Source: a bacterium
GTDB taxonomy: Bacteria > Armatimonadota > Fimbriimonadia > Fimbriimonadales > Fimbriimonadaceae
DNA: 64,000 bases
NCBI GenBank assembly: GCA_027483535.1
Contig: JAIXUN010000004.1
Span: forward strand, 1 to 64,000
Direction: 5' to 3'
Below are positions 1 through 64,000 of this stretch, in pieces. The notes under the pieces were generated by a model. That model had not been told where the DNA came from, did no database searches, and worked only from the letters and a program-made list of their open reading frames with translations. The position numbers were made by a program, and so were the translations under genes. Each line of letters begins with the position of its first letter. The stretch's first letter is position 1.

Positions 1-344
1 CGGAGCCGCGACCATCATCGCAGCCCAGGGTTTCAACCCTGGGTTAGGGGTTCTCATTTAAGGCCAGAACGGCGGAGCCGTGGCAATACGGTTTTCCCCC
101 TTGTTGGTAAGTTGTCCGGTGGACCGTCCCTTAGCAAGTTAGTTGCTGAGATTGCGAGGTGATTGCCGGAAACCACCCCGGCCCGTTGGGCCACCCCTCC
201 ATAGAGGGGAATTTGGTCCGACCTTCTCCACAAAAGCCTGCCTTTTCCGGAACCCTCGCCCATCTGGGGGAGAGGGTGGCCGAAGGCCGGGTGAGGGGTC
301 CGGAACAAGCGGCGGAGCCGCGACCTCTGAACCCGCCCGACCCC
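1..344. repeat. Gene-free repeat-rich intergenic DNA
   Basis: No credible gene lies here. Positions 24-32 and 35-43 form a 9-bp stem (CCCAGGGTT / AACCCTGGG). A GGCGGAGCCGYGRC-type motif recurs near 1-12, 69-81 and 309-322. Positions about 170-222 carry a 'gaaaccaccccg ... cacccctcc ... gaggggaatttggtc' element, and 250-303 an 'accctcgccc ... gggggagagggtg ... ggtgaggggtcc' element. Both element types are seen again, partly inverted, at 62740-63012. Open frames across this stretch follow the repeats and show no family features. Confidence 0.7.
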
Positions 345-1211
345 CTAGTGGGCCTTTTCCCAGGTCTTAAACTCACCCGACAACGCCACATCCCCCGACT
401 CCGGGTCATAAACACCGCACGGACCACCCGGCTCCGACTGCGCGATCACCCCGTCGTCCAATCGAGAGCCATCCATACGGAAAACCGGGAAGTAGTACTT
501 CGCCACCTGATCCGTTTCCGCCGCGATGTAGTGCCCGATCAACGTCCGCCGGAAGCGAGTTTCGCTGCGATTACGATACGAACCGTGGATCACCGATCCG
601 TTGAAGAACAGAACGTCGCCGCGCTTCATGGTCGCCGGGACGAGCTGCGCCCCGGGAGGAAGAGGGGTTTGCGTGTTGTTCCACTGCTCCGCGTCGAGCC
701 CATCGTGCACCTCTTGGCAGATCATCGGCAGACCGTCCGTGTTCGGAACCAGCATCATGCAGCCGTTTTCCTCGTCGCAATCATCCAGAGCCAACCACGC
801 CGCAATGCACGTTCCCGGTTCGACCAGGAGATACATGTTGTCTTGGTGCAGGTTCTGCCCACGAGCCCCTGGGGGCTTGAAATACACCATCGTCTGCACC
901 GCAAAAGGCTCCTGACCGCAGAGTGCGGTGAGATACGTCCGAATGCGAGGGTCGATCATGAACCCAAAGGCAACGTCGTCTCCGCGATGCGGTTGAAGAA
1001 GTCGGGGATATCGCTTGAGAGGATCCGGGTGGTTCGGGTCGACCGTTCCCTCCGCCCAGCCATCGCCTCCGCGTTCGACCATGCTCGTGAAGTAGTCCGA
1101 GAAACGGTCGCATTCATCGGGCGAAAACAGTCCGCGAGCGATGGAAAAACCCTGCTCGCGATGGCTATCCAACACGGTTGGATCTACGAAGGCGGGATCG
1201 ACGGCGATCAT
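345..1211 (-). CDS. Phytanoyl-CoA dioxygenase (PhyH) family Fe(II)/2-oxoglutarate oxygenase
   Basis: The 288-residue protein matches the PhyH-type non-heme iron oxygenase fold in length and motifs. A LHQDN segment supplies the proximal H-x-D iron ligands and VIHGSYRNRS supplies the distal histidine, followed by a conserved arginine-rich strand (RFRRTLIGHY) expected to hold 2-oxoglutarate. The PxGxxLVPxxMKRGDVLFFNG stretch before the distal histidine is also typical. There is no signal peptide, so a cytoplasmic enzyme is expected. Family members hydroxylate diverse small molecules and the substrate cannot be read from sequence. It stands alone, with repeat DNA downstream and a gene in the same direction about 60 bp upstream. 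Confidence 0.88.
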   Translation of the reverse strand: MIAVDPAFVDPTVLDSHREQGFSIARGLFSPDECDRFSDYFTSMVERGGDGWAEGTVDPNHPDPLKRYPRLLQPHRGDDVAFGFMIDPRIRTYLTALCGQEPFAVQTMVYFKPPGARGQNLHQDNMYLLVEPGTCIAAWLALDDCDEENGCMMLVPNTDGLPMICQEVHDGLDAEQWNNTQTPLPPGAQLVPATMKRGDVLFFNGSVIHGSYRNRSETRFRRTLIGHYIAAETDQVAKYYFPVFRMDGSRLDDGVIAQSEPGGPCGVYDPESGDVALSGEFKTWEKAH

Positions 1212-1272
1212 GCCTTATTATCAGCCGAATGAACCAGAAGCGAAAGGAGCCCCGACTCTTCCTGACACAGAA

Positions 1273-2136
1273 TTACTTTTCGGCGAGCACCTTTGCGTAT
1301 GCGATCGCGCTGGAACACCGACCCTTTCCGTCATCGAACCAGTCCCGAATGAGGGCCACCACTCCCGGCTTCCCTTCGCCCACGTACTTGTCACGCAGCT
1401 TGCGATAGTAGGAGAGAATCGGCTCGGCTTTCTTCTTCAGGGCTATGTCGGTCTCGTTTGCGGTGTGACCTTTCCGAACCGCATACACAAACCGGTTGGT
1501 CGGACTCTCGAAGGTGGGAATGTGCAAGAAGTCTCTCGGCACCAATTGCTTGGTCTTCCTCCCCTCGTCATCAGCTTCCACAAAGAAGTCGACCGCGTGG
1601 TCTGGGTAGCCGAAGAGATAGCCGTAGCCGCGATTCCGTTTGCTCGTGTCGTCCACCTCAAACGCCATCGTGATCTCCACCGGGTGTGAGCTTGGCGAGA
1701 GTCCAAAGAAGCCGAAGAACTTTGCCTTCTCCGTAACTTTGGCCCGCACCGAATCTCGATGGTACAGGAAGCCATCCAGGTACCGAGTCCCCTCGTAAAC
1801 GCGTGTGAAGGGTTGGACCGTGCAAAAAACCTCGTCGCCCGATCTCAACGCGGAGAGAGCGATCCGGTCCAGTTCCGCCGCTCCCATGTCGGGGTCGTCG
1901 ACCTTGATTCGGTGGCTGATCCAACCGCTCGACATCGGCTTCAGGCCGCCAACCAGGGTGTAGAGCGCCTCGCCATCCAGCATCTTCAAGAGCAAGGTTT
2001 CCGCCCGCTCGCGTGTTTTCGCATCTAAGCGTTCGACTGGGAAACACGCCTCCCGGGGAACAGACGTCTCTCCCGATAGCGGGGTGACCGCCCCCTGAAA
2101 GGCGATCACCGACATCAATAGGCTCTTTACAATCAT
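1273..2136 (-). CDS. Secreted protein of unknown function
   Basis: A 287-residue product starting with a short basic-hydrophobic stretch (MIVKSLLMSVIAF...) that looks like a signal peptide, cleaved somewhere around residues 17-22. The mature part mixes charged and aromatic residues without a transmembrane segment or a motif I can assign. A pair of cysteines (EACFP near the new N-terminus and GKGRCSSA near the C-terminus) might form a disulfide. It ends 61 bp before the PhyH gene and begins 21 bp after the prepilin-like gene on the same strand, so the three could share a transcript. Function is unknown. Confidence 0.7.
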   Translation of the reverse strand: MIVKSLLMSVIAFQGAVTPLSGETSVPREACFPVERLDAKTRERAETLLLKMLDGEALYTLVGGLKPMSSGWISHRIKVDDPDMGAAELDRIALSALRSGDEVFCTVQPFTRVYEGTRYLDGFLYHRDSVRAKVTEKAKFFGFFGLSPSSHPVEITMAFEVDDTSKRNRGYGYLFGYPDHAVDFFVEADDEGRKTKQLVPRDFLHIPTFESPTNRFVYAVRKGHTANETDIALKKKAEPILSYYRKLRDKYVGEGKPGVVALIRDWFDDGKGRCSSAIAYAKVLAEK

Positions 2137-2157
2137 GCTTGCGTCCAGTCCAAACAG

Positions 2158-3045
2158 TTACCAGCCGAGTCCTTTGTTCAGCGACCAGAATCGATTGTAT
2201 TCCGGGATCAGCGGATCGCCCACGGCAATCGAAGTTGGAAGGGCGACCGGGGCGAGTTCGCCAATGTTGCGGAACTGTCGGTCGGCCTGACGCTGGGTCG
2301 GAGTCGATCGGAAGATGGGGCGGCGAGTAGTGACGTGACCATCAATCCAAGCAACCACGGCCTGCCCGGCATGGCGACCATGAACGCGAGAAGAGAAGCA
2401 GTCGTTGGTTCCCGCTCCAGAACCGTTGTCTCTTCCAGCAGGCACATCAAAGGTGGGCGAAATAAAGAACGACTTCGTGAGGGAAGCGGGCGTGCAAGCG
2501 TTCACCGCATCGACCATAGAGATGGTTGTCGCCACTTCTTCCACTTGGCTCAAATTCACGGCAGGAACTGCGGCAAGAGTGGCCGTTGCGGGCCGAGGTT
2601 GCACCCATAGTCGATTGCTGACACCGTACGCAGGAACCAACTGACCATTCTGCCAAGTGGTAAACGGCGTGGGAATGTCTTTTCCAACCGGGCAATCTTG
2701 AATGTCCGCGTTCTTCATGTAAGGAAAGATCAGGCCCTGGTTGCGATAGTAAGTCAGCGGGAATGCACCTCCCTCGCGGATGGTTCTTCCGTGCCACCAC
2801 ACCGTCCCAGATCCAATTCCGGTAGCGGGACCATCGCCTTGCACCAAGTATGGAACCATGTTGTCGTCGTAGTCACCGTTGTACATCAGCACGCCCAGCC
2901 CAATCTGTTTGAGGTTGGAAACGTTGCTCGCCTTCTTTGCGGCAGCCTTGGCTTGGGCGAAAACCGGGAAGAGGATCGCCGCCAAAATCGCGATAATCGC
3001 GATGACTACAAGTAACTCGATCAGTGTAAAAGCTTTCAAACGCAT
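2158..3045 (-). CDS. Prepilin-like protein with type IV pilin N-terminus and H-X9-DG motif
   Basis: The N-terminus is a classic class III signal: [18 protein letters not shown], with Phe-Thr-Leu-Ile-Glu after the short basic leader, followed by a long hydrophobic helix. Prepilin peptidase should cleave before the Phe and methylate it. Near the C-terminus [12 protein letters not shown] fits the H-X9-DG signature of the abundant planctomycete/armatimonad/verrucomicrobial pseudopilin-like family. [18 protein letters not shown] after the helix is also typical of that family. It probably forms pseudopilin-type surface structures or serves a secretion system; no other pilus genes are in the window, so it is an orphan copy. 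Confidence 0.9.
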
Positions 3046-3160
3046 TCGACGAAGATACCATACCCCCGTATTGTATATTTGTCAGTGATTTGCAACACCG
3101 ATCCACCGTGCGGGAGACGGCAAATTTGCGGATGTTAGGGCAGGGGGGTACAGTCTGCCC

Positions 3161-3961
3161 ATGCGCAGCGGATTGGTGGTTGCCGGATTGCTTTTGGGTG
3201 CTACGGCTTTCGGTCAGAGCGGTCTGATTGGGATGGACCGTTACCCTCAGTTCAGAGGGCTTTCCGGATTGCCGGGCGGAGGCATTGGCGTCACGTTCGA
3301 CGGGCACTATTCGCTTCGCGGTGCCATCGCCTATTCCACGCCGATCGGTTACGCGCCGGGCGGGGGTCGAGTCTCGTCGACCCTAGGTGTCGTTGCCTCG
3401 AATCTGCGTCCTGTGCTCATTGAAGATAGTGGCAAAGACCGGGCTGCCGGCAACGGAACCGGATCGCTCAACATCAGTGTCGACCTTCTTGGCGGAGGGT
3501 TCACGTTCGGAATCATGCCGCTCAGTGGAGCCTGGGACCAAGCATGGACGGCTCAGTGGGGCACTCATCTTGGCAACGAGATCGGCTTGGCGTTCGGCGT
3601 TCAAGACCTAGTGGGTGGAGGTGGATCGTCGGGTGAAAACCTCCCGGGAGACGACCGATCCAGCCGATCCGCCTATCTGGTGGTGACCCAGCCTTATGGC
3701 AACTGGGGACACTGGTCAGCCGGAATCGGCACCCGCCGATTCCAAAAAGGGTTCGCTAACTTTAGCGGATGGATCAACAACAACATGAAAGCGGTGGTTG
3801 AGCACGATGGATTCGGCTTGAACTACGGCGTGGCTTGGAGCGTGAACGGAGCCACTCGAGACGGCGACCGAGACGACTATCGAAGAAGAATCGAAACAAC
3901 CGTCTTCCTGGGTCTCGTGCAGAACAAGTACGCCTCGTGGTCTATCGGCGTGTCTTTCTAG
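3161..3961 (+). CDS. Putative outer-membrane beta-barrel protein
   Basis: A 266-residue protein with a cleavable signal peptide (MRSGLVVAGLLLGATAFGQ, likely cut after AFG or FGQ). The mature part is rich in alternating glycine/aromatic strands (for example YSLRGAIAYSTPIGY, FGLNYGVAWSV) and ends in the aromatic residue Phe (WSIGVSF), a feature of proteins assembled by BamA. Size fits an 8-12 strand barrel. No enzymatic motif is seen. It is divergent from the prepilin gene, with 115 bp between the two starts. Confidence 0.65.
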   Translation: MRSGLVVAGLLLGATAFGQSGLIGMDRYPQFRGLSGLPGGGIGVTFDGHYSLRGAIAYSTPIGYAPGGGRVSSTLGVVASNLRPVLIEDSGKDRAAGNGTGSLNISVDLLGGGFTFGIMPLSGAWDQAWTAQWGTHLGNEIGLAFGVQDLVGGGGSSGENLPGDDRSSRSAYLVVTQPYGNWGHWSAGIGTRRFQKGFANFSGWINNNMKAVVEHDGFGLNYGVAWSVNGATRDGDRDDYRRRIETTVFLGLVQNKYASWSIGVSF

Positions 3962-4062
3962 CGTCGGGCGTTGTTCCACGCCGTTTCCGATTCATGTCCT
4001 CGTATAGCTGACATGGTTTTGATGTCCTGTTATTTCGGCCATCGGTTTTCTTAACCGTTTCT

Positions 4063-4068
4063 TATAAT
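4063..4068 (+). promoter_or_regulatory. Putative -10 element (TATAAT) of the small basic protein gene
   Basis: A perfect TATAAT lies 66 bp before the start codon at 4134. No convincing -35 box is visible 16-18 bp upstream. Transcription starting about seven bases downstream would begin just at the 4075-4102 hairpin. Confidence 0.45.
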
Positions 4069-4074
4069 GATTAA

Positions 4075-4102
4075 GAGAGACCGAGAAACTACTAGGTCTC
4101 TC
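4075..4102 (+). promoter_or_regulatory. 5' leader hairpin (GAGAGACC / GGTCTCTC)
   Basis: An uninterrupted 8-bp stem (4075-4082 with 4095-4102) with a 12-base loop lies at the expected 5' end of the mRNA for the 4134 gene. A second weaker stem (GCCC / GGGC around 4104-4120) follows, directly before the ribosome binding site AGGAGA at about 4120-4125. It may stabilise the transcript or control translation. Confidence 0.5.
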
Positions 4103-4133
4103 GCCCGCCCAAACAGGGCAGGAGACCATTGAC

Positions 4134-4391
4134 ATGAAAAGCCGCAACCGAGCATGGCGTCGTAGGCAAGCTCGCCGAGTTCTTGCCAAGATCAGCGAAA
4201 CAAAGGCTTGGCTGCTGAACACGGTTCAGAAGCGAAACGGTGAAAAACCAATGCCCGTTCCGGACCTGAAGGTCCACGAGCACGGGAAACTCACCGCGGT
4301 GCAGGAGAAACGTTTACAGCACAAGCTGAAAGCTCAACTTGCCGATGCGTGGTTCCGCGACTCTTCGATTCCCGATGCCAACGCGGCCTAG
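4134..4391 (+). CDS. Small very basic protein of unknown function
   Basis: Encodes 85 residues beginning with an arginine-rich run (MKSRNRAWRRRQARRVLAK), followed by a proline-valine linker, a second lysine-rich amphipathic stretch (KLTAVQEKRLQHKLKAQ) and a short acidic/polar end. A good AGGAGA ribosome binding site lies 8 bases before the ATG. The composition suggests nucleic-acid or ribosome binding, but no family is recognised. The gene has its own promoter-like TATAAT, leader hairpin, long structured 3' region and terminator, so it is very likely expressed as a monocistron. The start is fixed by the ribosome binding site. Confidence 0.65.
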   Translation: MKSRNRAWRRRQARRVLAKISETKAWLLNTVQKRNGEKPMPVPDLKVHEHGKLTAVQEKRLQHKLKAQLADAWFRDSSIPDANAA

Positions 4392-4436
4392 CCGCCCCTT
4401 AGTAGTCGTAAGGTCGGTTCGAAGGAGAGTACGGTC

Positions 4437-4459
4437 TGGGTCGAACCCGGTTCGATCCA
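4437..4459 (+). other. Strong hairpin in the 3' region of the 4134 transcript
   Basis: TGGGTCGAACC and GGTTCGATCCA pair almost perfectly around a single central base, with one G-U pair. It contains a T-arm-like GGTTCGATCC string, but the flanks do not complete a tRNA cloverleaf. Confidence 0.5.
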
Positions 4460-4496
4460 GCTTCCCTCTCTCTAGTTGATCCATCTGCCCCCCCCC

Positions 4497-4539
4497 GGAG
4501 CGTCTCTTTTCGTGAAAGCGAGGAGAGCGCTCCTTTTTT
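4497..4539 (+). terminator. Rho-independent terminator of the 4134 gene
   Basis: GGAGCG (4497-4502) pairs with CGCTCC (4528-4533); an inner TCTC/GAGA stem extends it, and six T residues (4534-4539) follow at once. It lies about 100 bases after the stop codon of the small basic protein. Confidence 0.85.
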
Positions 4540-4564
4540 GTGATCGTGTCGCTAGGTCAGGCGA

Positions 4565-5611
4565 TTACGGAACTTCGGTGACCGATTCCACGACCCCGGA
4601 GGCGTGGTCGGATTCGGAATGGATGAGATGTCCAAGGTCGCGATCGACCGCTTCCCGAATCGTGTTCACCAGCCGATTCTCGACGGTTGCTTCCGCCATG
4701 AGAATCGCGTTCTTGATCGCACGGGCGTTGCTTCTGCCGTGGGAAATGATACAGATTCCGTTCAATCCGAGAAGGGGAGAGCCACCAACCGCGGCGTAGT
4801 CCGTTTTCTCGCGAATCGGCTTCATCACCTTCTTCACAGGCCAGTAAAACGCCCGGATGAGCTTGTTGGTCGGGACCTCTTCCTTGATGATGCTCGCCAT
4901 CAGTTCGGCGACACCCTCAGCCGTTTTCAGCACAACGTTGCCGACAAATGCTTCGCAAACCACCACGTCGCAAGGCTCTTTGAACATGTCCTTGCCCTCG
5001 ATGTTGCCCGCGAACCACTCGTGCTTACTGAGCAGCTTGAAAGCCTGTTTGGCAAAGGCGTTCCCCTTGCCCTCTTCTTCCCCGATGTTGAGCAGGTGGA
5101 CCTTGGGATTTTTGCGACCCATCACCTGCTGGGCATAGGCTCTACCCATGATCGCGAACTCCACCAGGTGCTCGGGATCCACGTCGGGCGAAGCTCCGGA
5201 GTCCAGCAAAACGAATCCGCCGTGCTTGTTGGGCATGGGGCTGGCGATAGCGGGTCGATGCACGCCGCTGATTTGTCGCCAAACAAGGAGCGATGTCGCA
5301 CTGGCCGCGCCCGTGTTCCCGGCGCTCACCATGGCTTGCGCCTTGCCTTCCTTCACCAATCGAGCCGCAACCATGAGGCTGCTGTCTTTCTTCTTTCGGT
5401 AGGCGTCGAGCGGCTTTTCTTCCATTCCAACCGCTTGAGATGCGGCGACGATTTCCACGTTCGCAGGAAGATTGGGAGCAAACTTGCGAATCTCCTCTGG
5501 TTGACCAACCAAATACAGCTTGGACTTGAGCAGAGGAGCCGCTTCAAGGGCGCCGAGAACAATTTGTTCGGGCGCGTGATCGCCACCCATTGCGTCTACG
5601 GCAATGCTCAC
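4565..5611 (-). CDS. plsX: Phosphate acyltransferase PlsX
   Basis: PlsX converts acyl-ACP and phosphate to acyl-phosphate, the donor used by PlsY to make 1-acylglycerol-3-phosphate in membrane lipid synthesis; it acts at the inner face of the cytoplasmic membrane. The 348-residue product has the family length and opens with the hallmark IAVDAMGGDHAP. Further signatures are SAGNTGA, LLDSGAS, NIGEEEGKG and the region around GNVVLKTAEG. The start ATG overlaps the stop of the upstream yceD-like gene by four bases, so the two are translationally coupled. The usual rpmF between yceD and plsX is absent here. Confidence 0.97.
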   Translation of the reverse strand: MSIAVDAMGGDHAPEQIVLGALEAAPLLKSKLYLVGQPEEIRKFAPNLPANVEIVAASQAVGMEEKPLDAYRKKKDSSLMVAARLVKEGKAQAMVSAGNTGAASATSLLVWRQISGVHRPAIASPMPNKHGGFVLLDSGASPDVDPEHLVEFAIMGRAYAQQVMGRKNPKVHLLNIGEEEGKGNAFAKQAFKLLSKHEWFAGNIEGKDMFKEPCDVVVCEAFVGNVVLKTAEGVAELMASIIKEEVPTNKLIRAFYWPVKKVMKPIREKTDYAAVGGSPLLGLNGICIISHGRSNARAIKNAILMAEATVENRLVNTIREAVDRDLGHLIHSESDHASGVVESVTEVP

Positions 5612-6144
5612 CCTGCATTCTCCTCGTCCTTGAACTCCTTTAGAGCGTCGAAATCGTGACTCTCTTCGTTATTCGAGTTGTCTTCGGGCGCTCGTTGAGC
5701 GGCAACGGGACAAGGACCGTCCCAACCAAACGAACAGAGCGGTTGGGTGGGCATGTTCAGCCAAAGCGTTTGGCGAAGGAGAACCTCCACCATGAGCGAG
5801 TTTCCGTCGAACATGGGGAAAGGCTCGTCGTCCACCACGCGCGCAAAGTCTTGCGCCGAAAGTGAGCTGGGCACTCCTTCTACTTGGAATTGCTCGTCGA
5901 TGGGAAAAATGATGTCTTGTTCGAGTGGGCCTACGCAGCGAGCGCATTCCACGACGGCTCGCGTTTTGAACTCGCCGGTGATGAGTAATAGACTGCCGGA
6001 AGAGACTGCTTCCAGGTAGCCCTCTAGGGGCAATACCAGATCCAGTTCTTCTTCTTCAGGGAGTTCAGTGGAGATGTCGACCGCTAACTTACGCCCAGGG
6101 TGTTGGAGTACGTCGTTGAGGTCGAGAAGGTCGTCTCGGCGCAC
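5608..6144 (-). CDS. yceD: YceD/DUF177 family protein
   Basis: The 178-residue product begins near DLLDLNDVLQHPG, the usual N-terminal pattern of DUF177, and carries the central CARC pair with a later PLCSFGWDGPCP pair, cysteines conserved in the bacterial family. DUF177 proteins are linked by conserved gene order with 50S protein L32 and have been implicated in 23S rRNA accumulation. Here the gene overlaps plsX by ATGA and no rpmF sits between them. The start codon is GTG at 6144; this start agrees with the family N-terminus although no strong ribosome binding site precedes it. The C-terminal tail is acidic. Confidence 0.88.
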   Translation of the reverse strand: MRRDDLLDLNDVLQHPGRKLAVDISTELPEEEELDLVLPLEGYLEAVSSGSLLLITGEFKTRAVVECARCVGPLEQDIIFPIDEQFQVEGVPSSLSAQDFARVVDDEPFPMFDGNSLMVEVLLRQTLWLNMPTQPLCSFGWDGPCPVAAQRAPEDNSNNEESHDFDALKEFKDEENAG

Positions 6145-6192
6145 AGGTTGTAAAGTTTACCTGCACAGACCGTTGCTGCCGGAAAACTGCAC

Positions 6193-6252
6193 CGAATACG
6201 GAACCTCAACCGTCTTATGGAAGTCTTTCCAGCCTAAGAGAGTCCGTATTCG
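6193..6252. promoter_or_regulatory. Long inverted repeat between divergent yceD and lipoprotein genes
   Basis: CGAATACGGA (6193-6202) and TCCGTATTCG (6243-6252) are perfect 10-bp complements, with a nested GGAA/TTCC stem in the 40-bp spacer. It lies 50-110 bp upstream of yceD, so it could be a structured leader of yceD-plsX or a protein binding site. Confidence 0.45.
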
Positions 6253-6270
6253 AACGATTCCTGAAGTCGT

Positions 6271-6292
6271 TTTGAACTCAATTTGAACTCAA
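6271..6292. repeat. Two perfect tandem 11-bp direct repeats (TTTGAACTCAA)
   Basis: Positions 6271-6281 and 6282-6292 are identical and abut. One-turn spacing places both copies on the same DNA face, as regulators binding direct repeats require. They lie about 95 bp upstream of the lipoprotein start and 130 bp upstream of yceD. The bound factor is unknown. Confidence 0.55.
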
Positions 6293-6385
6293 ACCGGGGG
6301 CAATTCTTGCCGAACCGGGAGATTCCTGCATACAAAACAAATTCGAGTTGCTATACTGAGTCGCACTCTCTTGCAAGGGTTGGCT

Positions 6386-7843
6386 ATGCGTCCTCGACTT
6401 GAAGTTGGAAACTGGAAATGGAGCGTTGGAATCAGCGCTCTTGCGATCGCTCTTATCGGATGCGGCGGTAGCGGATCGGATGTCGCTACGACGGTCGGTG
6501 GCGGTGGCGGAACGTCGGGCATTCCCGATCTCTTCCGTGGTCTTGCTGCGGTAAACCTGGACGATGTTCCCGGTCTGGCTCAGATCACCTTTATCACGGG
6601 TGCTGGTCGAGACACGAACACCATTGCGGGAACCCTTCAACGCGTTTCGTTCGACGACTCCTTCGGGACCGTCGCAACGTTCCGACCGTCGAAGTCTCTC
6701 GTTCTTAACCGCTATCACAGCCAAATTGAGAACTTGAACATCCCGAACGCGCTTGGGCAATCGACCCGACGCTTCCGGCAGTTCGACCTGAGCATCACCC
6801 CGCTCACGGTCACCGCAGACGGCATCACGACAACCTTCCCGATCAACTTCGTTCGAACGGGTGGAGTGAGCGCGCCTGGCGATTCGATCTCGGTTCCGGC
6901 CGACATTCGCATCTTCCCGGGCCGACACACGCACATTCCGGTCTTCTTGGACGACACCGTCATTCCGTTTGAGGACATCCTCGACGACACGGGAACGGTC
7001 ACGGGGCAGCGAGCCGTGTTCGATCTGGATCGACTCGAAGAGCTCAACCTGACGGATGAGAACGAATTCACGCTGAAGTCGATCTCCAGCGACTACATCG
7101 CTTTCGACATCAGCGCCATGGCAGCAGGAGACCGACCGCTTCTGAGCGACGGCTCGACGGCTACCCGCGTTTTCTTCAGTGGAGACGGCTACGCACTCGG
7201 TGCAGGCAACCCGTTCGCCGGAGCCTCTCAAGCATTTGAGCACCTCATTCCGCTCGGTCAAGACGACACCGTCATTGGTCGATACAGCGGTCCGGTGAGC
7301 AGCGCAGGCGCCACCATTCAAACCCCGGGAACCTACTCGCTGGTTCAAGCCAACCCTTCGTTGGTGAACCCAGACGATCGCCCGATCCTCACCACGCTTC
7401 AAGGCATCTGGAAGGACCACTACCGACAAACCCGAGGCGGCGATGGATCCATCCGGAACATTGGTTACCTGCGCGGCGAGGTCAACACGGTGGCCATGTC
7501 GATTCCGAGCAGCGAAGACGGCGACCGACAAGACGTTCTCTTCTTGACTCAAACCTTCTCGGTGAACCCGGACGGTACGCGAACCGCTCAAATCCAAAGC
7601 CTGTTCTGGGGCTACCTGGACTTCGAGACCAAGACGATTCGCGCCTATCCGATCCGCAACCTGCCTGATATCAACACCGATACCAACATTGCAGGCGAAG
7701 TGGTAGGCACCATCACAGGTCAGTTCAACAAGAGCTACGCAACCACCGCATCGGTTCAGCTCACGCAGTACGTTCAGTTCACGATGACGTCGCCACCTAC
7801 GGGTGTTCCGGCTTCCGGTGTGATCGTTGTTCTGCGACGCTAA
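6386..7843 (+). CDS. Secreted lipoprotein of unknown function
   Basis: About 485 residues. A basic N-terminus, a hydrophobic segment (SVGISALAIALIGC) and the lipobox LIGC followed by GGSGSD indicate lipidation at the cysteine; a glycine-rich flexible linker follows. The rest is rich in Thr/Asp and beta-prone sequence, with no enzymatic motif seen. The ATG at 6386 is preferred over an in-frame TTG at 6371 because AAGGG lies about seven bases before it. A strong terminator follows the stop, so the gene is separate from the downstream dop operon. A long antiparallel open frame here is a shadow. Confidence 0.8.
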   Translation: MRPRLEVGNWKWSVGISALAIALIGCGGSGSDVATTVGGGGGTSGIPDLFRGLAAVNLDDVPGLAQITFITGAGRDTNTIAGTLQRVSFDDSFGTVATFRPSKSLVLNRYHSQIENLNIPNALGQSTRRFRQFDLSITPLTVTADGITTTFPINFVRTGGVSAPGDSISVPADIRIFPGRHTHIPVFLDDTVIPFEDILDDTGTVTGQRAVFDLDRLEELNLTDENEFTLKSISSDYIAFDISAMAAGDRPLLSDGSTATRVFFSGDGYALGAGNPFAGASQAFEHLIPLGQDDTVIGRYSGPVSSAGATIQTPGTYSLVQANPSLVNPDDRPILTTLQGIWKDHYRQTRGGDGSIRNIGYLRGEVNTVAMSIPSSEDGDRQDVLFLTQTFSVNPDGTRTAQIQSLFWGYLDFETKTIRAYPIRNLPDINTDTNIAGEVVGTITGQFNKSYATTASVQLTQYVQFTMTSPPTGVPASGVIVVLRR

Positions 7844-7864
7844 CGAAAACGAGTAATAAAAAGC

Positions 7865-7913
7865 AAGCCCGCTTGTTCTCTGGATTCCCAGGAACAAGCG
7901 GGCTTTCTTCATT
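7865..7913 (+). terminator. Strong Rho-independent terminator
   Basis: A perfect 14-bp stem (7865-7878 with 7892-7905, AAGCCCGCTTGTTC and complement) is followed by a T-rich tract. It ends the lipoprotein transcript and insulates the dop operon. Confidence 0.9.
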
Positions 7914-7958
7914 TTTAACCCGGACCCTGACCCTAACCCTGACGTAGAGTAGAACGGA

Positions 7959-9446
7959 ATGCGACCGATCCTTTGCGGCACCGAAACCGAATACGGCCTC
8001 ACCGTCGAGGGGTTAGGCGCGTCTGACCAAATTGAATTCGCCACCGAGTTCGTTCGCGGCTATCCCCAACCGGGGTCCGATCGAGTGGCTTACCTGGGTT
8101 GGGACTACCGCCTGGAATCGCCCCGAGCCGACCTGCGAGGGTTCAAACTCAAAGCGCTCGCCTTTGATCCCGAAGACGCCCAGTACGACAAAGGGAAGGT
8201 CTACGGGAGCAGCGAGGAGATCCGGTCGGACCGAATCCTAGACAACGGCGCGCGGTTCTATAACGACCACGGTCATCCCGAATACAGCACTCCGGAGCGA
8301 TTCTCGATTTTCGAGGTTGCCAAAGACGACCTCGAGGGCGAGATCGTGATGCTGGAAGCGGTGCAAGCCTACGGTCGAAAGACCGGAAAAGAGGTTCGCG
8401 CTTACAAGAACAACACCGATTTCCACGGGGCGTCTTACGGCACTCACGAGAGTTACCTGGTGCCCCGAGCACACGGTTTTGAGCCCCTGTTTCAGGCCGT
8501 CACGCCAATGCTCTTCGTGAGGCAACTGCTGACCGGGGCGGGCAAGGTCGGGGCGGAATCCGGTGCCAAATGCGCCTATCAAGCGAGCCAACGCGCCGAT
8601 TTCTTTGTCGAGCCCGCGAATGCGGAGACCCTCTACCGTCGACCCATTTTCAACACTCGCGACGAACCGCACGCCGACGCCGCTAAGTGGATTCGCCTTC
8701 ACGTGATCTCGTGTGACGCCAACCGTCAGCCCCTCTGCGTGGCCCTTCGACTCGGCCTGGTGAAACTCGCCTTGCACCTGCTGGACGCAGGGGTCGCCCC
8801 CAAGTTCGAGTTCACCGACGTCGTGAAGGCCTTCAAAGACCTCAGCCGCAATCCGAACCTAGACGAGCCGATCCCGCTCAAGGGTCGGTCGCACACCACG
8901 GTCCGGGCGATTTTCGACTCCTACTTCTCTGCCGCGGAGGCTCATCTGGATTTGACCGATCCCCACGAGGGGGCGCAAATGCGGTGGACCATCGACACGG
9001 CCCGAGCCCTGCTGGAAGCATTCGAGAACGACTTCCCCGCCTTTGCACGGCAAGTGGACTGGGCGATCAAGCGCGAGGTTCTGCAGCAAGTTTGTGAAGC
9101 CGAAGGCTGGGAGTGGGGCGACCCCCGACTGGCCTCTTACGACCTAGAATTCGCGAACATCGATCCCGAAGAGAGCCTGTACGAGGCAATGCGGATGATG
9201 GAAGCGGTGGAGGGGCCGACCTTCCCCACCCTCCCGGAAAAGCCCAGTCGAGCATTGGCACGGGCGATCGCGGTTCAACATTTTCGACCCTTCCTCAAGG
9301 GGCTCGCCTGGTCGGGCGCAACGTTCAGGATCGATGGGAAAGAGGAGTTTCTGGCCTTTCCGCCGGATATTGTCTATCCTTCAACTCTCGGCGATGTTCC
9401 AGACGTAATAACCTTTAGAGACCGAATCAAGGAGCTCTCCCTATGA
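7959..9446 (+). CDS. dop: Dop-type Pup/UBact deamidase-depupylase (glutamine-synthetase-like fold)
   Basis: The 495-residue product belongs to the Dop/PafA family, which handles Pup-like modifiers: Dop deamidates the C-terminal Gln and removes the modifier from substrates. The nucleotide-binding start GTETEYG (residues 7-13) is followed by WDYRLESPRADLRGF, then an insertion of about 25 residues in the place of the Dop loop. Next come DNGARFYNDHGHPEY (Asp103 aligns with the catalytic Asp), YKNNTDFHGASYGTHESYL, and QRADFF with NTRDEPHAD. The Dop loop and the QRADFF form favour Dop over the ligase PafA. Its stop overlaps the next ATG (ATGA), coupling it to UBact. Ligase versus depupylase is inferred, not proven. 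Confidence 0.9.
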   Translation: MRPILCGTETEYGLTVEGLGASDQIEFATEFVRGYPQPGSDRVAYLGWDYRLESPRADLRGFKLKALAFDPEDAQYDKGKVYGSSEEIRSDRILDNGARFYNDHGHPEYSTPERFSIFEVAKDDLEGEIVMLEAVQAYGRKTGKEVRAYKNNTDFHGASYGTHESYLVPRAHGFEPLFQAVTPMLFVRQLLTGAGKVGAESGAKCAYQASQRADFFVEPANAETLYRRPIFNTRDEPHADAAKWIRLHVISCDANRQPLCVALRLGLVKLALHLLDAGVAPKFEFTDVVKAFKDLSRNPNLDEPIPLKGRSHTTVRAIFDSYFSAAEAHLDLTDPHEGAQMRWTIDTARALLEAFENDFPAFARQVDWAIKREVLQQVCEAEGWEWGDPRLASYDLEFANIDPEESLYEAMRMMEAVEGPTFPTLPEKPSRALARAIAVQHFRPFLKGLAWSGATFRIDGKEEFLAFPPDIVYPSTLGDVPDVITFRDRIKELSL

Positions 9447-9619
9447 ACGCAGATCGAATTCAACGCGACGCACCCACCCCGGAACGCAAGGCTGGGGACG
9501 AATCGGGACCCACTCGGCCGGATGTTTCCAAGCCGGAGGGCGGTAATGAGCTGTTAAAGCGACTCAAGAAAGTGGACCCAGACCAGGCGAAGAAGTACCG
9601 CCAACGATCCGGGCAATAA
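9443..9619 (+). CDS. ubact: UBact, Pup-like protein modifier
   Basis: A 58-residue, highly charged, probably disordered protein, starting at the ATG that overlaps the dop stop. The C-terminal third (LLKRLKKVDPDQAKKYRQRS followed by Gly-Gln) matches the known UBact pattern LLKRxxxVDPxQAKxYRQRxGx, and the centre has the SGPTRPDVS stretch common in UBact. UBact is the Pup homologue described in Nitrospirae, Armatimonadetes and other Gram-negative phyla. It is expected to be attached to lysines of target proteins through its C-terminal side chain and so mark them for the proteasome. The last residue is Gln, so deamidation to Glu by the Dop-type neighbour would be needed before ligation. The proteasome gene starts two bases after its stop codon. 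Confidence 0.93.
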   Translation: MNADRIQRDAPTPERKAGDESGPTRPDVSKPEGGNELLKRLKKVDPDQAKKYRQRSGQ

Positions 9620-9621
9620 CC

Positions 9622-10377
9622 ATGATGGGCCTGCTTTCTGCCTCGGCGAAGCCTTTTGAACAGGTGGTGGAGCCACCTTATCTGAAACCCGTCGGAACCG
9701 GGTCGCCGGACACTCACGGCACCACGGTTTTGGCGCTGAAGTTTGAAGACGGCGTGCTGATCTTCTCCGACCGTCGTGCGACAATGGGCAACCTGATCAT
9801 GTACGACCAAGCGGACAAGATCATGGCGCTGGACGACTCCGCGGTGGTCGCCATTTCGGGCTCGTTTGCCCGGGCGGTGGAGGTTTGTCGATACCTGAAA
9901 CACTCTTTCAAGTACTACCGAAGAGCGTTTCTTCAGGAGCTCAGCACGGAAGGAAAGCTCGCCGAGATCTCGAAGTCGATTGCGGGCAACGCTCCTATGG
10001 CGATGCAAGGAATCGGGCTCTTCATCCCGATTTTGGCGATCTACGATGCCCCTCGAGAGAAGTTCGGAATCTTCTTCTTCGACGGAGCGGGCGCTCGTTT
10101 TGAGAACCCCGAATACGCCTGCGCCGGTTCGGGCAGCGAGCGGATTCGTGGCGTGTTCGAGTATCTCACTCGCACCGAAGGCTCGTTCGAGAAGAAGTCG
10201 CTAGACAAAGTGCTGGAAGACGGTCTGCGAATGTTGGATATCGCAGCCGACCTGGATTCGGCGACGGGTGGCTTCAACAAGGTCGATCCGATTGTGCGAG
10301 TTCTGGATAAGCAAGGCAATCGCGCGGTCGATCACGATCTTCTTCAGAGCACGATCGCGAAAGTGCTCGGTCGATAG
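9622..10377 (+). CDS. prcB: 20S proteasome beta subunit (N-terminal threonine hydrolase)
   Basis: The 251-residue precursor has a propeptide ending in THG; cleavage before Thr34 would expose the catalytic Thr1. From there TTVLALKFEDG runs to SDRRAT, giving Asp17 and Lys33 (numbered from Thr1) of the proteasome active site. DSATGG and the GSGS segment are also conserved in bacterial PrcB. It would degrade UBact-tagged proteins inside a 20S chamber. The start is two bases after the UBact stop; an in-frame ATG follows directly at 9625. No alpha subunit gene follows, unlike most Pup/UBact loci, where prcA is next. Confidence 0.95.
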   Translation: MMGLLSASAKPFEQVVEPPYLKPVGTGSPDTHGTTVLALKFEDGVLIFSDRRATMGNLIMYDQADKIMALDDSAVVAISGSFARAVEVCRYLKHSFKYYRRAFLQELSTEGKLAEISKSIAGNAPMAMQGIGLFIPILAIYDAPREKFGIFFFDGAGARFENPEYACAGSGSERIRGVFEYLTRTEGSFEKKSLDKVLEDGLRMLDIAADLDSATGGFNKVDPIVRVLDKQGNRAVDHDLLQSTIAKVLGR

Positions 10378-10446
10378 AACATTCAGCGACCTTGGAACCG
10401 TCGTACAATACGGGTCACTCCCAACGCGTCGGTTCCTAGGTTGCTC

Positions 10447-11496
10447 ATGTTTTGTCCGCAGTGTGGAAAGTCTCTCCCCGCCCCCGTTGCATTTTGCATG
10501 CACTGTGGGGCCGATCTGCGCCAACTGACCCAAGGCCAAGCACCCCAAGGCCAACCCCCACAGGGACAAGTACCCCAGGGACAGGTGCCCCAGGGACAGG
10601 TGCCCCAGGGACAACCGTTTCAGCCCCAGCCCCCCGTTCATCGCACCGGACCCCAGGTCCCCCCGGGCAGACAGGGGCCTCCGGGCAGACAGGTCGCTTC
10701 GGTCGACGCCGCCTTTGCCCAGGCTCAAGCCAAGAAGAAAAACATCGCCATTGCTGCCGGAGCCGGGGCACTCATTTTGGCTTTGCTCATCGGCGCCATC
10801 GCCACCAACTTTTTGAATCGAACGGCGACTCAGCCCGCCGAAACGGTACTGCAAAGACAGGCCAAGCCGCCTGAGCCAATGCTCGACAAAACGGCCGCGC
10901 CTCCCGCACCCGTGCTCGAGAAGGAAGCGACCGCGCCCAAGGTGATGCCCGATGACGTTCGGCGTTGGTTAGAGCATTTGGAAGAGACGGAAAAACGTCG
11001 AGGCAAGCTCGCCATGCAAGGGCTGGGAATGATGATGCAACTCGCCCCCGCCGCTCAAATGGGCATCGACCTCGATGCATTGAAGGCACTGGCGTCTGGC
11101 GATCCTGATCTGCCCGAACCAAAAACGGGCGCGGATAAAGTTGCAGAAGGAGCGGCTCAGGTGAAGCAAGAATGGGACGCGCTCAAGGAGTACTTCAAGT
11201 CGGTTTATCCGCCCCAAGAGTGCCTGGCAACCGCCAATACCTATTGGAACGCGCTTGACGAGACCGCCGCGATGATTCAAGACATCCTTGGCGCGGTGGT
11301 GAAGTCTAAGGAAAACACGAGCGCCGCGCTGGACATGCTTTACGGGATGCAAAACACCTCCAAAACCATCGACGCGGCGGGCACCCAAACCGATGGGCTT
11401 GTTCAGCAGATTTGCGACAAGTACGACACCAAGAAGTGGTTTTCCATCAATTCAGATTTCGCCCAGTCCGGGCTGTTTGGCAAAATGGGTGGGTGA
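10447..11496 (+). CDS. Zinc-ribbon, QGQxP-repeat, single-pass membrane protein
   Basis: About 349 residues. The N-terminus is a zinc ribbon (CPQCGK ... CMHCGA). Next are six pentapeptide repeats of the QGQVP type and a proline/glycine-rich linker. One transmembrane helix follows at about residues 103-122 (IAIAAGAGALILALLIGAIA), then a soluble, mostly helical C-terminal domain of about 220 residues. The ATG at 10447 is used because MFCPQCGK is the usual zinc-ribbon start; an upstream TTG is less likely. It lies 69 bp after prcB on the same strand, and its stop overlaps the start of the SprT-like gene. A role with the proteasome is possible only by position. Confidence 0.75.
   Translation: MFCPQCGKSLPAPVAFCMHCGADLRQLTQGQAPQGQPPQGQVPQGQVPQGQVPQGQPFQPQPPVHRTGPQVPPGRQGPPGRQVASVDAAFAQAQAKKKNIAIAAGAGALILALLIGAIATNFLNRTATQPAETVLQRQAKPPEPMLDKTAAPPAPVLEKEATAPKVMPDDVRRWLEHLEETEKRRGKLAMQGLGMMMQLAPAAQMGIDLDALKALASGDPDLPEPKTGADKVAEGAAQVKQEWDALKEYFKSVYPPQECLATANTYWNALDETAAMIQDILGAVVKSKENTSAALDMLYGMQNTSKTIDAAGTQTDGLVQQICDKYDTKKWFSINSDFAQSGLFGKMGG
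10531..10620 (+). repeat. Six tandem 15-bp repeats inside the zinc-ribbon gene
   Basis: Six consecutive 15-base units (CAGGGACAGGTGCCC-like) encode the QGQ(A/P/V)P pentapeptide; units 4 and 5 are identical. In-frame gain or loss of units would change linker length without breaking the gene. Confidence 0.85.
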
Positions 11497-12029
11497 ACCC
11501 CAATCCCTTTCATGGGATATCGCCCGATGAAGAGCTCCCGGAAGCGGAGCTGATTCGCCTTTCCGAAGGTTGGCTACAGGAACTGATTCACAAACACCCC
11601 ACGGGCCGGACGGTTCAACTGATCTGGAAGGGCTTGCGGGTTTCGGCGGGAATGGCGTACTACCCGTCGCACCGGATCGCTCTGAGCAAACGGGTTTTGA
11701 AGACACCGCGAATGACCTACGAGACCCTTGTTCACGAGTACGCGCACCTACTGGCGTTCACCAGGGCCCAAGCCGCAGGAAAGCCTCGGGAAGGCGCCGG
11801 ACATGGTCCCATGTGGCAACAAGCCATGGGCGAACTGGGCGCGACACCAAAAGTGCGACACAACTACGCGGTAGAAAGGAACCGATCGAAGCGGACCTTT
11901 AAGTATCGGTGCGAACGTTGCCGATCCGAATTTGACCGCAGTAGACGCCTGAAACCGGGGCGGGTTTACGTGCATGTGCGTTGTGGCGGACGTCTGCGCC
12001 TTGTACTAGTACAAGAGAACAACGATTAA
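11493..12029 (+). CDS. SprT-like zinc metalloprotease
   Basis: The 178-residue product carries HEYAH with a later GHGPMW, the HExxH + H zinc site of the SprT-like family. The C-terminal ribbon-like piece contains CERC and RCGG (a fourth ligand is not obvious). Family members include SprT of bacteria and the eukaryotic DNA-protein-crosslink protease Spartan; the bacterial role is poorly defined. I choose GTG at 11493 as the start because it overlaps the upstream stop (GTGA); the longer open frame to 11412 would run inside the previous gene. It is the last gene of the run that begins with dop. Confidence 0.82.
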   Translation: MNPNPFHGISPDEELPEAELIRLSEGWLQELIHKHPTGRTVQLIWKGLRVSAGMAYYPSHRIALSKRVLKTPRMTYETLVHEYAHLLAFTRAQAAGKPREGAGHGPMWQQAMGELGATPKVRHNYAVERNRSKRTFKYRCERCRSEFDRSRRLKPGRVYVHVRCGGRLRLVLVQENND

Positions 12030-12156
12030 ATGATGTAACGATTTTGCGTCACCTCTGGGTTCCAACCCGGACGAGACGTGACGGTGAGGGCGGATTGCGC
12101 GTAGAGTCCTGTAGCCTGGTCGATCGCCTCCGATTATCGACCATCGCCGTTGCCTT

Positions 12157-13698
12157 ATGTGGATCGCAGACAGATCACGAGCCCAAGAGTTAGACCGGAT
12201 CGCCGAGAGCGAGTTCGGCCTATCCACGCGCGTGCTGATGGAGCGCGCCGGACTTGCCGTTTTTGACGCCGTTCGCAAAATGCTGCCCGACGGAGGTCGC
12301 CTCATTTTCTTCTGCGGCAAGGGTCACAATGGCGGCGACGGACTGGTGACGGCTCGGGTTGCCCACTCTCACGGGTACCGAGTTGAGATCCTCATGGCTT
12401 GCGAGGAGAAAGAGCTCGCGCCGGAAACGGGATATCAGCATCAGCTCACCCTTGCGCAGGGGCTGGAACCCATTTTCTGCAACGACGCTCGCTGGGAGCG
12501 CCGCATCGAGGGTCTGCACAACTGCGACCTCATTGTCGACGCACTCCTGGGAATTGGCGCTCACCGACAAGTTTTTGGTCCGGTAAAGCGGAGCATTCAG
12601 TCCATCAACCGCAGCGGGGTTCCGGTGGTCTCCATCGACGTGCCTTCCGGAATTTGCTGCAACACGGGCGAGGAGCTCGGCGAATCGGTTTGGGCGCTTC
12701 GGACGATCACGCTAGGTATGCCGAAGCCTTATCTCTTCCAGGGGATCGGCCTTGAGCACGCCGGATACTGGTCGGTGGCGGAAATCGGCTACCCGCAAGC
12801 ACTTTTGACCGAACCCACCGACGCTCGCTTGATCGATGGCGAATGGGTTGCCAACCTTCTTCCGGAGCGGCTGAAGGCGAGCCATAAAGGCGACAACGGT
12901 CACATTCTGATTGTCGCGGGAAGCAAGTGGATGCGCGGCGCGGCCTCGCTTTCCGCCATGGCGGCATTCGGTGCGGGGGCTGGACTGGTCACCGTTGCGG
13001 GCACTCCAGAGGTGCTTGCGGCCGTTGCTTCCAACGTTCCCGAGGCGCTTTTGCTGCCTCTTCCCGAACAAGACGGCGTGATCGCTCCCGAAGCGGCCGA
13101 TGTTCTCTTCCGGTATCGACACAAGTTTTACACCGCCCTTTTTGGTCCTGGCCTTAGCCAAGAAGCACCCGTTCAGGAGTTCCTCAAGAACCTGTTCGAG
13201 TTCTGGACCGAGCCGTGCGTGCTCGATGCCGACGCGCTGAATGCGGTTGCGATGGGTGTGCCAATGCCCAAAGCAGAGTGCGTGCTCACCCCTCACCCGG
13301 GCGAAATGAGCCGACTTCTTCACTCCAGCATCGCCGAAGTTCAGGCGGATCGATTCCAAACCGTTCGACAAGCGGTTCAACAAACTCACCGCAGCGTGGT
13401 GCTCAAGGGTCCGTACAGCATTGTCGGCGAACCCGGTCAGCCGATGATGGTGAACTGCACGGGCAACCCCGGTCTCGCTTCGGCAGGCATGGGCGACGTT
13501 TTAGGCGGCATGATCGCCACCCTCATGGCGCAGGATCTGCCTGGCTACTACGCGGCGGGATGCTCCATGTTCTGGCACGGCGCGGCGGCAGATATGTGCG
13601 CCGAAGAGATCGGTCCGATCGGCTTCCGAGCAAGCGATGTCGCCATGACCCTTCCCCGGGCTCGGGCGAAGATCGTCAGCGCGTGCATTGATCGCTGA
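12157..13698 (+). CDS. nnr: Bifunctional NAD(P)H-hydrate epimerase / ADP-dependent dehydratase
   Basis: This enzyme repairs hydrated NADH and NADPH (NADHX): the N-terminal epimerase interconverts the R and S forms and the C-terminal kinase-like domain dehydrates the S form. At 513 residues it has the full fused length. The epimerase half shows GKGHNGGDGL (about residues 50-59) and SIDVPSGI. The dehydratase half shows KASHKGDNGH, VLTPHPGEMSRLL and NPGLASAGMGDVLGG. It acts in the cytoplasm. The ATG at 12157 starts the family-conserved N-terminus. It is a housekeeping gene standing alone. Confidence 0.96.
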   Translation: MWIADRSRAQELDRIAESEFGLSTRVLMERAGLAVFDAVRKMLPDGGRLIFFCGKGHNGGDGLVTARVAHSHGYRVEILMACEEKELAPETGYQHQLTLAQGLEPIFCNDARWERRIEGLHNCDLIVDALLGIGAHRQVFGPVKRSIQSINRSGVPVVSIDVPSGICCNTGEELGESVWALRTITLGMPKPYLFQGIGLEHAGYWSVAEIGYPQALLTEPTDARLIDGEWVANLLPERLKASHKGDNGHILIVAGSKWMRGAASLSAMAAFGAGAGLVTVAGTPEVLAAVASNVPEALLLPLPEQDGVIAPEAADVLFRYRHKFYTALFGPGLSQEAPVQEFLKNLFEFWTEPCVLDADALNAVAMGVPMPKAECVLTPHPGEMSRLLHSSIAEVQADRFQTVRQAVQQTHRSVVLKGPYSIVGEPGQPMMVNCTGNPGLASAGMGDVLGGMIATLMAQDLPGYYAAGCSMFWHGAAADMCAEEIGPIGFRASDVAMTLPRARAKIVSACIDR

Positions 13699-13798
13699 TA
13701 GTTCTCACCTTGTTTGAGCGAAAGGGTCGTCGTATTCCTTCGCAACTCAGTACCATGGTTGCGTTAGTGCCCTCTGTGGCCAATCTGCGAGCCGCATC

Positions 13799-14053
13799 GT
13801 GAAGAACATCGACAACAAGGGCAAGATTGCGATTTTGCTCGGATTGAGCCAACTGCTTGCCCTGAGTCTAACTTTGATGAAGGTTTACTTCCCGACCGAC
13901 TGGACCACCGGCGCTTGGTGCGGTGCGGTTATTGGACAGGCCGGGGCGATTGTTCAGGCAACTTGGCGGAACTGGGGGCTCGGAAAGGCGATTGGAGTCG
14001 GAACTCTAACGTCGGTGTATTGGTTCACTGTCGGCGCCCTCTTGTCTCGGTAG
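13799..14053 (+). CDS. Small integral membrane protein of unknown function
   Basis: An 84-residue protein with a short charged N-terminus (MKNIDNKGK) and two or three hydrophobic segments (IAILLGLSQLLALSLTL, TGAWCGAVIGQAGAIV, LTSVYWFTVGALL). The start codon is GTG and no strong ribosome binding site is visible, so the exact start is uncertain. It is followed after 33 bp by the epimerase-like gene on the same strand. No family recognised. Confidence 0.55.
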   Translation: MKNIDNKGKIAILLGLSQLLALSLTLMKVYFPTDWTTGAWCGAVIGQAGAIVQATWRNWGLGKAIGVGTLTSVYWFTVGALLSR

Positions 14054-14086
14054 ACCATTCACGGGCTTTCCTGCCCATAATGGGCA

Positions 14087-14953
14087 ATGGCTTCGCTGAA
14101 GAAGGGCATTAACTATTGGTGTTTTCCGGGCAGTTTCGCGGGTGATGTCGATCCCGTCGCCGCGATTCGTTGGGCCAAGCAGTACGGCTACGAAGTTCTA
14201 GAGCTATGCATCGGCGACCCCGGCTACCCGCTCGCCACCGATTCTCCCGCTTCCCTTCTTCAAGAACTGGTTCAAGTGGCGGAGGGCGAAGGCGTGGGTC
14301 TACCTTCCGTTGCGAGCGGTCTGTATTGGGCACGCTCGGTTGGAGATATCGACCCGGCGGTGCGCGCCGCCGCCAAAGACGACCTCAAGCGGTCCATCGA
14401 TATCACTCACGGTCTGGGCGCGAAGGCGTTGCTCACCATTCCTGGCGCCGTGGACGTGTTCTTCCTTCCGGACCGACCCGTTCAACCCCAGGTGGAGGTG
14501 ATGAAGTATGCCAAAGAGGGGATCGCCGAGCTTCTTCCCCACGCCGAAGCGGCGGGAGTCACCCTCGCCATCGAGAACGTTTGGAACAAGCTGTTCATGA
14601 CCTCCACGGAGCTGATCGACTTCATCGACTCGTTCGATTCCAAGAACGTCGGTTCGTATTTCGATGTGGGGAACGTTCTGCCGTTCGGCTATCCCCAAGA
14701 TTGGATTCGGGCGTTGGGACACCGAATCGCCGCCGTTCACTTTAAGGACTATCGCAAAGCGGCCGCCAACGATGCCGGATTTGTGGACCTTCTAGAGGGC
14801 GATGTGAACTGGCCCGAAGTGGTGACCGCACTCGGCGAGATCGGTTACGACGGCGCGGTGGTTGCAGAAATGATTCCGCACTACACCCATCACCCGATTG
14901 TCCGCGTGAAGAACACCTCCAACGCGATGGACGCCATTCTGGGTCGAGCGTAA
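14087..14953 (+). CDS. Sugar phosphate isomerase/epimerase-like TIM-barrel protein
   Basis: A 288-residue AP-endonuclease-2-type TIM barrel. Metal-ligand positions are visible in order: AIENVW (Glu), SYFDVGN (Asp), AVHFKD (His) and VVAEMIPHY (Glu). This pattern is shared by hexulose-6-phosphate/ribulose-5-phosphate 3-epimerases, xylose isomerase-like and hydroxypyruvate isomerase-like enzymes. The substrate is unknown, but sugar or sugar-phosphate metabolism is likely. No signal peptide is present. The methyltransferase gene follows after 21 bp, suggesting cotranscription. Confidence 0.88.
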   Translation: MASLKKGINYWCFPGSFAGDVDPVAAIRWAKQYGYEVLELCIGDPGYPLATDSPASLLQELVQVAEGEGVGLPSVASGLYWARSVGDIDPAVRAAAKDDLKRSIDITHGLGAKALLTIPGAVDVFFLPDRPVQPQVEVMKYAKEGIAELLPHAEAAGVTLAIENVWNKLFMTSTELIDFIDSFDSKNVGSYFDVGNVLPFGYPQDWIRALGHRIAAVHFKDYRKAAANDAGFVDLLEGDVNWPEVVTALGEIGYDGAVVAEMIPHYTHHPIVRVKNTSNAMDAILGRA

Positions 14954-14974
14954 CGAGACCTTTCCGAGAACCCT

Positions 14975-15727
14975 GTGGCTATTCAATTCACTCGGGTTCT
15001 CGATGTGTCTGACCGAGGAGGACGGGTGGCGAGGGATTTTCCTTCGCTGCCCGTTTGCCATATTCCCTTTCCAACGCTGGTCGAGGCTCGCCACCGTCTA
15101 CCCGCCCCGCGTCAGGAGGTTTGGGTGCTCGAGGGTCCCGACTCCTTAGCCGCCGTCGACTGGATACGCGGGCTGGGTCGTAAGGCGCGACTTCTGCCCG
15201 CTTCCGACCGCCTGGGGCTTGACGGGCAAAATGGGCCCGCCGAGCTGTGGGAAGCGGGCGAGGCGGCGCAAGAGATCGCCCAATGCGATGCGGATGGACG
15301 ATCGGTGCTCGACCTGGGGTGTGGTTCGGGCAGGGATGCGGTTTTCCTCTCCTCGGTGGGCTTTCAGGTCACTGCGGTCGACCGTCTGCCGAAGCTTTTG
15401 GTCGAAGGCGCAAGGCTGGAGCAAGACGTTCTTGGAACCCAAAGCGTCGATTGGATGACCCAAGTACCAAAAAAGACTTTTGACTACGTGCTCATGGCGT
15501 ATTCCTACCGACCAGATCTTCTCAAACAGGGCTTAGCGGCTCTAAGAGGCGGGGGAAAACTGCTGATAGAGGGCCACTCAAGAAAGCATCATCGTCTTTT
15601 CGGGTCTCCGGCGCATCCATTTTGCCTCGACGCTGATATGTTAAGAGCCCAGGGCGAGGTGCTCCGGTATCGAGAGCTTTGGCGCGTGGATCGGCACTGC
15701 GTCGTCGCGGCAATGATAAACAAATAG
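14975..15727 (+). CDS. SAM-dependent class I methyltransferase with an N-terminal rhodanese-like extension
   Basis: Of 250 residues, the second half is a Rossmann methyltransferase: VLDLGCGSGRDAVFLS is motif I for S-adenosylmethionine, AVDRLPKLL supplies the acidic end of strand 2, and FDYVLMAYSYRP / LRGGGKLLIEGH follow as motifs IV and V. The first ~90 residues (RVLDVSDRGG, VWVLEGPDSLAAVDWIRGLG) resemble a degraded rhodanese-like fold with no catalytic cysteine. Start is GTG at 14975. The substrate is unknown; tellurite-resistance-type methyltransferases are the nearest in motif form. Confidence 0.8.
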   Translation: MAIQFTRVLDVSDRGGRVARDFPSLPVCHIPFPTLVEARHRLPAPRQEVWVLEGPDSLAAVDWIRGLGRKARLLPASDRLGLDGQNGPAELWEAGEAAQEIAQCDADGRSVLDLGCGSGRDAVFLSSVGFQVTAVDRLPKLLVEGARLEQDVLGTQSVDWMTQVPKKTFDYVLMAYSYRPDLLKQGLAALRGGGKLLIEGHSRKHHRLFGSPAHPFCLDADMLRAQGEVLRYRELWRVDRHCVVAAMINK

Positions 15728-15736
15728 TCAGTGATA

Positions 15737-16474
15737 TTATCTGACCACGAACGGCGGCTTGTCGTATTCGACCCGAGGGCGCTTCGCCTGGAAGTTCGGA
15801 TTCAGCGATAAAATGCCTGCTGGATTGGTGAGCCTGGTGATGACCAATCCGGAAATGGCATCTTGCGGGACAATCACTTCGCCCACGCCGTTGGTGGAGG
15901 CTTGGCTTCCCCAAAACTTCAATCCCGGTTTGCCATCGGCGGTTTGCGCCCAGTCGAGGAAGATGGCCGAATGTCCGCCTCCCTTGGCCCAGTTGATATT
16001 GAGAAAGTCGCCTGGGAGAGCCTCTTTGGGGGCAACGCGAACGCCCATTTGAGTCACGAACGTGAGCGCGTAGAACGAGCCCGGACCATCCGCGTTCCAC
16101 CAGCCCCATAGCTTCACCTCGTCCTCTCGACGCCCTCCATCCGGCTCCTGAAGACGCAGCGCCTCTACTTGGCTTTGTGTAAGAATCCACCTGTTTTCTT
16201 GCACTTGTTTTTCCAGAACGGAGATCAGCAGCGCGTACGTGACTCCGGAACAATAGCTGGATGACCGGGTTGGCGACAGGAGCGCGTTTCCGCAGAATTC
16301 GAGCGGGAGACCAACCGGACACTCCATCGGGTCGGCTTTGATGCCCATAAAGTATCCGCCGCCATTCGGCAGCTTCTTCTGCAACGATTCGATCTCGGAG
16401 ATCACCGCCCCGTTCAGGGGATGTAGGATGCCGTGCGCGGCGACAGAAAGGTAGGCCAAACCGAGGGAGACCAT
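15737..16474 (-). CDS. Secreted protein, possible papain-fold (NlpC/P60-like) hydrolase
   Basis: A 245-residue protein with an N-terminal hydrophobic stretch (MVSLGLAYLSVAAHGIL) compatible with a signal peptide. A cysteine in SSSYCSGVTYALL at the start of a helix, and a histidine in NWAKGGGHSAIFLDW after a PGDFLNI strand, are placed as in NlpC/P60-type cysteine peptidases and amidases. That makes cell-wall or peptide hydrolysis plausible, but the third catalytic residue is not certain. It converges on the methyltransferase gene, with ten bases between the stops. Confidence 0.6.
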   Translation of the reverse strand: MVSLGLAYLSVAAHGILHPLNGAVISEIESLQKKLPNGGGYFMGIKADPMECPVGLPLEFCGNALLSPTRSSSYCSGVTYALLISVLEKQVQENRWILTQSQVEALRLQEPDGGRREDEVKLWGWWNADGPGSFYALTFVTQMGVRVAPKEALPGDFLNINWAKGGGHSAIFLDWAQTADGKPGLKFWGSQASTNGVGEVIVPQDAISGLVITRLTNPAGILSLNPNFQAKRPRVEYDKPPFVVR

Positions 16475-16855
16475 CCCTGACAGTATCTCACCGGAACCGT
16501 GCTAGGAGAACGACCCCCGCGATGACTGATAGACAAAAGCGCTGATAGATAAAAGTTGTCCCGGATTCGTGTGTTGACATTGTTCAAACGGGGCAGTTAA
16601 TCACGGAAAGGCGGTACAAACACAGGAAGAAGAGAGCAATTTTCTTGCGTCCCACCTTCAAATGCAGCAAACATCCTTCATCAATATATCAGTCGATCAT
16701 GATTATTCACATTTTTTGCGGAAATTCTGCGCTTTCTCGCACCTTTCCGGTACGAAAAGCCGAGATAAGGGTTAGAGTAAACATGTTCAAGAAAGAATGA
16801 ATCAGTTTTGAACATGTTTAATCATTGGATTCGACGTAAGGTTTAAGGTTACAGA
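16475..16855. promoter_or_regulatory. Regulatory intergenic region with a 13-bp inverted repeat
   Basis: This 381-bp AT-rich gap separates two divergent genes and has no credible gene. The main feature is a perfect 13-bp inverted repeat: TAAACATGTTCAA at 16778-16790 and its complement TTGAACATGTTTA at 16808-16820. Each arm contains the palindrome AACATGTT, with 30 bp (about three helical turns) between arm centres. It ends 35 bp before the start of the universal-stress-type gene and is a likely operator. A TTGACA-like sequence near 16573 may be a -35 box. Confidence 0.6.
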
Positions 16856-17638
16856 ATGAACACAGTCATTGAAGTCCGCAACGGAGGGGATTCGCATATG
16901 ACTGCACGGCTCGTTAGCGCACTAGGGTTCTCGGGACTCAAAATGCATCTTGCAGGTACGTGTGGTTGCTCACTAGGGACATCGGCCGACCCTTGTATGG
17001 AAGTTGAAAAGGAGCTCAGCCGAAACGGAACGGTTCTGAGTAAGCACTGCTCCGTGAACACCATGGAGGGACTCCTCCACCTTGGAGAAGCCAGCGGAGC
17101 AGATCTCATCATCACCACTATGCCCGATCCCGCAACGGAACTAGACCGGATGCGACTGGCCAAGTTGGTTCACCAAGCCGGCCGATCGGTTCTCGTCACT
17201 CGGAGCGAAGTACCGGAGCAAACGTTTTTGGAGTTGACCCTCGCGGTGAGGCACTCTCCCTACGCGCATCGCTGCGTACGCTCCTTATTGCGCATGCAGT
17301 CCAGAGGGCTCAAGCGCATCAATTTGGTCTCCTCGTTCGAACCAAGGTCGGTTCGAGAACCAGGCGAAACAGTGTCTCCCAAAGACGGGCGACTTTCGGA
17401 GCGGACCCTGCTGGAGCTCAACAGCAGTCTCGCCGAGATGATTCAAGCCTACGGTTACAATTGCGACAGCCGAGTGGTGGTGGCTCCTTTTGAAGACGCC
17501 ATTCGCACCATGGGCAGACGCCTCTCTTCCGACATCATCGCCGTGGCAAGTCACGAGAAATCTCACATCGACTGGAACGATCCCGTTTTTCGAGCGATGA
17601 TCGATCTTGGCAAGCCGATGCTCTTCTTGAAACCCTGA
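16856..17638 (+). CDS. Universal-stress-protein-like protein (divergent)
   Basis: The 260-residue product looks like two Rossmann-like halves in the manner of tandem UspA proteins. Strand-helix patterns with GADLIITTMPDPATE then AGRSVLVTRSE (first half) and SSDIIAVASHEKSH then GKPMLFLKP (second half) are the usual UspA C-terminal strands. The ATP-binding GxxGxxxxxxxxxGS motif is not visible, so it is probably a non-nucleotide-binding type. Its promoter region holds a strong inverted repeat. A second tandem Usp gene lies at 22105, on the other side of the ATPase/TPR/LuxR-PAS genes. Confidence 0.65.
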   Translation: MNTVIEVRNGGDSHMTARLVSALGFSGLKMHLAGTCGCSLGTSADPCMEVEKELSRNGTVLSKHCSVNTMEGLLHLGEASGADLIITTMPDPATELDRMRLAKLVHQAGRSVLVTRSEVPEQTFLELTLAVRHSPYAHRCVRSLLRMQSRGLKRINLVSSFEPRSVREPGETVSPKDGRLSERTLLELNSSLAEMIQAYGYNCDSRVVVAPFEDAIRTMGRRLSSDIIAVASHEKSHIDWNDPVFRAMIDLGKPMLFLKP

Positions 17639-17715
17639 ATCGTCAACGTTCAGCCATTTTTCATCAGGGTAAGTCCAAGCCAAAAGGGAGAATCAAAGCT
17701 CCCGAAAACAAGAAA

Positions 17716-17744
17716 AAGCCCGCTCTCTTCCCTGAGGCGGGCTT
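17716..17744. terminator. Bidirectional terminator between convergent genes
   Basis: AAGCCCGC (17716-17723) pairs with GCGGGCTT (17737-17744). A T tract lies after it on the plus strand (17748-17752), and on the minus strand the A run at 17713-17717 reads as T. It serves the Usp-like gene and the TPR gene. Confidence 0.82.
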
Positions 17745-19699
17745 CACTTTTTGGGGTCGGCTTGAGGGTCCTGGGCGACGGGCGGCTCCGTCGAGCCAGA
17801 TTCGTCAAAGGCTTTCCCGAATTCTTCGAAGTACATGCGTTTTGCCGTTTCAAGGTCTGCTGCTACGCGCTTATCGAGATAGAAGTGAGGTCCAAACCGA
17901 TCAAACCTTTCCTGAATCAACTTCTCTGCTTCGGCAAGGTTTGCTTTTGCACGCATTTGATCTCCGGTAAGGGCTTGGTGCCAAGAGGTTAACGCGACTA
18001 GCCAGACCTTTAGAAGCAATCGTTGAAGGGGCAAAGGCGCTAATCCATTGTCAGGTAGCAAAAACTGCGAACTACGTCGCGTCAGGTCATCAAAAGAGGC
18101 AATCTCTCCGCTTTGTAGTCGAAGTGAGACTAAGTTGAGTTCAGATTCGATAATATCGTTGATGGAGGCATAGCTCTCGCCGTATTGCCTCAAAATCTGA
18201 TCAAATCCTGCACGGGTGCGTTCGGCGGATAAAAGAGCCTGTTCGCCATTTCCGAGCAAACGATGAGCATCAGAAACATAACACAGGGAGATGCTCAGAT
18301 CGCGCAAAGACTCTCGAGTCTCACCGTAAACCGCGATGATGCGTTTGCAAACTTTTTCAGATTGCTCTGCGATAGAGAGAGCTATTGGTCCGTTTCTAAG
18401 CCGCAAATGGGCATCGGCAACACGCATGAGGCAGACACATAATCCGCGTAAAGAATGATGCTCTTCACCAAACTCGCCATTGATTCGTTCGCAGACCCAA
18501 AGACCTTGTTCGGCCACCGCAAGTGATTGTTCACCCATGCCCAGAATCATCCTGGTGTCGGCCAATCGCTCCAATGCACCGCAAAGAAAGCTAAGCGATT
18601 CCCGAGACTCGCCATACTTTGCAATAGAGCGTTCGCAGGCCGCGACCATTTGTTCGGATGCAGAAAGGGAATCTTCGAAATGCCCCAGTTGCTGATAGGC
18701 ATCAGCGATTCGTTCCAGTGCTTCTATCTTTGATCTGAGCGGCTCGCGCGTTTCGCCGAAGACTGCTGCAAGCTCATTCGCCTTCGTTAGTGAAATCTGC
18801 GCTTCTTCGAGGCCCAGGTCTGCAGCTCCGAGTGAGAGAAAAATCTTGGCTCTTGTGGCCGTAGCCACTGATGTCAAAGCACTTTCCCTGTCAGGCATCA
18901 AGTGCTGAATAACCTCTAATGCCTCCTCTGATTTCCCAATCGAATCGAGAGTCCAAGCAATCTCAACGACTCTCCTCGATCTTGAAACTGTATTCGATGA
19001 AGCCAATAACTCGCCAACCAAGCCGTTGTACGCCATGCCCGACTCTCTCCGAACAAGCGTAGCTAGCCGATCATCAAACTCGAAAAAATCCTCGGCGGAG
19101 AGGTAAGGGGCGTGAGCGACAAATAGGTCAATGCATTCCCGCCAAAGGGATTCCTCGTTGAGGGGTCGAATCCCGGACTCAATAAGTTGCAGTTTCGACC
19201 AAACCGAACCGGGAACGGTTTCATCCCGATCGGGCAATCTCTCGGTGATCAAGAAATAGCGAACAAGATCAGGCGCGACGAGCCGCATCGACTGGAGCAT
19301 CATCGGGCTGACCCACCAAACCTGACACCCTGGAATCTCGCTCAACCTCTCGCGAAAAGTATTCAGCACGCGCAACCCATCTAAAACGGTTGCTTTGTTC
19401 CCAAACGCAATGGAGAAACCCTCAACCGAAACTAGTTCGAAGGGTTGAGACTTGAGCGTTCCTTCTAGGCTCTGTGCGACGGACGCACCATCAGAAGCGA
19501 ACGGAAGAATGACCCGACGAAAAGAAACTTCTTGTTCGCTCGCTTGCCGGGCCAACATTTGCACCGCCTCCTCTCGCAGAGCCGCATTGTTCGTAACCAC
19601 CATGGCAAACCCCTGAGGGACTTGCTTGGCCCACCGAAGGATTCGCCCGGCTACTTCTTCCGGCGAAGAATAATCAATAATCTCGTTATCGGAAGTCAC
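17744..19699 (-). CDS. Large TPR-repeat protein coupled to a P-loop ATPase
   Basis: A 651-residue protein. Residues 1 to about 190 form an alpha/beta domain (GFAMVVTNNAALREEAV, QVWWVSPMMLQSMRLVAPDLVRYFLI) without a recognised catalytic motif. From about residue 230 to 560 there is an array of 48-residue tetratricopeptide-type repeats, at least four of them close copies (ALERIADAYQQLG ... YGESRESL). The C-terminus is charged. The GTG start at 19699 lies 14 bases inside the end of the ATPase gene, so translation is coupled and a complex is likely. Base composition is visibly less GC-rich than the flanking housekeeping genes. NTPase plus TPR pairs occur in bacterial conflict and signalling systems, but this one is not assigned to any. 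Confidence 0.72.
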   Translation of the reverse strand: MTSDNEIIDYSSPEEVAGRILRWAKQVPQGFAMVVTNNAALREEAVQMLARQASEQEVSFRRVILPFASDGASVAQSLEGTLKSQPFELVSVEGFSIAFGNKATVLDGLRVLNTFRERLSEIPGCQVWWVSPMMLQSMRLVAPDLVRYFLITERLPDRDETVPGSVWSKLQLIESGIRPLNEESLWRECIDLFVAHAPYLSAEDFFEFDDRLATLVRRESGMAYNGLVGELLASSNTVSRSRRVVEIAWTLDSIGKSEEALEVIQHLMPDRESALTSVATATRAKIFLSLGAADLGLEEAQISLTKANELAAVFGETREPLRSKIEALERIADAYQQLGHFEDSLSASEQMVAACERSIAKYGESRESLSFLCGALERLADTRMILGMGEQSLAVAEQGLWVCERINGEFGEEHHSLRGLCVCLMRVADAHLRLRNGPIALSIAEQSEKVCKRIIAVYGETRESLRDLSISLCYVSDAHRLLGNGEQALLSAERTRAGFDQILRQYGESYASINDIIESELNLVSLRLQSGEIASFDDLTRRSSQFLLPDNGLAPLPLQRLLLKVWLVALTSWHQALTGDQMRAKANLAEAEKLIQERFDRFGPHFYLDKRVAADLETAKRMYFEEFGKAFDESGSTEPPVAQDPQADPKK

Positions 19700-21086
19700 T
19701 CAAAGACCCTCCCTTGCTGAAGGTCTCAGGATCGGAGATTGCCAAGTAGTCCACGATGAGCGGATGTGGGCTGTACCAGTAGGTCTCGTTATGAGTGAGC
19801 ACCAACTGCAGCGTGATAAGCCGCTGACCAACGATATCGGGCGTGTAGTCGGTCGGACCCTGTAAATAGGCCGATTTCAGCGCAACGATCTTCTCTTCGA
19901 CGGGAACGGATGGGTTCTCTAGCGGCGAAGGGCTCAAGCGACTTCGGAACTGACTCCTCGTTTTTGCAACGGCTCGCTTCACATCCTCTACTAAAATCTG
20001 CTCTCGATCAGCGACAATCGCGTTGAGAACTGAATCCAACAGGATTGAGAACAGGGTTGAAAGGAGTCCACCCGAAGAAACGATCGCTCCCCGTAAAGCG
20101 TCGGGATCGATGAGTGTCAGATCGATTCTCTTGCCAACGGCGTGAGTCAGTGCCACTACGCTTGCTTCATTGACTTGCCGCTCGCGATTGAAAATAGCCA
20201 CGTCGGTCATCGACTCTTTGCTAAAGTTGGGCACGGAAGGTTCCGCCAAGATGTACGTGGGAACATTCAATATCTGGTGCACTCGAAGCTCAGAAAGAAT
20301 CGAGCCGTACTGAGCGAACAGCGCTCGCAAACTCGTCGGGTCAACATCCGCCTTGTCGAAGTCTTCGGCAATTACGAGCCATTCCTTCCCTTCTTTCTGC
20401 AGAGCTTGATTGCACTCGTCAAGTACCTGGTTGACGATGGTGACCAAGTCTGAAATCTTCCTCCGGACATAGAGCTTTGATTCCGTCTTGCGAGTCGAGG
20501 ACGTCTTCAGAGAAGCGCGAAATTTAACGAACGCCTTAAAAATTGGCCCAAGAAGAGACCCAGACCCCAAATCTAGCCCCGCCTCCGTACCAAGTTCAGC
20601 ATTGATCGACTCGGTTGATAACTCAGTTATTTCCGATCCCCATCCACGCAACCTGTCGAGGGTTCTGGGATCGGCGGTGTAGCCGGTGATGCGATAGGTC
20701 TCTTCAGCGATTCGGGTGGCGAGAACAAAGAGAAAGTCGAAAGGTTCAAAACCGGTTACGTCAAGGTCTTGCCGAGCAGAAACGACGAGAGTTGCGAAAT
20801 CTGCTTGCACCTCTCGCCGAAGGGTTTCCATCTCCGTCGACTTGCCACAACCGCTCGTTCCGACGAGGAAGCCCTGATATGGGCTCTCGCCCCACTTACG
20901 GGCGAGCAGAAGCGTCTTAAAGCGCTTAACGACGTTTGAACCGCGAAGCTTCACGATGCCCTCATCGTAAAAGTTCTCGTAAGCTCTGCCTCGGAGCGGG
21001 GCAGGATCAAAAACCTCGAGAGCCTCACGCAGAGAGGTTGCTCGCGTAGTTCGGCGTTCCCTTAGTGTAGGCTCGTTGCTCACCAT
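19686..21086 (-). CDS. P-loop ATPase of unknown function, partner of the TPR protein
   Basis: A 466-residue AAA/STAND-like NTPase. An N-terminal segment RGSNVVKRFKTLLLA precedes the Walker A GTSGCGKST (about residues 76-84), and WLVIAEDFDKAD (about 236-247) is the Walker B. A central helical insertion follows Walker A, and the C-terminal ~150 residues form an alpha-helical/winged-helix-like part. The 'RGSN(V/L)VKR ... GxxGCGKSTE' arrangement is seen in many orphan bacterial ATPases of conflict-type loci. No nuclease, protease or receptor domain is recognised. It overlaps the downstream TPR gene by 14 bp and lies 119 bp after the LuxR-PAS gene on the same strand. Confidence 0.75.
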   Translation of the reverse strand: MVSNEPTLRERRTTRATSLREALEVFDPAPLRGRAYENFYDEGIVKLRGSNVVKRFKTLLLARKWGESPYQGFLVGTSGCGKSTEMETLRREVQADFATLVVSARQDLDVTGFEPFDFLFVLATRIAEETYRITGYTADPRTLDRLRGWGSEITELSTESINAELGTEAGLDLGSGSLLGPIFKAFVKFRASLKTSSTRKTESKLYVRRKISDLVTIVNQVLDECNQALQKEGKEWLVIAEDFDKADVDPTSLRALFAQYGSILSELRVHQILNVPTYILAEPSVPNFSKESMTDVAIFNRERQVNEASVVALTHAVGKRIDLTLIDPDALRGAIVSSGGLLSTLFSILLDSVLNAIVADREQILVEDVKRAVAKTRSQFRSRLSPSPLENPSVPVEEKIVALKSAYLQGPTDYTPDIVGQRLITLQLVLTHNETYWYSPHPLIVDYLAISDPETFSKGGSLSDFR

Positions 21087-21205
21087 TCAATTATATATTC
21101 GCCACAAACGAGCCACGCGCTCCCAACCGATTAAACCGGCGGGAACACGAGCGAGTGCAACACGACCACTTGCAACCCTGAGATCGCCCAAGGCAGCCAT
21201 TTGGC

Positions 21206-21883
21206 TTACTCTTCGTCTTCTCGCTGCTCGCGAATCACGCAAGTAACCATCGACTGCTCGCCGAGTTTGCTTGTATTAAGGTGAATCACTACGGCGACCT
21301 CCGAACCATCGGCCTTGATGGCCGGGGTGCCGTAGTGTTCGCCCATCCGTCTTCGTGTGGGATGAGCCATGTACTCCTTTCGGTGCGCATCGTGATCTTG
21401 GTGATACCGATCAGGTATCAGTCTTCGCACATGCATTCCGGAGAACTTAACAGTGGGGTAGCCGAATAGCGTTTCGCATTGCTTGTTCGCAAAACGGATA
21501 AAACCTTCGGAATCCACCAGCAAAATTGCGTCGGGTGCACTCTGTAAAAGAGCCTCAAAAAAGTGGGCGCCGGTTTCCAGTTCGTGAACCTTCTCCGACT
21601 GCTTTTCGATCTCGGCAATGAGCTGCGCGTTCTGCGCTTTGAGTTGATCGACGGCTTGTTGAGCCCGTGATCGGAGGAATTTAGCCACCAACTCGGTGCG
21701 GTTATAGGGGCCCAATTTACCTCTAATTCGCCCCCAGTACGTTCCAACAGTAGCGAAACTTATCCCCAGTTGTGTTGCAATGGCTTGATCGGTTAATCCC
21801 TTGGAAGCCATGACGAGAATCTGTCTTTCTCGATCGCTTAATCTTGCATGCTGATGTGTTGTTGAAACGGAGGCTTCTTCCAT
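21206..21883 (-). CDS. LuxR-type regulator with N-terminal HTH and C-terminal PAS domain
   Basis: A 225-residue protein. The GerE/LuxR helix-turn-helix comes first: LSDRERQILVMASKGLTDQAIATQLGIS, then a recognition helix ATVGTYWGRI. A coiled coil follows (QLKAQNAQLIAEIEKQSEKV), then a PAS domain: FFEALLQSAPDAILLVDSEG ... FANKQCETLFGY ... and a C-terminal strand VTCVIREQ. Most LuxR proteins carry the HTH at the C-terminus, so this order is unusual. I choose the ATG at 21883, which has GAGGG eight bases upstream; the frame extends 42 codons further without family features. It reads toward the ATPase/TPR genes and may control them or the flanking Usp genes. Confidence 0.82.
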   Translation of the reverse strand: MEEASVSTTHQHARLSDRERQILVMASKGLTDQAIATQLGISFATVGTYWGRIRGKLGPYNRTELVAKFLRSRAQQAVDQLKAQNAQLIAEIEKQSEKVHELETGAHFFEALLQSAPDAILLVDSEGFIRFANKQCETLFGYPTVKFSGMHVRRLIPDRYHQDHDAHRKEYMAHPTRRRMGEHYGTPAIKADGSEVAVVIHLNTSKLGEQSMVTCVIREQREDEE

Positions 21884-22104
21884 AGGGTTATCCCTCTTTT
21901 TTATTTTATCAACATATCGACAAAGAACAATACGTCCTGGAAGAATTCGTGCAGTCTGCTTTGGACATTTTTTAAGGGACAGGAAACCGCCTACTTTCTG
22001 GCGAGTCACGTTTATCCCAATCTATTCTCATAGCCCTCCCGGCTCTGTTTCTGAACTTCACGGAACGAAAGAATGACTCGGGGGCTCTTGGCAAGAGGAA
22101 ATTT

Positions 22105-22983
22105 ATGAAAGCACTCATCGGAATCGACGAAGCCGGCCATTACAAATCAGGCCTTTGCCTGTTAGGTCGAATGCGGTTCGGCCTCACCGAATGCACGGTT
22201 GAGCATGTGCTCACCCCCCTCCCCGTTCTCGGCCCGCCTCACCTCATCGACCCCGTCGCTTCGCAGGCTTACATCTCGGCCGCGGAAACCTCCGGGCGAG
22301 CGATCTTGGATCTAGCCTACGACGAGGCTTGCATTCGGGATATGCGCTGCAAAAAGCGATTGACCGCAGGCAACCCGGCGGCTCAACTGGTGAACGATGC
22401 AGCGGAACTGAACGTGGACCTAGTAGCGGTGACCGCTACGCACAACGGTCGATGGGCAAGCGGTTTCACGGGCAGTGTTTCCAGAGGGCTCGCCATCTCT
22501 TCGCCGTGCAGCGTTCTGGTTGGTAAAGGCGAGCTGAACCCTGGCAAGCCGGTTCGAGCCGTCTTCGCCATGGACCATTCGGATTACTCCGAGGCTTGTC
22601 TGAAGGAATTGGTCCGCCTGAAACCCCAAGGGCTCAGTCATGTCGAGATCGTCACCGCGTTCCATATGAACGATAGCGAGGCCAAGCTCTTGCACCGCGT
22701 GGCTCCTGGCATTGAGGAGAAAGCGCTCTTTAAGATCCTTGAAGAGAAAGCCGAAAAGGCGGCGGACGTCTTCGCCGAGGCGGGCGTCTCTTCTAGCTGG
22801 ACCGTGGTGAAGGGCAATCCCAACGATGTCCTCCGCCAGGCCATGCAGAACACGCACGCCGATCTCATGATCGTTGGCGCACAGGGCAAGGGCTTTGTCG
22901 AGCGCCTGATGCTCGGTTCGGTCTCGCTGCACCAAGTGGTCTGCGAACCGTACCCGGTCTTGATTCTGAGACCCAAGAAGTAA
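22105..22983 (+). CDS. Tandem-domain universal stress protein (UspA family)
   Basis: The 292-residue protein contains two UspA domains (about residues 1-145 and 148-292). The second has the nucleotide-binding signature GAQGKGFVERLMLGSVS (G-2x-G-9x-G-S) and closes with PYPVLILR. The first has a weaker form (FTGSVSRGLAISSPCSVLVG). Such proteins bind ATP and act in stress survival and energy sensing. A good ribosome binding site (AGAGG) lies about 8 bases before the ATG. It is divergent from the LuxR-PAS gene with a 221-bp shared region, making it a likely target of that regulator. Confidence 0.85.
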   Translation: MKALIGIDEAGHYKSGLCLLGRMRFGLTECTVEHVLTPLPVLGPPHLIDPVASQAYISAAETSGRAILDLAYDEACIRDMRCKKRLTAGNPAAQLVNDAAELNVDLVAVTATHNGRWASGFTGSVSRGLAISSPCSVLVGKGELNPGKPVRAVFAMDHSDYSEACLKELVRLKPQGLSHVEIVTAFHMNDSEAKLLHRVAPGIEEKALFKILEEKAEKAADVFAEAGVSSSWTVVKGNPNDVLRQAMQNTHADLMIVGAQGKGFVERLMLGSVSLHQVVCEPYPVLILRPKK

Positions 22984-23058
22984 GTTTCCCAGCAGGAGAA
23001 TGAGCGAGCGCTCTTAAGAGGCGCAACAAACAACGAGCGACTCACCATGGTGAGCTTA

Positions 23059-23087
23059 GGCCGGGGGAAACCCCGGCCGTTTTTTTG
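23059..23087 (+). terminator. Rho-independent terminator after the Usp gene
   Basis: GGCCGGGG (23059-23066) pairs with CCCCGGCC (23071-23078), loop GAAA, then a run of T. A perfect 14-bp palindrome CTCACCATGGTGAG lies just before it at 23041-23054. Confidence 0.9.
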
Positions 23088-23480
23088 TCACCGCTTCAGC
23101 ACCCCTTGCTCTTCCCATTCCTGCAAGCGCCGATGGAGATTATCATCGCCTCTGATGATTTCGGTGATGAGCCCATGAGAGTCGACGATGACGCCATGCT
23201 CTTCCCCAATCGTGAAGAAGATCCCTCCCGCGGGCATGTGTCCGGGATCATCGTAGTGATAAAGACGGTACGGTCTGCCCATGATCCTCAGATCGTAGGT
23301 CCGAACGAGCTTCCAATATCCTGGCAGCATGGTGCGTTGGTACACCTGTCCAACCCGAGCGAAGTCGACGCCGATGGTTTTATGCTGCGACCATAGGATC
23401 GCAATGTAGCCAAATGGACCGATCACGAGCAGAAGGACAACGAACGCAACCACACGTTCCCATCGCGGTCTGTCGGACAC
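23088..23480 (-). CDS. Single-pass membrane protein of unknown function
   Basis: A 130-residue protein with one N-terminal transmembrane helix (VVAFVVLLLVIGPFGYIAIL, about residues 10-29) after a positively charged start, so the rest should be outside the cytoplasm. The outer part has an evenly spread pattern (YDLRIMGRPYRLYHYDDPGHMPAGGIFFTIGEEHGVIVD) that suggests a small beta-rich domain. Its stop abuts the terminator of the Usp gene. No family recognised. Confidence 0.62.
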   Translation of the reverse strand: MSDRPRWERVVAFVVLLLVIGPFGYIAILWSQHKTIGVDFARVGQVYQRTMLPGYWKLVRTYDLRIMGRPYRLYHYDDPGHMPAGGIFFTIGEEHGVIVDSHGLITEIIRGDDNLHRRLQEWEEQGVLKR

Positions 23481-23535
23481 ATTTCATTCTAAGCCCGCTT
23501 ACTAAGCCTTCCAGGAGATAGAGTGCGAAAAAAAG

Positions 23536-23562
23536 GCCCGCCTCCGGCTCAGGAGGGCGGGC
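23536..23562 (-). terminator. Rho-independent terminator of the STN-domain operon
   Basis: On the minus strand a GC-rich stem (GCCCGCCTCC at 23536-23545 pairing with GGAGGGCGGGC at 23552-23562) is followed by a run of T (A residues at 23528-23534 on the plus strand). It lies about 30 bases after the stop codon at 23591. Confidence 0.9.
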
Positions 23563-23590
23563 AATGAGGAGCTGCTCGTGGCTTTTATGC

Positions 23591-24364
23591 TCAGGCCTTT
23601 CTAATAAGGACCGTTTTGCCGGGTGTAAGTTGATATTTGAGCTTGGTGGCTTTGCAGATCTCGTCCAGCGCGTACTTCAACGAAGTCTCGAGCATGAATG
23701 CGTCGAGCTTCAGATTCGGCACGTCTTCGGCAACGATGATCTCCACGCCCGTTTGCATGGCGAACTCAGTGAAGACGGCTCGAATGTCGGCCTTGGTCAT
23801 TCGGGTGAGCACTCGCTTTGCCAGAGGCGATTGAATGCGTTGGTTTCGGATAACCATCGGATTCTTCTCCGGGGTCGGAGTCTTGTCTGCCGCCTGATCT
23901 TGTGCTCCCATCGGCTCGACCTTGGCATCTGCCTTCGTCTTTGCGGCGGGTTTAGGATTAGGAACGATCTTTTGGGCGGCCGAACCGGTTGTTGCGCCAG
24001 GAGTCGAAGAAGCGGCTCGCGCCTTTACGACGTACCAGACGCCTTTCTTCTTCAAGAAGCTCACGTCCGCAAGTCGGCTTAAGATATCCAGAGCCGTTCC
24101 AAACGGAACATCGGAGATGGAGAGGTAGATGTTCTGCTTGACGTTAGCCTCGATCACATACTCCTGACCCGCTTGCTCGAACAGTTGAGAAATCACCTCT
24201 CGGGCATCGCCGCCTTTGGATCGGAGGGTGATGTTTTGGATGTAGGCCTCAGATCGCGACGAAGGGGACGCGCCCAGCTCTTCGCCGGTAGCAACCGCGG
24301 AGGTTGCCACGCCCATGAACGACACGAGAATAGCGAGTGTTTGGATGGTTGATTTGATTTTCAT
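23591..24364 (-). CDS. Secreted protein with two STN (secretin/TonB short N-terminal)-like domains
   Basis: The 257-residue protein has a signal peptide (MKIKSTIQTLAILVSFMGVATSAVA). Two similar domains follow: residues about 40-115 (VISQLFEQAGQEYVIEANVKQNIYLSISDVPFGTALDILSRL) and about 185-257 (VFTEFAMQTGVEIIVAEDVPNLKLDAFMLETSLKYALDEICK). Both have the STN/N0 pattern of secretins. A Pro/Ala/Lys linker joins them. No secretin pore domain is present. It starts 12 bp after the zf-HC2 gene with a strong AGGAGG ribosome binding site, so the two form an operon. It may be an accessory to pilus or secretion machinery. Confidence 0.8.
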   Translation of the reverse strand: MKIKSTIQTLAILVSFMGVATSAVATGEELGASPSSRSEAYIQNITLRSKGGDAREVISQLFEQAGQEYVIEANVKQNIYLSISDVPFGTALDILSRLADVSFLKKKGVWYVVKARAASSTPGATTGSAAQKIVPNPKPAAKTKADAKVEPMGAQDQAADKTPTPEKNPMVIRNQRIQSPLAKRVLTRMTKADIRAVFTEFAMQTGVEIIVAEDVPNLKLDAFMLETSLKYALDEICKATKLKYQLTPGKTVLIRKA

Positions 24365-24376
24365 GGTTGTCCTCCT

Positions 24377-25996
24377 TTAGATGGGATTGCCGTTTTCGTC
24401 ATAGACCTTGATCCCTGTCGAAGGGGCCGTTGCCTTAGGTGTTACGAATCGCTGCGCTGCGGTCGAGGTTCGCTTCTTTGCGGTGCGTGTTTTGCGCTTG
24501 CCGGTCTTTGCCTTGGTCGCGGTCGTTTTCGTGGCACCGGACTTGGTGGACGCGGTCGACTTGGTGGACTTAGACGATGCTTTCTTGGTCGGCTTGATGG
24601 CGATGACTTCGTTCTTTGCTGCGGCTGCCTTGCGGGCTTTGATCCGTGCGAGTCGTGCCGCACGGGCCTTCTTCATCTGAGCGATGACCGCTGCTTTCTT
24701 GGGATCAACCGTTTTCGAACCCGTCACTGCGTTGGTGGCGGAGGTATCGGTTGTCTTCGCCGTGGCAGTGGCTTTTGCCTTCTTCGCTTTCTTAGCCTTC
24801 ACCGCTTTTGCGGTTCTGGCGGTAAGAGCCGCGTTCAGCTCATCCGCGGAAACCTTTTCACCGTCGCGTCGCTTTCTCCAAACTTCGCCTTTCGGATTCT
24901 TCTCCTCGGCTTTGTTGGTGACGGGCTCCTTCGCCGCGAATACCTCCGACCCAGCGGCATCGGCTTTCTTGCCCATGAGCTTAGTGGGGTTCCCGGCTAC
25001 AAACGCCATGGCGCCGATGACGGTGGCCAGTGCGATGCTGGTGAGCACCGGGCGAGCGTAGACTCCAAGTCCGCCCGGAGCTTTTGCCGCTTGGCTAAGG
25101 GCTTGGGGAATCTGAGTCTCGGCATCTGGAACCTGTCGGGCCAGCTTGAGTGTTTCGAAAATGCTCTTGCGAGGTGCCTTTGCGGGTTTTGCCGCTTCGG
25201 TCACGGATGCTGCCTCGAGTTCGGCTACCACTGCGGGTTCGGCTGCAGCCTGAGCTGCTGCGATTGCGGGCTCGGCCGGCTCTGCACCGGCATTCTGACG
25301 ATCGAGGAACGCCTGAATCAGCGGATTCTCAGCTTCGTCTTGCTCAGGGGCGGTCGACCCTCCAAGGACCTCTTCTTGCTCGGCCAGAACCGACGAGAAC
25401 AAAGGAATCTCAATTGCTGGTTCGGTGGAAGTATTCGCAGAGGAGTCCAGACCATCCGGAAGGCTTTGCTGGGGCGCTGCCTCTGGAGTGGAATCGTCGG
25501 GGTTGTTTTTCTTCTTGAACAAACTTCGTCGAGGCTTCGGCGCAACGGTCTCCGTGGTGGTTGTGCTGTCGGAAACCACTTCTAGGGGCGCGTTGGATTC
25601 GGCCTTGCTCTTGCGGGCTCCGGAAAGAGCCATGCTGAGGTCCAGAACGTTGTCTTCGACTTCTTGCTCGGCGGCGATCACAGCGTGCGTCGGCGGAGCG
25701 ACTCGAAGGGTGGCTTCTTGCTTTCTTGCGAGAGCGCCTTCGACCAATCCTTTCCCACGAGCGATGGTTTGCTTAACGGTTTCCTTTTTAACGGGGTCCG
25801 AACCGGGGGTTTTCTCCTCCAGATTAAGCAACTGAATCAACTCCTTGCGGCGTTGATCGATCATGGTTTTACAGTTTGAGCAGCGAGCAATATGCTCCTC
25901 TAATTGCTTCATCGTTTCGTCGCTCATCCGATCGCCCGCGATGTAGCGGCTGATCTGCGACTTGGCGATTGCGCATTCAAATTCAGAGACGTGCAT
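24377..25996 (-). CDS. zf-HC2 anti-sigma-like membrane protein with Lys/Ala-rich tail
   Basis: The 539-residue protein opens with a putative zinc-binding anti-sigma factor domain: H35, C39 and C42 in EEHIARCSNCK. A long low-complexity acidic/alanine-rich part follows, then one transmembrane helix near residues 315-335 (VLTSIALATVIGAMAFVAG). The C-terminal half is rich in Lys, Ala and Thr (KAKKAKKAKATATAKTTD-like) and would lie outside the cytoplasm if topology follows the anti-sigma model. No ECF sigma gene is adjacent, so the partner is elsewhere or the domain has another role. It is cotranscribed with the STN-domain gene. Confidence 0.75.
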   Translation of the reverse strand: MHVSEFECAIAKSQISRYIAGDRMSDETMKQLEEHIARCSNCKTMIDQRRKELIQLLNLEEKTPGSDPVKKETVKQTIARGKGLVEGALARKQEATLRVAPPTHAVIAAEQEVEDNVLDLSMALSGARKSKAESNAPLEVVSDSTTTTETVAPKPRRSLFKKKNNPDDSTPEAAPQQSLPDGLDSSANTSTEPAIEIPLFSSVLAEQEEVLGGSTAPEQDEAENPLIQAFLDRQNAGAEPAEPAIAAAQAAAEPAVVAELEAASVTEAAKPAKAPRKSIFETLKLARQVPDAETQIPQALSQAAKAPGGLGVYARPVLTSIALATVIGAMAFVAGNPTKLMGKKADAAGSEVFAAKEPVTNKAEEKNPKGEVWRKRRDGEKVSADELNAALTARTAKAVKAKKAKKAKATATAKTTDTSATNAVTGSKTVDPKKAAVIAQMKKARAARLARIKARKAAAAKNEVIAIKPTKKASSKSTKSTASTKSGATKTTATKAKTGKRKTRTAKKRTSTAAQRFVTPKATAPSTGIKVYDENGNPI

Positions 25997-26136
25997 GTTC
26001 TTGTCGACCTCGATTCATCCCACGGACCCTTGGTCCAGTACATTTATCGGGGCGGACGGAAAATTCTTTAGAGGGCTTTGTTAGGTTTTTGAACCGTAAA
26101 ACCTTAACGCTTCGTTCATGCTTTCAGAAGACTCTC

Positions 26137-26760
26137 GTGAGTACACAAAACGACCCTCGGTTGGCGCCCGCTCCCTCGCATCGATATCTCTGGCTGCTGA
26201 GGCTGGTTGTGGCTCCTTTGCTGGTTCTCTTGGGCCCGCTGAGGCGTCGCGGAGCCAATATCCCCAAGGAAGGCGGGGTACTGGTGGTCGCCAATCACCT
26301 TTCAGATTTCGACCCCATTGTGGTTCAGTACCACTGTCGCCGCCCCGTGTTCTTTCTTGCCAAGAGTGAGCTCTTTGAGATGGGTAAGTTGGGCAAGGTG
26401 ATTCGCTGGTTCGGGTGTATCCCTGTAAAGCGAGGTGAGGCGGATCGTGCCGCGCTTCGACACGCCATCGATCGCCTAAAAGCGGGTCAGGTGGTGGTCA
26501 TTTTTCCCGAGGGTCAGCTCTCTTCGAGCGGGGAACTTCAAGAGCTGAAGTCCGGCTTTGCCTTGATCGTTCGAGCGGCGGGAGTCCCGGTGGTTGTGTG
26601 TAAGTTAACGGGCACAAACCGGATCATTCCGTACGGAAAGGTGACCCCTCGACCTGCGCTTGGAGGTGTCTCTTCCCAATGGTCGGAACCGAACTTCTTC
26701 AACGAAAAAGCCTCGACCGAGGAGATTGTCTCCAAGATCGAGGCCTGTTTGAGAGCCTAA
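26137..26760 (+). CDS. plsC: 1-acyl-sn-glycerol-3-phosphate acyltransferase (PlsC family)
   Basis: PlsC transfers an acyl chain to lysophosphatidic acid to give phosphatidic acid at the inner membrane. The 207-residue form starting at GTG 26137 fits the family; the open frame reaches 25969 but would overlap the divergent zf-HC2 gene and encodes unrelated residues. NHLSDFD is the HX4D catalytic motif, FPEGQLSSSG is the motif-III equivalent, and GxIPVKRG-like GCIPVKRGEADR is motif II. An N-terminal hydrophobic helix (LLRLVVAPLLVLLGPL) should anchor it to the membrane. Confidence 0.9.
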   Translation: MSTQNDPRLAPAPSHRYLWLLRLVVAPLLVLLGPLRRRGANIPKEGGVLVVANHLSDFDPIVVQYHCRRPVFFLAKSELFEMGKLGKVIRWFGCIPVKRGEADRAALRHAIDRLKAGQVVVIFPEGQLSSSGELQELKSGFALIVRAAGVPVVVCKLTGTNRIIPYGKVTPRPALGGVSSQWSEPNFFNEKASTEEIVSKIEACLRA

Positions 26761-26764
26761 CCGG

Positions 26765-27229
26765 TTAGAACGCTCGACCGTACGGAGTGCGGTTTTGCGT
26801 GTTGACGCTGTTGGGCGAGTTCGGTTGGTGATCCTTGCTCTTGAGCTGTCGGGGGAAAGCGGTTTCCTCACCGTTGAGCTGGAACGAAGGGCTTTGCTCG
26901 TGGTTCCGGAAGCCGTAGTCCACCAGGATGACCATGAGCACGGGCAGCCAAAGGAAGCCCAAGAACGCGAACATCTTGCCGAGCGTGCTGGCGAACTTCA
27001 CGTGCATGAAGTTCCAGACAACGAATCCGGCCTTCACAAACGCGATCGTCAGTGCGATCACATTGGCGATGATGTAAGTGCCACCCCAGTTGTACTTGTA
27101 GGCCGCGATGGTGAGAATCATTCCTACAGTAAGAACCGCACCGGTCTTGAAGTAGAAGCTGAGCGGTTGCACGTGGTGACCGTGGTCTCCGTGTGCATGA
27201 GCGGCGGCTTGAAGCGGACTAGATGCCAT
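26765..27229 (-). CDS. ctaF: Cytochrome c oxidase subunit IV (CtaF-like)
   Basis: A 154-residue protein with three transmembrane segments (TGAVLTVGMILTIAAYKY, YIIANVIALTIAFVKAGFVVWNFMHV, MFAFLGFLWLPVLMVILVDYGF). The pattern VKAGFVVWNFMHVKF is typical of bacterial oxidase subunit IV. It is the last gene of the respiratory operon, three bases after ctaE. It probably stabilises the caa3 complex. A histidine-rich N-terminus (HAHGDHGHH) is present, and the last ~40 residues form a polar tail. Confidence 0.88.
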   Translation of the reverse strand: MASSPLQAAAHAHGDHGHHVQPLSFYFKTGAVLTVGMILTIAAYKYNWGGTYIIANVIALTIAFVKAGFVVWNFMHVKFASTLGKMFAFLGFLWLPVLMVILVDYGFRNHEQSPSFQLNGEETAFPRQLKSKDHQPNSPNSVNTQNRTPYGRAF

Positions 27230-27232
27230 AAC

Positions 27233-27988
27233 TTAGTGACCTCCTCCACCCGAGGCGTGCGCAGCGAGCGCATCTGGCCGGGGCATGAGATAGAACAGGG
27301 GATACAGGAAGATCCAAACGAGGTCGACGAAGTGCCAGTACAGACCCACCAGTTCGGTTGGGATGTAGTCTTCGGTCACCATCGGATTCTTCTTCCACCA
27401 CATGTGCATCAGCTTTCCGATGATGAGCATTCCCACCACAACGTGAACACCGTGCAGACCCGTCATGGCGAAGTAGAGACCGAAGAACATTTGCGCCTTG
27501 TTTAGGTTGGCGCCATGCAGAATCTCGGCGTTCTTCGTGAACGTGGGTCCGGGATACAGGTTCTCGTGGAACTTGCCCGTGTACTCGAAGTACTTGATGA
27601 CCATGAAGATGGCGGCGCAGACCATGACTCCGCCCAAGAGCCTCAAGACAACCTTGCGGTCCTTGAGCTGAGCGGCGCGAACTGCAAGCGCCATGAACAA
27701 TGAAGAAACCAGCAGGTTAAACGTGTTCACGCCACCCATCACGTAGTCCAGGTGCTCGTGCGCTAGGAACCAGTCTTGAGAGTAGGCGTATCGGTACAGC
27801 CCGTAAATCAAGAACAGCGCACCGAAGAACATGACTTCGGTGACGAGGAACGTCCACATGCCAACAATGTAGGAATCGTTCTGTTGTTCTAAGTCGATGT
27901 ACTGGTGGAAGACGCCACCGGGCCCATGATGTTCATCATGGGCTCCGTGGTGTCCGTCACCATGGCCAGGGTGGGTGATCGATGCCAT
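27233..27988 (-). CDS. ctaE: Cytochrome c oxidase subunit III
   Basis: The 251-residue product has a histidine-rich start (HPGHGDGHHGAHDEHH) and about six transmembrane helices. Family signatures include MWTFLVTEVMFFGALF and GLYFAMTGLHGVHVVVGM, then YWHFVDLVWIFLYPLFYL at the end. Subunit III stabilises the oxidase and supports proton uptake. It is spaced by six bases from ctaD. Confidence 0.95.
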   Translation of the reverse strand: MASITHPGHGDGHHGAHDEHHGPGGVFHQYIDLEQQNDSYIVGMWTFLVTEVMFFGALFLIYGLYRYAYSQDWFLAHEHLDYVMGGVNTFNLLVSSLFMALAVRAAQLKDRKVVLRLLGGVMVCAAIFMVIKYFEYTGKFHENLYPGPTFTKNAEILHGANLNKAQMFFGLYFAMTGLHGVHVVVGMLIIGKLMHMWWKKNPMVTEDYIPTELVGLYWHFVDLVWIFLYPLFYLMPRPDALAAHASGGGGH

Positions 27989-27994
27989 GTTTCT

Positions 27995-29677
27995 TTAGCT
28001 TTTCGCTCCGGCTAGTTTAGCCATGAGCTCCTCGTGCTCGCCAACCGGGTCGAAATCGTAGACCTCGTCGGTCACGATCGGCACGGTTTCGAAGTTAACG
28101 GTGATAGGAGGCGACTGGGTTTCCCACTCCAGTCCGTGAGCGCCCCAGGGGTTTGCTCCAGCCTTCTCGCCGGTGAAGAGAGACTTCACCAGGTAGAAGA
28201 TCGGCACGGCAAAGCCCAGTCCAAGAGCGGTTGCTCCTGCAGAGGACATGAGGTGATACGGTTGGAACTCCGGAGCGAAGTAGTAGTAGTGATAGCGTCG
28301 GGGCATACCCATGAAGCCCATCACGAACTGCGGGAAGAACGTCAGGTTGAAGCCTACGAACACCAGCACGGCGTTCCACTTTGCCACGCTCTCGTTGTAC
28401 AGTCGACCCGTCATCTTGGGCCACCAGAAGTGCAGTCCACCGAGGAATGCAGTGATGGTGCCACCGACCATGACGTAGTGGAAGTGCGCAACGATGAAGT
28501 AGGTCGCGGTGAGGTGAATGTCGGTCGAGACGGTCGCCAGGTGAAGACCCGTGACGCCTCCGACGGTGAACAGACCCATGAACGCGATGGCGTAGATCAT
28601 CGGGGCATCCAGTCGGATGTTGCCCTTGTACATCGTCGCGGTCCAGTTAAAGATCTTGATCGCGGAAGGAACTGCCAACAGGTACGTGATCAGCGAGAAG
28701 ACGATGCTTTGATACATCGACTGGCTGGACACGAACATGTGGTGGCCCCAGACCAAGAAGCCTAGGAACGCGATCGCGAGCGAGGAGAACGCGATGAAGT
28801 GGTATCCGAACACGCGCTTGCGGCTGAAGTTGGTGATCAACTCCGAGATAACGCCGAACGCGGGCAGGATCATGATGTACACCGCCGGGTGGCTATAGAA
28901 CCAGAAGAGGTGTTGGAAGAGAACGGGGTCTCCACCAAGCTCCGGCGAGAAGATCGGCAACTTGAACGTTCGCTCGAACACGACGCAAAGGAGCGTGATC
29001 GCAACCACAGGCGTTCCAAGGATCATGACGACAGCCGTTGCATAGTTCGCCCATACAAACAGCGGAAGTCGGAACCAGGTCATGCCGGGTGCCCGCATCT
29101 TGTGCACGGTGACAATGAAGTTCATACCCGTGGTGATGGAGGCAAAGCCCGCCAAGAAGATGCCCGTGATGGCAAGCGAGACGTTGGTGTTGGAGTAAAG
29201 GCTGGAGTAGGGCGTGTAGAACGTCCAACCCGTGTCGACTCCTCCGTTGACCAATGCCGCAAGAACCAGCGCGCCACCCGCGTTGAACAGGTACCAGCTA
29301 AGGAGGTTCAAGCGAGGGAAGGCGAGGTCGCGAGCGCCGATCATCATCGGCAGCAAGAAGTTGCCCAGGGTTGCCGGAATAACCGCAACCAAGAACAAGA
29401 AGACCATGATGATGCCGTGAGCCGAGAAGACCTTGTTATAGGTTTCCGATTCCAGCACGTTTCCGGCAGGTGCGATCAGCTCGTAGCGGATCAAACCTGC
29501 GAATGCGCCACCCAGTCCAAAGAAGAACGTGATGGAGATTAGATACAGAATGGCAATGCGCTTATGGTCTGTGGTCAGCAACCACGACTTAAGCGTATGC
29601 CCGTTTGTCAGATAGTTCTGTTCAACCTTTGGCGAACCGTCAAGTCCGCCAATCGGTGTTGTTACCGTTGTGCTCAT
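27995..29677 (-). CDS. ctaD: caa3-type cytochrome c oxidase subunit I
   Basis: Subunit I holds heme a and the heme a3-CuB site where O2 is reduced. The 560-residue protein has 12 predicted helices. [17 protein letters not shown] contains the CuB histidine and the cross-linked tyrosine. MVWGHHMF-like WGHHMFVSS gives the two further CuB histidines, and HFHYVMVGG the heme ligands. The YSHP motif replaces the glutamate of A1-type enzymes (HPEVY), which marks an A2-type D-channel. It lies one base from the end of ctaC and has a strongly conserved core. Confidence 0.97.
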
Positions 29678-30802
29678 TTATTGATCACCCACTTTTTCAG
29701 CGGCCATGGCTCCCACCGCGTTCATTTTGTTGCCGCGCTTCGTTGGCGTTGCGTCGGCTCGCTGGGAGTTGAATTGCATGGCTCCGACGTAATTCCCCGC
29801 GGTCCCTTCGGAGATGCGACTCTCCTTGGCTGCAAGAGCACTCGACATCGCAGGTTCAGAAGCCGCCGGATTGGCTCCCGATTTAATATACGCAAGTAGG
29901 GACACAACTTCCTCTTCCGTCAACTGACCCTCGTAGGCGGACATCGAGTTGATGTAGCCCTTGGTGATCTTGTTGGACGGGCGAAGAATGGCTTCGCGGA
30001 GGTAAGTCTCGTCGGCAATGTATCTAGCCCCATCTGTCATCACACGGGTTTTCCCGTAGATGCCCGCAAGGCTGGGGGCGCGTTGGTTATCGGCACCGCC
30101 GTGGCAGTTGTTACAACCAACCTTGTTGAAAATCTTCTCTCCCGCTTGGGCAACGGTGAGGGTTTGCGGTTTGCTTCCGTTGTTCGCAAGCCAGTCGGCG
30201 TACTCACGCGGGTCCAATACCACCACTCGACCACCCATCTCGGAGTGTTGGGTTCCGCAGTACATGTTGCAGAACAGGTGATACTCGCCCTTCTTGGTAG
30301 GCGTGAACCACATTTGGGTGTAGCGACCCGGGACCACCATGTATTGCACGCGGAATGCAGGAATGTAGAACGCGTGAATAACGTCTTGCGAGATCATGGT
30401 CAGCTTGACCGGCTTGCCCATCGGAACGTGCAGCGTGTTGTTCTCGCGAACACCGTTCGGGTGCTGGACATGCCACATCCACTGCTTACCGATGACGAAG
30501 ATCTCCATGGCATCCTTCGGCGGGGTGCGCATGTCGATGTAAACCTTGGTGCCCCATCCAAAGAACGCCAGACCCAAGATGGTGGGAATGATGATCCAGG
30601 AGAGCTCCAGCGCCAGGTTCTCGTACATCGGGCGCGATCGGTCGGCCTTGGTGCCTCGTCGATATTTGAGCGCAAAGAAGACCACCAAGAACGAGACAAT
30701 GAGCGTGAACAACACGGCCAAGAACGTGATGGCGTAAAACAGCGCATCGTGTTCACCGGCGAAGTTGGACGCCGCGGGCGGAGTCATCGGAAAGTTAAAC
30801 AT
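29678..30802 (-). CDS. ctaC: caa3 oxidase subunit II with fused cytochrome c domain
   Basis: A 374-residue protein. Two transmembrane helices near the N-terminus (ITFLAVLFTLIVSFLVVFFAL; LSWIIIPTILGLAFFGW) are followed by the periplasmic cupredoxin domain with the CuA site CNMYCGTQHSEM. A class I cytochrome c domain follows, with heme site CNNCH and a distal methionine in YINSMSAYEG. This fusion defines the caa3 type: electrons reach CuA through the covalent heme c. The C-terminal ~70 residues are a low-complexity extension. The next gene, ctaD, starts one base after its stop. Confidence 0.96.
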   Translation of the reverse strand: MFNFPMTPPAASNFAGEHDALFYAITFLAVLFTLIVSFLVVFFALKYRRGTKADRSRPMYENLALELSWIIIPTILGLAFFGWGTKVYIDMRTPPKDAMEIFVIGKQWMWHVQHPNGVRENNTLHVPMGKPVKLTMISQDVIHAFYIPAFRVQYMVVPGRYTQMWFTPTKKGEYHLFCNMYCGTQHSEMGGRVVVLDPREYADWLANNGSKPQTLTVAQAGEKIFNKVGCNNCHGGADNQRAPSLAGIYGKTRVMTDGARYIADETYLREAILRPSNKITKGYINSMSAYEGQLTEEEVVSLLAYIKSGANPAASEPAMSSALAAKESRISEGTAGNYVGAMQFNSQRADATPTKRGNKMNAVGAMAAEKVGDQ

Positions 30803-30810
30803 GGTTATCT

Positions 30811-31791
30811 TTAAGCGGCCGCTCCTCCGCGCGGCATTTTGTTCTTATCGTTCTTGTTCATGATGAAAATGAATCCGGCGATCGCGAAGACGGTGAGAAC
30901 GCCTGCGATTTTAACCACTCGATCTACCACCACGGTGTATTTCCCGGAAGTTGGGTCGAGCATGATGCAACCGAGCAGGTAGGTCTCGCCCCGAGGTCCG
31001 ACCTCATTGGCAGCGGCGCGGTTGATGTTTTTTCGCACGATGAGCGTGGGGTATTCGTATCCCGTGATGTAGCTGCTTACCTTCCCTTCTGGGGTGAGGA
31101 AGGCAACCGCCGACGGGTGGAAAACCCAGTTGAGCTTCTCGTCAAAGGTGTATTTGAAGCCGATGGCGTCGGTGATCTTCTTGACTTCTTCCGGCTTGCC
31201 GGTGAAGAACTTCCAACCACTGTCGACAACCGCAGCCGCCTTGTTCTTATCCTCGTCGCTGAGCTTGCGCCAACCCATGTTGAAGACCTGCATGATCTTG
31301 GCTCGCTCGGCGCGGGCAAGGTCGGAAGTCTCCTTCGGGTGGATGCTGATGACGGCGATATCGAAGTCTCGACCCGGGATCACTCGCTGTAGACCCTCGT
31401 TGTCGCGGACGAATCGCTTATCGTCCAGCAGACTGGTCTCTTTGGTGAGCATCTTGATGAGGCCGTGAAGTTCTTGCTCGCAAACGCCGTTGCATGCGAA
31501 GAAGATCGGCATGAGCAAGACGGGTCGCTTCTTCTCGAACATCGATCCGAAGGTGACCTCTTCGCCCTTTTCATTCACCAACTTAGCGTCCATGGGCACC
31601 ATGGATCCCAGCGAAGGTTTCAGATCCAACTTCTGGAGGAAGTTGTTCTGCGCGCTCGGCTGGTTTGCAGGGACCGGGCGCACGTTGCCGCCCGCCGCAG
31701 GGTTTTGTGCCGCGACCAAACCCGACGCCAATCCGACCATTGCGACAGCAAGGGCTCGGAGGGATCGGGCGGTGTTAGACGTTGGTTTCAT
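30811..31791 (-). CDS. SCO1/SenC-family copper chaperone
   Basis: The 326-residue protein has a signal peptide (ALAVAMVGLASGLVAAQ) and a thioredoxin-like SCO domain with the copper site CNGVC and the later histidine in WVFHPSAVAFLTP. A C-terminal transmembrane helix (VLTVFAIAGFIFIMN) is added. It should deliver copper to the CuA site of CtaC, whose gene is 8 bp downstream. The N-terminal extension before the SCO domain is Asn/Pro-rich. Confidence 0.92.
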   Translation of the reverse strand: MKPTSNTARSLRALAVAMVGLASGLVAAQNPAAGGNVRPVPANQPSAQNNFLQKLDLKPSLGSMVPMDAKLVNEKGEEVTFGSMFEKKRPVLLMPIFFACNGVCEQELHGLIKMLTKETSLLDDKRFVRDNEGLQRVIPGRDFDIAVISIHPKETSDLARAERAKIMQVFNMGWRKLSDEDKNKAAAVVDSGWKFFTGKPEEVKKITDAIGFKYTFDEKLNWVFHPSAVAFLTPEGKVSSYITGYEYPTLIVRKNINRAAANEVGPRGETYLLGCIMLDPTSGKYTVVVDRVVKIAGVLTVFAIAGFIFIMNKNDKNKMPRGGAAA

Positions 31792-31832
31792 GTTGTTCCG
31801 TGGGCGCTTCTTCAGATCTTTCGAATGCTTCC

Positions 31833-32333
31833 TTAATTACCGTTTGCCTCAGGCGACAACGCGTTTTGCGGAATGGTGTTTCCAAGCGTTTTGGCTTCGA
31901 TCGATTGACCTGTAGAGACACCTCTTTCTACGACTAAGTCGATCGCTCGCTCAACCGGAATTCGGACTCGGCCCTTCGATTTATCCAGCCAGGCAGTCTC
32001 TTCCATGGCTTTCAATTCGTCTTGGCGAAGCACCTGAATGTCCACCTTGGTGGTGACGTTGTCTTGAAGAACCATTCGCTGGGTTTTGCCATCGAAGTTC
32101 ATCTCCGCGCCAACGGGCTTCGTACGAACCGGGGTCGTTCCAGACTGAGCCACCTGAACCGGCGCCATCAATCGATAGATCAAGAAGTAGCCGATTGTGA
32201 AGGCAACGATTCCGAAGACGGCAAAGCCGGCCGACCACTTGAGGAGCTGCTTCTTGTCGATGTCTCGACGCTCGTAGCCCATCTCCCTTAAGACATCGGG
32301 ATCGATCGGTTCTGGGTTGTGATTAGTGTGCAT
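31833..32333 (-). CDS. Single-pass membrane protein of the ACIII/caa3 operon
   Basis: A 166-residue protein with one transmembrane helix (WSAGFAVFGIVAFTIGYFLIY, residues 33-53) and a periplasmic domain. LQDNVTTKVDIQVLRQDE and GRVRIPVERAIDLVVERG are the recurrent pattern of small proteins found next to SCO and oxidase genes in Acidobacteria and Bacteroidetes. Its function is not established; assembly or stabilisation of the oxidase/ACIII supercomplex is plausible. Its start overlaps the end of actF by 11 bp. Confidence 0.75.
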   Translation of the reverse strand: MHTNHNPEPIDPDVLREMGYERRDIDKKQLLKWSAGFAVFGIVAFTIGYFLIYRLMAPVQVAQSGTTPVRTKPVGAEMNFDGKTQRMVLQDNVTTKVDIQVLRQDELKAMEETAWLDKSKGRVRIPVERAIDLVVERGVSTGQSIEAKTLGNTIPQNALSPEANGN

Positions 32334-33561
32334 GGAGCTTCATCTCCTGGAGTCGTCGGTCGTAGCCCGGCAGAAGCGGAGCCTTCTCGATTCGTCGAGA
32401 CCACACGGCAAACCAAATGGCGCCGATGGTGAGGAAAGCCAGTGCGTCGTGAAGCGTCGGGACAGCCGTCGGGGTCGCTCGGTGAGGAACGGCCGCGCCG
32501 ATGATCCAGAACAGGTCCACGATTCGGAATACAAAGATCCAACCTGCAATTCGAGCGAGTCGAATTGGGTAGCGCTTGATTCGCGGCGAGAGCAGCGTCA
32601 TGAACGGCACCAACCAGCAGCCGATCATGGTCGAAGCGCCAATGGCGGCCCAACCCAGACCTGCGTCCGATCCTCGGTGCACATAGAACGTGGTGGTCTC
32701 TGGCAAGTTACCGTTCCAGATGATGAGGAGCTGCGACAACGAGGTGTAACCCCAAAGCATCGTGAGAACGAACATCATGTTGCCGAGGTCCTTGGTGAGG
32801 GCCGGAGCAACCACTTCGTTGTAAGGCTTCTTGGTTGCGTTCAAGCAGACCAAAAGCGTGGTGAGCGAGAGAGCGGCTTGCGCTCCTCCGACCATGAGCC
32901 ACAAACCGTAGATAGTGGAGTACCAGTGCGGCGTGAGCGACATGCCCCAGTCGGTGACAGCGAAGGTGAGCGTGAGAACGAAGATGAGGATGCCAGGGGT
33001 TGCCCAGTTGGCTCGTCGTTGCTCTTCGTTCTTGTCGCCCGTCTTCTCTTGTCGAAGTCCGGAGGCGCGGAGTCCTGCGGAAAGAGCGGCCCAGAGCAAC
33101 ATGAACGCGATCACTCGAATGGTGAAGTGAGTCGTATTCAGGTACGGAGCCTTCTTTCGAAGGATGTAGTCGATGTGGTTCGGGTCCGCCCACTCGTAAA
33201 CCTGCGGGAGGTTGAGGAGAACCGGAACGAACACCAAGAAAAGCGTCAGCCACATTTGCCAGCTAGAACCCGCTTCCATCAGTCGAACGACTGCGGAGGT
33301 CCAGCTACCTTTGACCGAGTTGTAAAGAAGGTTCAGACCGAGACAGCCAAGCGAAAGAAGCGCCCAGAACATGAATGCGAACACCCACGAGTTGAGCATG
33401 TACTGCTGTTGGTTGGTACCGAACATCACCACCGCCGAGGCGATGCCGAGAACGATCGCCAAAAGGGTCGAAATGTTCTTCAGCTTTCCGCCACGAAGGA
33501 AGGACGGCTGATCCGATTCCACCACGGGCACGGCGTTAGGGTTACTTACCGTTGCGCTCAC
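32323..33561 (-). CDS. actF: Alternative complex III, quinol-interacting membrane subunit ActF
   Basis: A 412-residue, about ten-helix integral membrane protein of the NrfD/PsrC-like ActF type. It lies in the canonical actABCDEF order and shows the typical LVPFMTLLSPRIKRYP and YSTIYGLWLMVGGAQAA segments. ACIII oxidises menaquinol and passes electrons to cytochrome c or directly to the caa3 oxidase encoded downstream. Its start overlaps the end of actE by four bases. Confidence 0.93.
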   Translation of the reverse strand: MSATVSNPNAVPVVESDQPSFLRGGKLKNISTLLAIVLGIASAVVMFGTNQQQYMLNSWVFAFMFWALLSLGCLGLNLLYNSVKGSWTSAVVRLMEAGSSWQMWLTLFLVFVPVLLNLPQVYEWADPNHIDYILRKKAPYLNTTHFTIRVIAFMLLWAALSAGLRASGLRQEKTGDKNEEQRRANWATPGILIFVLTLTFAVTDWGMSLTPHWYSTIYGLWLMVGGAQAALSLTTLLVCLNATKKPYNEVVAPALTKDLGNMMFVLTMLWGYTSLSQLLIIWNGNLPETTTFYVHRGSDAGLGWAAIGASTMIGCWLVPFMTLLSPRIKRYPIRLARIAGWIFVFRIVDLFWIIGAAVPHRATPTAVPTLHDALAFLTIGAIWFAVWSRRIEKAPLLPGYDRRLQEMKLHAH

Positions 33562-34163
33562 TTAACGGCCACCTTCTCTTCTGTGTTGGTCATGGCTAGT
33601 TTTGCTTTGCCTTCCGCGTCGGCATCCTCCACGGTGGCATTTTGGCTAAGTTGCAAAGCCTTGATGTAGGCAACAATCGCCCATCGATCTTGCGGCTCCA
33701 CACGAGATGCGTAGCTGTACATGGCACCGTAGCCGTTGGTGATCACGTCGTAGAAGTGACCCACCGGCATCTTGCGAAGGCGATCCGTGTGATAGTTGCC
33801 CACGGGTCGCTTCAGTTGGAATCCGCGCAGGGCGATCATGCCCTTACCGTCTCCGGTTCGACCGTGGCAAGGCGAGCAGTAGATGTCGTATCGCTCTTGA
33901 CCGCGCTTCACGAGGTCTTTGGTGACTTCTACCGGAATCTTGTCCAGCCACTTGCCGTTCTCAGCTCCGGTGAAGAACGCCCCATCCTCGCGAAGGTGAT
34001 CGCGAGCGATCGTTCCGGGAAGGAGCGGTCGCGACGCTTGACCGTCGGCGAAGAACTCGCTGGCGTCCAGCGGCTCGTGCTTCGGCTGTCGCCACATGTC
34101 GGTGTGACAACCTGCGACGCTCATGGCAACCAGGCCAAGCAATCCAATCTTTAGGGACTTCAT
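33558..34163 (-). CDS. actE: Alternative complex III monoheme cytochrome c subunit ActE
   Basis: A 201-residue lipoprotein (signal GLVAMSVAGC, lipobox VAGC) with one class I cytochrome c domain: CSPCH heme site and a methionine ligand in YGAMYSYASR. It is the likely electron exit of the complex on the periplasmic side. It overlaps actF by four bases and shares one base with the end of actD. Confidence 0.93.
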   Translation of the reverse strand: MKSLKIGLLGLVAMSVAGCHTDMWRQPKHEPLDASEFFADGQASRPLLPGTIARDHLREDGAFFTGAENGKWLDKIPVEVTKDLVKRGQERYDIYCSPCHGRTGDGKGMIALRGFQLKRPVGNYHTDRLRKMPVGHFYDVITNGYGAMYSYASRVEPQDRWAIVAYIKALQLSQNATVEDADAEGKAKLAMTNTEEKVAVK

Positions 34164-34714
34164 TACAGCTCCACCTCGGAGACTTCGAGAGCGCCCGATT
34201 CCTTGGAAATCTTCTCAAAGGTGCTTGCGTCGAATTTGGGGTCGACGACTTCTAGCGCCAAGAAGAATCGGTCCTGAGAGGCTCGCTCAAAGTTCTTTGC
34301 GTTGAAAATGGGGTGATACGGCTTCGGCAATCGGTTGTAGACGAACATGCCGATGGCAGCACTGAAAGCGGCGAACAGGATCGTGCTTTCGTACATGATC
34401 GGGAAGAACGCCGGAATCGAGTTCAGCGGTCGTCCACCCACGTTCATCGGATAATCGAACACCGACGTGTACCACTGAAGGGTGTAACCCACCGTGGCGC
34501 CGATGAGACCGAAGCTGAAGACGGTCCAGGGCACCTTGGTGTCCCGGAATCCGATCGCTTCGCTGAGTCCGTGAATCGGGAATGGAGAGTACGCGTCCAT
34601 CTTCGTGAACCCGGCCCGTCGGGCAGCATCGGCTGCTTCCATCAGGTGCTCAGGAGTCTCGAATTCGGCGACGTGCGCGTACGGACCTTTTGGATCGCTA
34701 AAATCGTGAGCCAC
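34163..34714 (-). CDS. actD: Alternative complex III subunit ActD (DUF3341)
   Basis: A 183-residue protein with two transmembrane helices (TVFSFGLIGATVGYTLQWY; IMYESTILFAAFSAAIGMFVYN). The conserved opening VAEFETPEHLMEAADAARRAGFTKMDAYSPFPIHG is the DUF3341/ActD signature. It is a structural subunit without cofactors. It lies between actC and actE in the standard order, one base from actC. Confidence 0.94.
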   Translation of the reverse strand: MAHDFSDPKGPYAHVAEFETPEHLMEAADAARRAGFTKMDAYSPFPIHGLSEAIGFRDTKVPWTVFSFGLIGATVGYTLQWYTSVFDYPMNVGGRPLNSIPAFFPIMYESTILFAAFSAAIGMFVYNRLPKPYHPIFNAKNFERASQDRFFLALEVVDPKFDASTFEKISKESGALEVSEVEL

Positions 34715-34715
34715 G

Positions 34716-36113
34716 TTATTTCACCTCCGCAGGGGTTGCTTCCTCAACGATCTCTCGCTTGCCACCCATCTTGAAGAGAAGATCCTTCACCTCAAAGATG
34801 TTGATGATCGGCAGGAATCGAATGAAGAGGAACATCAAGAAGATGAACAGACCCATCGTGCCAAGGAACATCGCGAAGTCCCAGAAGCTTGGGTAGTACA
34901 TCTTGTCGCTGCTCGGCAGGTAGTTGTTCGTGAGCGACATCGGGATGATGACGAAGCGCTCCAGCCACATGCCTACGCTCACCGCTTGGCAGACGATCAT
35001 CAGCGATACCGGGTTCACGCGGAACTTCTGAATCCAGAAGAGTTGCGGAACGATACCGTTGCAGAAGATGAGCATCCAGTAAGCCCAGCTATAGGGTCCG
35101 GTAAAGCGGGTGTTGATGAGCAGCTTGTACTCATAGAAGTTGCCGCTGTACCAAGAGAAGAAGATCTCTAGGATGTAGCCATAGAAGACGATGAGACCCG
35201 TGGCGAGAAGAATCTTCGCCATCCAGTCCATGTGTCGATCCGTGATCAGGTGCTCCAGCTTGTACAGCTTTCGAATCGGCAGGGCGAAGGTGATAACCAT
35301 CGCAAAGCCGGCGAAGACCGCACCCGCAACGAAGTACGGCGGGAAGACGGTGACGTTCCAACCGGGAACGATCGAGACCGCAAAGTCGAAGCTAACGATC
35401 GAGTGAACCGAAAGAACCAGCGGAGTGGAAAGACCCGCAAGCAGAAGGTACATCTGCTCGTATCGGTGCCAGTGCTGGTTGCTGCCTCGCCATCCCATCG
35501 AAAGGATTGCGAAGATGACCTTTCCGATTCGGTTGGTCGACTTGTCGCGAAGCGTCGCGAAGTCGGGGATGAGACCCACGAACCAGAAGACCGCCGAAAC
35601 CGAGAAGTAAGTCGAAACCGCGAAAACGTCCCACATCAGCGGCGAGCGGAACTGCGGCCACATCGCCAGGATGTTGGTGTAAGGGAACAGCCAATAGGCG
35701 TTCCAGGGTCGACCCGTGTGCAGAAGCGGATACAGACCTGCGCACATAACGGCGAAGATCGTCATTGCTTCCGCAAAGCGGTTGATCGAGTTTCGCCACT
35801 GTTGGCGAAGAAGAAGCAAAATTGCCGAGATCAGCGTTCCCGCGTGGCCGATACCGATCCACCAAACGAAGTTGATGATGTCGAAGCCCCAAGCGGAAGG
35901 AACGTTGTTGCCCCAAATGCCGATGCCCTGGAAGAGCAACCAAGCGATGGAAACGCCCAAAAGCCCGGTTCCCAGAATGCCAATGGCAAACATGATGAAC
36001 CACGGCTTCTTGTGGATCTTCTGGTCGAGCACCAGACGTCCGACCGAGTTATCGATCGAAGCGTAGGTCTGATCGCCCGTAATCAGCAGGTCGTTAATCT
36101 TAACTTGCGCCAT
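34716..36113 (-). CDS. actC: Alternative complex III NrfD-like quinol-binding subunit ActC
   Basis: A 465-residue protein with about ten transmembrane helices and the NrfD-family features WWIGIGHAGTLISAILLL, HTGRPWNAYW and FDFAVSIVPGWNVTVFPPYFVAGAVFAG. It forms one of the two quinol sites of ACIII and pairs with the FeS subunit ActB. Its first base is the last base of actB, so the pair is tightly coupled. Confidence 0.95.
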   Translation of the reverse strand: MAQVKINDLLITGDQTYASIDNSVGRLVLDQKIHKKPWFIMFAIGILGTGLLGVSIAWLLFQGIGIWGNNVPSAWGFDIINFVWWIGIGHAGTLISAILLLLRQQWRNSINRFAEAMTIFAVMCAGLYPLLHTGRPWNAYWLFPYTNILAMWPQFRSPLMWDVFAVSTYFSVSAVFWFVGLIPDFATLRDKSTNRIGKVIFAILSMGWRGSNQHWHRYEQMYLLLAGLSTPLVLSVHSIVSFDFAVSIVPGWNVTVFPPYFVAGAVFAGFAMVITFALPIRKLYKLEHLITDRHMDWMAKILLATGLIVFYGYILEIFFSWYSGNFYEYKLLINTRFTGPYSWAYWMLIFCNGIVPQLFWIQKFRVNPVSLMIVCQAVSVGMWLERFVIIPMSLTNNYLPSSDKMYYPSFWDFAMFLGTMGLFIFLMFLFIRFLPIINIFEVKDLLFKMGGKREIVEEATPAEVK

Positions 36114-39100
36114 TAATGTGTCTCCGCCGTTGTGGTCGCGACCTTTTGAAGGGCCGGGTTCGGGTTGCGAAGCTTAGCGAGGTGTGAAGTCCTCGGTCGG
36201 GTTTGCAATTCTTCGAGCAGCAGGTAGCTGCGCGGATCCTTGCGGAGTTTCGAAACTTGGCTCTCGGGGTCGGCGATGTTACCGAACACGATTGCTTGGG
36301 TGGGACATGCTTGTTGGCAAGCGGTGACGACGTCGCCGTCCTTGAGCTCCTTGTTCACCTTCTTCGCCTCGATGCGCGCCTCGTTGATGCGCTGGACGCA
36401 GTAGGTGCACTTCTCCATGACGCCTCGACCTCGAACCGTAACGTCCGGGTTGTTGAGCATCTTGAGAAGCTGGATGCCTTGATCCTTGGGCGAGTTGATC
36501 GGACCGGGGATCACGCGTGTCTTCCACGGTTGAACCTGGTTCGAGAACTGCGCTTGGTTGTCCGAGAAGTTCAGGTAGTTGAACCGTCGAACCTTATAAG
36601 GACAGTTGTTGGAGCAGTAACGGGTTCCGACACAGCGGTTGTAAACCATCTGGTTCAAACCTTCGTGGCTGTGGACGGTTGCCGCGACGGGGCAAACCGG
36701 CTCGCAAGGAGCCTTTTCGCAGTGGACACAAGCCACGGGCTGCCAGACCAGTTCCGGATTCTCGTCGTCTCCGCTGTAGTAGCGGTCGATGCGGATCCAG
36801 TGCATCTCACGACCCTTGGAAACTTGCTCTTTACCCACCACCGAGATGTTGTTTTCGGCTTGGCAAGCGGTGACACAAGCGTTACAGCCCGAGCAGACGT
36901 TCATGTCGATCGTCATGCCCCACTGAGCGCCGTTCCACTCGAAGATCTCTTCGGGGAAGAGGTTGTTCTTCTTGATCTCTTCCTGATCCATGGAGTGACC
37001 CGTTTGCAGGGCGGCCATGCCTTTCTCAAGGAAACCGGCAAGCGTGCCTGCGCGGATGATGTCTCGATCGTCGGGGATTCGGTTGCCTCCCAGAGGACTG
37101 TGTCCCTGAGTGCTTGCGAGTCGGCCCTCTCCACCTGCCGGGGTGACCACTGCGCCTTGCGAGTAAGCCAGTCCCTTCGAAGTTCGAAGCACATAGGCGT
37201 TGAATCCTCCGCCGTGCTCGTCGCTAGACGTGGTTGCGATCGTTCCACCTGCGGTTCGACCGTAGCCGAGGTACAGAGTCACGGAGTCGCTGGGGTGACC
37301 GGGGATGGCGAAAACGGTGCCCAGCACTTCGCCCGCTTCGGTCTTCACCGTTGCGCGAGCGTCGGTCCAAAGGTTGAGCTCTTGGGCTCGCTTGGGCGAC
37401 ATGAGGATCACGTTGTCCCAAACAAGCTTGGTGAGCGGCTTCGGAAGCTCTTGGAGCCAGCCGTTGTTGGCAAATCGACCGTCGTAGATGGACGGGTCAG
37501 CGAGGAAAGCGATCTCGAGACCGTTCAACTTCTTCGCTTCAGGAAGAGTTGCGTTGAGTCCCGCCTTTGGCGCGCCCTTTTCGATCTTCGCGGCGAACAT
37601 GCCGTCGTGAACGAACCTTCGCCATGCCTTCTCGAAGTCGCCTTGACCCAGACCAACCGCCTTCCAGTAGTCGCGAACGATGTCGTAACCAGCTCGGGGC
37701 TTGTCGGCGAGGTGGAAGAGGACTTCCAGCGCGCTTCGACCGTCGTACAGCGGCGCGATGAGCGGTTGAACAACCGTCGGCGTGCCGTCGTGAGCCTTTG
37801 CGTCGCCCCACTCTTCAAGAGAGTGCGTTCCGGGCAGAGACCACTTGACTCGATTCGCGGTCTCGTTCACGTACAGGCCGTGATAGACGCTGAAACCGAC
37901 CTTCTGAAGGTTCTCTTCGAACTTCAAGTCTGCCGGAGCATCGTAAACCGGGTTGCCACCGAAGATGAGCAACGCGTCGACCTTGTCGGCCGCCATGTCC
38001 AGCACCAACTCGTCGATTCCCGGCGCGTTGAAGGTGAACTCGGGGTTCGGGATGTAGGAAACCGTGTTGCCAACGTTTTGCAGTCGCTCGTTGATGAGTG
38101 CGACCACGGCGTGAACCTCGGCAGGCTGTTGATCGCCCGCGATGATGATCGACTGGCGAGCGTTTGCCATGAGATCCTTCACGATCTCATCGACTTCCGC
38201 AGCGAACGCGCCCTCGATGGTGGCGGTTGGGATGCCTTGGATACCCAGCTTTTGGGCAAGAACCAGGGCGGCGGCGTACACCTGCGAAGGTGCAACCGGG
38301 TAGCGGTGGTCTGCCATTGCGCCAACCAATCCAACCGAGCTTTCGACCGCGTACAGTCGGCTCATGTTGCCCGTGGAACCGATGACTCGGCGGGTATCGG
38401 AGAAGTCGCGAGCGTATCGCAATGATCCCGGACCGGAGGCAGGGTGCAGGAAGTCGCTATCGAACGAAACGACGACCTTCGCCTTGGTGAAATCGAACAA
38501 CGGAGTGAGACCGTTGAATCCGACCATTGCCATGCCCGCGTGAACGTGGGCTCGACCGGCGGGTTCGTAGGTGTGAACTCGCGCCTGCGGATACTTGCGG
38601 ACAAGCTTGCGGATCGCCCAGGCGAAGGTCGGCGACGTGACCGCTCCGGTGAGGATGCGAATACCCTCTCCCTTAAGCGACTTCTGAGCCGTCATTGCCT
38701 TTTCGGCTTCTTTGAAGAAGAGGTCCCAGGTGGAAATCTCGCCTTCTTGCAGAACGTTTTGGGCTCGGTCTGGATCGTAAAGGTTCAGGATCTCAGCTTG
38801 CGAGAAAACGTCCAATGCGCCGAGCGAGGACGGGTGACCGGGGTTGCCTTCGAACTTGATCGGTCGACCTTCGTGCTGCTCCACCAATACGCCCGTCGCG
38901 TAGCCCGCGAGGAGCGTGGAGGAAGCGTAGTAGAGCGACTTGCCCGGAACGAGCTCTTCCGGTGCCTTTACGTAAGGAACAACCTTGTCTTCAGGAAGGA
39001 AAACGCCTCGGCAGCCAGAGAGACCCGCGAGCGCGAGAGAAGCTCCCATGAACTTCAGCAGGCTGCGTCGGTCGATATCCATGATCGAGCTTCGGTTAGG

Positions 39101-39292
39101 AAACTCGTCATCGAACCAGCGATTGAACTCGGGCGTGTCGGCAACCTCTTCCAGGGTTCGCCAGTAAGTCTTGCCTTTCTTGTCCGCGAGAGCGGCTCGC
39201 ATGCGAGCAAGGTCGTGGCCCTTGGTCTCTGCGGTTAGCCCCGAATCAACAGACTGAGCTTGTTGCACTTCTTGGTCGTTCGTCATCCCCAT
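36113..39292 (-). CDS. actB: Alternative complex III molybdopterin-like / iron-sulfur subunit ActB
   Basis: About 1059 residues. The N-terminal part has FNRWFDDEFP and a Tat-like signal (DRRSLLKFMGASLALAGLSGC), then a molybdopterin-oxidoreductase-like domain without cofactor. The C-terminal third carries four ferredoxin-type clusters: CSGCNACVTAC, CVHCEKAPCEPVC, CVGTRYCSNNC and CTYCV ... ACQQAC. It should carry electrons from the quinol sites to the heme subunits. I choose the ATG at 39292 because GAGGAG lies about nine bases before it; the longer frame to 39328 overlaps the end of actA. Confidence 0.95.
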   Translation of the reverse strand: MGMTNDQEVQQAQSVDSGLTAETKGHDLARMRAALADKKGKTYWRTLEEVADTPEFNRWFDDEFPNRSSIMDIDRRSLLKFMGASLALAGLSGCRGVFLPEDKVVPYVKAPEELVPGKSLYYASSTLLAGYATGVLVEQHEGRPIKFEGNPGHPSSLGALDVFSQAEILNLYDPDRAQNVLQEGEISTWDLFFKEAEKAMTAQKSLKGEGIRILTGAVTSPTFAWAIRKLVRKYPQARVHTYEPAGRAHVHAGMAMVGFNGLTPLFDFTKAKVVVSFDSDFLHPASGPGSLRYARDFSDTRRVIGSTGNMSRLYAVESSVGLVGAMADHRYPVAPSQVYAAALVLAQKLGIQGIPTATIEGAFAAEVDEIVKDLMANARQSIIIAGDQQPAEVHAVVALINERLQNVGNTVSYIPNPEFTFNAPGIDELVLDMAADKVDALLIFGGNPVYDAPADLKFEENLQKVGFSVYHGLYVNETANRVKWSLPGTHSLEEWGDAKAHDGTPTVVQPLIAPLYDGRSALEVLFHLADKPRAGYDIVRDYWKAVGLGQGDFEKAWRRFVHDGMFAAKIEKGAPKAGLNATLPEAKKLNGLEIAFLADPSIYDGRFANNGWLQELPKPLTKLVWDNVILMSPKRAQELNLWTDARATVKTEAGEVLGTVFAIPGHPSDSVTLYLGYGRTAGGTIATTSSDEHGGGFNAYVLRTSKGLAYSQGAVVTPAGGEGRLASTQGHSPLGGNRIPDDRDIIRAGTLAGFLEKGMAALQTGHSMDQEEIKKNNLFPEEIFEWNGAQWGMTIDMNVCSGCNACVTACQAENNISVVGKEQVSKGREMHWIRIDRYYSGDDENPELVWQPVACVHCEKAPCEPVCPVAATVHSHEGLNQMVYNRCVGTRYCSNNCPYKVRRFNYLNFSDNQAQFSNQVQPWKTRVIPGPINSPKDQGIQLLKMLNNPDVTVRGRGVMEKCTYCVQRINEARIEAKKVNKELKDGDVVTACQQACPTQAIVFGNIADPESQVSKLRKDPRSYLLLEELQTRPRTSHLAKLRNPNPALQKVATTTAETH

Positions 39293-39315
39293 TACATCCA
39301 GCTCCTCTCGTCCCA

Positions 39316-40098
39316 TTAGTGGTGGCACACCGCACAGTCCGCGAGTTGCTGAACTTGTACGCCCAATTCCTTGACCAATTCCTTACCGGACTTGATATCC
39401 TCCGGCTTGTCGGAACCGTTCCATTCACCCTTCAAGAGTTGAAGTTCGCGCTCGGAAAGAGCCTTCGTACCGTCATCCTTGAATCCGGTCTTTCCGTAGG
39501 TTTGAAGCTTCCAGTAGAGATCGAAAACTTGTTGTCGCGGCGACAGGTCCGGTCGAGTCGGATCCTTCGTCAGGTGTCGCTCCGGAGCGCGGTGGCACTC
39601 CAAGCACCATGCCATCTGGAACGGGTTGCCCTTCCAGGTGATGTGCATGTCGTTGACCGGGCCGTGACAGGTGTTGCAGTTCACGCCTCGGGCAACGTGG
39701 ATGGAGTGGTTGAAGTAAACGAAGTCCGGCACCTTGTTGACCAAGTTCCACTTGATCGGGGTGTTGGTCTCGTAGCTCTGTCGAACCGGCTCGAGCAGGG
39801 GCGAGTTCGTCCAAATCTGCGAGTGGCAGCTCATACAGGTTTCCGTAGAGGGCAAGCCTGCATAGCCACTCTTTTCAACCGAACCGTGGCAGTATCGACA
39901 GTCGATACCCAGTTCCCAAGAGTGGTGTTGGTGCGAAAACGGAACCGGTTGGTTCTTTGGCACGTTAACCTTGGTGTTGGCTGGCGACCGCGACAAGGCG
40001 GCGAGGCTAAGCCCAACCGTCAACGGCACAATCGCGATGCCTAGAATTGTCACGTGCGCGATCGAATTCGCGCTCGGCTTAAAGACCTGTGCTCCCAT
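39316..40098 (-). CDS. actA: Alternative complex III pentaheme cytochrome c ActA
   Basis: A 260-residue protein with one N-terminal transmembrane helix (IAHVTILGIAIVPLTVGLSLAAL) and five CxxCH heme sites: CRYCH, CMSCH, CNTCH, CLECH and CAVCH. Five hemes and this position at the head of actB-F fit ActA. It moves electrons in the periplasm. The operon proper starts here, 164 bp after the ctaA-ctaB fusion gene. Confidence 0.95.
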   Translation of the reverse strand: MGAQVFKPSANSIAHVTILGIAIVPLTVGLSLAALSRSPANTKVNVPKNQPVPFSHQHHSWELGIDCRYCHGSVEKSGYAGLPSTETCMSCHSQIWTNSPLLEPVRQSYETNTPIKWNLVNKVPDFVYFNHSIHVARGVNCNTCHGPVNDMHITWKGNPFQMAWCLECHRAPERHLTKDPTRPDLSPRQQVFDLYWKLQTYGKTGFKDDGTKALSERELQLLKGEWNGSDKPEDIKSGKELVKELGVQVQQLADCAVCHH

Positions 40099-40262
40099 TT
40101 ACTGCTCGACTCCCGAACCCCATTGGTTCGCTTGGTTTGGCCAGACACCCTCCTTGGTGGACCCGGCTATTTTGCCGTGTCGGTTGACCAAAAACTTGTC
40201 CATCTTATCGATGACAAGCGATTTTTGATGATACCGACCCGAATGCCCTGTTCGCTTGCCCC

Positions 40263-42200
40263 TCATCCTGAAATCGACCTCACTACTGCGCGATCGATGG
40301 CGAACATGAGGAACAAAATGGCTAGGTAAGCCATGGAATAGTGGAACAAAGCGCTCGCTCGAGGGCGGTCGATCTGATTCCACAATTTCCAAAACAAGCG
40401 AACAAGGAAGATGTTCAACACCAGTGCGGTGGCTCCATAGATCCATCCGACCTGCGGCAAGAAGAGCGGCACGAAGGTCATGGCGATGGTCACCACGGTG
40501 TAGATTCCAATCTGGACGAGCGTGAATCGCTCGCTGCGCACCACGGGCAACATCGGCACCCCTGCGGCTGCGTAATCGTCTTTCAGCAGCAGCGCGAGGG
40601 CCCAGAAGTGCACGGGGGTCCAGACGAAGATGATGGCGAATAGATAGAGCGCCAGCGGGGGAAGCTCGTTGGTCACCGCCGCCCAACCGACCAGCGGTGG
40701 GAAGGCTCCGGCCGCGCCACCGATGACGATGTTGTGCCAGGTTCGGCGCTTGAGCATGAGCGTGTAGATGATCACGTAAAAGACCAATCCACTGAACGCC
40801 ATGACCGCACTGAGCAGGTTGGCGAAGCCCCAAAGCAATCCGAACGAAAGCGTTGCGAGTGTGAAGGCAAAGATGAGCGCGTGAGTGCTCGGAATGCTCT
40901 GCGTGACCGTCGGTCGCGAGGCGGTCCGCTTCATCGTGAGGTCGATGTCGCGGTCGATCACCATGTTGATCGCGTTTGCCGCTCCGGCAGCCATGTATCC
41001 GGCGATGCCGACTATGAAGAACAACGCCGTCCCCGGCCATTCACCCTTCGCGGCGACCATGCTGGTGAGCGTAGTGAAGAGGAGAAGACTGATGACCCGG
41101 GGCTTCGTGAGCGCAACGTACGCCTTGATGAGTTCGCGACCCTTCAGCGGTCCTTCAGCAACGGCCTCGGTGGGAGCAGGTCGATACTCGACACTCTCGA
41201 TTCCTTGACCGAGCGCGTAGATGGACATCACTACCAGGGAAACCCAGTTCAGGTCGGCAAGGACCAGGTGGACCATCTGCATCGGGATCGGTGCCTTCAG
41301 CCAGATGTTGAGGGAGCCGATGATGAGCTGAACACCCAGGAGTCCAAGGATCCACTTGTAGGCAAGTTTGACTTTTGGATCAGGTCGGCAGTGCTGAACC
41401 AGTCCTGCGGCAAGCGCCAGATAGAGCGAAACCGATACCGACATGAGCGGGTGCAACGGCTGCACCTGCACCATCCAGAACGAGGTCGGCTTGAGCGCTT
41501 CTTTAAGAACGTTATCGGTCGGGCGAAGCTGGTGACCGAGTGCCGAGATCGCGCCACTCATTCCGAGCAGAATCAATCCGGCGGCGGCGACACCAAGAAT
41601 CCAGAGAACGATTCCTTGCCCCTTCCATTTGATCGGACGAACACCCCCAGCTAGGACCACCGCGGCAGCAATGGCACCCACTAGCAAGAACGTGCTGACG
41701 ACGTGGAACATCATCACCCCCGCTCGGGCGGCTGAATCGTTCTCGACGACCAGCTCGAACTTAACGAGCGCCGCGCCGATGAGACCTTCTAAAAGCGTGA
41801 GACCCAGCACCACCCAGGTGGCTTGCCGAGCTGGATGTCCTTTAGCAAAATACCGAACCGCCCAGATGGTCATGCCGATGGCCAAAACACCGCAGAGACT
41901 GGTCGAGAGTCGGTGGGACATTTCCACCCAGCGAGCCATGTCTCCCTTGAGCGGAGTGTGGTCACCGTTGCAAAGCGGCCAGTGGCTTCCGCATCCATCT
42001 CCGTACTTGCCCGCGCGGACAAAAACGCCCCAGGCGACGGCAAGCAGATTGTAAATGAGGACGACGATGCCGAAGGTAGCAAACTTCTGGTTGCTGGGCA
42101 GGAGCTCCTGTCCAGTGGCAGCACCCTCGATTCCGCCCCGATTATATGGCGAGGAATCTTGGTGTTCGAAGTTTCTGAAAGTTTTGAAAGTTGGTTTCAC
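40263..42200 (-). CDS. ctaAB: Fused heme A synthase (CtaA) and heme O synthase (CtaB)
   Basis: A 645-residue fusion. Residues about 40-335 are CtaA/COX15: CGSHWPLCNG cysteine pair, EMSHRLS, FHVVST, PLHPLMS and HLVLAD histidines in an eight-helix bundle. Residues about 355-645 are CtaB: ALTKPRVISLLLF, NMVIDRDIDLTMKRTASRP and VWTPVHFWALAL. CtaB adds farnesyl to protoheme IX and CtaA oxidises the product to heme A, so both steps are joined in one chain. Two separate genes are usual. The GTG start at 42200 has no clear ribosome binding site, and the first ~30 residues could be overcalled. Confidence 0.92.
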   Translation of the reverse strand: MKPTFKTFRNFEHQDSSPYNRGGIEGAATGQELLPSNQKFATFGIVVLIYNLLAVAWGVFVRAGKYGDGCGSHWPLCNGDHTPLKGDMARWVEMSHRLSTSLCGVLAIGMTIWAVRYFAKGHPARQATWVVLGLTLLEGLIGAALVKFELVVENDSAARAGVMMFHVVSTFLLVGAIAAAVVLAGGVRPIKWKGQGIVLWILGVAAAGLILLGMSGAISALGHQLRPTDNVLKEALKPTSFWMVQVQPLHPLMSVSVSLYLALAAGLVQHCRPDPKVKLAYKWILGLLGVQLIIGSLNIWLKAPIPMQMVHLVLADLNWVSLVVMSIYALGQGIESVEYRPAPTEAVAEGPLKGRELIKAYVALTKPRVISLLLFTTLTSMVAAKGEWPGTALFFIVGIAGYMAAGAANAINMVIDRDIDLTMKRTASRPTVTQSIPSTHALIFAFTLATLSFGLLWGFANLLSAVMAFSGLVFYVIIYTLMLKRRTWHNIVIGGAAGAFPPLVGWAAVTNELPPLALYLFAIIFVWTPVHFWALALLLKDDYAAAGVPMLPVVRSERFTLVQIGIYTVVTIAMTFVPLFLPQVGWIYGATALVLNIFLVRLFWKLWNQIDRPRASALFHYSMAYLAILFLMFAIDRAVVRSISG

Positions 42201-42308
42201 GGCCCGTCTTTGCGGATATTTTTATGTCCCAATTAAACCCTACGAAAACACGCCCTCATTCGTCAAGCAACTGGAATCAGTGAACGATCCAAATTTCAAG
42301 CAAAAAAC

Positions 42309-42372
42309 AAACCCTTTATCAAGGGTTTGATGCAAAAAGGGGGGCTTGATTCCGGCAAAACGCCGGAATCAA
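42309..42372 (-). terminator. Double hairpin between the ABC operon and ctaAB
   Basis: AAACCCTT(TATC)AAGGGTTT at 42309-42328 and a stronger TTGATTCCGGC / GCCGGAATCAA stem (42346-42356 with 42362-42372). On the minus strand the second is followed by CCCCCCTTTTT. It lies between the stop at 42377 and the ctaAB start and probably terminates the ABC transcript. Confidence 0.6.
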
Positions 42373-42376
42373 ATCT

Positions 42377-43138
42377 TCACTCCGCGTCTTCGCGGGCCAG
42401 ATACTCGTTGTTGTTGAACCAGTAGATCGACACACCGAGGCCGACCAACCCGATCACCAGAAGCGTCACCGCCGCCGCAGTCGGCGACACCGACCCCTCG
42501 TTCGCCGATCCCACCGCGAAGTCCAGAATCCGGCTTCCCGGGATATCAGGATGCTGCGCGACCGCCTGCATGTGGGTGAGCACCGAAACGCGGTGCATGC
42601 CCGTTGGCAAGTTGGGGATCGAAGATTCCCAACCAAAGGCGAACAGCACGCATAGAATCAGCGCCCGGTTCACCAGCAGGGTGAGGAACAAGAAGAGCCC
42701 GCTGTAGGCAAAAACTCCGAGGGCGATCGCCAGGAGGTCGTTGCTCATCAGGGGGTTGCTCAACGACTTGTACGAGCCAAGCGACACCATCACCGTGGCG
42801 ACAAAGCAAATGATCATCACGACCAGCAGGTTCGCAAAGAATCGACCGACCAAAAGCTGCCAACGAGGAACGGGCCTGGTGAGCAGGTACACAATCGTCC
42901 GCTCTTCCACTTCTTTGCTCACGATGGCGGTCATGAAGATCGCCGCCGCAAGCGCGGCAATGCGGAAAACCAACAAGCCCACAACCGTCACATAGTGGTC
43001 GGCGGGCTTGGTCCCAGGCATCAGGCGTCCCCAGATGGAGGCAAGAATGAGCCCCAAGAAGGCCATTGCCAACCAAGAACCCGTTCGCTTGAGTCGCAGA
43101 GAATCGCGAAGAGCGTATTTGAACGTGGCGAGAATCAT
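42377..43138 (-). CDS. ABC-2 type transporter permease
   Basis: A 253-residue membrane protein with six hydrophobic segments. The VSKEVEERTIVYLLTRPVPRWQLLVGRFFANLLVVMI stretch after the second helix is the typical ABC-2 permease coupling region. It starts three bases after the adjacent ATPase gene and is the last gene of a four-gene operon. The substrate is unknown. Confidence 0.88.
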   Translation of the reverse strand: MILATFKYALRDSLRLKRTGSWLAMAFLGLILASIWGRLMPGTKPADHYVTVVGLLVFRIAALAAAIFMTAIVSKEVEERTIVYLLTRPVPRWQLLVGRFFANLLVVMIICFVATVMVSLGSYKSLSNPLMSNDLLAIALGVFAYSGLFLFLTLLVNRALILCVLFAFGWESSIPNLPTGMHRVSVLTHMQAVAQHPDIPGSRILDFAVGSANEGSVSPTAAAVTLLVIGLVGLGVSIYWFNNNEYLAREDAE

Positions 43139-43141
43139 GGC

Positions 43142-44056
43142 TTAGGCCTCCACCAGATATCGGAAGACCGATTCCAGGTTGTTGTCCGGACTGGATACCG
43201 ACTGAATGACGATGTCGCCTTGTTGCGAGATTTGGTTGAGCGCCGAATAGAACGAGTCCGGTTGTCGCACTTGGAACTGCACCGATCCATCCGGGTCGAA
43301 GTTGACGTTCACCACGTTGGCGATGTGAACCAGTCGCTCGGTGAGCTCCCTCGGTTGTGGGGTCTCGATGCGGATCTTGTGCGGGTGCTTGTCGATGAGT
43401 TCGCGGATCACCCGAAGGTCGCCGCGAGCGAGCAATCGGCCCCGGTGCAGCAACATGATCGAACGCGTCATCTGCTCCACCTCGAAAAGAATGTGCGAGC
43501 TGACGACGATCGACTTGCCGTTGTTGGCAAGACCTTCCAGAACCGACATCAGTTCGTGCCGACCCACCGGGTCTAGGCCGTTGAGCGGTTCGTCCAGCAA
43601 GATGATCTCTGGATCGTGGACCATTGCCTGCGCGAGTTTGATGCGCTGCCGCATGCCCTTGGAGTAGCCCTTGATCTTCCGATTGGCTCGATCCGACATC
43701 CCCACGAAGTGGAGCATCTCCTCCGCACGATCCTTGGCCTGCTTAGGGCTCATGCCCGTCATCTCCGCCATGTATCGCACAAAGGCTCGACCCGACATGT
43801 GCTCGTAGAAGCTATCGATCTCCGGGCAGTAGCCAAGCTTTCGGTACACGTTCGGGTTGGCAAAAGGCTCTTCTCCGAACACTTTCACCGCGCCCGTGGT
43901 TGGCCTCAACTGACCCGTGATGAGCTTCATCAGGGTCGACTTTCCGGCACCGTTCATTCCAAGAAGAGCGGTGATGCCCGGTCCGATCTGGGTGGTCACG
44001 TCGTTGACGCCAATCACTTGCCCGTACCAGCGAGAAACGTTGGTTAGTTCGATCAT
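43142..44056 (-). CDS. ABC transporter ATP-binding protein
   Basis: A 304-residue ATPase starting at MIELTNVSRWYG (ATG 44056, overlapping the stop of the upstream permease by four bases). It has Walker A LGMNGAGKST, signature YSKGMRQRIKLA and Walker B EIILLDEPLNGLDP, with an H-loop in VVSSHIL. The open frame extends upstream to 44614, but that part is out-of-frame sequence of the permease gene. It pairs with the 42377 and 44053 permeases. The C-terminal ~90 residues are a domain found in ABC-2 exporters with Ccm/Nos-like ATPases. Confidence 0.93.
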   Translation of the reverse strand: MIELTNVSRWYGQVIGVNDVTTQIGPGITALLGMNGAGKSTLMKLITGQLRPTTGAVKVFGEEPFANPNVYRKLGYCPEIDSFYEHMSGRAFVRYMAEMTGMSPKQAKDRAEEMLHFVGMSDRANRKIKGYSKGMRQRIKLAQAMVHDPEIILLDEPLNGLDPVGRHELMSVLEGLANNGKSIVVSSHILFEVEQMTRSIMLLHRGRLLARGDLRVIRELIDKHPHKIRIETPQPRELTERLVHIANVVNVNFDPDGSVQFQVRQPDSFYSALNQISQQGDIVIQSVSSPDNNLESVFRYLVEA

Positions 44057-45060
44057 CCCACCACCTCCACGGCCTTGACTCGGCTGTAGGCAACCGCGAT
44101 TCCCGTAACACAGATCAACAGAAAGAGGCTCCAGAAAAGCGCCGGATCGGGCGCCGGGATCGGCAAGGTCATGTTCCTGGCTCGGCGCGAAGTTTGCCCG
44201 CCCATGGTTGGGAACAAGGGGCTGCCCGAGGTTTGAAGCATGATCTTCGCGAGTCCGATCTGAATGCCGTCGAGACTGCAGTAGTACAGCGTGTCGATGA
44301 TCCCCGGGACCTTCTGTCCGTTCTGAGACCCAACGAATCGGAGCAACTGCATGGATTTCGTGAAGAACCAGGGCAAGAAGTAAAGCCCGGCAAAGATCAC
44401 GCCCGCCATTCGGCCCGAGGACGCAATGGAACTGATCCCCAGCACCAAGCTCGCGTAAATGACGCCCGGAAGCAAAACCACCGGAATCAGCTTCGCCCAA
44501 AGCCACGGATCGGATGTGAATCCGTAGTCCTGGAAGCTGAGCATCGCGTACAGATAGAAGATGTAGGTTGGCAAGGCGGCGGCAATGGTGACCGGAACGA
44601 AGATGCCCAGCCATTTGCCGATGATGTAATCCTTCCTATCCAGCGGCTTGCTGAGATAGACCAACAAGGCATTCGCCCGAACGTCGTTGGCAATGGTGCC
44701 CGCCCCCACTAGCCACGCCACGATGAAGAGGAGCAGCTGAGAGATCGAGAAGCCGTTGATGAACTGGTCTTTCCAGATGATCTGAGAGAGCAACGGGTTC
44801 TTTTCCATCCCTTCCGGAAGCGGCAGGAAGGTGTCTAGGAACCAGAAGATCATTAGGAGCGCGTAATACCAGTAACCCGCTCCGATAGCCCACCACCAGA
44901 AGCCGCGCTTTCGTAGCGAGAGCTGCATGGAGAGGCTGGCAATGGACCACCATCGCGCAATCGGCTTATCCAGAGGGCCATCGTAATGGCGATAGCTCAG
45001 GTCGGCGATAGGTCCTGAAATCTGTTCCGCTTGTCCAGTTGTGGTCGACTCTGTGCTCAT
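44053..45060 (-). CDS. ABC-2 type transporter permease
   Basis: A 335-residue protein with about six transmembrane helices. ANDVRANALLVYLSKPLDRKDYIIGKWLGIF is the conserved coupling segment of ABC-2 permeases. The first 40 residues are cytoplasmic. It starts directly at the end of the 45061 ATPase gene and overlaps the next ATPase gene by four bases. Confidence 0.88.
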   Translation of the reverse strand: MSTESTTTGQAEQISGPIADLSYRHYDGPLDKPIARWWSIASLSMQLSLRKRGFWWWAIGAGYWYYALLMIFWFLDTFLPLPEGMEKNPLLSQIIWKDQFINGFSISQLLLFIVAWLVGAGTIANDVRANALLVYLSKPLDRKDYIIGKWLGIFVPVTIAAALPTYIFYLYAMLSFQDYGFTSDPWLWAKLIPVVLLPGVIYASLVLGISSIASSGRMAGVIFAGLYFLPWFFTKSMQLLRFVGSQNGQKVPGIIDTLYYCSLDGIQIGLAKIMLQTSGSPLFPTMGGQTSRRARNMTLPIPAPDPALFWSLFLLICVTGIAVAYSRVKAVEVVG

Positions 45061-46035
45061 TTAAGCTCGGCCTCCGGCTAGGATGTTCTGGGCAACCGTT
45101 GGGTCGGTATCGATCGCCTCCAAGAAGGCGTCTTCAAGCGATCGTTGCGCGGGTCGGAATCCACGGACCTGCGCCCCCACCTGCGAGGCGATGCCACAAA
45201 CCAGCGCGTACAGGTTCTCCTCCGGGTGATGGAGGCTGAGTCGGTAGGTGGAGTAGCTCAGGGTCTGCACGCTATGACCTCTTCCCAGGAGCACTTCCAT
45301 AAAGGGTGCGGAATCGGCTTTGAGTTCAATGTCGTACGCGTCTCCAGAAATCTTTTTCAGGTCCTTCACCGATCCGGCCGATCGCAGGGTGCCCTTGGTG
45401 ACCACCACCACCTGATCGCACACGCGCTCAATGTCGGGGAGGAGGTGGGAGCAAACCAGCACGTTCACGCCCTTCGCTCGCGAGACATCTCGAATAAGGG
45501 TGAGCATGTCCTCGCGACCGCTCGGATCCAAGCCGTTGGTCGGCTCGTCGAGAAGGAGCAAACGAGGTCCGTGGATCATGGCCTGAGCTAGCTTGATGCG
45601 CTGCTTCATGCCTGTGGAGTAGGTTTCGACGTTTCGATAGCGGGCTTCACCAAGACCGCAATACTCCAGCACTTCGTGGGCTCGTCGAAGGGCTTGAGCG
45701 GGCGGCATGCCTGCCAAAGACCCGGCGTAAGCCACGTAACCCACGGCGGAGAGTCCGGGAATGTGACAATCCTGCTCGGGCATCAGACCGATTTTTTGCC
45801 GGATCTCTTTGTTCTCTCGGGCGATATCCAAACCTAAGGCGACCGCCGTTCCGGAAGCGGGCTTCACAAAGCCGAGGAGGGTCTTCAGAAGCGTGGTTTT
45901 GCCCGCCCCGTTGGGACCAAGCAGTCCGGTACAGCCTTCCGGAATGTCGCAACTGAAGTTGTTCAAAGCGACGAAATTGCCATACCGAACGGTTAGGTTT
46001 CGAATTGTAACGAGTGGCTCCACCGGAGTCGGCAT
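45061..46035 (-). CDS. ABC transporter ATP-binding protein
   Basis: A 324-residue ATPase with Walker A LGPNGAGKTT, Q-loop GLMPEQD, signature YSTGMKQRIKLA, Walker B LLLLDEPTNGLDP and switch histidine VCSHLL. It is the first gene of the ATPase-permease-ATPase-permease operon. Two ATPases with two ABC-2 permeases suggest a heteromeric exporter or two related exporters. Confidence 0.93.
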   Translation of the reverse strand: MPTPVEPLVTIRNLTVRYGNFVALNNFSCDIPEGCTGLLGPNGAGKTTLLKTLLGFVKPASGTAVALGLDIARENKEIRQKIGLMPEQDCHIPGLSAVGYVAYAGSLAGMPPAQALRRAHEVLEYCGLGEARYRNVETYSTGMKQRIKLAQAMIHGPRLLLLDEPTNGLDPSGREDMLTLIRDVSRAKGVNVLVCSHLLPDIERVCDQVVVVTKGTLRSAGSVKDLKKISGDAYDIELKADSAPFMEVLLGRGHSVQTLSYSTYRLSLHHPEENLYALVCGIASQVGAQVRGFRPAQRSLEDAFLEAIDTDPTVAQNILAGGRA

Positions 46036-46145
46036 GATACTCCGCTCAACCGTTCGGCGACCGATTCGGTTTCATCATCGTTCAATCACTTGGGTCTTTC
46101 GCCCCCTAAGCGGAGCTTTTCGGCCCGATGATCGTCCAATTCTCC

Positions 46146-46943
46146 TTATCGCGTGGGTTTGAGGCGGATGTTTCGGAACTCCACCGGGTGACTTTCTGAC
46201 TGCAACGAGATGGTGCCGCCGTTGATTTTGAGGTCTTGGCTCTTGATGAGATCTTTGGTGGAAGCATCGCGAGGGTCGTACTGAACCTCGGAATAGTTCA
46301 TCACCTCTTCATCGTTGATGAAATGCCTCACGACGAGGTTTTCGCTCACATCGACGCGCAGTTTCACCCACTGATCGCCCTTGAAGGTTTTGGACTTGGA
46401 GTTGATGCAGTGCTGGGTGACCAGCTTGCCATCCATCACAACATTGGTTCCGGGGGTGCAGAGGTTTGCGGTGGTGCGCTCGCCCGTGTCCGTATCGGCA
46501 AGCCCAAGAATCTGGACCTCTGCCGAAACCGGGAAATCCTGATCGAGCGCCATTGTCTCCGGAGCCTGACCAAAGAGCATGACGCCGCTGTTGCGATACG
46601 CCCAACCCGGTCCGTCTGGAAGCTGCTTGTCGACGAATCGATACTCCATCTCGAACGAGTAGCTGGAGTAAGGGGTCTTGTAGAACAAGTGTCCAAACCT
46701 CTCTGAGAACTTCCCGCCGTACTTGTCGTACCGAACGATGATCGCGCCGTCTTGGACTCGGAAAGTGTTGGCGAAGTTTTCGCCCAGCGGATAGCCCCTG
46801 ACCTTCGGCGTCCAGCCTTTCAACGACTTCCCATCGAACAGAGAGATCCATTCCGGTTGCTTGGCGGTCGCAAAGCCAGAAGCCATCAGCGCAACCATGG
46901 CCGATCCACCCAACACGTACAGCGAATTCCAGACGGTTTTCAA
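46146..46943 (-). CDS. Secreted DUF1080 (3-keto-disaccharide hydrolase-like) protein
   Basis: The 265-residue protein has a signal peptide (VLGGSAMVALMASGFATA) and the DUF1080 fold of a concanavalin-type lectin/glucanase. WISLFDGKSLKGW is the family start, with SYSFEMEYRF, GWAYRNSGVMLFG and HPVEFRNIRLKP. Family members bind or cleave keto-glycosides and are abundant in Planctomycetes and Acidobacteria. It acts outside the cytoplasm. It stands alone, with about 110 bp before the ABC operon. Confidence 0.92.
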   Translation of the reverse strand: MKTVWNSLYVLGGSAMVALMASGFATAKQPEWISLFDGKSLKGWTPKVRGYPLGENFANTFRVQDGAIIVRYDKYGGKFSERFGHLFYKTPYSSYSFEMEYRFVDKQLPDGPGWAYRNSGVMLFGQAPETMALDQDFPVSAEVQILGLADTDTGERTTANLCTPGTNVVMDGKLVTQHCINSKSKTFKGDQWVKLRVDVSENLVVRHFINDEEVMNYSEVQYDPRDASTKDLIKSQDLKINGGTISLQSESHPVEFRNIRLKPTR

Positions 46944-46985
46944 GGTCTCCTATTTTAAGGGAGGCTCTGGGGTTTTAGGCGAGGT

Positions 46986-47885
46986 TTAGCGCAAGCCGAG
47001 GACAACTTGAGCCGCAACGACCGCTTTTTCGGTCGTGCTGGTTCGAGCTCGCCCGCCAAACACGTCGTAACCGCGTCGCTCGATACGATCCAGGATGCGC
47101 GAATAAAGCACCAGACCCAACTTCACCGCTTTTCGAGCTTCCTTGGGAAGCAACAAAATGCCCGGCTCGGCCTCGGCGTACAGCTTTCTCGCCCGATCGA
47201 TCTCAAACTTCATGAGCGCAATGAACCGATCCGATCGAACCCCGTTCAACACCTCATCCTCGGTGACTCGGAAACGATCCAGATCTTCTAGCGGCAGATA
47301 AATGCGGTCCCGATCGAGGTCCTCGCCGACGTCCCGCAGGAAGTTGGTCAACTGCATCGCCTCGCCGAGCTTCATCGCGGCCTCGAGAGCGGTCTGGTTC
47401 TGACCCGCTCCCAGCACGTACGACATCATGACGCCGACTGCCGATGCGCTTCCCCGCATGTAGTGTTGGAGGGCTTCGTACGTCTCGTACCGCCGAACCG
47501 TGAGGTCCATTTCCATCGCTTCTAGGAAGATGAGCGGCTCTTCGATGGGAATGGACGCCTCATGCATCACGTCTACAAAGGCGCGCAGAACGGGATGTGT
47601 CGGGCAGATGCCGTCGAATCCGCGCATCAGTTCAGATCGGTATTGTGTAAGTTTCCCCGACCTTTCCTGTACAGACATATCGCCGGGATTGTCCACCCAT
47701 TCGTCTGGGACTCGGACAAAGCCGTAAAGCGCGTGAACTTGTCGCCGCACCTCGGGTCGAAACCGTTGGGTGGCGTAGTAGTAAGTGGTGCCGTGCAGTT
47801 TATGCAGGCGACGACATTCCTCGATGTCGCCTGGGAGAGCGAATCGAGTCCAGTTGTCAGCGGAGTTAGTGGACTTCGAGAACAT
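46986..47885 (-). CDS. crtB: Phytoene/squalene synthase family protein
   Basis: The 299-residue enzyme condenses two prenyl diphosphates head to head, giving phytoene or squalene-type products. Both aspartate-rich motifs are present: VRVPDEWVD and NFLRDVGEDLDRDRIYLP. YYYATQRFRPEVRRQVHALYGF is the typical N-terminus. No desaturase or cyclase is in the window, so C40 versus C30 product cannot be told. The PlsC-like gene upstream on the same strand would fit acylation of a carotenoid glycoside, as a guess. Confidence 0.9.
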   Translation of the reverse strand: MFSKSTNSADNWTRFALPGDIEECRRLHKLHGTTYYYATQRFRPEVRRQVHALYGFVRVPDEWVDNPGDMSVQERSGKLTQYRSELMRGFDGICPTHPVLRAFVDVMHEASIPIEEPLIFLEAMEMDLTVRRYETYEALQHYMRGSASAVGVMMSYVLGAGQNQTALEAAMKLGEAMQLTNFLRDVGEDLDRDRIYLPLEDLDRFRVTEDEVLNGVRSDRFIALMKFEIDRARKLYAEAEPGILLLPKEARKAVKLGLVLYSRILDRIERRGYDVFGGRARTSTTEKAVVAAQVVLGLR

Positions 47886-47976
47886 GCTCAGCTTTACGCT
47901 ACGCTAAGATTCGTGAAATTTCGGCATTGAAGCGGAAATCTCGCAAAACCCGGACATAGCGGGTTGATAAAATCCC

Positions 47977-48777
47977 TTAACGAACCTTCTTGAATCGACG
48001 CATGTCCATTCGCTCGTTGACGTCTAGGGTGCCCGCGACGAGCAGTCCGAACGCTTCCGGATCGTGGTTGATCTTGGCGTTGGTTTGGTCGAGCAACTCT
48101 CGAACCGCTAATCGCGTGCGATCGGCAAGGGGGAGTTCAGCCACGGGAGCGGTTCGATTGGGAAAGTCGGGATCGGCTGCGGCCTCCAACGAGACCGATC
48201 TTGGAACCGGGCTTCCGATCGAAACAAAGCACTCCGGCCTCTCGTGAAGAGACATGTCGTAGCGGATCGCCACCGGGATGATCGCCGCTCCCGGAACTTT
48301 GTTGGCGATCAATTCCAACGCCTTCCCGAAGGGCAATAGTTGGGGACCCCGGTGAAGGTGACTCTCGGCAAACAGCAGCAGCGAACGACCGTCGTCGTTC
48401 ATTCGCCGAATGGTTTCTCGGATGGTTTTGGCGCGCCGGGTGGCATCGTCGGCCGGAAAAGGCATCCCTCCAACCTTGGCGAAGAGCGGGAAGGCATCGA
48501 ACTCGGTGATCCAGTCCAAGAACGGCCTTTGTAGGGCTTCTAAGACGTGAAACATCACGTATCCATCGTGCCAGCCGTGATGGTTAGGAACGAAGATGCA
48601 CTTCTCCGGTAACGGCTCGGAGGATGTGTTTAAGTAAACCGCCCTAAACCTAGACTTAACCGATCTCCGAATCATGCCCGCCACTTGTCGCCCGATGAAA
48701 TCGGAGGCTTGCCCGCCTGTAATCGGAAAGGCGATCTGGGCCGATGTGGGGAGCGGGCGAGGGGAAGAATCGGACAT
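47977..48777 (-). CDS. PlsC-like acyltransferase
   Basis: A 266-residue protein with NHHGWHD (HX4D), FAESHLHRGPQLLPFGKALELIA (motif III region with the usual Pro/Glu pattern altered) and PVAIRYDMS. No transmembrane helix is obvious at the N-terminus. It could acylate lysophospholipid or a carotenoid. It lies 91 bp upstream of the phytoene/squalene synthase gene on the same strand and 11 bp after the VOC gene. Confidence 0.82.
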   Translation of the reverse strand: MSDSSPRPLPTSAQIAFPITGGQASDFIGRQVAGMIRRSVKSRFRAVYLNTSSEPLPEKCIFVPNHHGWHDGYVMFHVLEALQRPFLDWITEFDAFPLFAKVGGMPFPADDATRRAKTIRETIRRMNDDGRSLLLFAESHLHRGPQLLPFGKALELIANKVPGAAIIPVAIRYDMSLHERPECFVSIGSPVPRSVSLEAAADPDFPNRTAPVAELPLADRTRLAVRELLDQTNAKINHDPEAFGLLVAGTLDVNERMDMRRFKKVR

Positions 48778-48788
48778 GGAACGTTGGT

Positions 48789-49172
48789 TTAAGCCACGGT
48801 ATTGGCGAGTTCAATTAAGTTACCGCCGGGATCGCGCACATAGACACTGAGAAGAGGGCCCGTTGCACCGGTTCTGCGGATAGGACCGAGTTCAATCGGA
48901 ACGTTCTTCGCTTCTAACTCAGCGATGACGCTTTCCAGCGGCGTAGCGGTGAGAAAGCAAAGGTCGGCGGAGCCTACTTGGACGAACGCGGCTTTGGGCT
49001 CGAACTCTGAGCCCAGTTGGTGCAGATTGATCTTCTGATTCCCGAACGCCACCGCGTGACGCCCCTCTCCAAACTCTTGGTGCGCCATGCCTAGGACGCG
49101 GGTGTAGAAGTCGATGGCAACCGCGAGGTCGGGAAAGGTGAGCACCAAATGGTCGAGGGACTGTATGACCAT
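48789..49172 (-). CDS. VOC (glyoxalase/bleomycin-resistance) family protein
   Basis: A 127-residue protein made of two beta-alpha-beta-beta-beta modules. LDHLVLTFPDLAVAIDFYTRVLGM (His as first metal ligand) and SVYRDPGGNLIE-like VYVRDPGGNLIELAN (Glu as last ligand) are clear. The reaction is unknown; family members act as dioxygenases, glyoxalases or antibiotic-binding proteins. It is divergent from the saccharopine-dehydrogenase-like gene. Confidence 0.9.
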   Translation of the reverse strand: MVIQSLDHLVLTFPDLAVAIDFYTRVLGMAHQEFGEGRHAVAFGNQKINLHQLGSEFEPKAAFVQVGSADLCFLTATPLESVIAELEAKNVPIELGPIRRTGATGPLLSVYVRDPGGNLIELANTVA

Positions 49173-49301
49173 ACGGGAACGTTACCGGAATTCATTCAGC
49201 ACCCCTTGGAACTGCTTTCGCAGAAACCGCTATTGAGGTCTAATGAAGGGAACCTACGGATGCCTTTTGTCCGTCCCCGTAACAAAGGAGTTTGGGAAAA
49301 C

Positions 49302-50468
49302 ATGAGTAAACGATTCGCTATTTTAGGTGCCGGAATGCAGGGCACCGCCGCCGCTTACGACCTTGCTCGATTCGCCGACGCGGATCGGATTGTTCTTGCC
49401 GATGTAAACCCCGATCAGTCTAAGAAATCGGCTGAAAGGGTGAACAAATTGTTAGGCAAAACCGTGGTGGAATCGGCCCAGGTCAGCGCGTTGGACGCCG
49501 ATGGTCTCACCGTTTTCCTGAACGATTTCGATGTTCTTTTGAGCTGTCTTCCTTACTGGATGCACCCGCACGTGGCAAAGGTTGCCATTGCCACGGAGAC
49601 GCACATGATGGATCTGGGCGGCAACACCGAGATCACTCAAGAGACGCTGGGCATGGACGACTCGGCCAAAGCAGCCGGGGTGACGCTGATTCCCGACACG
49701 GGTCTTGCTCCGGGGTTGGTGAACAGCCTGGCGATGTACTTGATCGAAGAGTTCGATTCTACGGAGACGATCAAGCTGTACTGCGGTGTGCTTCCGCAGA
49801 ATCCGAAGCCGCCCTTCAATTACAAGATCACCTTCAATGTAGAGGGTCTGGTTGCCGAGTACGACTTCGAAGCGGTGGTTCTACGGAACAACGAGATTCA
49901 CATGATCCCCACGCTCACCGAGTTGGAGACCATCCACCTGGAGCAACTGGGAACCATGGAGGCGTTCGTCACCAGCGGAGGCACCAGCACCGCTCCGTAC
50001 ACGCTTCAGGGTCGATTGAAGAACTACGAATACAAAACCATTCGTTTCCCGGGTCACTGCGAGAAGATGCTGCTGTACAAGGAGTTCGGTTTGTGGCGCG
50101 AGGATGAGGTGGAGATCAAGGGCGCCAAAGTTCGACCCAAGGACGTTTTCGTGAAGGTGTTTGGCGATGCCTTGGCGAAGTACGAAGATTTGGACCTGTG
50201 CGCCATTCGCGCTCTCGGCATTGGAGAGAAAGGCGGCAAACGCACTCAACTGCAGATCGACATTTTCGATAAGCAGTGCGAGGAGACCGGATTCACCTCT
50301 ATGGAGCGACTCACGGGCTTCTCGATTGCGATTCACGCCATCGCCGCGGCAAACGGCAAGTTCTCGCCCGGCGCCCTGCGGTACGAGAACGCGATGAACG
50401 GTCACGAGTTTGTGGACGAGATTCAGCGACGGGGCATCCACGTGAAGTTCAGCGTGGAATCTGCCTAA
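49302..50468 (+). CDS. Saccharopine dehydrogenase-like NAD(P)-binding oxidoreductase
   Basis: A 388-residue protein with a Rossmann start (FAILGAGMQGTAAAYDLARF) and the saccharopine-dehydrogenase pattern LLSCLPYWMHPHVAKVAIATETHMMDLGGNTE, LIPDTGLAPGLVNSLAMYLI and LKNYEYKTIRFPGHCEKM. It could act as lysine/saccharopine or homospermidine-type dehydrogenase; the exact reaction is unknown. AAAGGAG lies about 11 bases before the ATG at 49302, which fixes the start. A hairpin follows the stop. Confidence 0.9.
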   Translation: MSKRFAILGAGMQGTAAAYDLARFADADRIVLADVNPDQSKKSAERVNKLLGKTVVESAQVSALDADGLTVFLNDFDVLLSCLPYWMHPHVAKVAIATETHMMDLGGNTEITQETLGMDDSAKAAGVTLIPDTGLAPGLVNSLAMYLIEEFDSTETIKLYCGVLPQNPKPPFNYKITFNVEGLVAEYDFEAVVLRNNEIHMIPTLTELETIHLEQLGTMEAFVTSGGTSTAPYTLQGRLKNYEYKTIRFPGHCEKMLLYKEFGLWREDEVEIKGAKVRPKDVFVKVFGDALAKYEDLDLCAIRALGIGEKGGKRTQLQIDIFDKQCEETGFTSMERLTGFSIAIHAIAAANGKFSPGALRYENAMNGHEFVDEIQRRGIHVKFSVESA

Positions 50469-50489
50469 GCGGGTTGCAGAGGCAAAGAA

Positions 50490-50520
50490 AATGGGCTCCC
50501 TCTAGTGGAGGGGGCCCATT
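50490..50520 (+). terminator. Hairpin after the saccharopine-dehydrogenase-like gene
   Basis: AATGGGCTCCCTC (50490-50502) pairs with GAGGGGGCCCATT (50508-50520) with one mismatch. The following T content is low, so termination is probable but not strong. The minus-strand PEP-CTERM gene ends nearby at 50568. Confidence 0.6.
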
Positions 50521-50567
50521 TGGTTTGCGGTCAAAAAAGGAGCGTCCGATTTAAGATCGGATCTTGC

Positions 50568-51212
50568 TTACTTGCGTCGGCGTCGAGCCGCGATTCCGAG
50601 AAGACCTGCACCGAGCATGGCCATGGTGGCAGGCTCAGGAACAGCCGTGAACTCTTGCTTGATCGAATCCACGATCACCTCAGTGTCCGCACTGGTGCGA
50701 ATAACGAGGTTGTTCTTTTGGGCTTGACCGGCGGTGAGAGCCGGGAAGCTGGTCGTCAGGCTGAAGCTGAACGGCAGGTAGGTCACGTCGTCGGTGGAGC
50801 CGGCGAACGAGTTGGTGTTTCCTGCGTTGGCTACGGTTTGACCGAGCGAGTTCAGAATCTGCTCCGTAAGGTCTGCTTCGACGTTGACCGAACCCGATCC
50901 GGTGGTGCGTCGCACTCGACCGCTGAGCGTTTGCTTCACCGCGATGTACGGTGCAGAAACGGGCGAGTTGAGCGTTGCTTGCGTCGTGTCGAAGTCGAAC
51001 TTCCAAACGACGTCGATGGCTTGCCGAGGCGAAGCGATCGCGAACGAGCTGAAGCTAGCGGTGTAGCTGTTGCCGAGTACGGTGAACGACTGCCCGACAT
51101 TGACCGGGGTAGCCGCTTCATCGACAGCCGAAAAATCGACCGTGTTAAAGAAGGTTGCATGAGATACCGCGACGGTTCCCAAAAGCAACCCAAGGGTTGT
51201 TAGTGTCTTCAT
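50568..51212 (-). CDS. PEP-CTERM domain protein
   Basis: The 214-residue protein has a signal peptide (LGLLLGTVAVSHA) and ends in the PEP-CTERM sorting tag: VPEPATMAMLGAGLLGIAARRRRK, i.e. Val-Pro-Glu-Pro, hydrophobic helix, Arg/Lys cluster. Exosortase would cut and sort it to the surface or extracellular matrix. The body is Thr/Ser/Ala-rich beta sequence without enzymatic motif. Its start overlaps the stop of the second PEP-CTERM gene by four bases. Confidence 0.9.
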   Translation of the reverse strand: MKTLTTLGLLLGTVAVSHATFFNTVDFSAVDEAATPVNVGQSFTVLGNSYTASFSSFAIASPRQAIDVVWKFDFDTTQATLNSPVSAPYIAVKQTLSGRVRRTTGSGSVNVEADLTEQILNSLGQTVANAGNTNSFAGSTDDVTYLPFSFSLTTSFPALTAGQAQKNNLVIRTSADTEVIVDSIKQEFTAVPEPATMAMLGAGLLGIAARRRRK

Positions 51213-51769
51213 TTTCTCCTCTTTCGAACCGCGAGACCAACCAGACCCGAGACCATCAACGCAAGCGTTGCGGGCTCCGGAACCGGCTCATAGTTCGCAT
51301 TGTAAATTGACGCCTTCGCTCGCCCCGACCCGGCTGTGAGCGTCAAATTGGTGGTAACCGTATTCCAAGAAGGAAGTTGGTTCACAAAGTCATAGCTGAA
51401 CGTCGGCGTGTTCGTTCCCGTGAACGTGGCGGACGTCGTTTCGTTGGTAGCGCCGTTCACGAACAGCGTATCGAACTTCACATTGCCCGTTCCGGACGCA
51501 ATGATGTTCGACGTTTGGTTCACTCGTGCAAGCGCAAGAGGCGCCGAGCTGACCGAATAGACCAATTCCACCGTCTTCGTTCCCGTAAGGACAAAAGCCT
51601 GGGGGAGCGAGAAGGAAATCGTCGATCCGATCGTTTGCACGGGGCTACCTGCTCCATTGATGGTGTAGGTGATGCCGTCGATCTTTGCAGTGGTGCCGAA
51701 ATTGATAGCGAATGCGCCCGTTGAGACACACGCGATCAAGCCCGCCATTAAGAATTTGCTATGAGCCAT
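51209..51769 (-). CDS. PEP-CTERM domain protein
   Basis: A 186-residue protein with a signal peptide (FLMAGLIACVSTGAFA) and a C-terminal PEP-CTERM (VPEPATLALMVSGLVGLAVRKRRK). The ATG at 51769 is preferred; the open frame extends to 51823 but lacks a ribosome binding site, while GAGAGG lies 8 bases before 51769. It has the same architecture and similar size as the downstream PEP-CTERM gene, so the pair may be a duplication. No exosortase gene is in the window. Confidence 0.9.
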   Translation of the reverse strand: MAHSKFLMAGLIACVSTGAFAINFGTTAKIDGITYTINGAGSPVQTIGSTISFSLPQAFVLTGTKTVELVYSVSSAPLALARVNQTSNIIASGTGNVKFDTLFVNGATNETTSATFTGTNTPTFSYDFVNQLPSWNTVTTNLTLTAGSGRAKASIYNANYEPVPEPATLALMVSGLVGLAVRKRRK

Positions 51770-52034
51770 TGTTGAAACCTCTCCTAAACACGCGCAATCC
51801 CCAGCGGGATCGCCGCACCACAACAGTATAAAGGCTAACAGAGCTTCTCAGCTTTTTAGCCCGGCAATATCCTCTAGGTTTTGCGGTTAGTAGACCAAAT
51901 CACGCAAAATCACTAGGTTCTTTGGCACAATTGGCAAATCTTCACCTTCAACCGCGGAGGAATGGGTTGCAAAAAGGTGGACAGATGTTTACCATTTTGG
52001 TGCATACTTGAACGACTCGGGTGCTTGATCCAAC
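51770..52034. promoter_or_regulatory. Divergent promoter region of the PEP-CTERM pair and recA
   Basis: 265 bp without a gene. A TTGCAA / 17 bp / TACCAT pair (51967-51972 and 51990-51995) is a possible sigma-70 promoter for recA. No SOS (LexA) box that I can name is visible; LexA sites differ between phyla, so absence is not proven. The recA start lacks a clear ribosome binding site. Confidence 0.35.
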
Positions 52035-53129
52035 ATGAAAAAAGCGGCTCCACAAGAACGAATTTCAAGCGACGCCTCCGTTGAGGATAAGAAAAGAGCG
52101 TTGCAATTAGCCCTCGGCCAGGTCGAGAAGACCTTTGGAAAGGGCGCAGTCATGAAAATGGGCGATTCCGAGCGCGAAGCCATTGATGCGATCTCGACGG
52201 GGTCGCTTACTCTGGACGTTGCTCTTGGTATCGGAGGAATCCCCAAAGGACGGATCACGGAAATCTATGGTCCGGAATCGGGCGGAAAGACGACTCTGGC
52301 CCTTCACTGCGTGGCGGAAGCCCAGCGGCGCGGCGAAATTGCGCTTTACATCGACGCCGAGCACGCCTTAGACACGGAATACGCCCGAGTGTTGGGTGTG
52401 GACGTGGACAACATGTACCTCGCTCAGCCGAGCAGCGGTGAAGAAGCCCTGGAGATCGCGGACACGGTCATCAAGTCGGGTGCGGTTGGCATTGTGGTCA
52501 TCGACTCGGTTGCGGCCCTTGTGCCTCGCGCCGAAATCGAGGGCGAGATGGGCGACAGCTTTGTGGGTATCCAAGCCCGAATGATGAGCCAAGCGCTTCG
52601 AAAGCTTGGTGGAACGCTCAGCAAGTCGAAGACGGCGGCCATCTTCATCAACCAGCTTCGAGAGAAGATCGGCGTGATGTACGGCAACCCGGAAACGACT
52701 CCCGGCGGTCGAGCCCTGAAGTTCTGGGCAAGCGTGCGACTGGAAGTCCGAAAAGGCGACGCGATCAAAGCGGGTACGGAGCAAATTGGCGCTCGCACCA
52801 AGGTGAAGGTCGTGAAGAACAAGGTGGCTCCGCCTTTCCGAACCGCCGAGTTCGACATGATCTTCGGCAAGGGAATCAACCGGGCCGGAGACGTTTTGGA
52901 CCTTGCTACCGAGCGCGGCGTGATTGCTCGAGCGGGCACGTACTACAACTACGGCGACCTTCGATTGGGTCAGGGCAGAGACAATGCTCGCGGATACCTT
53001 GAGGCCAACCCTGAGGTGTTCAACGAGATCGATGGCAAGATTCGGGCGATGTTCCAAGCCGAACGAGCCATTCAGCAGTTCACGCCAGAGGACGAAGAAG
53101 AAGAGCCAGAAGATCTGAAGCTGCTGTAA
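52035..53129 (+). CDS. recA: Recombinase RecA
   Basis: RecA forms filaments on single-stranded DNA, catalyses strand exchange and activates LexA cleavage. The 364-residue protein has [10 protein letters not shown], Walker [10 protein letters not shown] near residue 80, [21 protein letters not shown], the mixed motif [21 protein letters not shown] and the acidic tail ([11 protein letters not shown]). Length is standard. The recX gene follows after 53 bp. Confidence 0.99.
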
Positions 53130-53182
53130 AGCAGGTTTAGGCTTCGGCAACGGTACAGGGGCAGAGGGCCAACCCAAGAGAC

Positions 53183-53668
53183 ATGGATGCAATCTTCCAA
53201 AGCGCTCTTGAGTTGGCCCTTCGCCATTTGAAGGAACGCGACCTGACGGGTCAGCAAGTGGCCCAAAAGCTGGAGCGATCAGGCGTCGAGCCGAGCCTCG
53301 CATCCGAGGTAGTGGAGTGGCTCCGAACCCGGTCGTTTGTCTCTGAAGAACGGCTGACGGAGTCGCTCCTCACCAATTCTCGTTGGACACGCGACAAAGG
53401 CGACGCTCTTTTGCGGGAGAAACTTCAGCAGAAAGGAGTCCCCGACCAGGTGATCGATGGTGTGCTTGCCGAGGTCCCTTTTCTTCCCGAAGTGGAACGT
53501 GCCACATCTCTTCTTCAGAGCAAGTTCCGTGGGGAACGATCGCCCCGGCGGGTGGCGGGCTTCTTGCAACGGAAAGGTTTTCGGGAAGAAACCATTGAGC
53601 AGATCTTAGAATCCGACTTCGTAGAGCGCCCAGATTCGGAAGAGGAACAGTTCCCGCGAGAGTTCTAG
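53183..53668 (+). CDS. recX: RecX family regulatory protein
   Basis: The 161-residue product is the all-helical RecX type: ALELALRHLKERDLTGQQVAQKLERSGVE at the start (usual A..YL..R..S..E...KL pattern), then RWTRDKGDALLREKLQQKGV and RVAGFLQRKGFREETI. RecX binds the RecA filament and limits its activity. It lies in the conserved recA-recX-rny order. Confidence 0.9.
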   Translation: MDAIFQSALELALRHLKERDLTGQQVAQKLERSGVEPSLASEVVEWLRTRSFVSEERLTESLLTNSRWTRDKGDALLREKLQQKGVPDQVIDGVLAEVPFLPEVERATSLLQSKFRGERSPRRVAGFLQRKGFREETIEQILESDFVERPDSEEEQFPREF

Positions 53669-53727
53669 GACGTTCCAGAGTTCCGAGCGGTCAAAATAGG
53701 AGGAGCTATTCGGCAATTCCCCTCTTT

Positions 53728-55227
53728 ATGACCACCGATACGATTATTGTCGCGCTTTCCGGCGTGGGTTTCGGAATCCTGTTAGGGGGTCTTGGGGCAT
53801 GGCTGATCACACGATCCAAGTTGGCGAGTGCGGAAAAATCCGCCTCCGATAAGGCGCTCACCCTTGAGCGCGTTGAAGCGGAGCTAAAGGCGGAAAGAGA
53901 GGGCTCCGAACGATTCCGGAGCTACGTCGACCATCGACGAGACGAAGAGGAAGGGCTGATTAACAAGCTCACCCAATCGCTCGATTCCCGTGAGCTGAAA
54001 CTTCGAGAAGAGCAGTCTGATCTTGAGCGTCGCGCCAAGGAACTCGCCAAGCTGGAGGAGTCCATCCAGGTTCGCCTTCAAGAGGTCGCGGCGTTATCTC
54101 CGGAAGAAGCCCAGTCTAGAATTGTCGCGCAGGTTGAAACCGCCGCCCAGGAAGAAGCGGCACGGATGGTGGAATCCACTCTTGCGCGGGCTCAGAACGA
54201 GGCCCACAAGCGAGCCAAGCACGTGCTGGTGGGCGTAATGCAGCGATCGGCCGTGGAATACGTGACCGAAGCGACCTCGGCGGTGGTGGAGCTCCCCAGC
54301 GAGGACATGAAGGGTCGCATCATCGGTCGGGAGGGTCGTAACATTCGATCCTTCGAACTCGTTACGGGCGTGGATTTGGTGGTGGACGAAACCCCCGAAG
54401 CGGTGGTGATCTCCTCGTTTGACCCCATTCGCCGAGAAGTTGCCCGACTGACGCTCATGAACATGATGCTGGACGGCCGTATTCATCCGGGTCGCATCGA
54501 AGAACTGCACGAAAAGGCTCAGCAAGAGGTGCACCGTATGGTCGTGGAAGCGGGCGAGCGCGCCGCCACAAGAGCGGGAATCACCGACCTTAAGCCGGCC
54601 GTGATTGAAGCCCTGGGGCGTTTGCGATTCCGCACCAGCTTTGCCCAAAACGTGCTCGACCACTCGGTGGAAGTTGCTTCCCTGGCGTCGAACATCGCCG
54701 CCGAGCTGAGTTTGAATGTCGCCGCCGCCAACCGAGCCGGACTCTTGCACGACATCGGCAAGGGACTCGGGGCCGAATACGAGGGTCCGCACGCGCTCAC
54801 CGGAATGGAGTTCTTGCGACTTCACGGCGAAAAGGATCGAATCTTAAACGCGGTGGGCGCTCACCACTTTGATATTCAGCCCGAGTCGCCCGAAGCTCAG
54901 CTTGTGATCATCGCCGATACGCTCAGTGCGGCAAGGCCGGGGGCGCGTCGTGAGAATCTGGACAACTACATCAAACGACTGGCGGCCCTAGAGGCGATTG
55001 CGAACTCGTTTGAAGGGGTCGAAAAGTCTTTTGCGGTTCAAGCGGGTCGAGAAATCCGCCTCATTGTCACCCCGGACAAGGTCGACGACTTGGGCGCAAG
55101 AAAGATCGCTCGCGAGGTTGCCAAGCGCATCGAGGCCGATACCGAGCATCGCGGATCGGTCAAAGTCACCGTCATTCGTGAGTCCAGGTTTTCTGAAACT
55201 GCGAAAGAAACTCGTATTCCCACTTAA
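53728..55227 (+). CDS. rny: Ribonuclease Y
   Basis: RNase Y is a membrane-anchored endonuclease that starts mRNA decay. The 499-residue protein has an N-terminal transmembrane helix (residues about 5-27), a long coiled coil (about 30-150), a KH RNA-binding domain (GRIIGREGRNIRSFELVTGVD, near 195-215) and an HD domain with LLHDIGKG near residue 340 plus GAHHFD. It closes with the usual RNase Y C-terminal segment. It is a housekeeping gene in the recA-recX-rny cluster. Confidence 0.97.
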   Translation: MTTDTIIVALSGVGFGILLGGLGAWLITRSKLASAEKSASDKALTLERVEAELKAEREGSERFRSYVDHRRDEEEGLINKLTQSLDSRELKLREEQSDLERRAKELAKLEESIQVRLQEVAALSPEEAQSRIVAQVETAAQEEAARMVESTLARAQNEAHKRAKHVLVGVMQRSAVEYVTEATSAVVELPSEDMKGRIIGREGRNIRSFELVTGVDLVVDETPEAVVISSFDPIRREVARLTLMNMMLDGRIHPGRIEELHEKAQQEVHRMVVEAGERAATRAGITDLKPAVIEALGRLRFRTSFAQNVLDHSVEVASLASNIAAELSLNVAAANRAGLLHDIGKGLGAEYEGPHALTGMEFLRLHGEKDRILNAVGAHHFDIQPESPEAQLVIIADTLSAARPGARRENLDNYIKRLAALEAIANSFEGVEKSFAVQAGREIRLIVTPDKVDDLGARKIAREVAKRIEADTEHRGSVKVTVIRESRFSETAKETRIPT

Positions 55228-55309
55228 CCAGCGCACCGGAAACCTCGTACAATTGCGAGCAACGAAGTTGATCTCTTAACCCGAAGGATTCTTTTTCACC
55301 CTCACCGAA

Positions 55310-56029
55310 ATGCAAACTCTCATCGCCGGAATGTTCGTTCTCCTCTGCAACGCAGAGGCGGTCGAAGCTGCCTACAGGCCTTTCAAGGGCGACTACGTGG
55401 CCCCGGCTCGGCGCATTCGGCAAGGCGAAAAGGCTTACTCGCGAGAGGTCAACGCGTTCAAAGAGAAGGATGCGGAGAATCCGCCGGAGAAGGGGCAGAT
55501 CGTTCTCATCGGTAGTTCGTCCTTCACCATCTGGAAGAACGTCAACGAATACTATCCGAACTACGGAATCTTGAACCGGGCGTTCGGGGGATCGACCCTG
55601 TTGCAGGTCATCGAGTACATCGACGACATCGTGACGCCGTACGAGCCGCGACAAGTGGTGATCTACTGCGGCGAGAACGACCTTGCGGGCAACCCGAAGC
55701 TTGCTGCCTATGAGGTTTACGAGCGGTTCCTGGTGCTGTTCCGCCGCATTCGCGCTCGTCTGCCTGAAGTGCCGATTGCTTACGTTTCTATGAAGCCCAG
55801 CCCGAGTCGCTGGCATCTGCGATCCAAGTACATTGCGTGCAACAAGTGGATTGCGGACTACTGCTCCACCCAGCCCAACGCCACTTACGTGGACGTTTGG
55901 AATCCGATGCTGGACTCTGAGGGTCACCCCAAAGCCGAAATCTTCATGCAGGATCAACTGCACATGAACGAGAACGGCTACAAGATTTGGGCGCCCATTT
56001 TGAAGGACGCCCTCATCGCTAAACCTTAA
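55310..56029 (+). CDS. SGNH/GDSL-type hydrolase
   Basis: A 239-residue protein. The catalytic serine is in IVLIGSSSFTIW, the oxyanion Gly in NRAFGGST, the Asn in YCGENDLAG, and the Asp-His pair in DQLHMNENGY. The N-terminus (MQTLIAGMFVLLCNAEA) is a likely signal peptide, so it is probably a secreted esterase or acetylhydrolase acting on a carbohydrate or lipid ester. It stands alone after rny, 82 bp downstream. Confidence 0.88.
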   Translation: MQTLIAGMFVLLCNAEAVEAAYRPFKGDYVAPARRIRQGEKAYSREVNAFKEKDAENPPEKGQIVLIGSSSFTIWKNVNEYYPNYGILNRAFGGSTLLQVIEYIDDIVTPYEPRQVVIYCGENDLAGNPKLAAYEVYERFLVLFRRIRARLPEVPIAYVSMKPSPSRWHLRSKYIACNKWIADYCSTQPNATYVDVWNPMLDSEGHPKAEIFMQDQLHMNENGYKIWAPILKDALIAKP

Positions 56030-56060
56030 GGCCCTAACCTTAATGACTTAGGCCGAACGG

Positions 56061-57689
56061 TTAAATCCGCTCGATTCGGTAGAAGACTTCGTAGGCACCC
56101 TTGTCGGTAGCCTCCGTTCCTTGTTTGATGGCGAATGTGCCAATCCCAAACGCTCCTTGTGCCGTGGCCAATTGTGCAGCGTTGCCACGGTTCAAATAGA
56201 TGCGGGTGAGCGGAGAGCTGAATCCGGTTCGTTGGATAGTTTTGCGATTGTTTACGCGTCTGCGCACTGAGAATCGCCGAATGCCAACGGCGTAATCGCC
56301 ACGATCATTACGAGCGATATAGGGTACCAATGCGCCGAGCGCACTCATTCCCCGCTCTTCAGCACCCGCGCGGAGAGCGATTCCCGGGTAAAGCCGTCGA
56401 TTGAGAGATGTTCCCGTGGAGTCTTGCTCGAATACGGCAGGAACCACCACCGTTGCCGGACCCCCTTCCTGCAATCTGCCCTCCCAAATCACCATGGGCA
56501 GACTTCCGCTTGCTCCAGTGGGCGCCACCTGAAAGTTTTCCGGGAAAGAGTCGCCGGCTTTGATTCCGCCCGTACTGCCCCGCGATCCGGCTTGAATCCA
56601 CAGGTTGGCGTCTGGCCGATTCACGTCCCCAAAGAACGCGGTTTGAAGAAACGGTAGCGGCTTGGGATCGCTTTTCCCATCATCGATCGCCCGATCGAAC
56701 AACAGGACGATCTCATCGCCTTTGCCGTCTCGCTCCAGAATGTCGTCGGCAGTTTCTTTAATGCACCTGAACCCGATACAAGTGAGCCGATACGATTCGG
56801 CTTGGGTGAGCGAGCCTTCCGTAGTGGTCAGCGCTTCAAGCGGTAGCTTGCCCGCTATTCGAACATAAAAGCCCGATCCTTCCGGGATGATATCTTCTTC
56901 CCAGGTGGCGATCTTCCAACCCGTACCGAACCATGCCACCGAAAACGGATCTTCTATCGAAGCATCGTTGACTTGCAGATAGGTAGGTCCTACCGATAGC
57001 AGAACCTCGCCCTGGCCATTGGTGAACGGAAGATCGAGCCGGAACTCGTTGGGACTATCCACCCCGTTCTCCTCCCCGTCGTCAAACTTCCCTGCCTGAT
57101 ACGCCTTGGCATACACCACATGGAACGAAGCGCCGGGATCGAGAGGGGCCTGATTGGCTTGGTACACCGTCCAGGTCTTTCCATCAAACCAACTGGCGCA
57201 CGGGTTGATGTTGTAGACCGCAGAATCTGAGTAAACCGGGGTGACAAATAGTCCGTAGCCCTTCTGTTTGGGCAGGTCGTACTCTCGGATTGGGGAGCTG
57301 TAGTTGCCCGAGCCGTTGAACCGGTGTTCGAAGGCGAACTTGTTCTTTTCAAAAACTTCGACCACAAACTTCTGCCCCGACTTCATGGGCGATTTGTCTT
57401 GGTTGAAAATGGTCCACTTGCCCGCGTTGTACCAAACGCCTATCGGCGCGGCGTCTTCTCTGGGCTGCCCGTACCGAGTGACGATGAGGATGCTTTGGGG
57501 CTTCCCGTTGAGGGTGGGGTGATCGAGGGTGGTCCAGTTATTGGCAACGTTGAGCTTATTGGTGCTGTGAAGAAAACCCGCAAGCTGTTTTGCCTCGGTG
57601 GCCTCTTTCTGACCCTCTAAGTTTGGATTGACGATCTTGCCACCCTGGGGGGCGAGTAAAAGCAAAGTAGCCGCAAGAACGGTATTCAT
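56061..57689 (-). CDS. Secreted protein with three repeats of a W/Y-rich beta module
   Basis: A 542-residue protein with a signal peptide (MNTVLAATLLLLAPQGG). Three related segments occur in the first 300 residues: IGVWYNAGKWTIFNQDKSPMKSG, ASWFDGKTWTVYQANQAPLDPG and FSVAWFGTGWKIATWEEDIIPEG. Each is a 'h-x-WY-x-x-W-x-h' strand pair followed by Pro-Gly and F-V. The last 240 residues have a different composition with no recognised motif. It may bind surfaces or partners outside the cell; function is unknown. Confidence 0.72.
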   Translation of the reverse strand: MNTVLAATLLLLAPQGGKIVNPNLEGQKEATEAKQLAGFLHSTNKLNVANNWTTLDHPTLNGKPQSILIVTRYGQPREDAAPIGVWYNAGKWTIFNQDKSPMKSGQKFVVEVFEKNKFAFEHRFNGSGNYSSPIREYDLPKQKGYGLFVTPVYSDSAVYNINPCASWFDGKTWTVYQANQAPLDPGASFHVVYAKAYQAGKFDDGEENGVDSPNEFRLDLPFTNGQGEVLLSVGPTYLQVNDASIEDPFSVAWFGTGWKIATWEEDIIPEGSGFYVRIAGKLPLEALTTTEGSLTQAESYRLTCIGFRCIKETADDILERDGKGDEIVLLFDRAIDDGKSDPKPLPFLQTAFFGDVNRPDANLWIQAGSRGSTGGIKAGDSFPENFQVAPTGASGSLPMVIWEGRLQEGGPATVVVPAVFEQDSTGTSLNRRLYPGIALRAGAEERGMSALGALVPYIARNDRGDYAVGIRRFSVRRRVNNRKTIQRTGFSSPLTRIYLNRGNAAQLATAQGAFGIGTFAIKQGTEATDKGAYEVFYRIERI

Positions 57690-57734
57690 ACCGGAATTCT
57701 AACGGCTACGATTCTTAGGCGCTACGGTGTTTTA

Positions 57735-58781
57735 TTAAGGATTGAGGCTAATGATGTGTTGTCGAAAGTTTTCGTCTGGCCTCTTGAAGCCCAGTCTCAG
57801 TTCTTTCGGCTGAATCTTGTTGGGCAGATCGATCACGATTCGGAACGACATTTCCTCTCCCACCGGGATCTGACCATCGAACGGCTGATCCGTAGACATG
57901 CGCAAAATACGATCTTGCACTCGGGGCTGCAGCAGATCGCCGTCTTCGGTTTTGACCGTGAGGTTGAGATTGCCGTACCAGAAGCGGTTGTACTGATCGG
58001 CAAGGCCTTTTAGGGTCACCTTGGCGATCCACTGCGTGTGCGCGGGTTCGCTGCGAAGGCTAGGAATGGGGTCGGTGGTGGGCTGGAAGGATTCGATCTT
58101 GAGGTCGTAAGCCGAGAACGGAATCCAGTTACCGAACCCGCCTGCAAGCGATTCCTTTGCCGTGTAGCCATCTTCGGAGAACTCGGGCTTGAGTTTGGCG
58201 ACCTTGCCCGTGAGGTCGTACCGAATCACCGCCGCTTGCGGTTCGAATCGGTGCTGGACCATGAACTTGGGCAGTTCGCCTTCGGCAGGCACTCGCAGAA
58301 CGGCGGTCAACGCGACCTTCTGCGCGGGCTTCAGTTGCACTTCTTGATACTTCTTGCCCGAGCCGATGATGGGCCGATTGAGGTGGTTGATGTTCTCGCC
58401 ATCGGCGGTGATGCCGATGAGGTTGAGCGTTCCGTACCAAAGCCGCGCGTCTCGGTTGTTGGGGTTTTGAACGGTGTACTTCACCACCAGCAGCTTTTCA
58501 TCTTTGCGCGGCATCCAGCCTTCAATGCCGGAGCCGTTATCGCCGATGAACCGATCGAGTTTGTACTCGAGCCCGGTCATGGTGAAGTTGAGCGGCAGAT
58601 CTTTACCAATGGTGTAGGTGGTGCCGATCTTGCCGAAATCGCCCGGAAGCTGTTTGGTGCCCAGAACAATCGGCTTGGCAACGGCGGGTTTCTGAGTGGG
58701 CTTTTTGGCAGGTTTCTTTTGACTGAAAGGGGAGGGTGCCAAAAGAAAAGCACCGCAGGCAGCGATGGCGGAAAAAACCAT
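57735..58781 (-). CDS. Secreted two-domain beta-sandwich protein of unknown function
   Basis: A 348-residue protein with a signal peptide (MVFSAIAACGAFLLAPSPFS). After a Lys/Pro-rich linker come two domains that resemble each other: YTVQNPNNRDARLWYGTLNLIGITADGE ... VLRVP and VTLKGLADQYNRFWYGNLNLTVKTEDGD ... IVIDLP. The pattern resembles DUF4352-like immunoglobulin-type modules. No catalytic motif. It is followed by the 56061 gene on the same strand. Confidence 0.72.
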   Translation of the reverse strand: MVFSAIAACGAFLLAPSPFSQKKPAKKPTQKPAVAKPIVLGTKQLPGDFGKIGTTYTIGKDLPLNFTMTGLEYKLDRFIGDNGSGIEGWMPRKDEKLLVVKYTVQNPNNRDARLWYGTLNLIGITADGENINHLNRPIIGSGKKYQEVQLKPAQKVALTAVLRVPAEGELPKFMVQHRFEPQAAVIRYDLTGKVAKLKPEFSEDGYTAKESLAGGFGNWIPFSAYDLKIESFQPTTDPIPSLRSEPAHTQWIAKVTLKGLADQYNRFWYGNLNLTVKTEDGDLLQPRVQDRILRMSTDQPFDGQIPVGEEMSFRIVIDLPNKIQPKELRLGFKRPDENFRQHIISLNP

Positions 58782-58846
58782 GATGCCATTTTAAGGCATA
58801 TGGACCCCGTAACACTACCGGCGGTGCCTTTTGACCCGTTCAGGGA

Positions 58847-59347
58847 TTAGCGCATCTTGGCGGTATCGACCATGCGCTGGAACGCCTTTTCCATCTCTTT
58901 CTGCTTTGCCTTCGAAGGGATCTTCACCGAGAGCGCCAGGATCTCTTCTTTGTCGTTCATGAGAATGACGTATCGGGCAACGGGTCGCTCTTCATACATC
59001 ATGTTGAACGTCATTGCCTCGTACCCTTGCTTCGCCTTGACGATCTTGTAAGGGGTCGGCTCCCCCTTCATGGATCGGCGGATGAAATAGAGGGAGGTTT
59101 GGTACAGGCGGTCCCAGTTGGATCCCTTTGCCGAACCCGTCATGGTGCCCATTTCGCCATCGGTGCCCATGTACTCTCGCTGCCCGAAGGAGGTCTCTCG
59201 ACCGACTTCCCAGCCTTTGGGGATTTCGACGATGTACTTGGGGGCGGTGATGCGGACGAATCCGTCGCCGAGGTCTTCCGATTTAATGTCTGGTGCTTGC
59301 ATGCCGAGTCCTAGGGACACGAGGGCTATTGAAAGAGTGGAGATCAC
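58847..59347 (-). CDS. Secreted protein of unknown function
   Basis: A 166-residue protein with a signal peptide (MISTLSIALVSLGLGMQA). The mature part starts with FVRITAPKYIVEIPKGWEVG and continues with a PsbP/DUF1795-like pattern (two-layer sheet with YVILMNDKEEILALSVKIP), then a basic helix. The family assignment is tentative. It is the first of three same-strand secreted-protein genes. Confidence 0.7.
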   Translation of the reverse strand: MISTLSIALVSLGLGMQAPDIKSEDLGDGFVRITAPKYIVEIPKGWEVGRETSFGQREYMGTDGEMGTMTGSAKGSNWDRLYQTSLYFIRRSMKGEPTPYKIVKAKQGYEAMTFNMMYEERPVARYVILMNDKEEILALSVKIPSKAKQKEMEKAFQRMVDTAKMR

Positions 59348-59414
59348 CTCTGGGTCTACGCAGGTTGTCGCGGGATGTGCATCGTTGGGGGTCGGTGGTG
59401 GGGGGTGGTCGGGT

Positions 59415-59790
59415 TCAGCGCTTGCCGATGAAGCAAAACCTTCCTTCGGAGGTGGTGAGTTTCAAGACGCCGCCTTGGTGCTCCTGGCTGGTCACCGACA
59501 GTTCTCTTTCACAATGCCTAACTTTTGCGACCTTCTCGCCTTCGAGAACAAAGGTGGATCTCATGCTCCGTAGCAGACCGTTGTGGAAGCCCCCCCCCGT
59601 AGAGGGCGGCTGAACTAGCAGCGAACAGAACGCTCGTGATCGCAATCAGTGGACTTTCTCTCACCCAAAGGGCGTGGCACATTGCGCCGAACGCGACCAG
59701 TGTAAGCAACCCGACAAATGTCGCTGCAAGGTAAACGCCGTTCACGACGGACGTTGGATGCTTCCATTCCGTGACGCTCACAGTGCTCAC
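59415..59790 (-). pseudogene. Small membrane protein gene broken by a frameshift in a C9 run
   Basis: The first 67 codons from ATG 59790 encode two transmembrane helices (YLAATFVGLLTLVAFGAM; LIAITSVLFAASSAALYGG). They end in a run of nine G (nine C at 59590-59598 on the plus strand). In the current frame only 23 unrelated residues follow. Dropping one G joins it to the other open frame, which continues as GGFHNGLLRSMRSTFVLEGEKV to FCFIGKR at 59415, a sensible small beta domain. The expected product is about 125 residues. Slip variation, sequencing error or decay are all possible. Confidence 0.7.
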
Positions 59791-59792
59791 CC

Positions 59793-60086
59793 TTAGCCCT
59801 CCGGAATCACCGGAGCCTTTTCTGATCCGGTTCGGCTCTGGGTGCGAGCGGCAGCGCGTATGTCGGCTACCCAGAGCACGACATGAATCCCAGCCGCGAG
59901 GCCGAGGAGCACGCTATTCATCGGCACAACGAACGCAAGAATCGCCAGCGCGTGCAGCAGGTCTCTTGAGAATTCGAACCACCTCGATCCGCCGCTCTGT
60001 GGCTTGAATCGTCGGTGAAGGAGGATCCTGACCAGAGACGTGGCTGTCACTAATAGGATAAGACCTAGACTCGGGGTGTTCGTCAT
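59793..60086 (-). CDS. Small multi-pass membrane protein
   Basis: A 97-residue protein with three hydrophobic segments (LGLILLVTATSLVRILL; LLHALAILAFVVPMNSVLL; AAGIHVVLWVADI). Its ATG overlaps the stop of the 60083 gene by four bases, and the next gene begins two bases after its stop. Function unknown. It is part of the run of small membrane genes at 59.4-62.6 kb. Confidence 0.6.
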   Translation of the reverse strand: MTNTPSLGLILLVTATSLVRILLHRRFKPQSGGSRWFEFSRDLLHALAILAFVVPMNSVLLGLAAGIHVVLWVADIRAAARTQSRTGSEKAPVIPEG

Positions 60087-60316
60087 TGTGGAGCGTCACC
60101 CTCGCTTCGTGGTGTTCGAGCATTCATCCACTGCTCAAACTCCTCACCAAATATCTCAGCTCGCTGAGCAGGGGAGTAGCCACGGGTCGCCATGGAAAAC
60201 TTCACGAACCAGATCAGAGAGCAGACGGCAGCCGCCACGAGAATAAACGGCAACGCGAGAAGATTTCGGACTCTACGTAGCGTTTTCTTCATTAGCCCCT
60301 TGAAGCCGTCCGGCAT
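60083..60316 (-). CDS. Small single-pass membrane protein
   Basis: A 77-residue protein with a basic N-terminus (MKKTLRRVRN inside) and one transmembrane helix (LLALPFILVAAAVCSLIWFV), then an acidic soluble tail. Either ATG 60316 (GAGGATAGGAG upstream) or the in-frame ATG 60292 (AAGGGG upstream) may start it. It overlaps both neighbours, a sign of an operon. Confidence 0.6.
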   Translation of the reverse strand: MPDGFKGLMKKTLRRVRNLLALPFILVAAAVCSLIWFVKFSMATRGYSPAQRAEIFGEEFEQWMNARTPRSEGDAPQ

Positions 60317-60641
60317 CTCCTATCCTCTTCGCAACCTCCCCTGCCGCGTAAATTTCAAAGGCGACCCCCATTTCGATGACCAATGCAACCACACTCGGGA
60401 AGGCATCCAAGAGGATGAGGAGGGACATCGGCACGAGCGGGAGCAGGAATTGCAGAACCTTAGGCGCTCTCACGACTTGGACAGAAACGATCGACGCCAC
60501 AGTGCAGACTCCTAGCGACTGTCGAAGCGGAAAGAAACTTGCCAGCCAAGCAACTGCACGGAAAACCAGATACATCCGCCACGGCTTAAAACCGGGGCTC
60601 ACGAACAAGTCTTTTCCGCTGTACTGGCCCAGTTGAAACAT
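60273..60641 (-). CDS. Small membrane protein of unknown function
   Basis: A 122-residue protein with two to three hydrophobic segments (YLVFRAVAWLASFF; VLQFLLPLVPMSLLILLDAFPSVVALVIEMGVAF). It overlaps the downstream small gene by 44 bases or by 20, depending on that gene's start. No family recognised. Confidence 0.58.
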   Translation of the reverse strand: MFQLGQYSGKDLFVSPGFKPWRMYLVFRAVAWLASFFPLRQSLGVCTVASIVSVQVVRAPKVLQFLLPLVPMSLLILLDAFPSVVALVIEMGVAFEIYAAGEVAKRIGDAGRLQGANEENAT

Positions 60642-60673
60642 CTTCTCGGTTGGCTTTTTGCGGGTGACAACCC

Positions 60674-61210
60674 TTACTTGACCCCGTCGGTCTCACCGGA
60701 TTCGTCGATCGTGCTGAGGGTTAGATAGACCTTCGGCTCGATCTGGTCTGCAATGCGCCTGCTAAATGGATACTTATTGACTTCTATCATATCACCGAAA
60801 TTGTCCCCGAATAGGTTAGATTGATAGCGGATCGCTTCTACCTTTACCTGGCTTTTGATCGGATTGTAGCTATCCGTGTCTGCAAACAGTGTCCCTCTTA
60901 GGATATCTCCGCGCTCGCCCATTGAGTAGTTTGAGAAATCCATCATTACGGCGATGTTTCCTACTCGAATGAAAGGTTTGGTTTTGCCGGTTCGGGTCTC
61001 AATGTCTTCAATAAATGATGCAAACGCAATTGCCCGAGGCTCCGAGTTGGCAAAGTACATTCTTGCTTTGGAGTGCTTTTCAATCAACCAAGCATTGTGA
61101 AAATTGCGGTTCTCGAAGTTTGTAACCTCCATCCGCAAGAAAACGTCAACCTGCATCCCTACTTCCAGCAACGGATGCCCAGGATCCTCCCAAAATGCAA
61201 CAAACTTCAT
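60674..61210 (-). CDS. Soluble protein of unknown function
   Basis: A 178-residue protein with no signal peptide or transmembrane helix. Predicted secondary structure is mostly beta (VDVFLRMEVTNFEN, IRVGNIAVMMDFSNYS), with an Asp/Glu-rich end. Base composition is AT-richer than the window average, suggesting accessory DNA. No family recognised. Confidence 0.6.
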   Translation of the reverse strand: MKFVAFWEDPGHPLLEVGMQVDVFLRMEVTNFENRNFHNAWLIEKHSKARMYFANSEPRAIAFASFIEDIETRTGKTKPFIRVGNIAVMMDFSNYSMGERGDILRGTLFADTDSYNPIKSQVKVEAIRYQSNLFGDNFGDMIEVNKYPFSRRIADQIEPKVYLTLSTIDESGETDGVK

Positions 61211-61296
61211 ATCTTGGCTATCGAAAGATTCATCGGTTTTTGGTCGAGAGGTGATTCATCCGCAAGATTAAGCTTAAGATTGCGAAAACTCATCGA

Positions 61297-61545
61297 CTAA
61301 GACTCGACATCAGAATGGGCACGTTTTAATGGATTTTGATAGCAAACACAGACGAGCAACAAGGCACTCGTAAAAACAAGAATGATCTTGCTCGGAATGT
61401 ATCTTTCAAACAGGAGCAAGCCCAAGCTTAATGCAAGGAAAACCGAAGCCACAGGTCGAAACTGCTTAAAGAGCCGTGTTTGGATGTTCAAGGAAAGCCA
61501 CATGAGGATGAACGTCGCAATCTGGAACCAATGAAACTTCGTCAT
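61297..61545 (-). CDS. Small membrane protein
   Basis: An 82-residue protein with three hydrophobic segments (QIATFILMWLSLNI; VASVFLALSLGLLLF; IILVFTSALLLVCVC). It begins eight bases after the end of the 61554 gene on the same strand. Unknown function. Confidence 0.58.
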   Translation of the reverse strand: MTKFHWFQIATFILMWLSLNIQTRLFKQFRPVASVFLALSLGLLLFERYIPSKIILVFTSALLLVCVCYQNPLKRAHSDVES

Positions 61546-61553
61546 TGGTCGGC

Positions 61554-62075
61554 CTAGGAATAGGCGGTGGAAGACGAGTGCGTAACGGTTGTTTGGTTGG
61601 AAAGTCGATCAATAGGGCGCAAGGTCCGAGGATCAATAGTTGGGTCGCACTTTAAGGCTTGTGCACCAATAAGAATAGTAAATGGCGTCCACGTTTTTTG
61701 AACGTCCTCAAGATCTGTCTCAGTTAAGAAAACGATCTTTCCTTCAGACTGCAGAGCTCGACGATGAGGGAGTGTCCAAATCCAGAACATAACTATAACG
61801 AGCCACATAACAACATCGTCAAAGAACTGAGGATTCTCGTTAAATTTTACTCCTGCATATGAAATAATGAGCAGGAGCGGAAATGCAACGTACGGCATTC
61901 GAGTCAAGATTAACATTAAACCTTTCTCTGCCTGTGAAAAGGTAACTCTATACTCCTTCATTGCATGATAACCAATGCCGTGGAATGCTGAGAAGCCCTT
62001 ATTGCCTTGGACGGTGGCATCCGGGCGAAACTTCTTGTTGATTTCGAAAAGCTCTATGAAGGGAAACAAGAGCAC
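61554..62075 (-). CDS. Membrane protein, probable C-terminal part of a frameshifted gene
   Basis: The frame gives up to 173 residues from GTG 62075, with hydrophobic segments MPYVAFPLLLIISYAGV and VVMWLVIVMFWIWTL and a soluble tail. Its opening (MLLFPFIELFEINKKF) reads like the second half of a transmembrane helix. Joined to the overlapping 61999-62307 frame it gives a continuous helix GLTLFP-VLLFPFIEL, needing removal of one base near 62078-62083. It may therefore not be an independent gene. An internal ATG (MKEYRVTF) could also serve as a start. Confidence 0.5.
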   Translation of the reverse strand: MLLFPFIELFEINKKFRPDATVQGNKGFSAFHGIGYHAMKEYRVTFSQAEKGLMLILTRMPYVAFPLLLIISYAGVKFNENPQFFDDVVMWLVIVMFWIWTLPHRRALQSEGKIVFLTETDLEDVQKTWTPFTILIGAQALKCDPTIDPRTLRPIDRLSNQTTVTHSSSTAYS

Positions 62076-62307
62076 CGGGAAATAGGGTTAGCCCCACGAT
62101 TAAGGAAAGATATCCACTAGCAGATGATTTCGGCTCGCTATATTTTCGATTGCCAACTACCTTGTCGATGAAGTCAGGCCTTGAGATTGAACCTACTTGG
62201 CGATTGATCGATCGATAAACACCGATACACCCAAGTATGGTCGCGGTGCATGCAAAGAGCAGAAAGAGTGCAGCGCCAACTTGCCGAATCCGCTGGTTCC
62301 AAATCAT
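61999..62307 (-). CDS. Membrane protein, probable N-terminal part of a frameshifted gene
   Basis: From ATG 62307 the frame gives 102 residues with a first helix (AALFLLFACTATILGCIGVY) and a second that starts as YLSLIVGLTLFP and then turns into an unlikely tail (EVSPGCHRPRQ). Removing one base in the TTTCCC stretch restores reading into the 61554 frame and a normal transmembrane helix. The longer upstream frame to 62520 is arginine-rich and not credible. Confidence 0.5.
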   Translation of the reverse strand: MIWNQRIRQVGAALFLLFACTATILGCIGVYRSINRQVGSISRPDFIDKVVGNRKYSEPKSSASGYLSLIVGLTLFPGALVSLHRAFRNQQEVSPGCHRPRQ

Positions 62308-62357
62308 TCCTGCGCCTCCGAATCTGCTGTATGAGAGGATTTGGCTGGAGCTGTCAA

Positions 62358-62564
62358 CTAGGAGCCCCCTGCGCCACCAGAACGAGGAAAAGCGCGTACG
62401 GCGAGTCGACCAAGGACAAACAACACAAACAGATTCGCGATGATCAAGAACGGGTCTTCCTTGGTCGCGACGCCGATTACGACCCGCGCGACAACCACGA
62501 CGCCGAGCAGGATTGCCCATTTGCGGCTCTCATTCGGCTCGGTGATCTTCTCTGTTGGGTTCAC
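62358..62564 (-). CDS. Small membrane protein
   Basis: A 68-residue protein with two hydrophobic segments (WAILLGVVVVARVVIGVA; PFLIIANLFVLFVLGRLA) between a polar N-terminus and a Gly-rich end. It is the first of the minus-strand run of small membrane genes. Unknown function. Confidence 0.55.
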   Translation of the reverse strand: MNPTEKITEPNESRKWAILLGVVVVARVVIGVATKEDPFLIIANLFVLFVLGRLAVRAFPRSGGAGGS

Positions 62565-63075
62565 GGTACGTTGCCCGAGTCTTCATCGAGCGATTTAGGG
62601 ATCGCCATTGGATTCGGTCCTATCCACCCAACATAGTACTACTTTTCACGAATTTCGGTGAATCAAAAAGGGAGAGGGCGGCAGCACCTTAACAATTCGG
62701 ATTCTCTGGTCGGTCCGCCGGACCTTTTGCAGGGAGCTGACCCGTAAATTCCCCTCCGCGGAGGGGTGGCGCGGAGCGACGGGGTGGTCGGCAGAACCTG
62801 ATGCCATCGAGACCTGTTTTGGTCGGGAATGCCCATTAAATAGTCGAGCTTGTAGGCATTTGTGGGATCACCCGGACCCCTCACCCGCCCCTCTCGGGGC
62901 ACCCTCTCCCCCAGAGGGGCGAGGGCATTTTTTCAGAGACCACCCCGCCCCGATGAATCGGGGCACCCCTCCAGTGCCTGCCCCGATAGATCGGGGAGGG
63001 GAATTTGGTCTCGAACCGCGCTACAATTTCTGTCGATACGAGGGCTGGCAATCACTCGCTGACAAACAACGACCC
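62565..63075. repeat. Gene-free region with palindromic repeat elements
   Basis: No credible gene. A 'cggggtggtc ... gaggggaattt'-type element occurs inverted at about 62748-62795 and again at about 62937-63012 in the other orientation, matching the copy at about 170-222. A 'ggacccctcaccc ... cccccagaggggcgagggc' element at about 62873-62928 matches the one at 250-303. Inside 62937-63012 the pairs CCCCGAT/ATCGGGG form further stems. Confidence 0.7.
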
Positions 63076-63522
63076 CTACTTCGGCACCGAGGTGGAGCGC
63101 ATGAACTCGTTCCAGTTCCCTTTCTCGTCCAGGTGCTCGCTCATCAGAATGCGATTCCCGCCTTCCATCCAGAACCAGTCTCGATACTGCCACTCCGCGC
63201 CCGATCCATCGCACGCCGGACCGGTTGAGTACAGACACAGCTTGTTTTCCACCGCGGAACCCTCGTACAGCCACTGCTGATCCATCATCGCGCAGACAAA
63301 GCTGCCGACGAACTTGCCCTTCGCGGTATCGAACCCGATGGTGAAGAGGTAGTGGTGCGGAATCTCGCCGGCCATCCCGTTGCCCTCGATGAGCAACCAG
63401 AGATCGCCGATCATGCGAGCGGTTTCCTGCGCTTCGGTGTGGTCCGAGGTCGCCACAAACTCCCCGCAGAACGACTTCAACAGTCGATGCCCATCGGTTG
63501 GTTGAGGGATTTCCATAAACAC
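63076..63522 (-). CDS. DUF1579 family protein
   Basis: A 148-residue protein with the DUF1579 pattern: LLKSFCGEFVATSDHTEAQETARMIGDLWLLIEG, FTIGFDTAKGKFVGSFV, then GNRILMSEHLDEKGNW. The fold is a lipocalin-like barrel. Function is unknown; no signal peptide. Either ATG 63522 or the second in-frame ATG (MEIPQP) can start it. Confidence 0.85.
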   Translation of the reverse strand: MFMEIPQPTDGHRLLKSFCGEFVATSDHTEAQETARMIGDLWLLIEGNGMAGEIPHHYLFTIGFDTAKGKFVGSFVCAMMDQQWLYEGSAVENKLCLYSTGPACDGSGAEWQYRDWFWMEGGNRILMSEHLDEKGNWNEFMRSTSVPK

Positions 63523-63554
63523 TATTGTAAGGCAGGGACCCTTTAAAATGTTAC

Positions 63555-63620
63555 TGAGGATTGGGCCCCTATTGAGGATTGGGCCCCTATTGAGGATTCG
63601 GTCCCTATTGAGGATTTGGC
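63555..63620. repeat. 18-bp tandem repeat, three full copies plus a partial
   Basis: Units TGAGGATTGGGCCCCTAT at 63555-63572 and 63573-63590 are identical; 63591-63608 differs at a few bases, and a partial copy runs to about 63620. The stop codon of the esterase gene (63605-63607) lies in the third copy. Confidence 0.85.
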
Positions 63621-64000
63621 ATTGGGTGGAGGTGGTGTTCCAAGAACCATTCGTCCAGGGGTTCTTCGCCGTAAGCCTTGTCCCAACTGTTGTGGTCGAC
63701 GCCCGGATACGTGGTGAGCTTGGGTTGCATGCCGCCTCGCGCGATCCATTTGACCATCGAGGTCGACATTTCCACCGGAATCACAGGGTCTGCCTCGCCA
63801 TGAAACACCCACAGCGGAGTGGTGCTGAACACCGATCCCATGTGGTCTGGGTTGCCCCAACCGCAAATGGGGGCAACGGCGGCAAAGGTCCACCGCAACG
63901 ATCCCGCCAGGCGGAAGCAGGCGTTGCCACCCTGGCTAAGACCGGTGAGATAGGTTCGGTAGTCGTCTCGGTTGAACCGCTTGTCCACGTCGGCAAGAAC
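63605..64000 (-). CDS. Alpha/beta-hydrolase (esterase/phospholipase-type), 5' part missing
   Basis: The gene runs off the right edge; the visible 131 residues hold the C-terminal part. TGLSQGG is the GxSxG nucleophile elbow, FHGEADPVIPVEMS carries the Asp, and DHNSWDKAYGE supplies the His. The pattern VDKRFNRDDYRTYLTGLSQGG resembles secreted phospholipase/carboxylesterase and feruloyl-esterase-type (poly)ester hydrolases. The 3' end sits in an 18-bp tandem repeat. Confidence 0.88.
   Translation of the reverse strand, partial: VLADVDKRFNRDDYRTYLTGLSQGGNACFRLAGSLRWTFAAVAPICGWGNPDHMGSVFSTTPLWVFHGEADPVIPVEMSTSMVKWIARGGMQPKLTTYPGVDHNSWDKAYGEEPLDEWFLEHHLHPMPNPQ

Follow-up and report, generated by a model that had tools for sequence, protein, structure and literature searches.

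A dop-UBact-prcB gene cluster of a Fimbriimonas-like armatimonadote as part of a probable UBact conjugation-proteasome pathway

Three open reading frames, all on the forward strand, form one unit at positions 7959-10377 of the window, the 64,000-nucleotide stretch of DNA that was analysed. They encode a Dop-type enzyme, the small protein modifier UBact and the 20S proteasome beta subunit PrcB:

7959-9446, + strand: dop, UBact/Pup deamidase-deconjugase (495 aa; PF03136, TIGR03688, 4b0r, motifs)
9443-9446, + strand: ATGA, shared by the stop codon of dop and the start codon of UBact (read from the sequence)
9443-9619, + strand: UBact, Pup-like protein modifier (58 aa, C-terminus RSGQ; PF20513, NF033388, orthologues, purifying selection)
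9622-10377, + strand: prcB, 20S proteasome beta subunit (251 aa; PF00227, TIGR03690, Rhodococcus alignment)

The four-base overlap between dop and UBact, which is also common among relatives, suggests translational coupling, while the UBact stop codon is followed by a two-base gap (CC, 9620-9621) and the first ATG of prcB. The coordinates and sequence agree with the coupling of all three genes put forward in the original prediction. No sigma-70-like promoter was found before dop in a promoter scan of the upstream region. Window positions 7865-7905 contain an inverted repeat with perfect 14-bp arms (AAGCCCGCTTGTTC / GAACAAGCGGGCTT) and, after it, a T-rich stretch. Judged by its sequence, this is likely a terminator between the upstream gene and dop; the repeat is missing from the automated scan because of its loop (>8). 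A further short repeat (CCGGACCCTGACCCTAACCCTGAC) lies directly upstream of dop, at 7919-7945. A plasmid or mobile-element origin was considered and rejected, as the only matches of Dop in a plasmid collection were two records from actinobacteria (33% identity).

The prcB product matches the PF00227 (94.2 bits) and TIGR03690 (134 bits) models. Its Thr34 aligns with residue 1 of the mature Rhodococcus PrcB (1q5q), and the protein is predicted to carry a 33-residue propeptide, with Thr34 as the catalytic Thr1. The equivalents of Asp17 and Lys33 are D50 and K66, such that the N-terminal nucleophile Thr, the Asp17 and the Lys33 of 20S beta subunits are each represented.

The source genome consists of four contigs and is 99% complete, and genome-wide statements made here rest on searches across the genomes. 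Three further components are encoded outside the window:

C1:1308365, strand not given: PafA-type ligase, a second Pup_ligase enzyme (GSHLEYATAE residues)
C1:2157063, strand not given: PrcA alpha subunit (TIGR03691, E 1e-16)
C1:318208, strand not given: proteasomal ATPase ARC/Mpa (TIGR03689 438 bits, PF16450, PF17758)

Six components are found at four places in the genome and, with PafA, PrcA and ARC at three places other than the window cluster, the pathway is therefore complete on paper. The UBact-proteasome operon originally proposed stands as regards the linkage of dop, UBact and prcB, but does not extend to PafA, PrcA and ARC. Dop, PafA, PrcB, PrcA and ARC all score below the respective NCBI equivalog cut-offs. 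The absence of an alpha subunit, considered when only a weak second PF00227 match had been seen, was rejected on the basis of the TIGR03691 match of PrcA, which is conserved in 84 of 101 genomes. The best solved relative of the ATPase is the proteasome-associated ATPase 5kwa. The ATPase of the window organism has a conserved RK[SNA][IV][IV]-like tail at its C-terminus, as do most proteasomal ATPases of the Armatimonadota (L107-L136, L051, L052, L054); this tail is observed across the family of the window organism and in two of the three distant families read. The C-terminal motif of Mpa is GQYL, and as the tail of the ATPase differs from it, docking to the 20S core may also differ.

The distribution of the system was surveyed among 101 genomes, comprising that of the window organism and 100 relatives. 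The modifier was found in 86 of these, while UBact, PrcB, PrcA and ARC occur together in 80 and none of the four in seven. Across the phylum, UBact is found in 167/291 Armatimonadota genomes (132/194 of those at least 90% complete). Among relatives with a completeness of 90% or more, UBact and PrcB are found either together or not at all, with the exception of G096, where the PrcB-like match is marginal. In the reduced genome G047 (1.5 Mb, 97% complete), UBact, Dop/PafA, PrcA, PrcB and ARC were not found. The comparison with related genomes bears out the small frame of the original prediction, which is present, and adjoins prcB, in all 57 genomes of the window's family having both genes. prcA is linked to prcB in 0/55 genomes of this family, but in 12/12 of family f2 and 7/8 in more distant families, while in family f5 prcB and prcA lie together, mostly separated from UBact. 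ARC is located near UBact in six of eight distant genomes and in none of the window's order. The simplest reading of these arrangements is that an ancestral ARC-dop-UBact-prcB-prcA-pafA operon would have been broken up stepwise.

It is highly unlikely that UBact is conjugated mainly as a non-degradative, reversible mark, with the proteasome serving other clients. Pup-type systems that lack a proteasome do exist (PMC2588565, PMC3511204), and G093, a member of the same phylum, carries a Pup-like cassette while proteasome genes were not found in its genome. Both the adjacency of UBact and PrcB throughout the family and their co-occurrence in the relatives at least 90% complete argue against such a role.

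The G093 cassette is one of six of a second, separate Pup-type observed in Armatimonadota genomes, which encode a JAMM peptidase, an ARC-like ATPase, a Dop-like protein, a small tag and a PafA-like protein:

L145:5377-12792: JAMM cassette, G093
L152:850-7554: JAMM cassette, G095
L153:3186-9601: JAMM cassette, G161
L161:4210-10956: JAMM cassette, G236
L163:6814-14000: JAMM cassette, G278
L162:2492-5783: JAMM cassette, G109 (truncated within the Dop-like gene by the contig end)

The HxHP...SxxD motif of the peptidase is intact in all six cassettes, and the tags end in QQGGE, KQRGGQ, RQDGGQ, TQQSGE and RQRGGQ in five genomes, the sixth being cut by the contig end. Proteasome genes are absent from the cassette in all six genomes, and the one tag scanned matched no Pfam or NCBIfam family. 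PrcA, PrcB and UBact were not detected in G093 (99% complete), while G095 and G236 carry UBact in addition to the cassette. Searches of the open literature for Pup or PafA together with a JAMM or JAB protein yielded no description of the cassette, which possibly constitutes an undescribed, proteasome-independent variant of pupylation. Speculatively, an ATPase that works with a JAMM isopeptidase on a Pup-like tag would be comparable to Rpt and Rpn11 in the eukaryotic proteasome. A Dop/PafA-type enzyme is furthermore encoded in G094 (L146:7517-9745), where a 235-aa ORF upstream ends in GGSSGE; PrcA and PrcB were not found in this genome (80% complete), and the locus may resemble the planctomycete type without a proteasome.

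The 495-aa protein encoded upstream of UBact belongs to the Pup_ligase family (PF03136; 375.8 bits), which includes both Dop and PafA. Its score against the TIGR03688 Dop model (317 bits) falls short of the cut-off of 492.3, and it is therefore named Dop-type on the basis of its best model, structure and residues rather than as an NCBI equivalog. There is only a slim chance, smaller still than that of a non-degradative mark, that this enzyme is the ligase PafA or performs both jobs. The PafA model also matches, and the score is below the NCBI cut-off for both models, but the Dop model scores higher (TIGR03686 PafA: 226 bits), as do Dop structures, the best solved relative being the Dop of Acidothermus (4b0r; E 1.5e-65). 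Apart from the GxExE motif (E9, E11), the protein contains the Dop-type residues D103-H104 and S110-T111-P112 (NDHGHPEYSTPE), assigned by the residue signature for the D103 neighbourhood in Table 1 of PMC7947786, and a Dop-loop insertion that is absent from the separate PafA-type enzyme of the same genome, in which GSHLEYATAE residues are found. A Dop-type assignment is thus retained for the 7959-9446 product.

The UBact product, MNADRIQRDAPTPERKAGDESGPTRPDVSKPEGGNELLKRLKKVDPDQAKKYRQRSGQ (58 aa), matches Pfam PF20513 (77.8 bits; E = 5e-22; cut-off 27.8) and NCBIfam NF033388 (77.7 bits; E = 6e-22; cut-off 35), with the match reaching the last profile position, so that the profile search strongly supports the identity originally assigned. 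The C-terminus (...LLKRLKKVDPDQAKKYRQRSGQ) also fits the pattern LLKRxxxVDPxQAKxYRQRxGx proposed at the outset. The protein thus combines scores above the family cut-offs with the short length and the Gly-Gln or Gly-Glu end of UBact, and the genomic partners of this modifier are present, with dop and prcB adjacent and PafA, PrcA and ARC elsewhere. Only UBact families of Pfam and NCBIfam were matched, and no Pup family; PF20513 matched none of 14 control genomes, and no Pup chain was among the PDB sequence matches of UBact up to E 10. The suggestion that gene calling can miss a gene of 58 codons is reasonable, but NCBI does have a model for this protein.

In the first copy of every genome, the tail consists of YRQRSG followed by Gln or Glu, while one second copy has YEQRSGQ instead; the terminal residue is Gln in 52 and Glu in 35 of 87 distinct copies. 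As the UBact of the window ends in Gln (RSGQ), deamidation by Dop should be needed before ligation. Both endings are found within one genus, and Dop is kept with either; in actinobacteria, Dop is needed as a deconjugase even where Pup requires no deamidation (PMC3511204). Among 19 genus-level orthologues, pN is lower than pS in 171/171 pairs, with a mean pN of 0.126, a mean pS of 0.718 and a pN/pS of ~0.18 over the last 38 codons, a ratio that is only indicative because pS is near saturation. The frame evolves as a protein under purifying selection. The notion of a chance ORF that happens to link dop to prcB, although the frame is short, overlaps dop and lies in a region rich in mechanical ORFs, has virtually no probability left, being already refuted by the profile match, the unmatched controls, the near-invariant C-terminus of the 87 copies and the substitution data.

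A tandem pair of UBact genes precedes prcB in G100 (L048; C4:768105-768378), the second having a divergent N-terminus and the end RRYEQRSGQ, and two or three UBact matches were observed in several other Armatimonadota genomes. A Dop-UBact fusion was considered for G027, G031 and G055, where UBact lies within long open frames. It was rejected, as none of these frames encodes Dop in the frame of UBact, which begins at an ordinary start in all three genomes.

With high confidence, the dop-UBact-prcB cluster belongs to a complete UBact conjugation-proteasome pathway of this Fimbriimonas-like organism. UBact would be made with a C-terminal Gln, which Dop would deamidate to Glu, and the unlinked PafA would then attach this Glu to lysines on target proteins. 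Recognition of the tag and unfolding of the target would fall to the ring ATPase of ARC/Mpa type, which would pass the protein into a 20S core formed by PrcB together with PrcA, likewise unlinked, while Dop could also take the tag off and so recycle UBact. Gene content, active-site residues, co-occurrence and conservation are direct observations on this pathway, and for its biochemical steps we infer a course like that of actinobacterial pupylation, where roles in deamidation, ligation and removal have been described (PMC3511204, PMC7947786). No experimental paper on UBact was found in the open literature. Active tagging and degradation in the window organism, as originally proposed, would follow from such a course.

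The UBact system was reportedly named by Lehmann et al. in 2017 (BBRC 483:946, doi 10.1016/j.bbrc.2017.01.037), and has been described mainly from sequence. The window system shares with it the modifier family (PF20513, NF033388), the G[QE] C-terminus and the same kinds of partners, namely conjugation enzymes and a proteasome, but differs in that only dop, UBact and prcB are linked, PafA, PrcA and ARC being scattered. Actinobacterial pupylation (Pup, Dop, PafA, Mpa/ARC and PrcBA) likewise employs homologous enzymes and a proteasome, as well as a tag of ~60 residues that ends in Gln or Glu, with Dop needed for the Gln form. UBact differs from Pup in its RSG[QE] tail, in contrast to the di-glycine of Pup, and in its sequence matches, which comprise the UBact family alone in Pfam and no Pup chain in the PDB. 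Given the naming of UBact in 2017 and the curated family models, the window system is of an already described type, and the locus adds a family member and a survey of relatives, but no new mechanism. A wider reading, which we consider unlikely though less so than the alternatives above, is that the pathway has been re-wired in this family: prcA, pafA and the ATPase gene would have left the operon, a non-Mpa tail would dock the ATPase on the 20S core, and tag supply and proteasome assembly would be set separately. The survey does provide one family in which UBact is near-universal and all six components are present, some of them relocated. As such, the relatives of Fimbriimonas are candidates for the first biochemical test of UBact conjugation.
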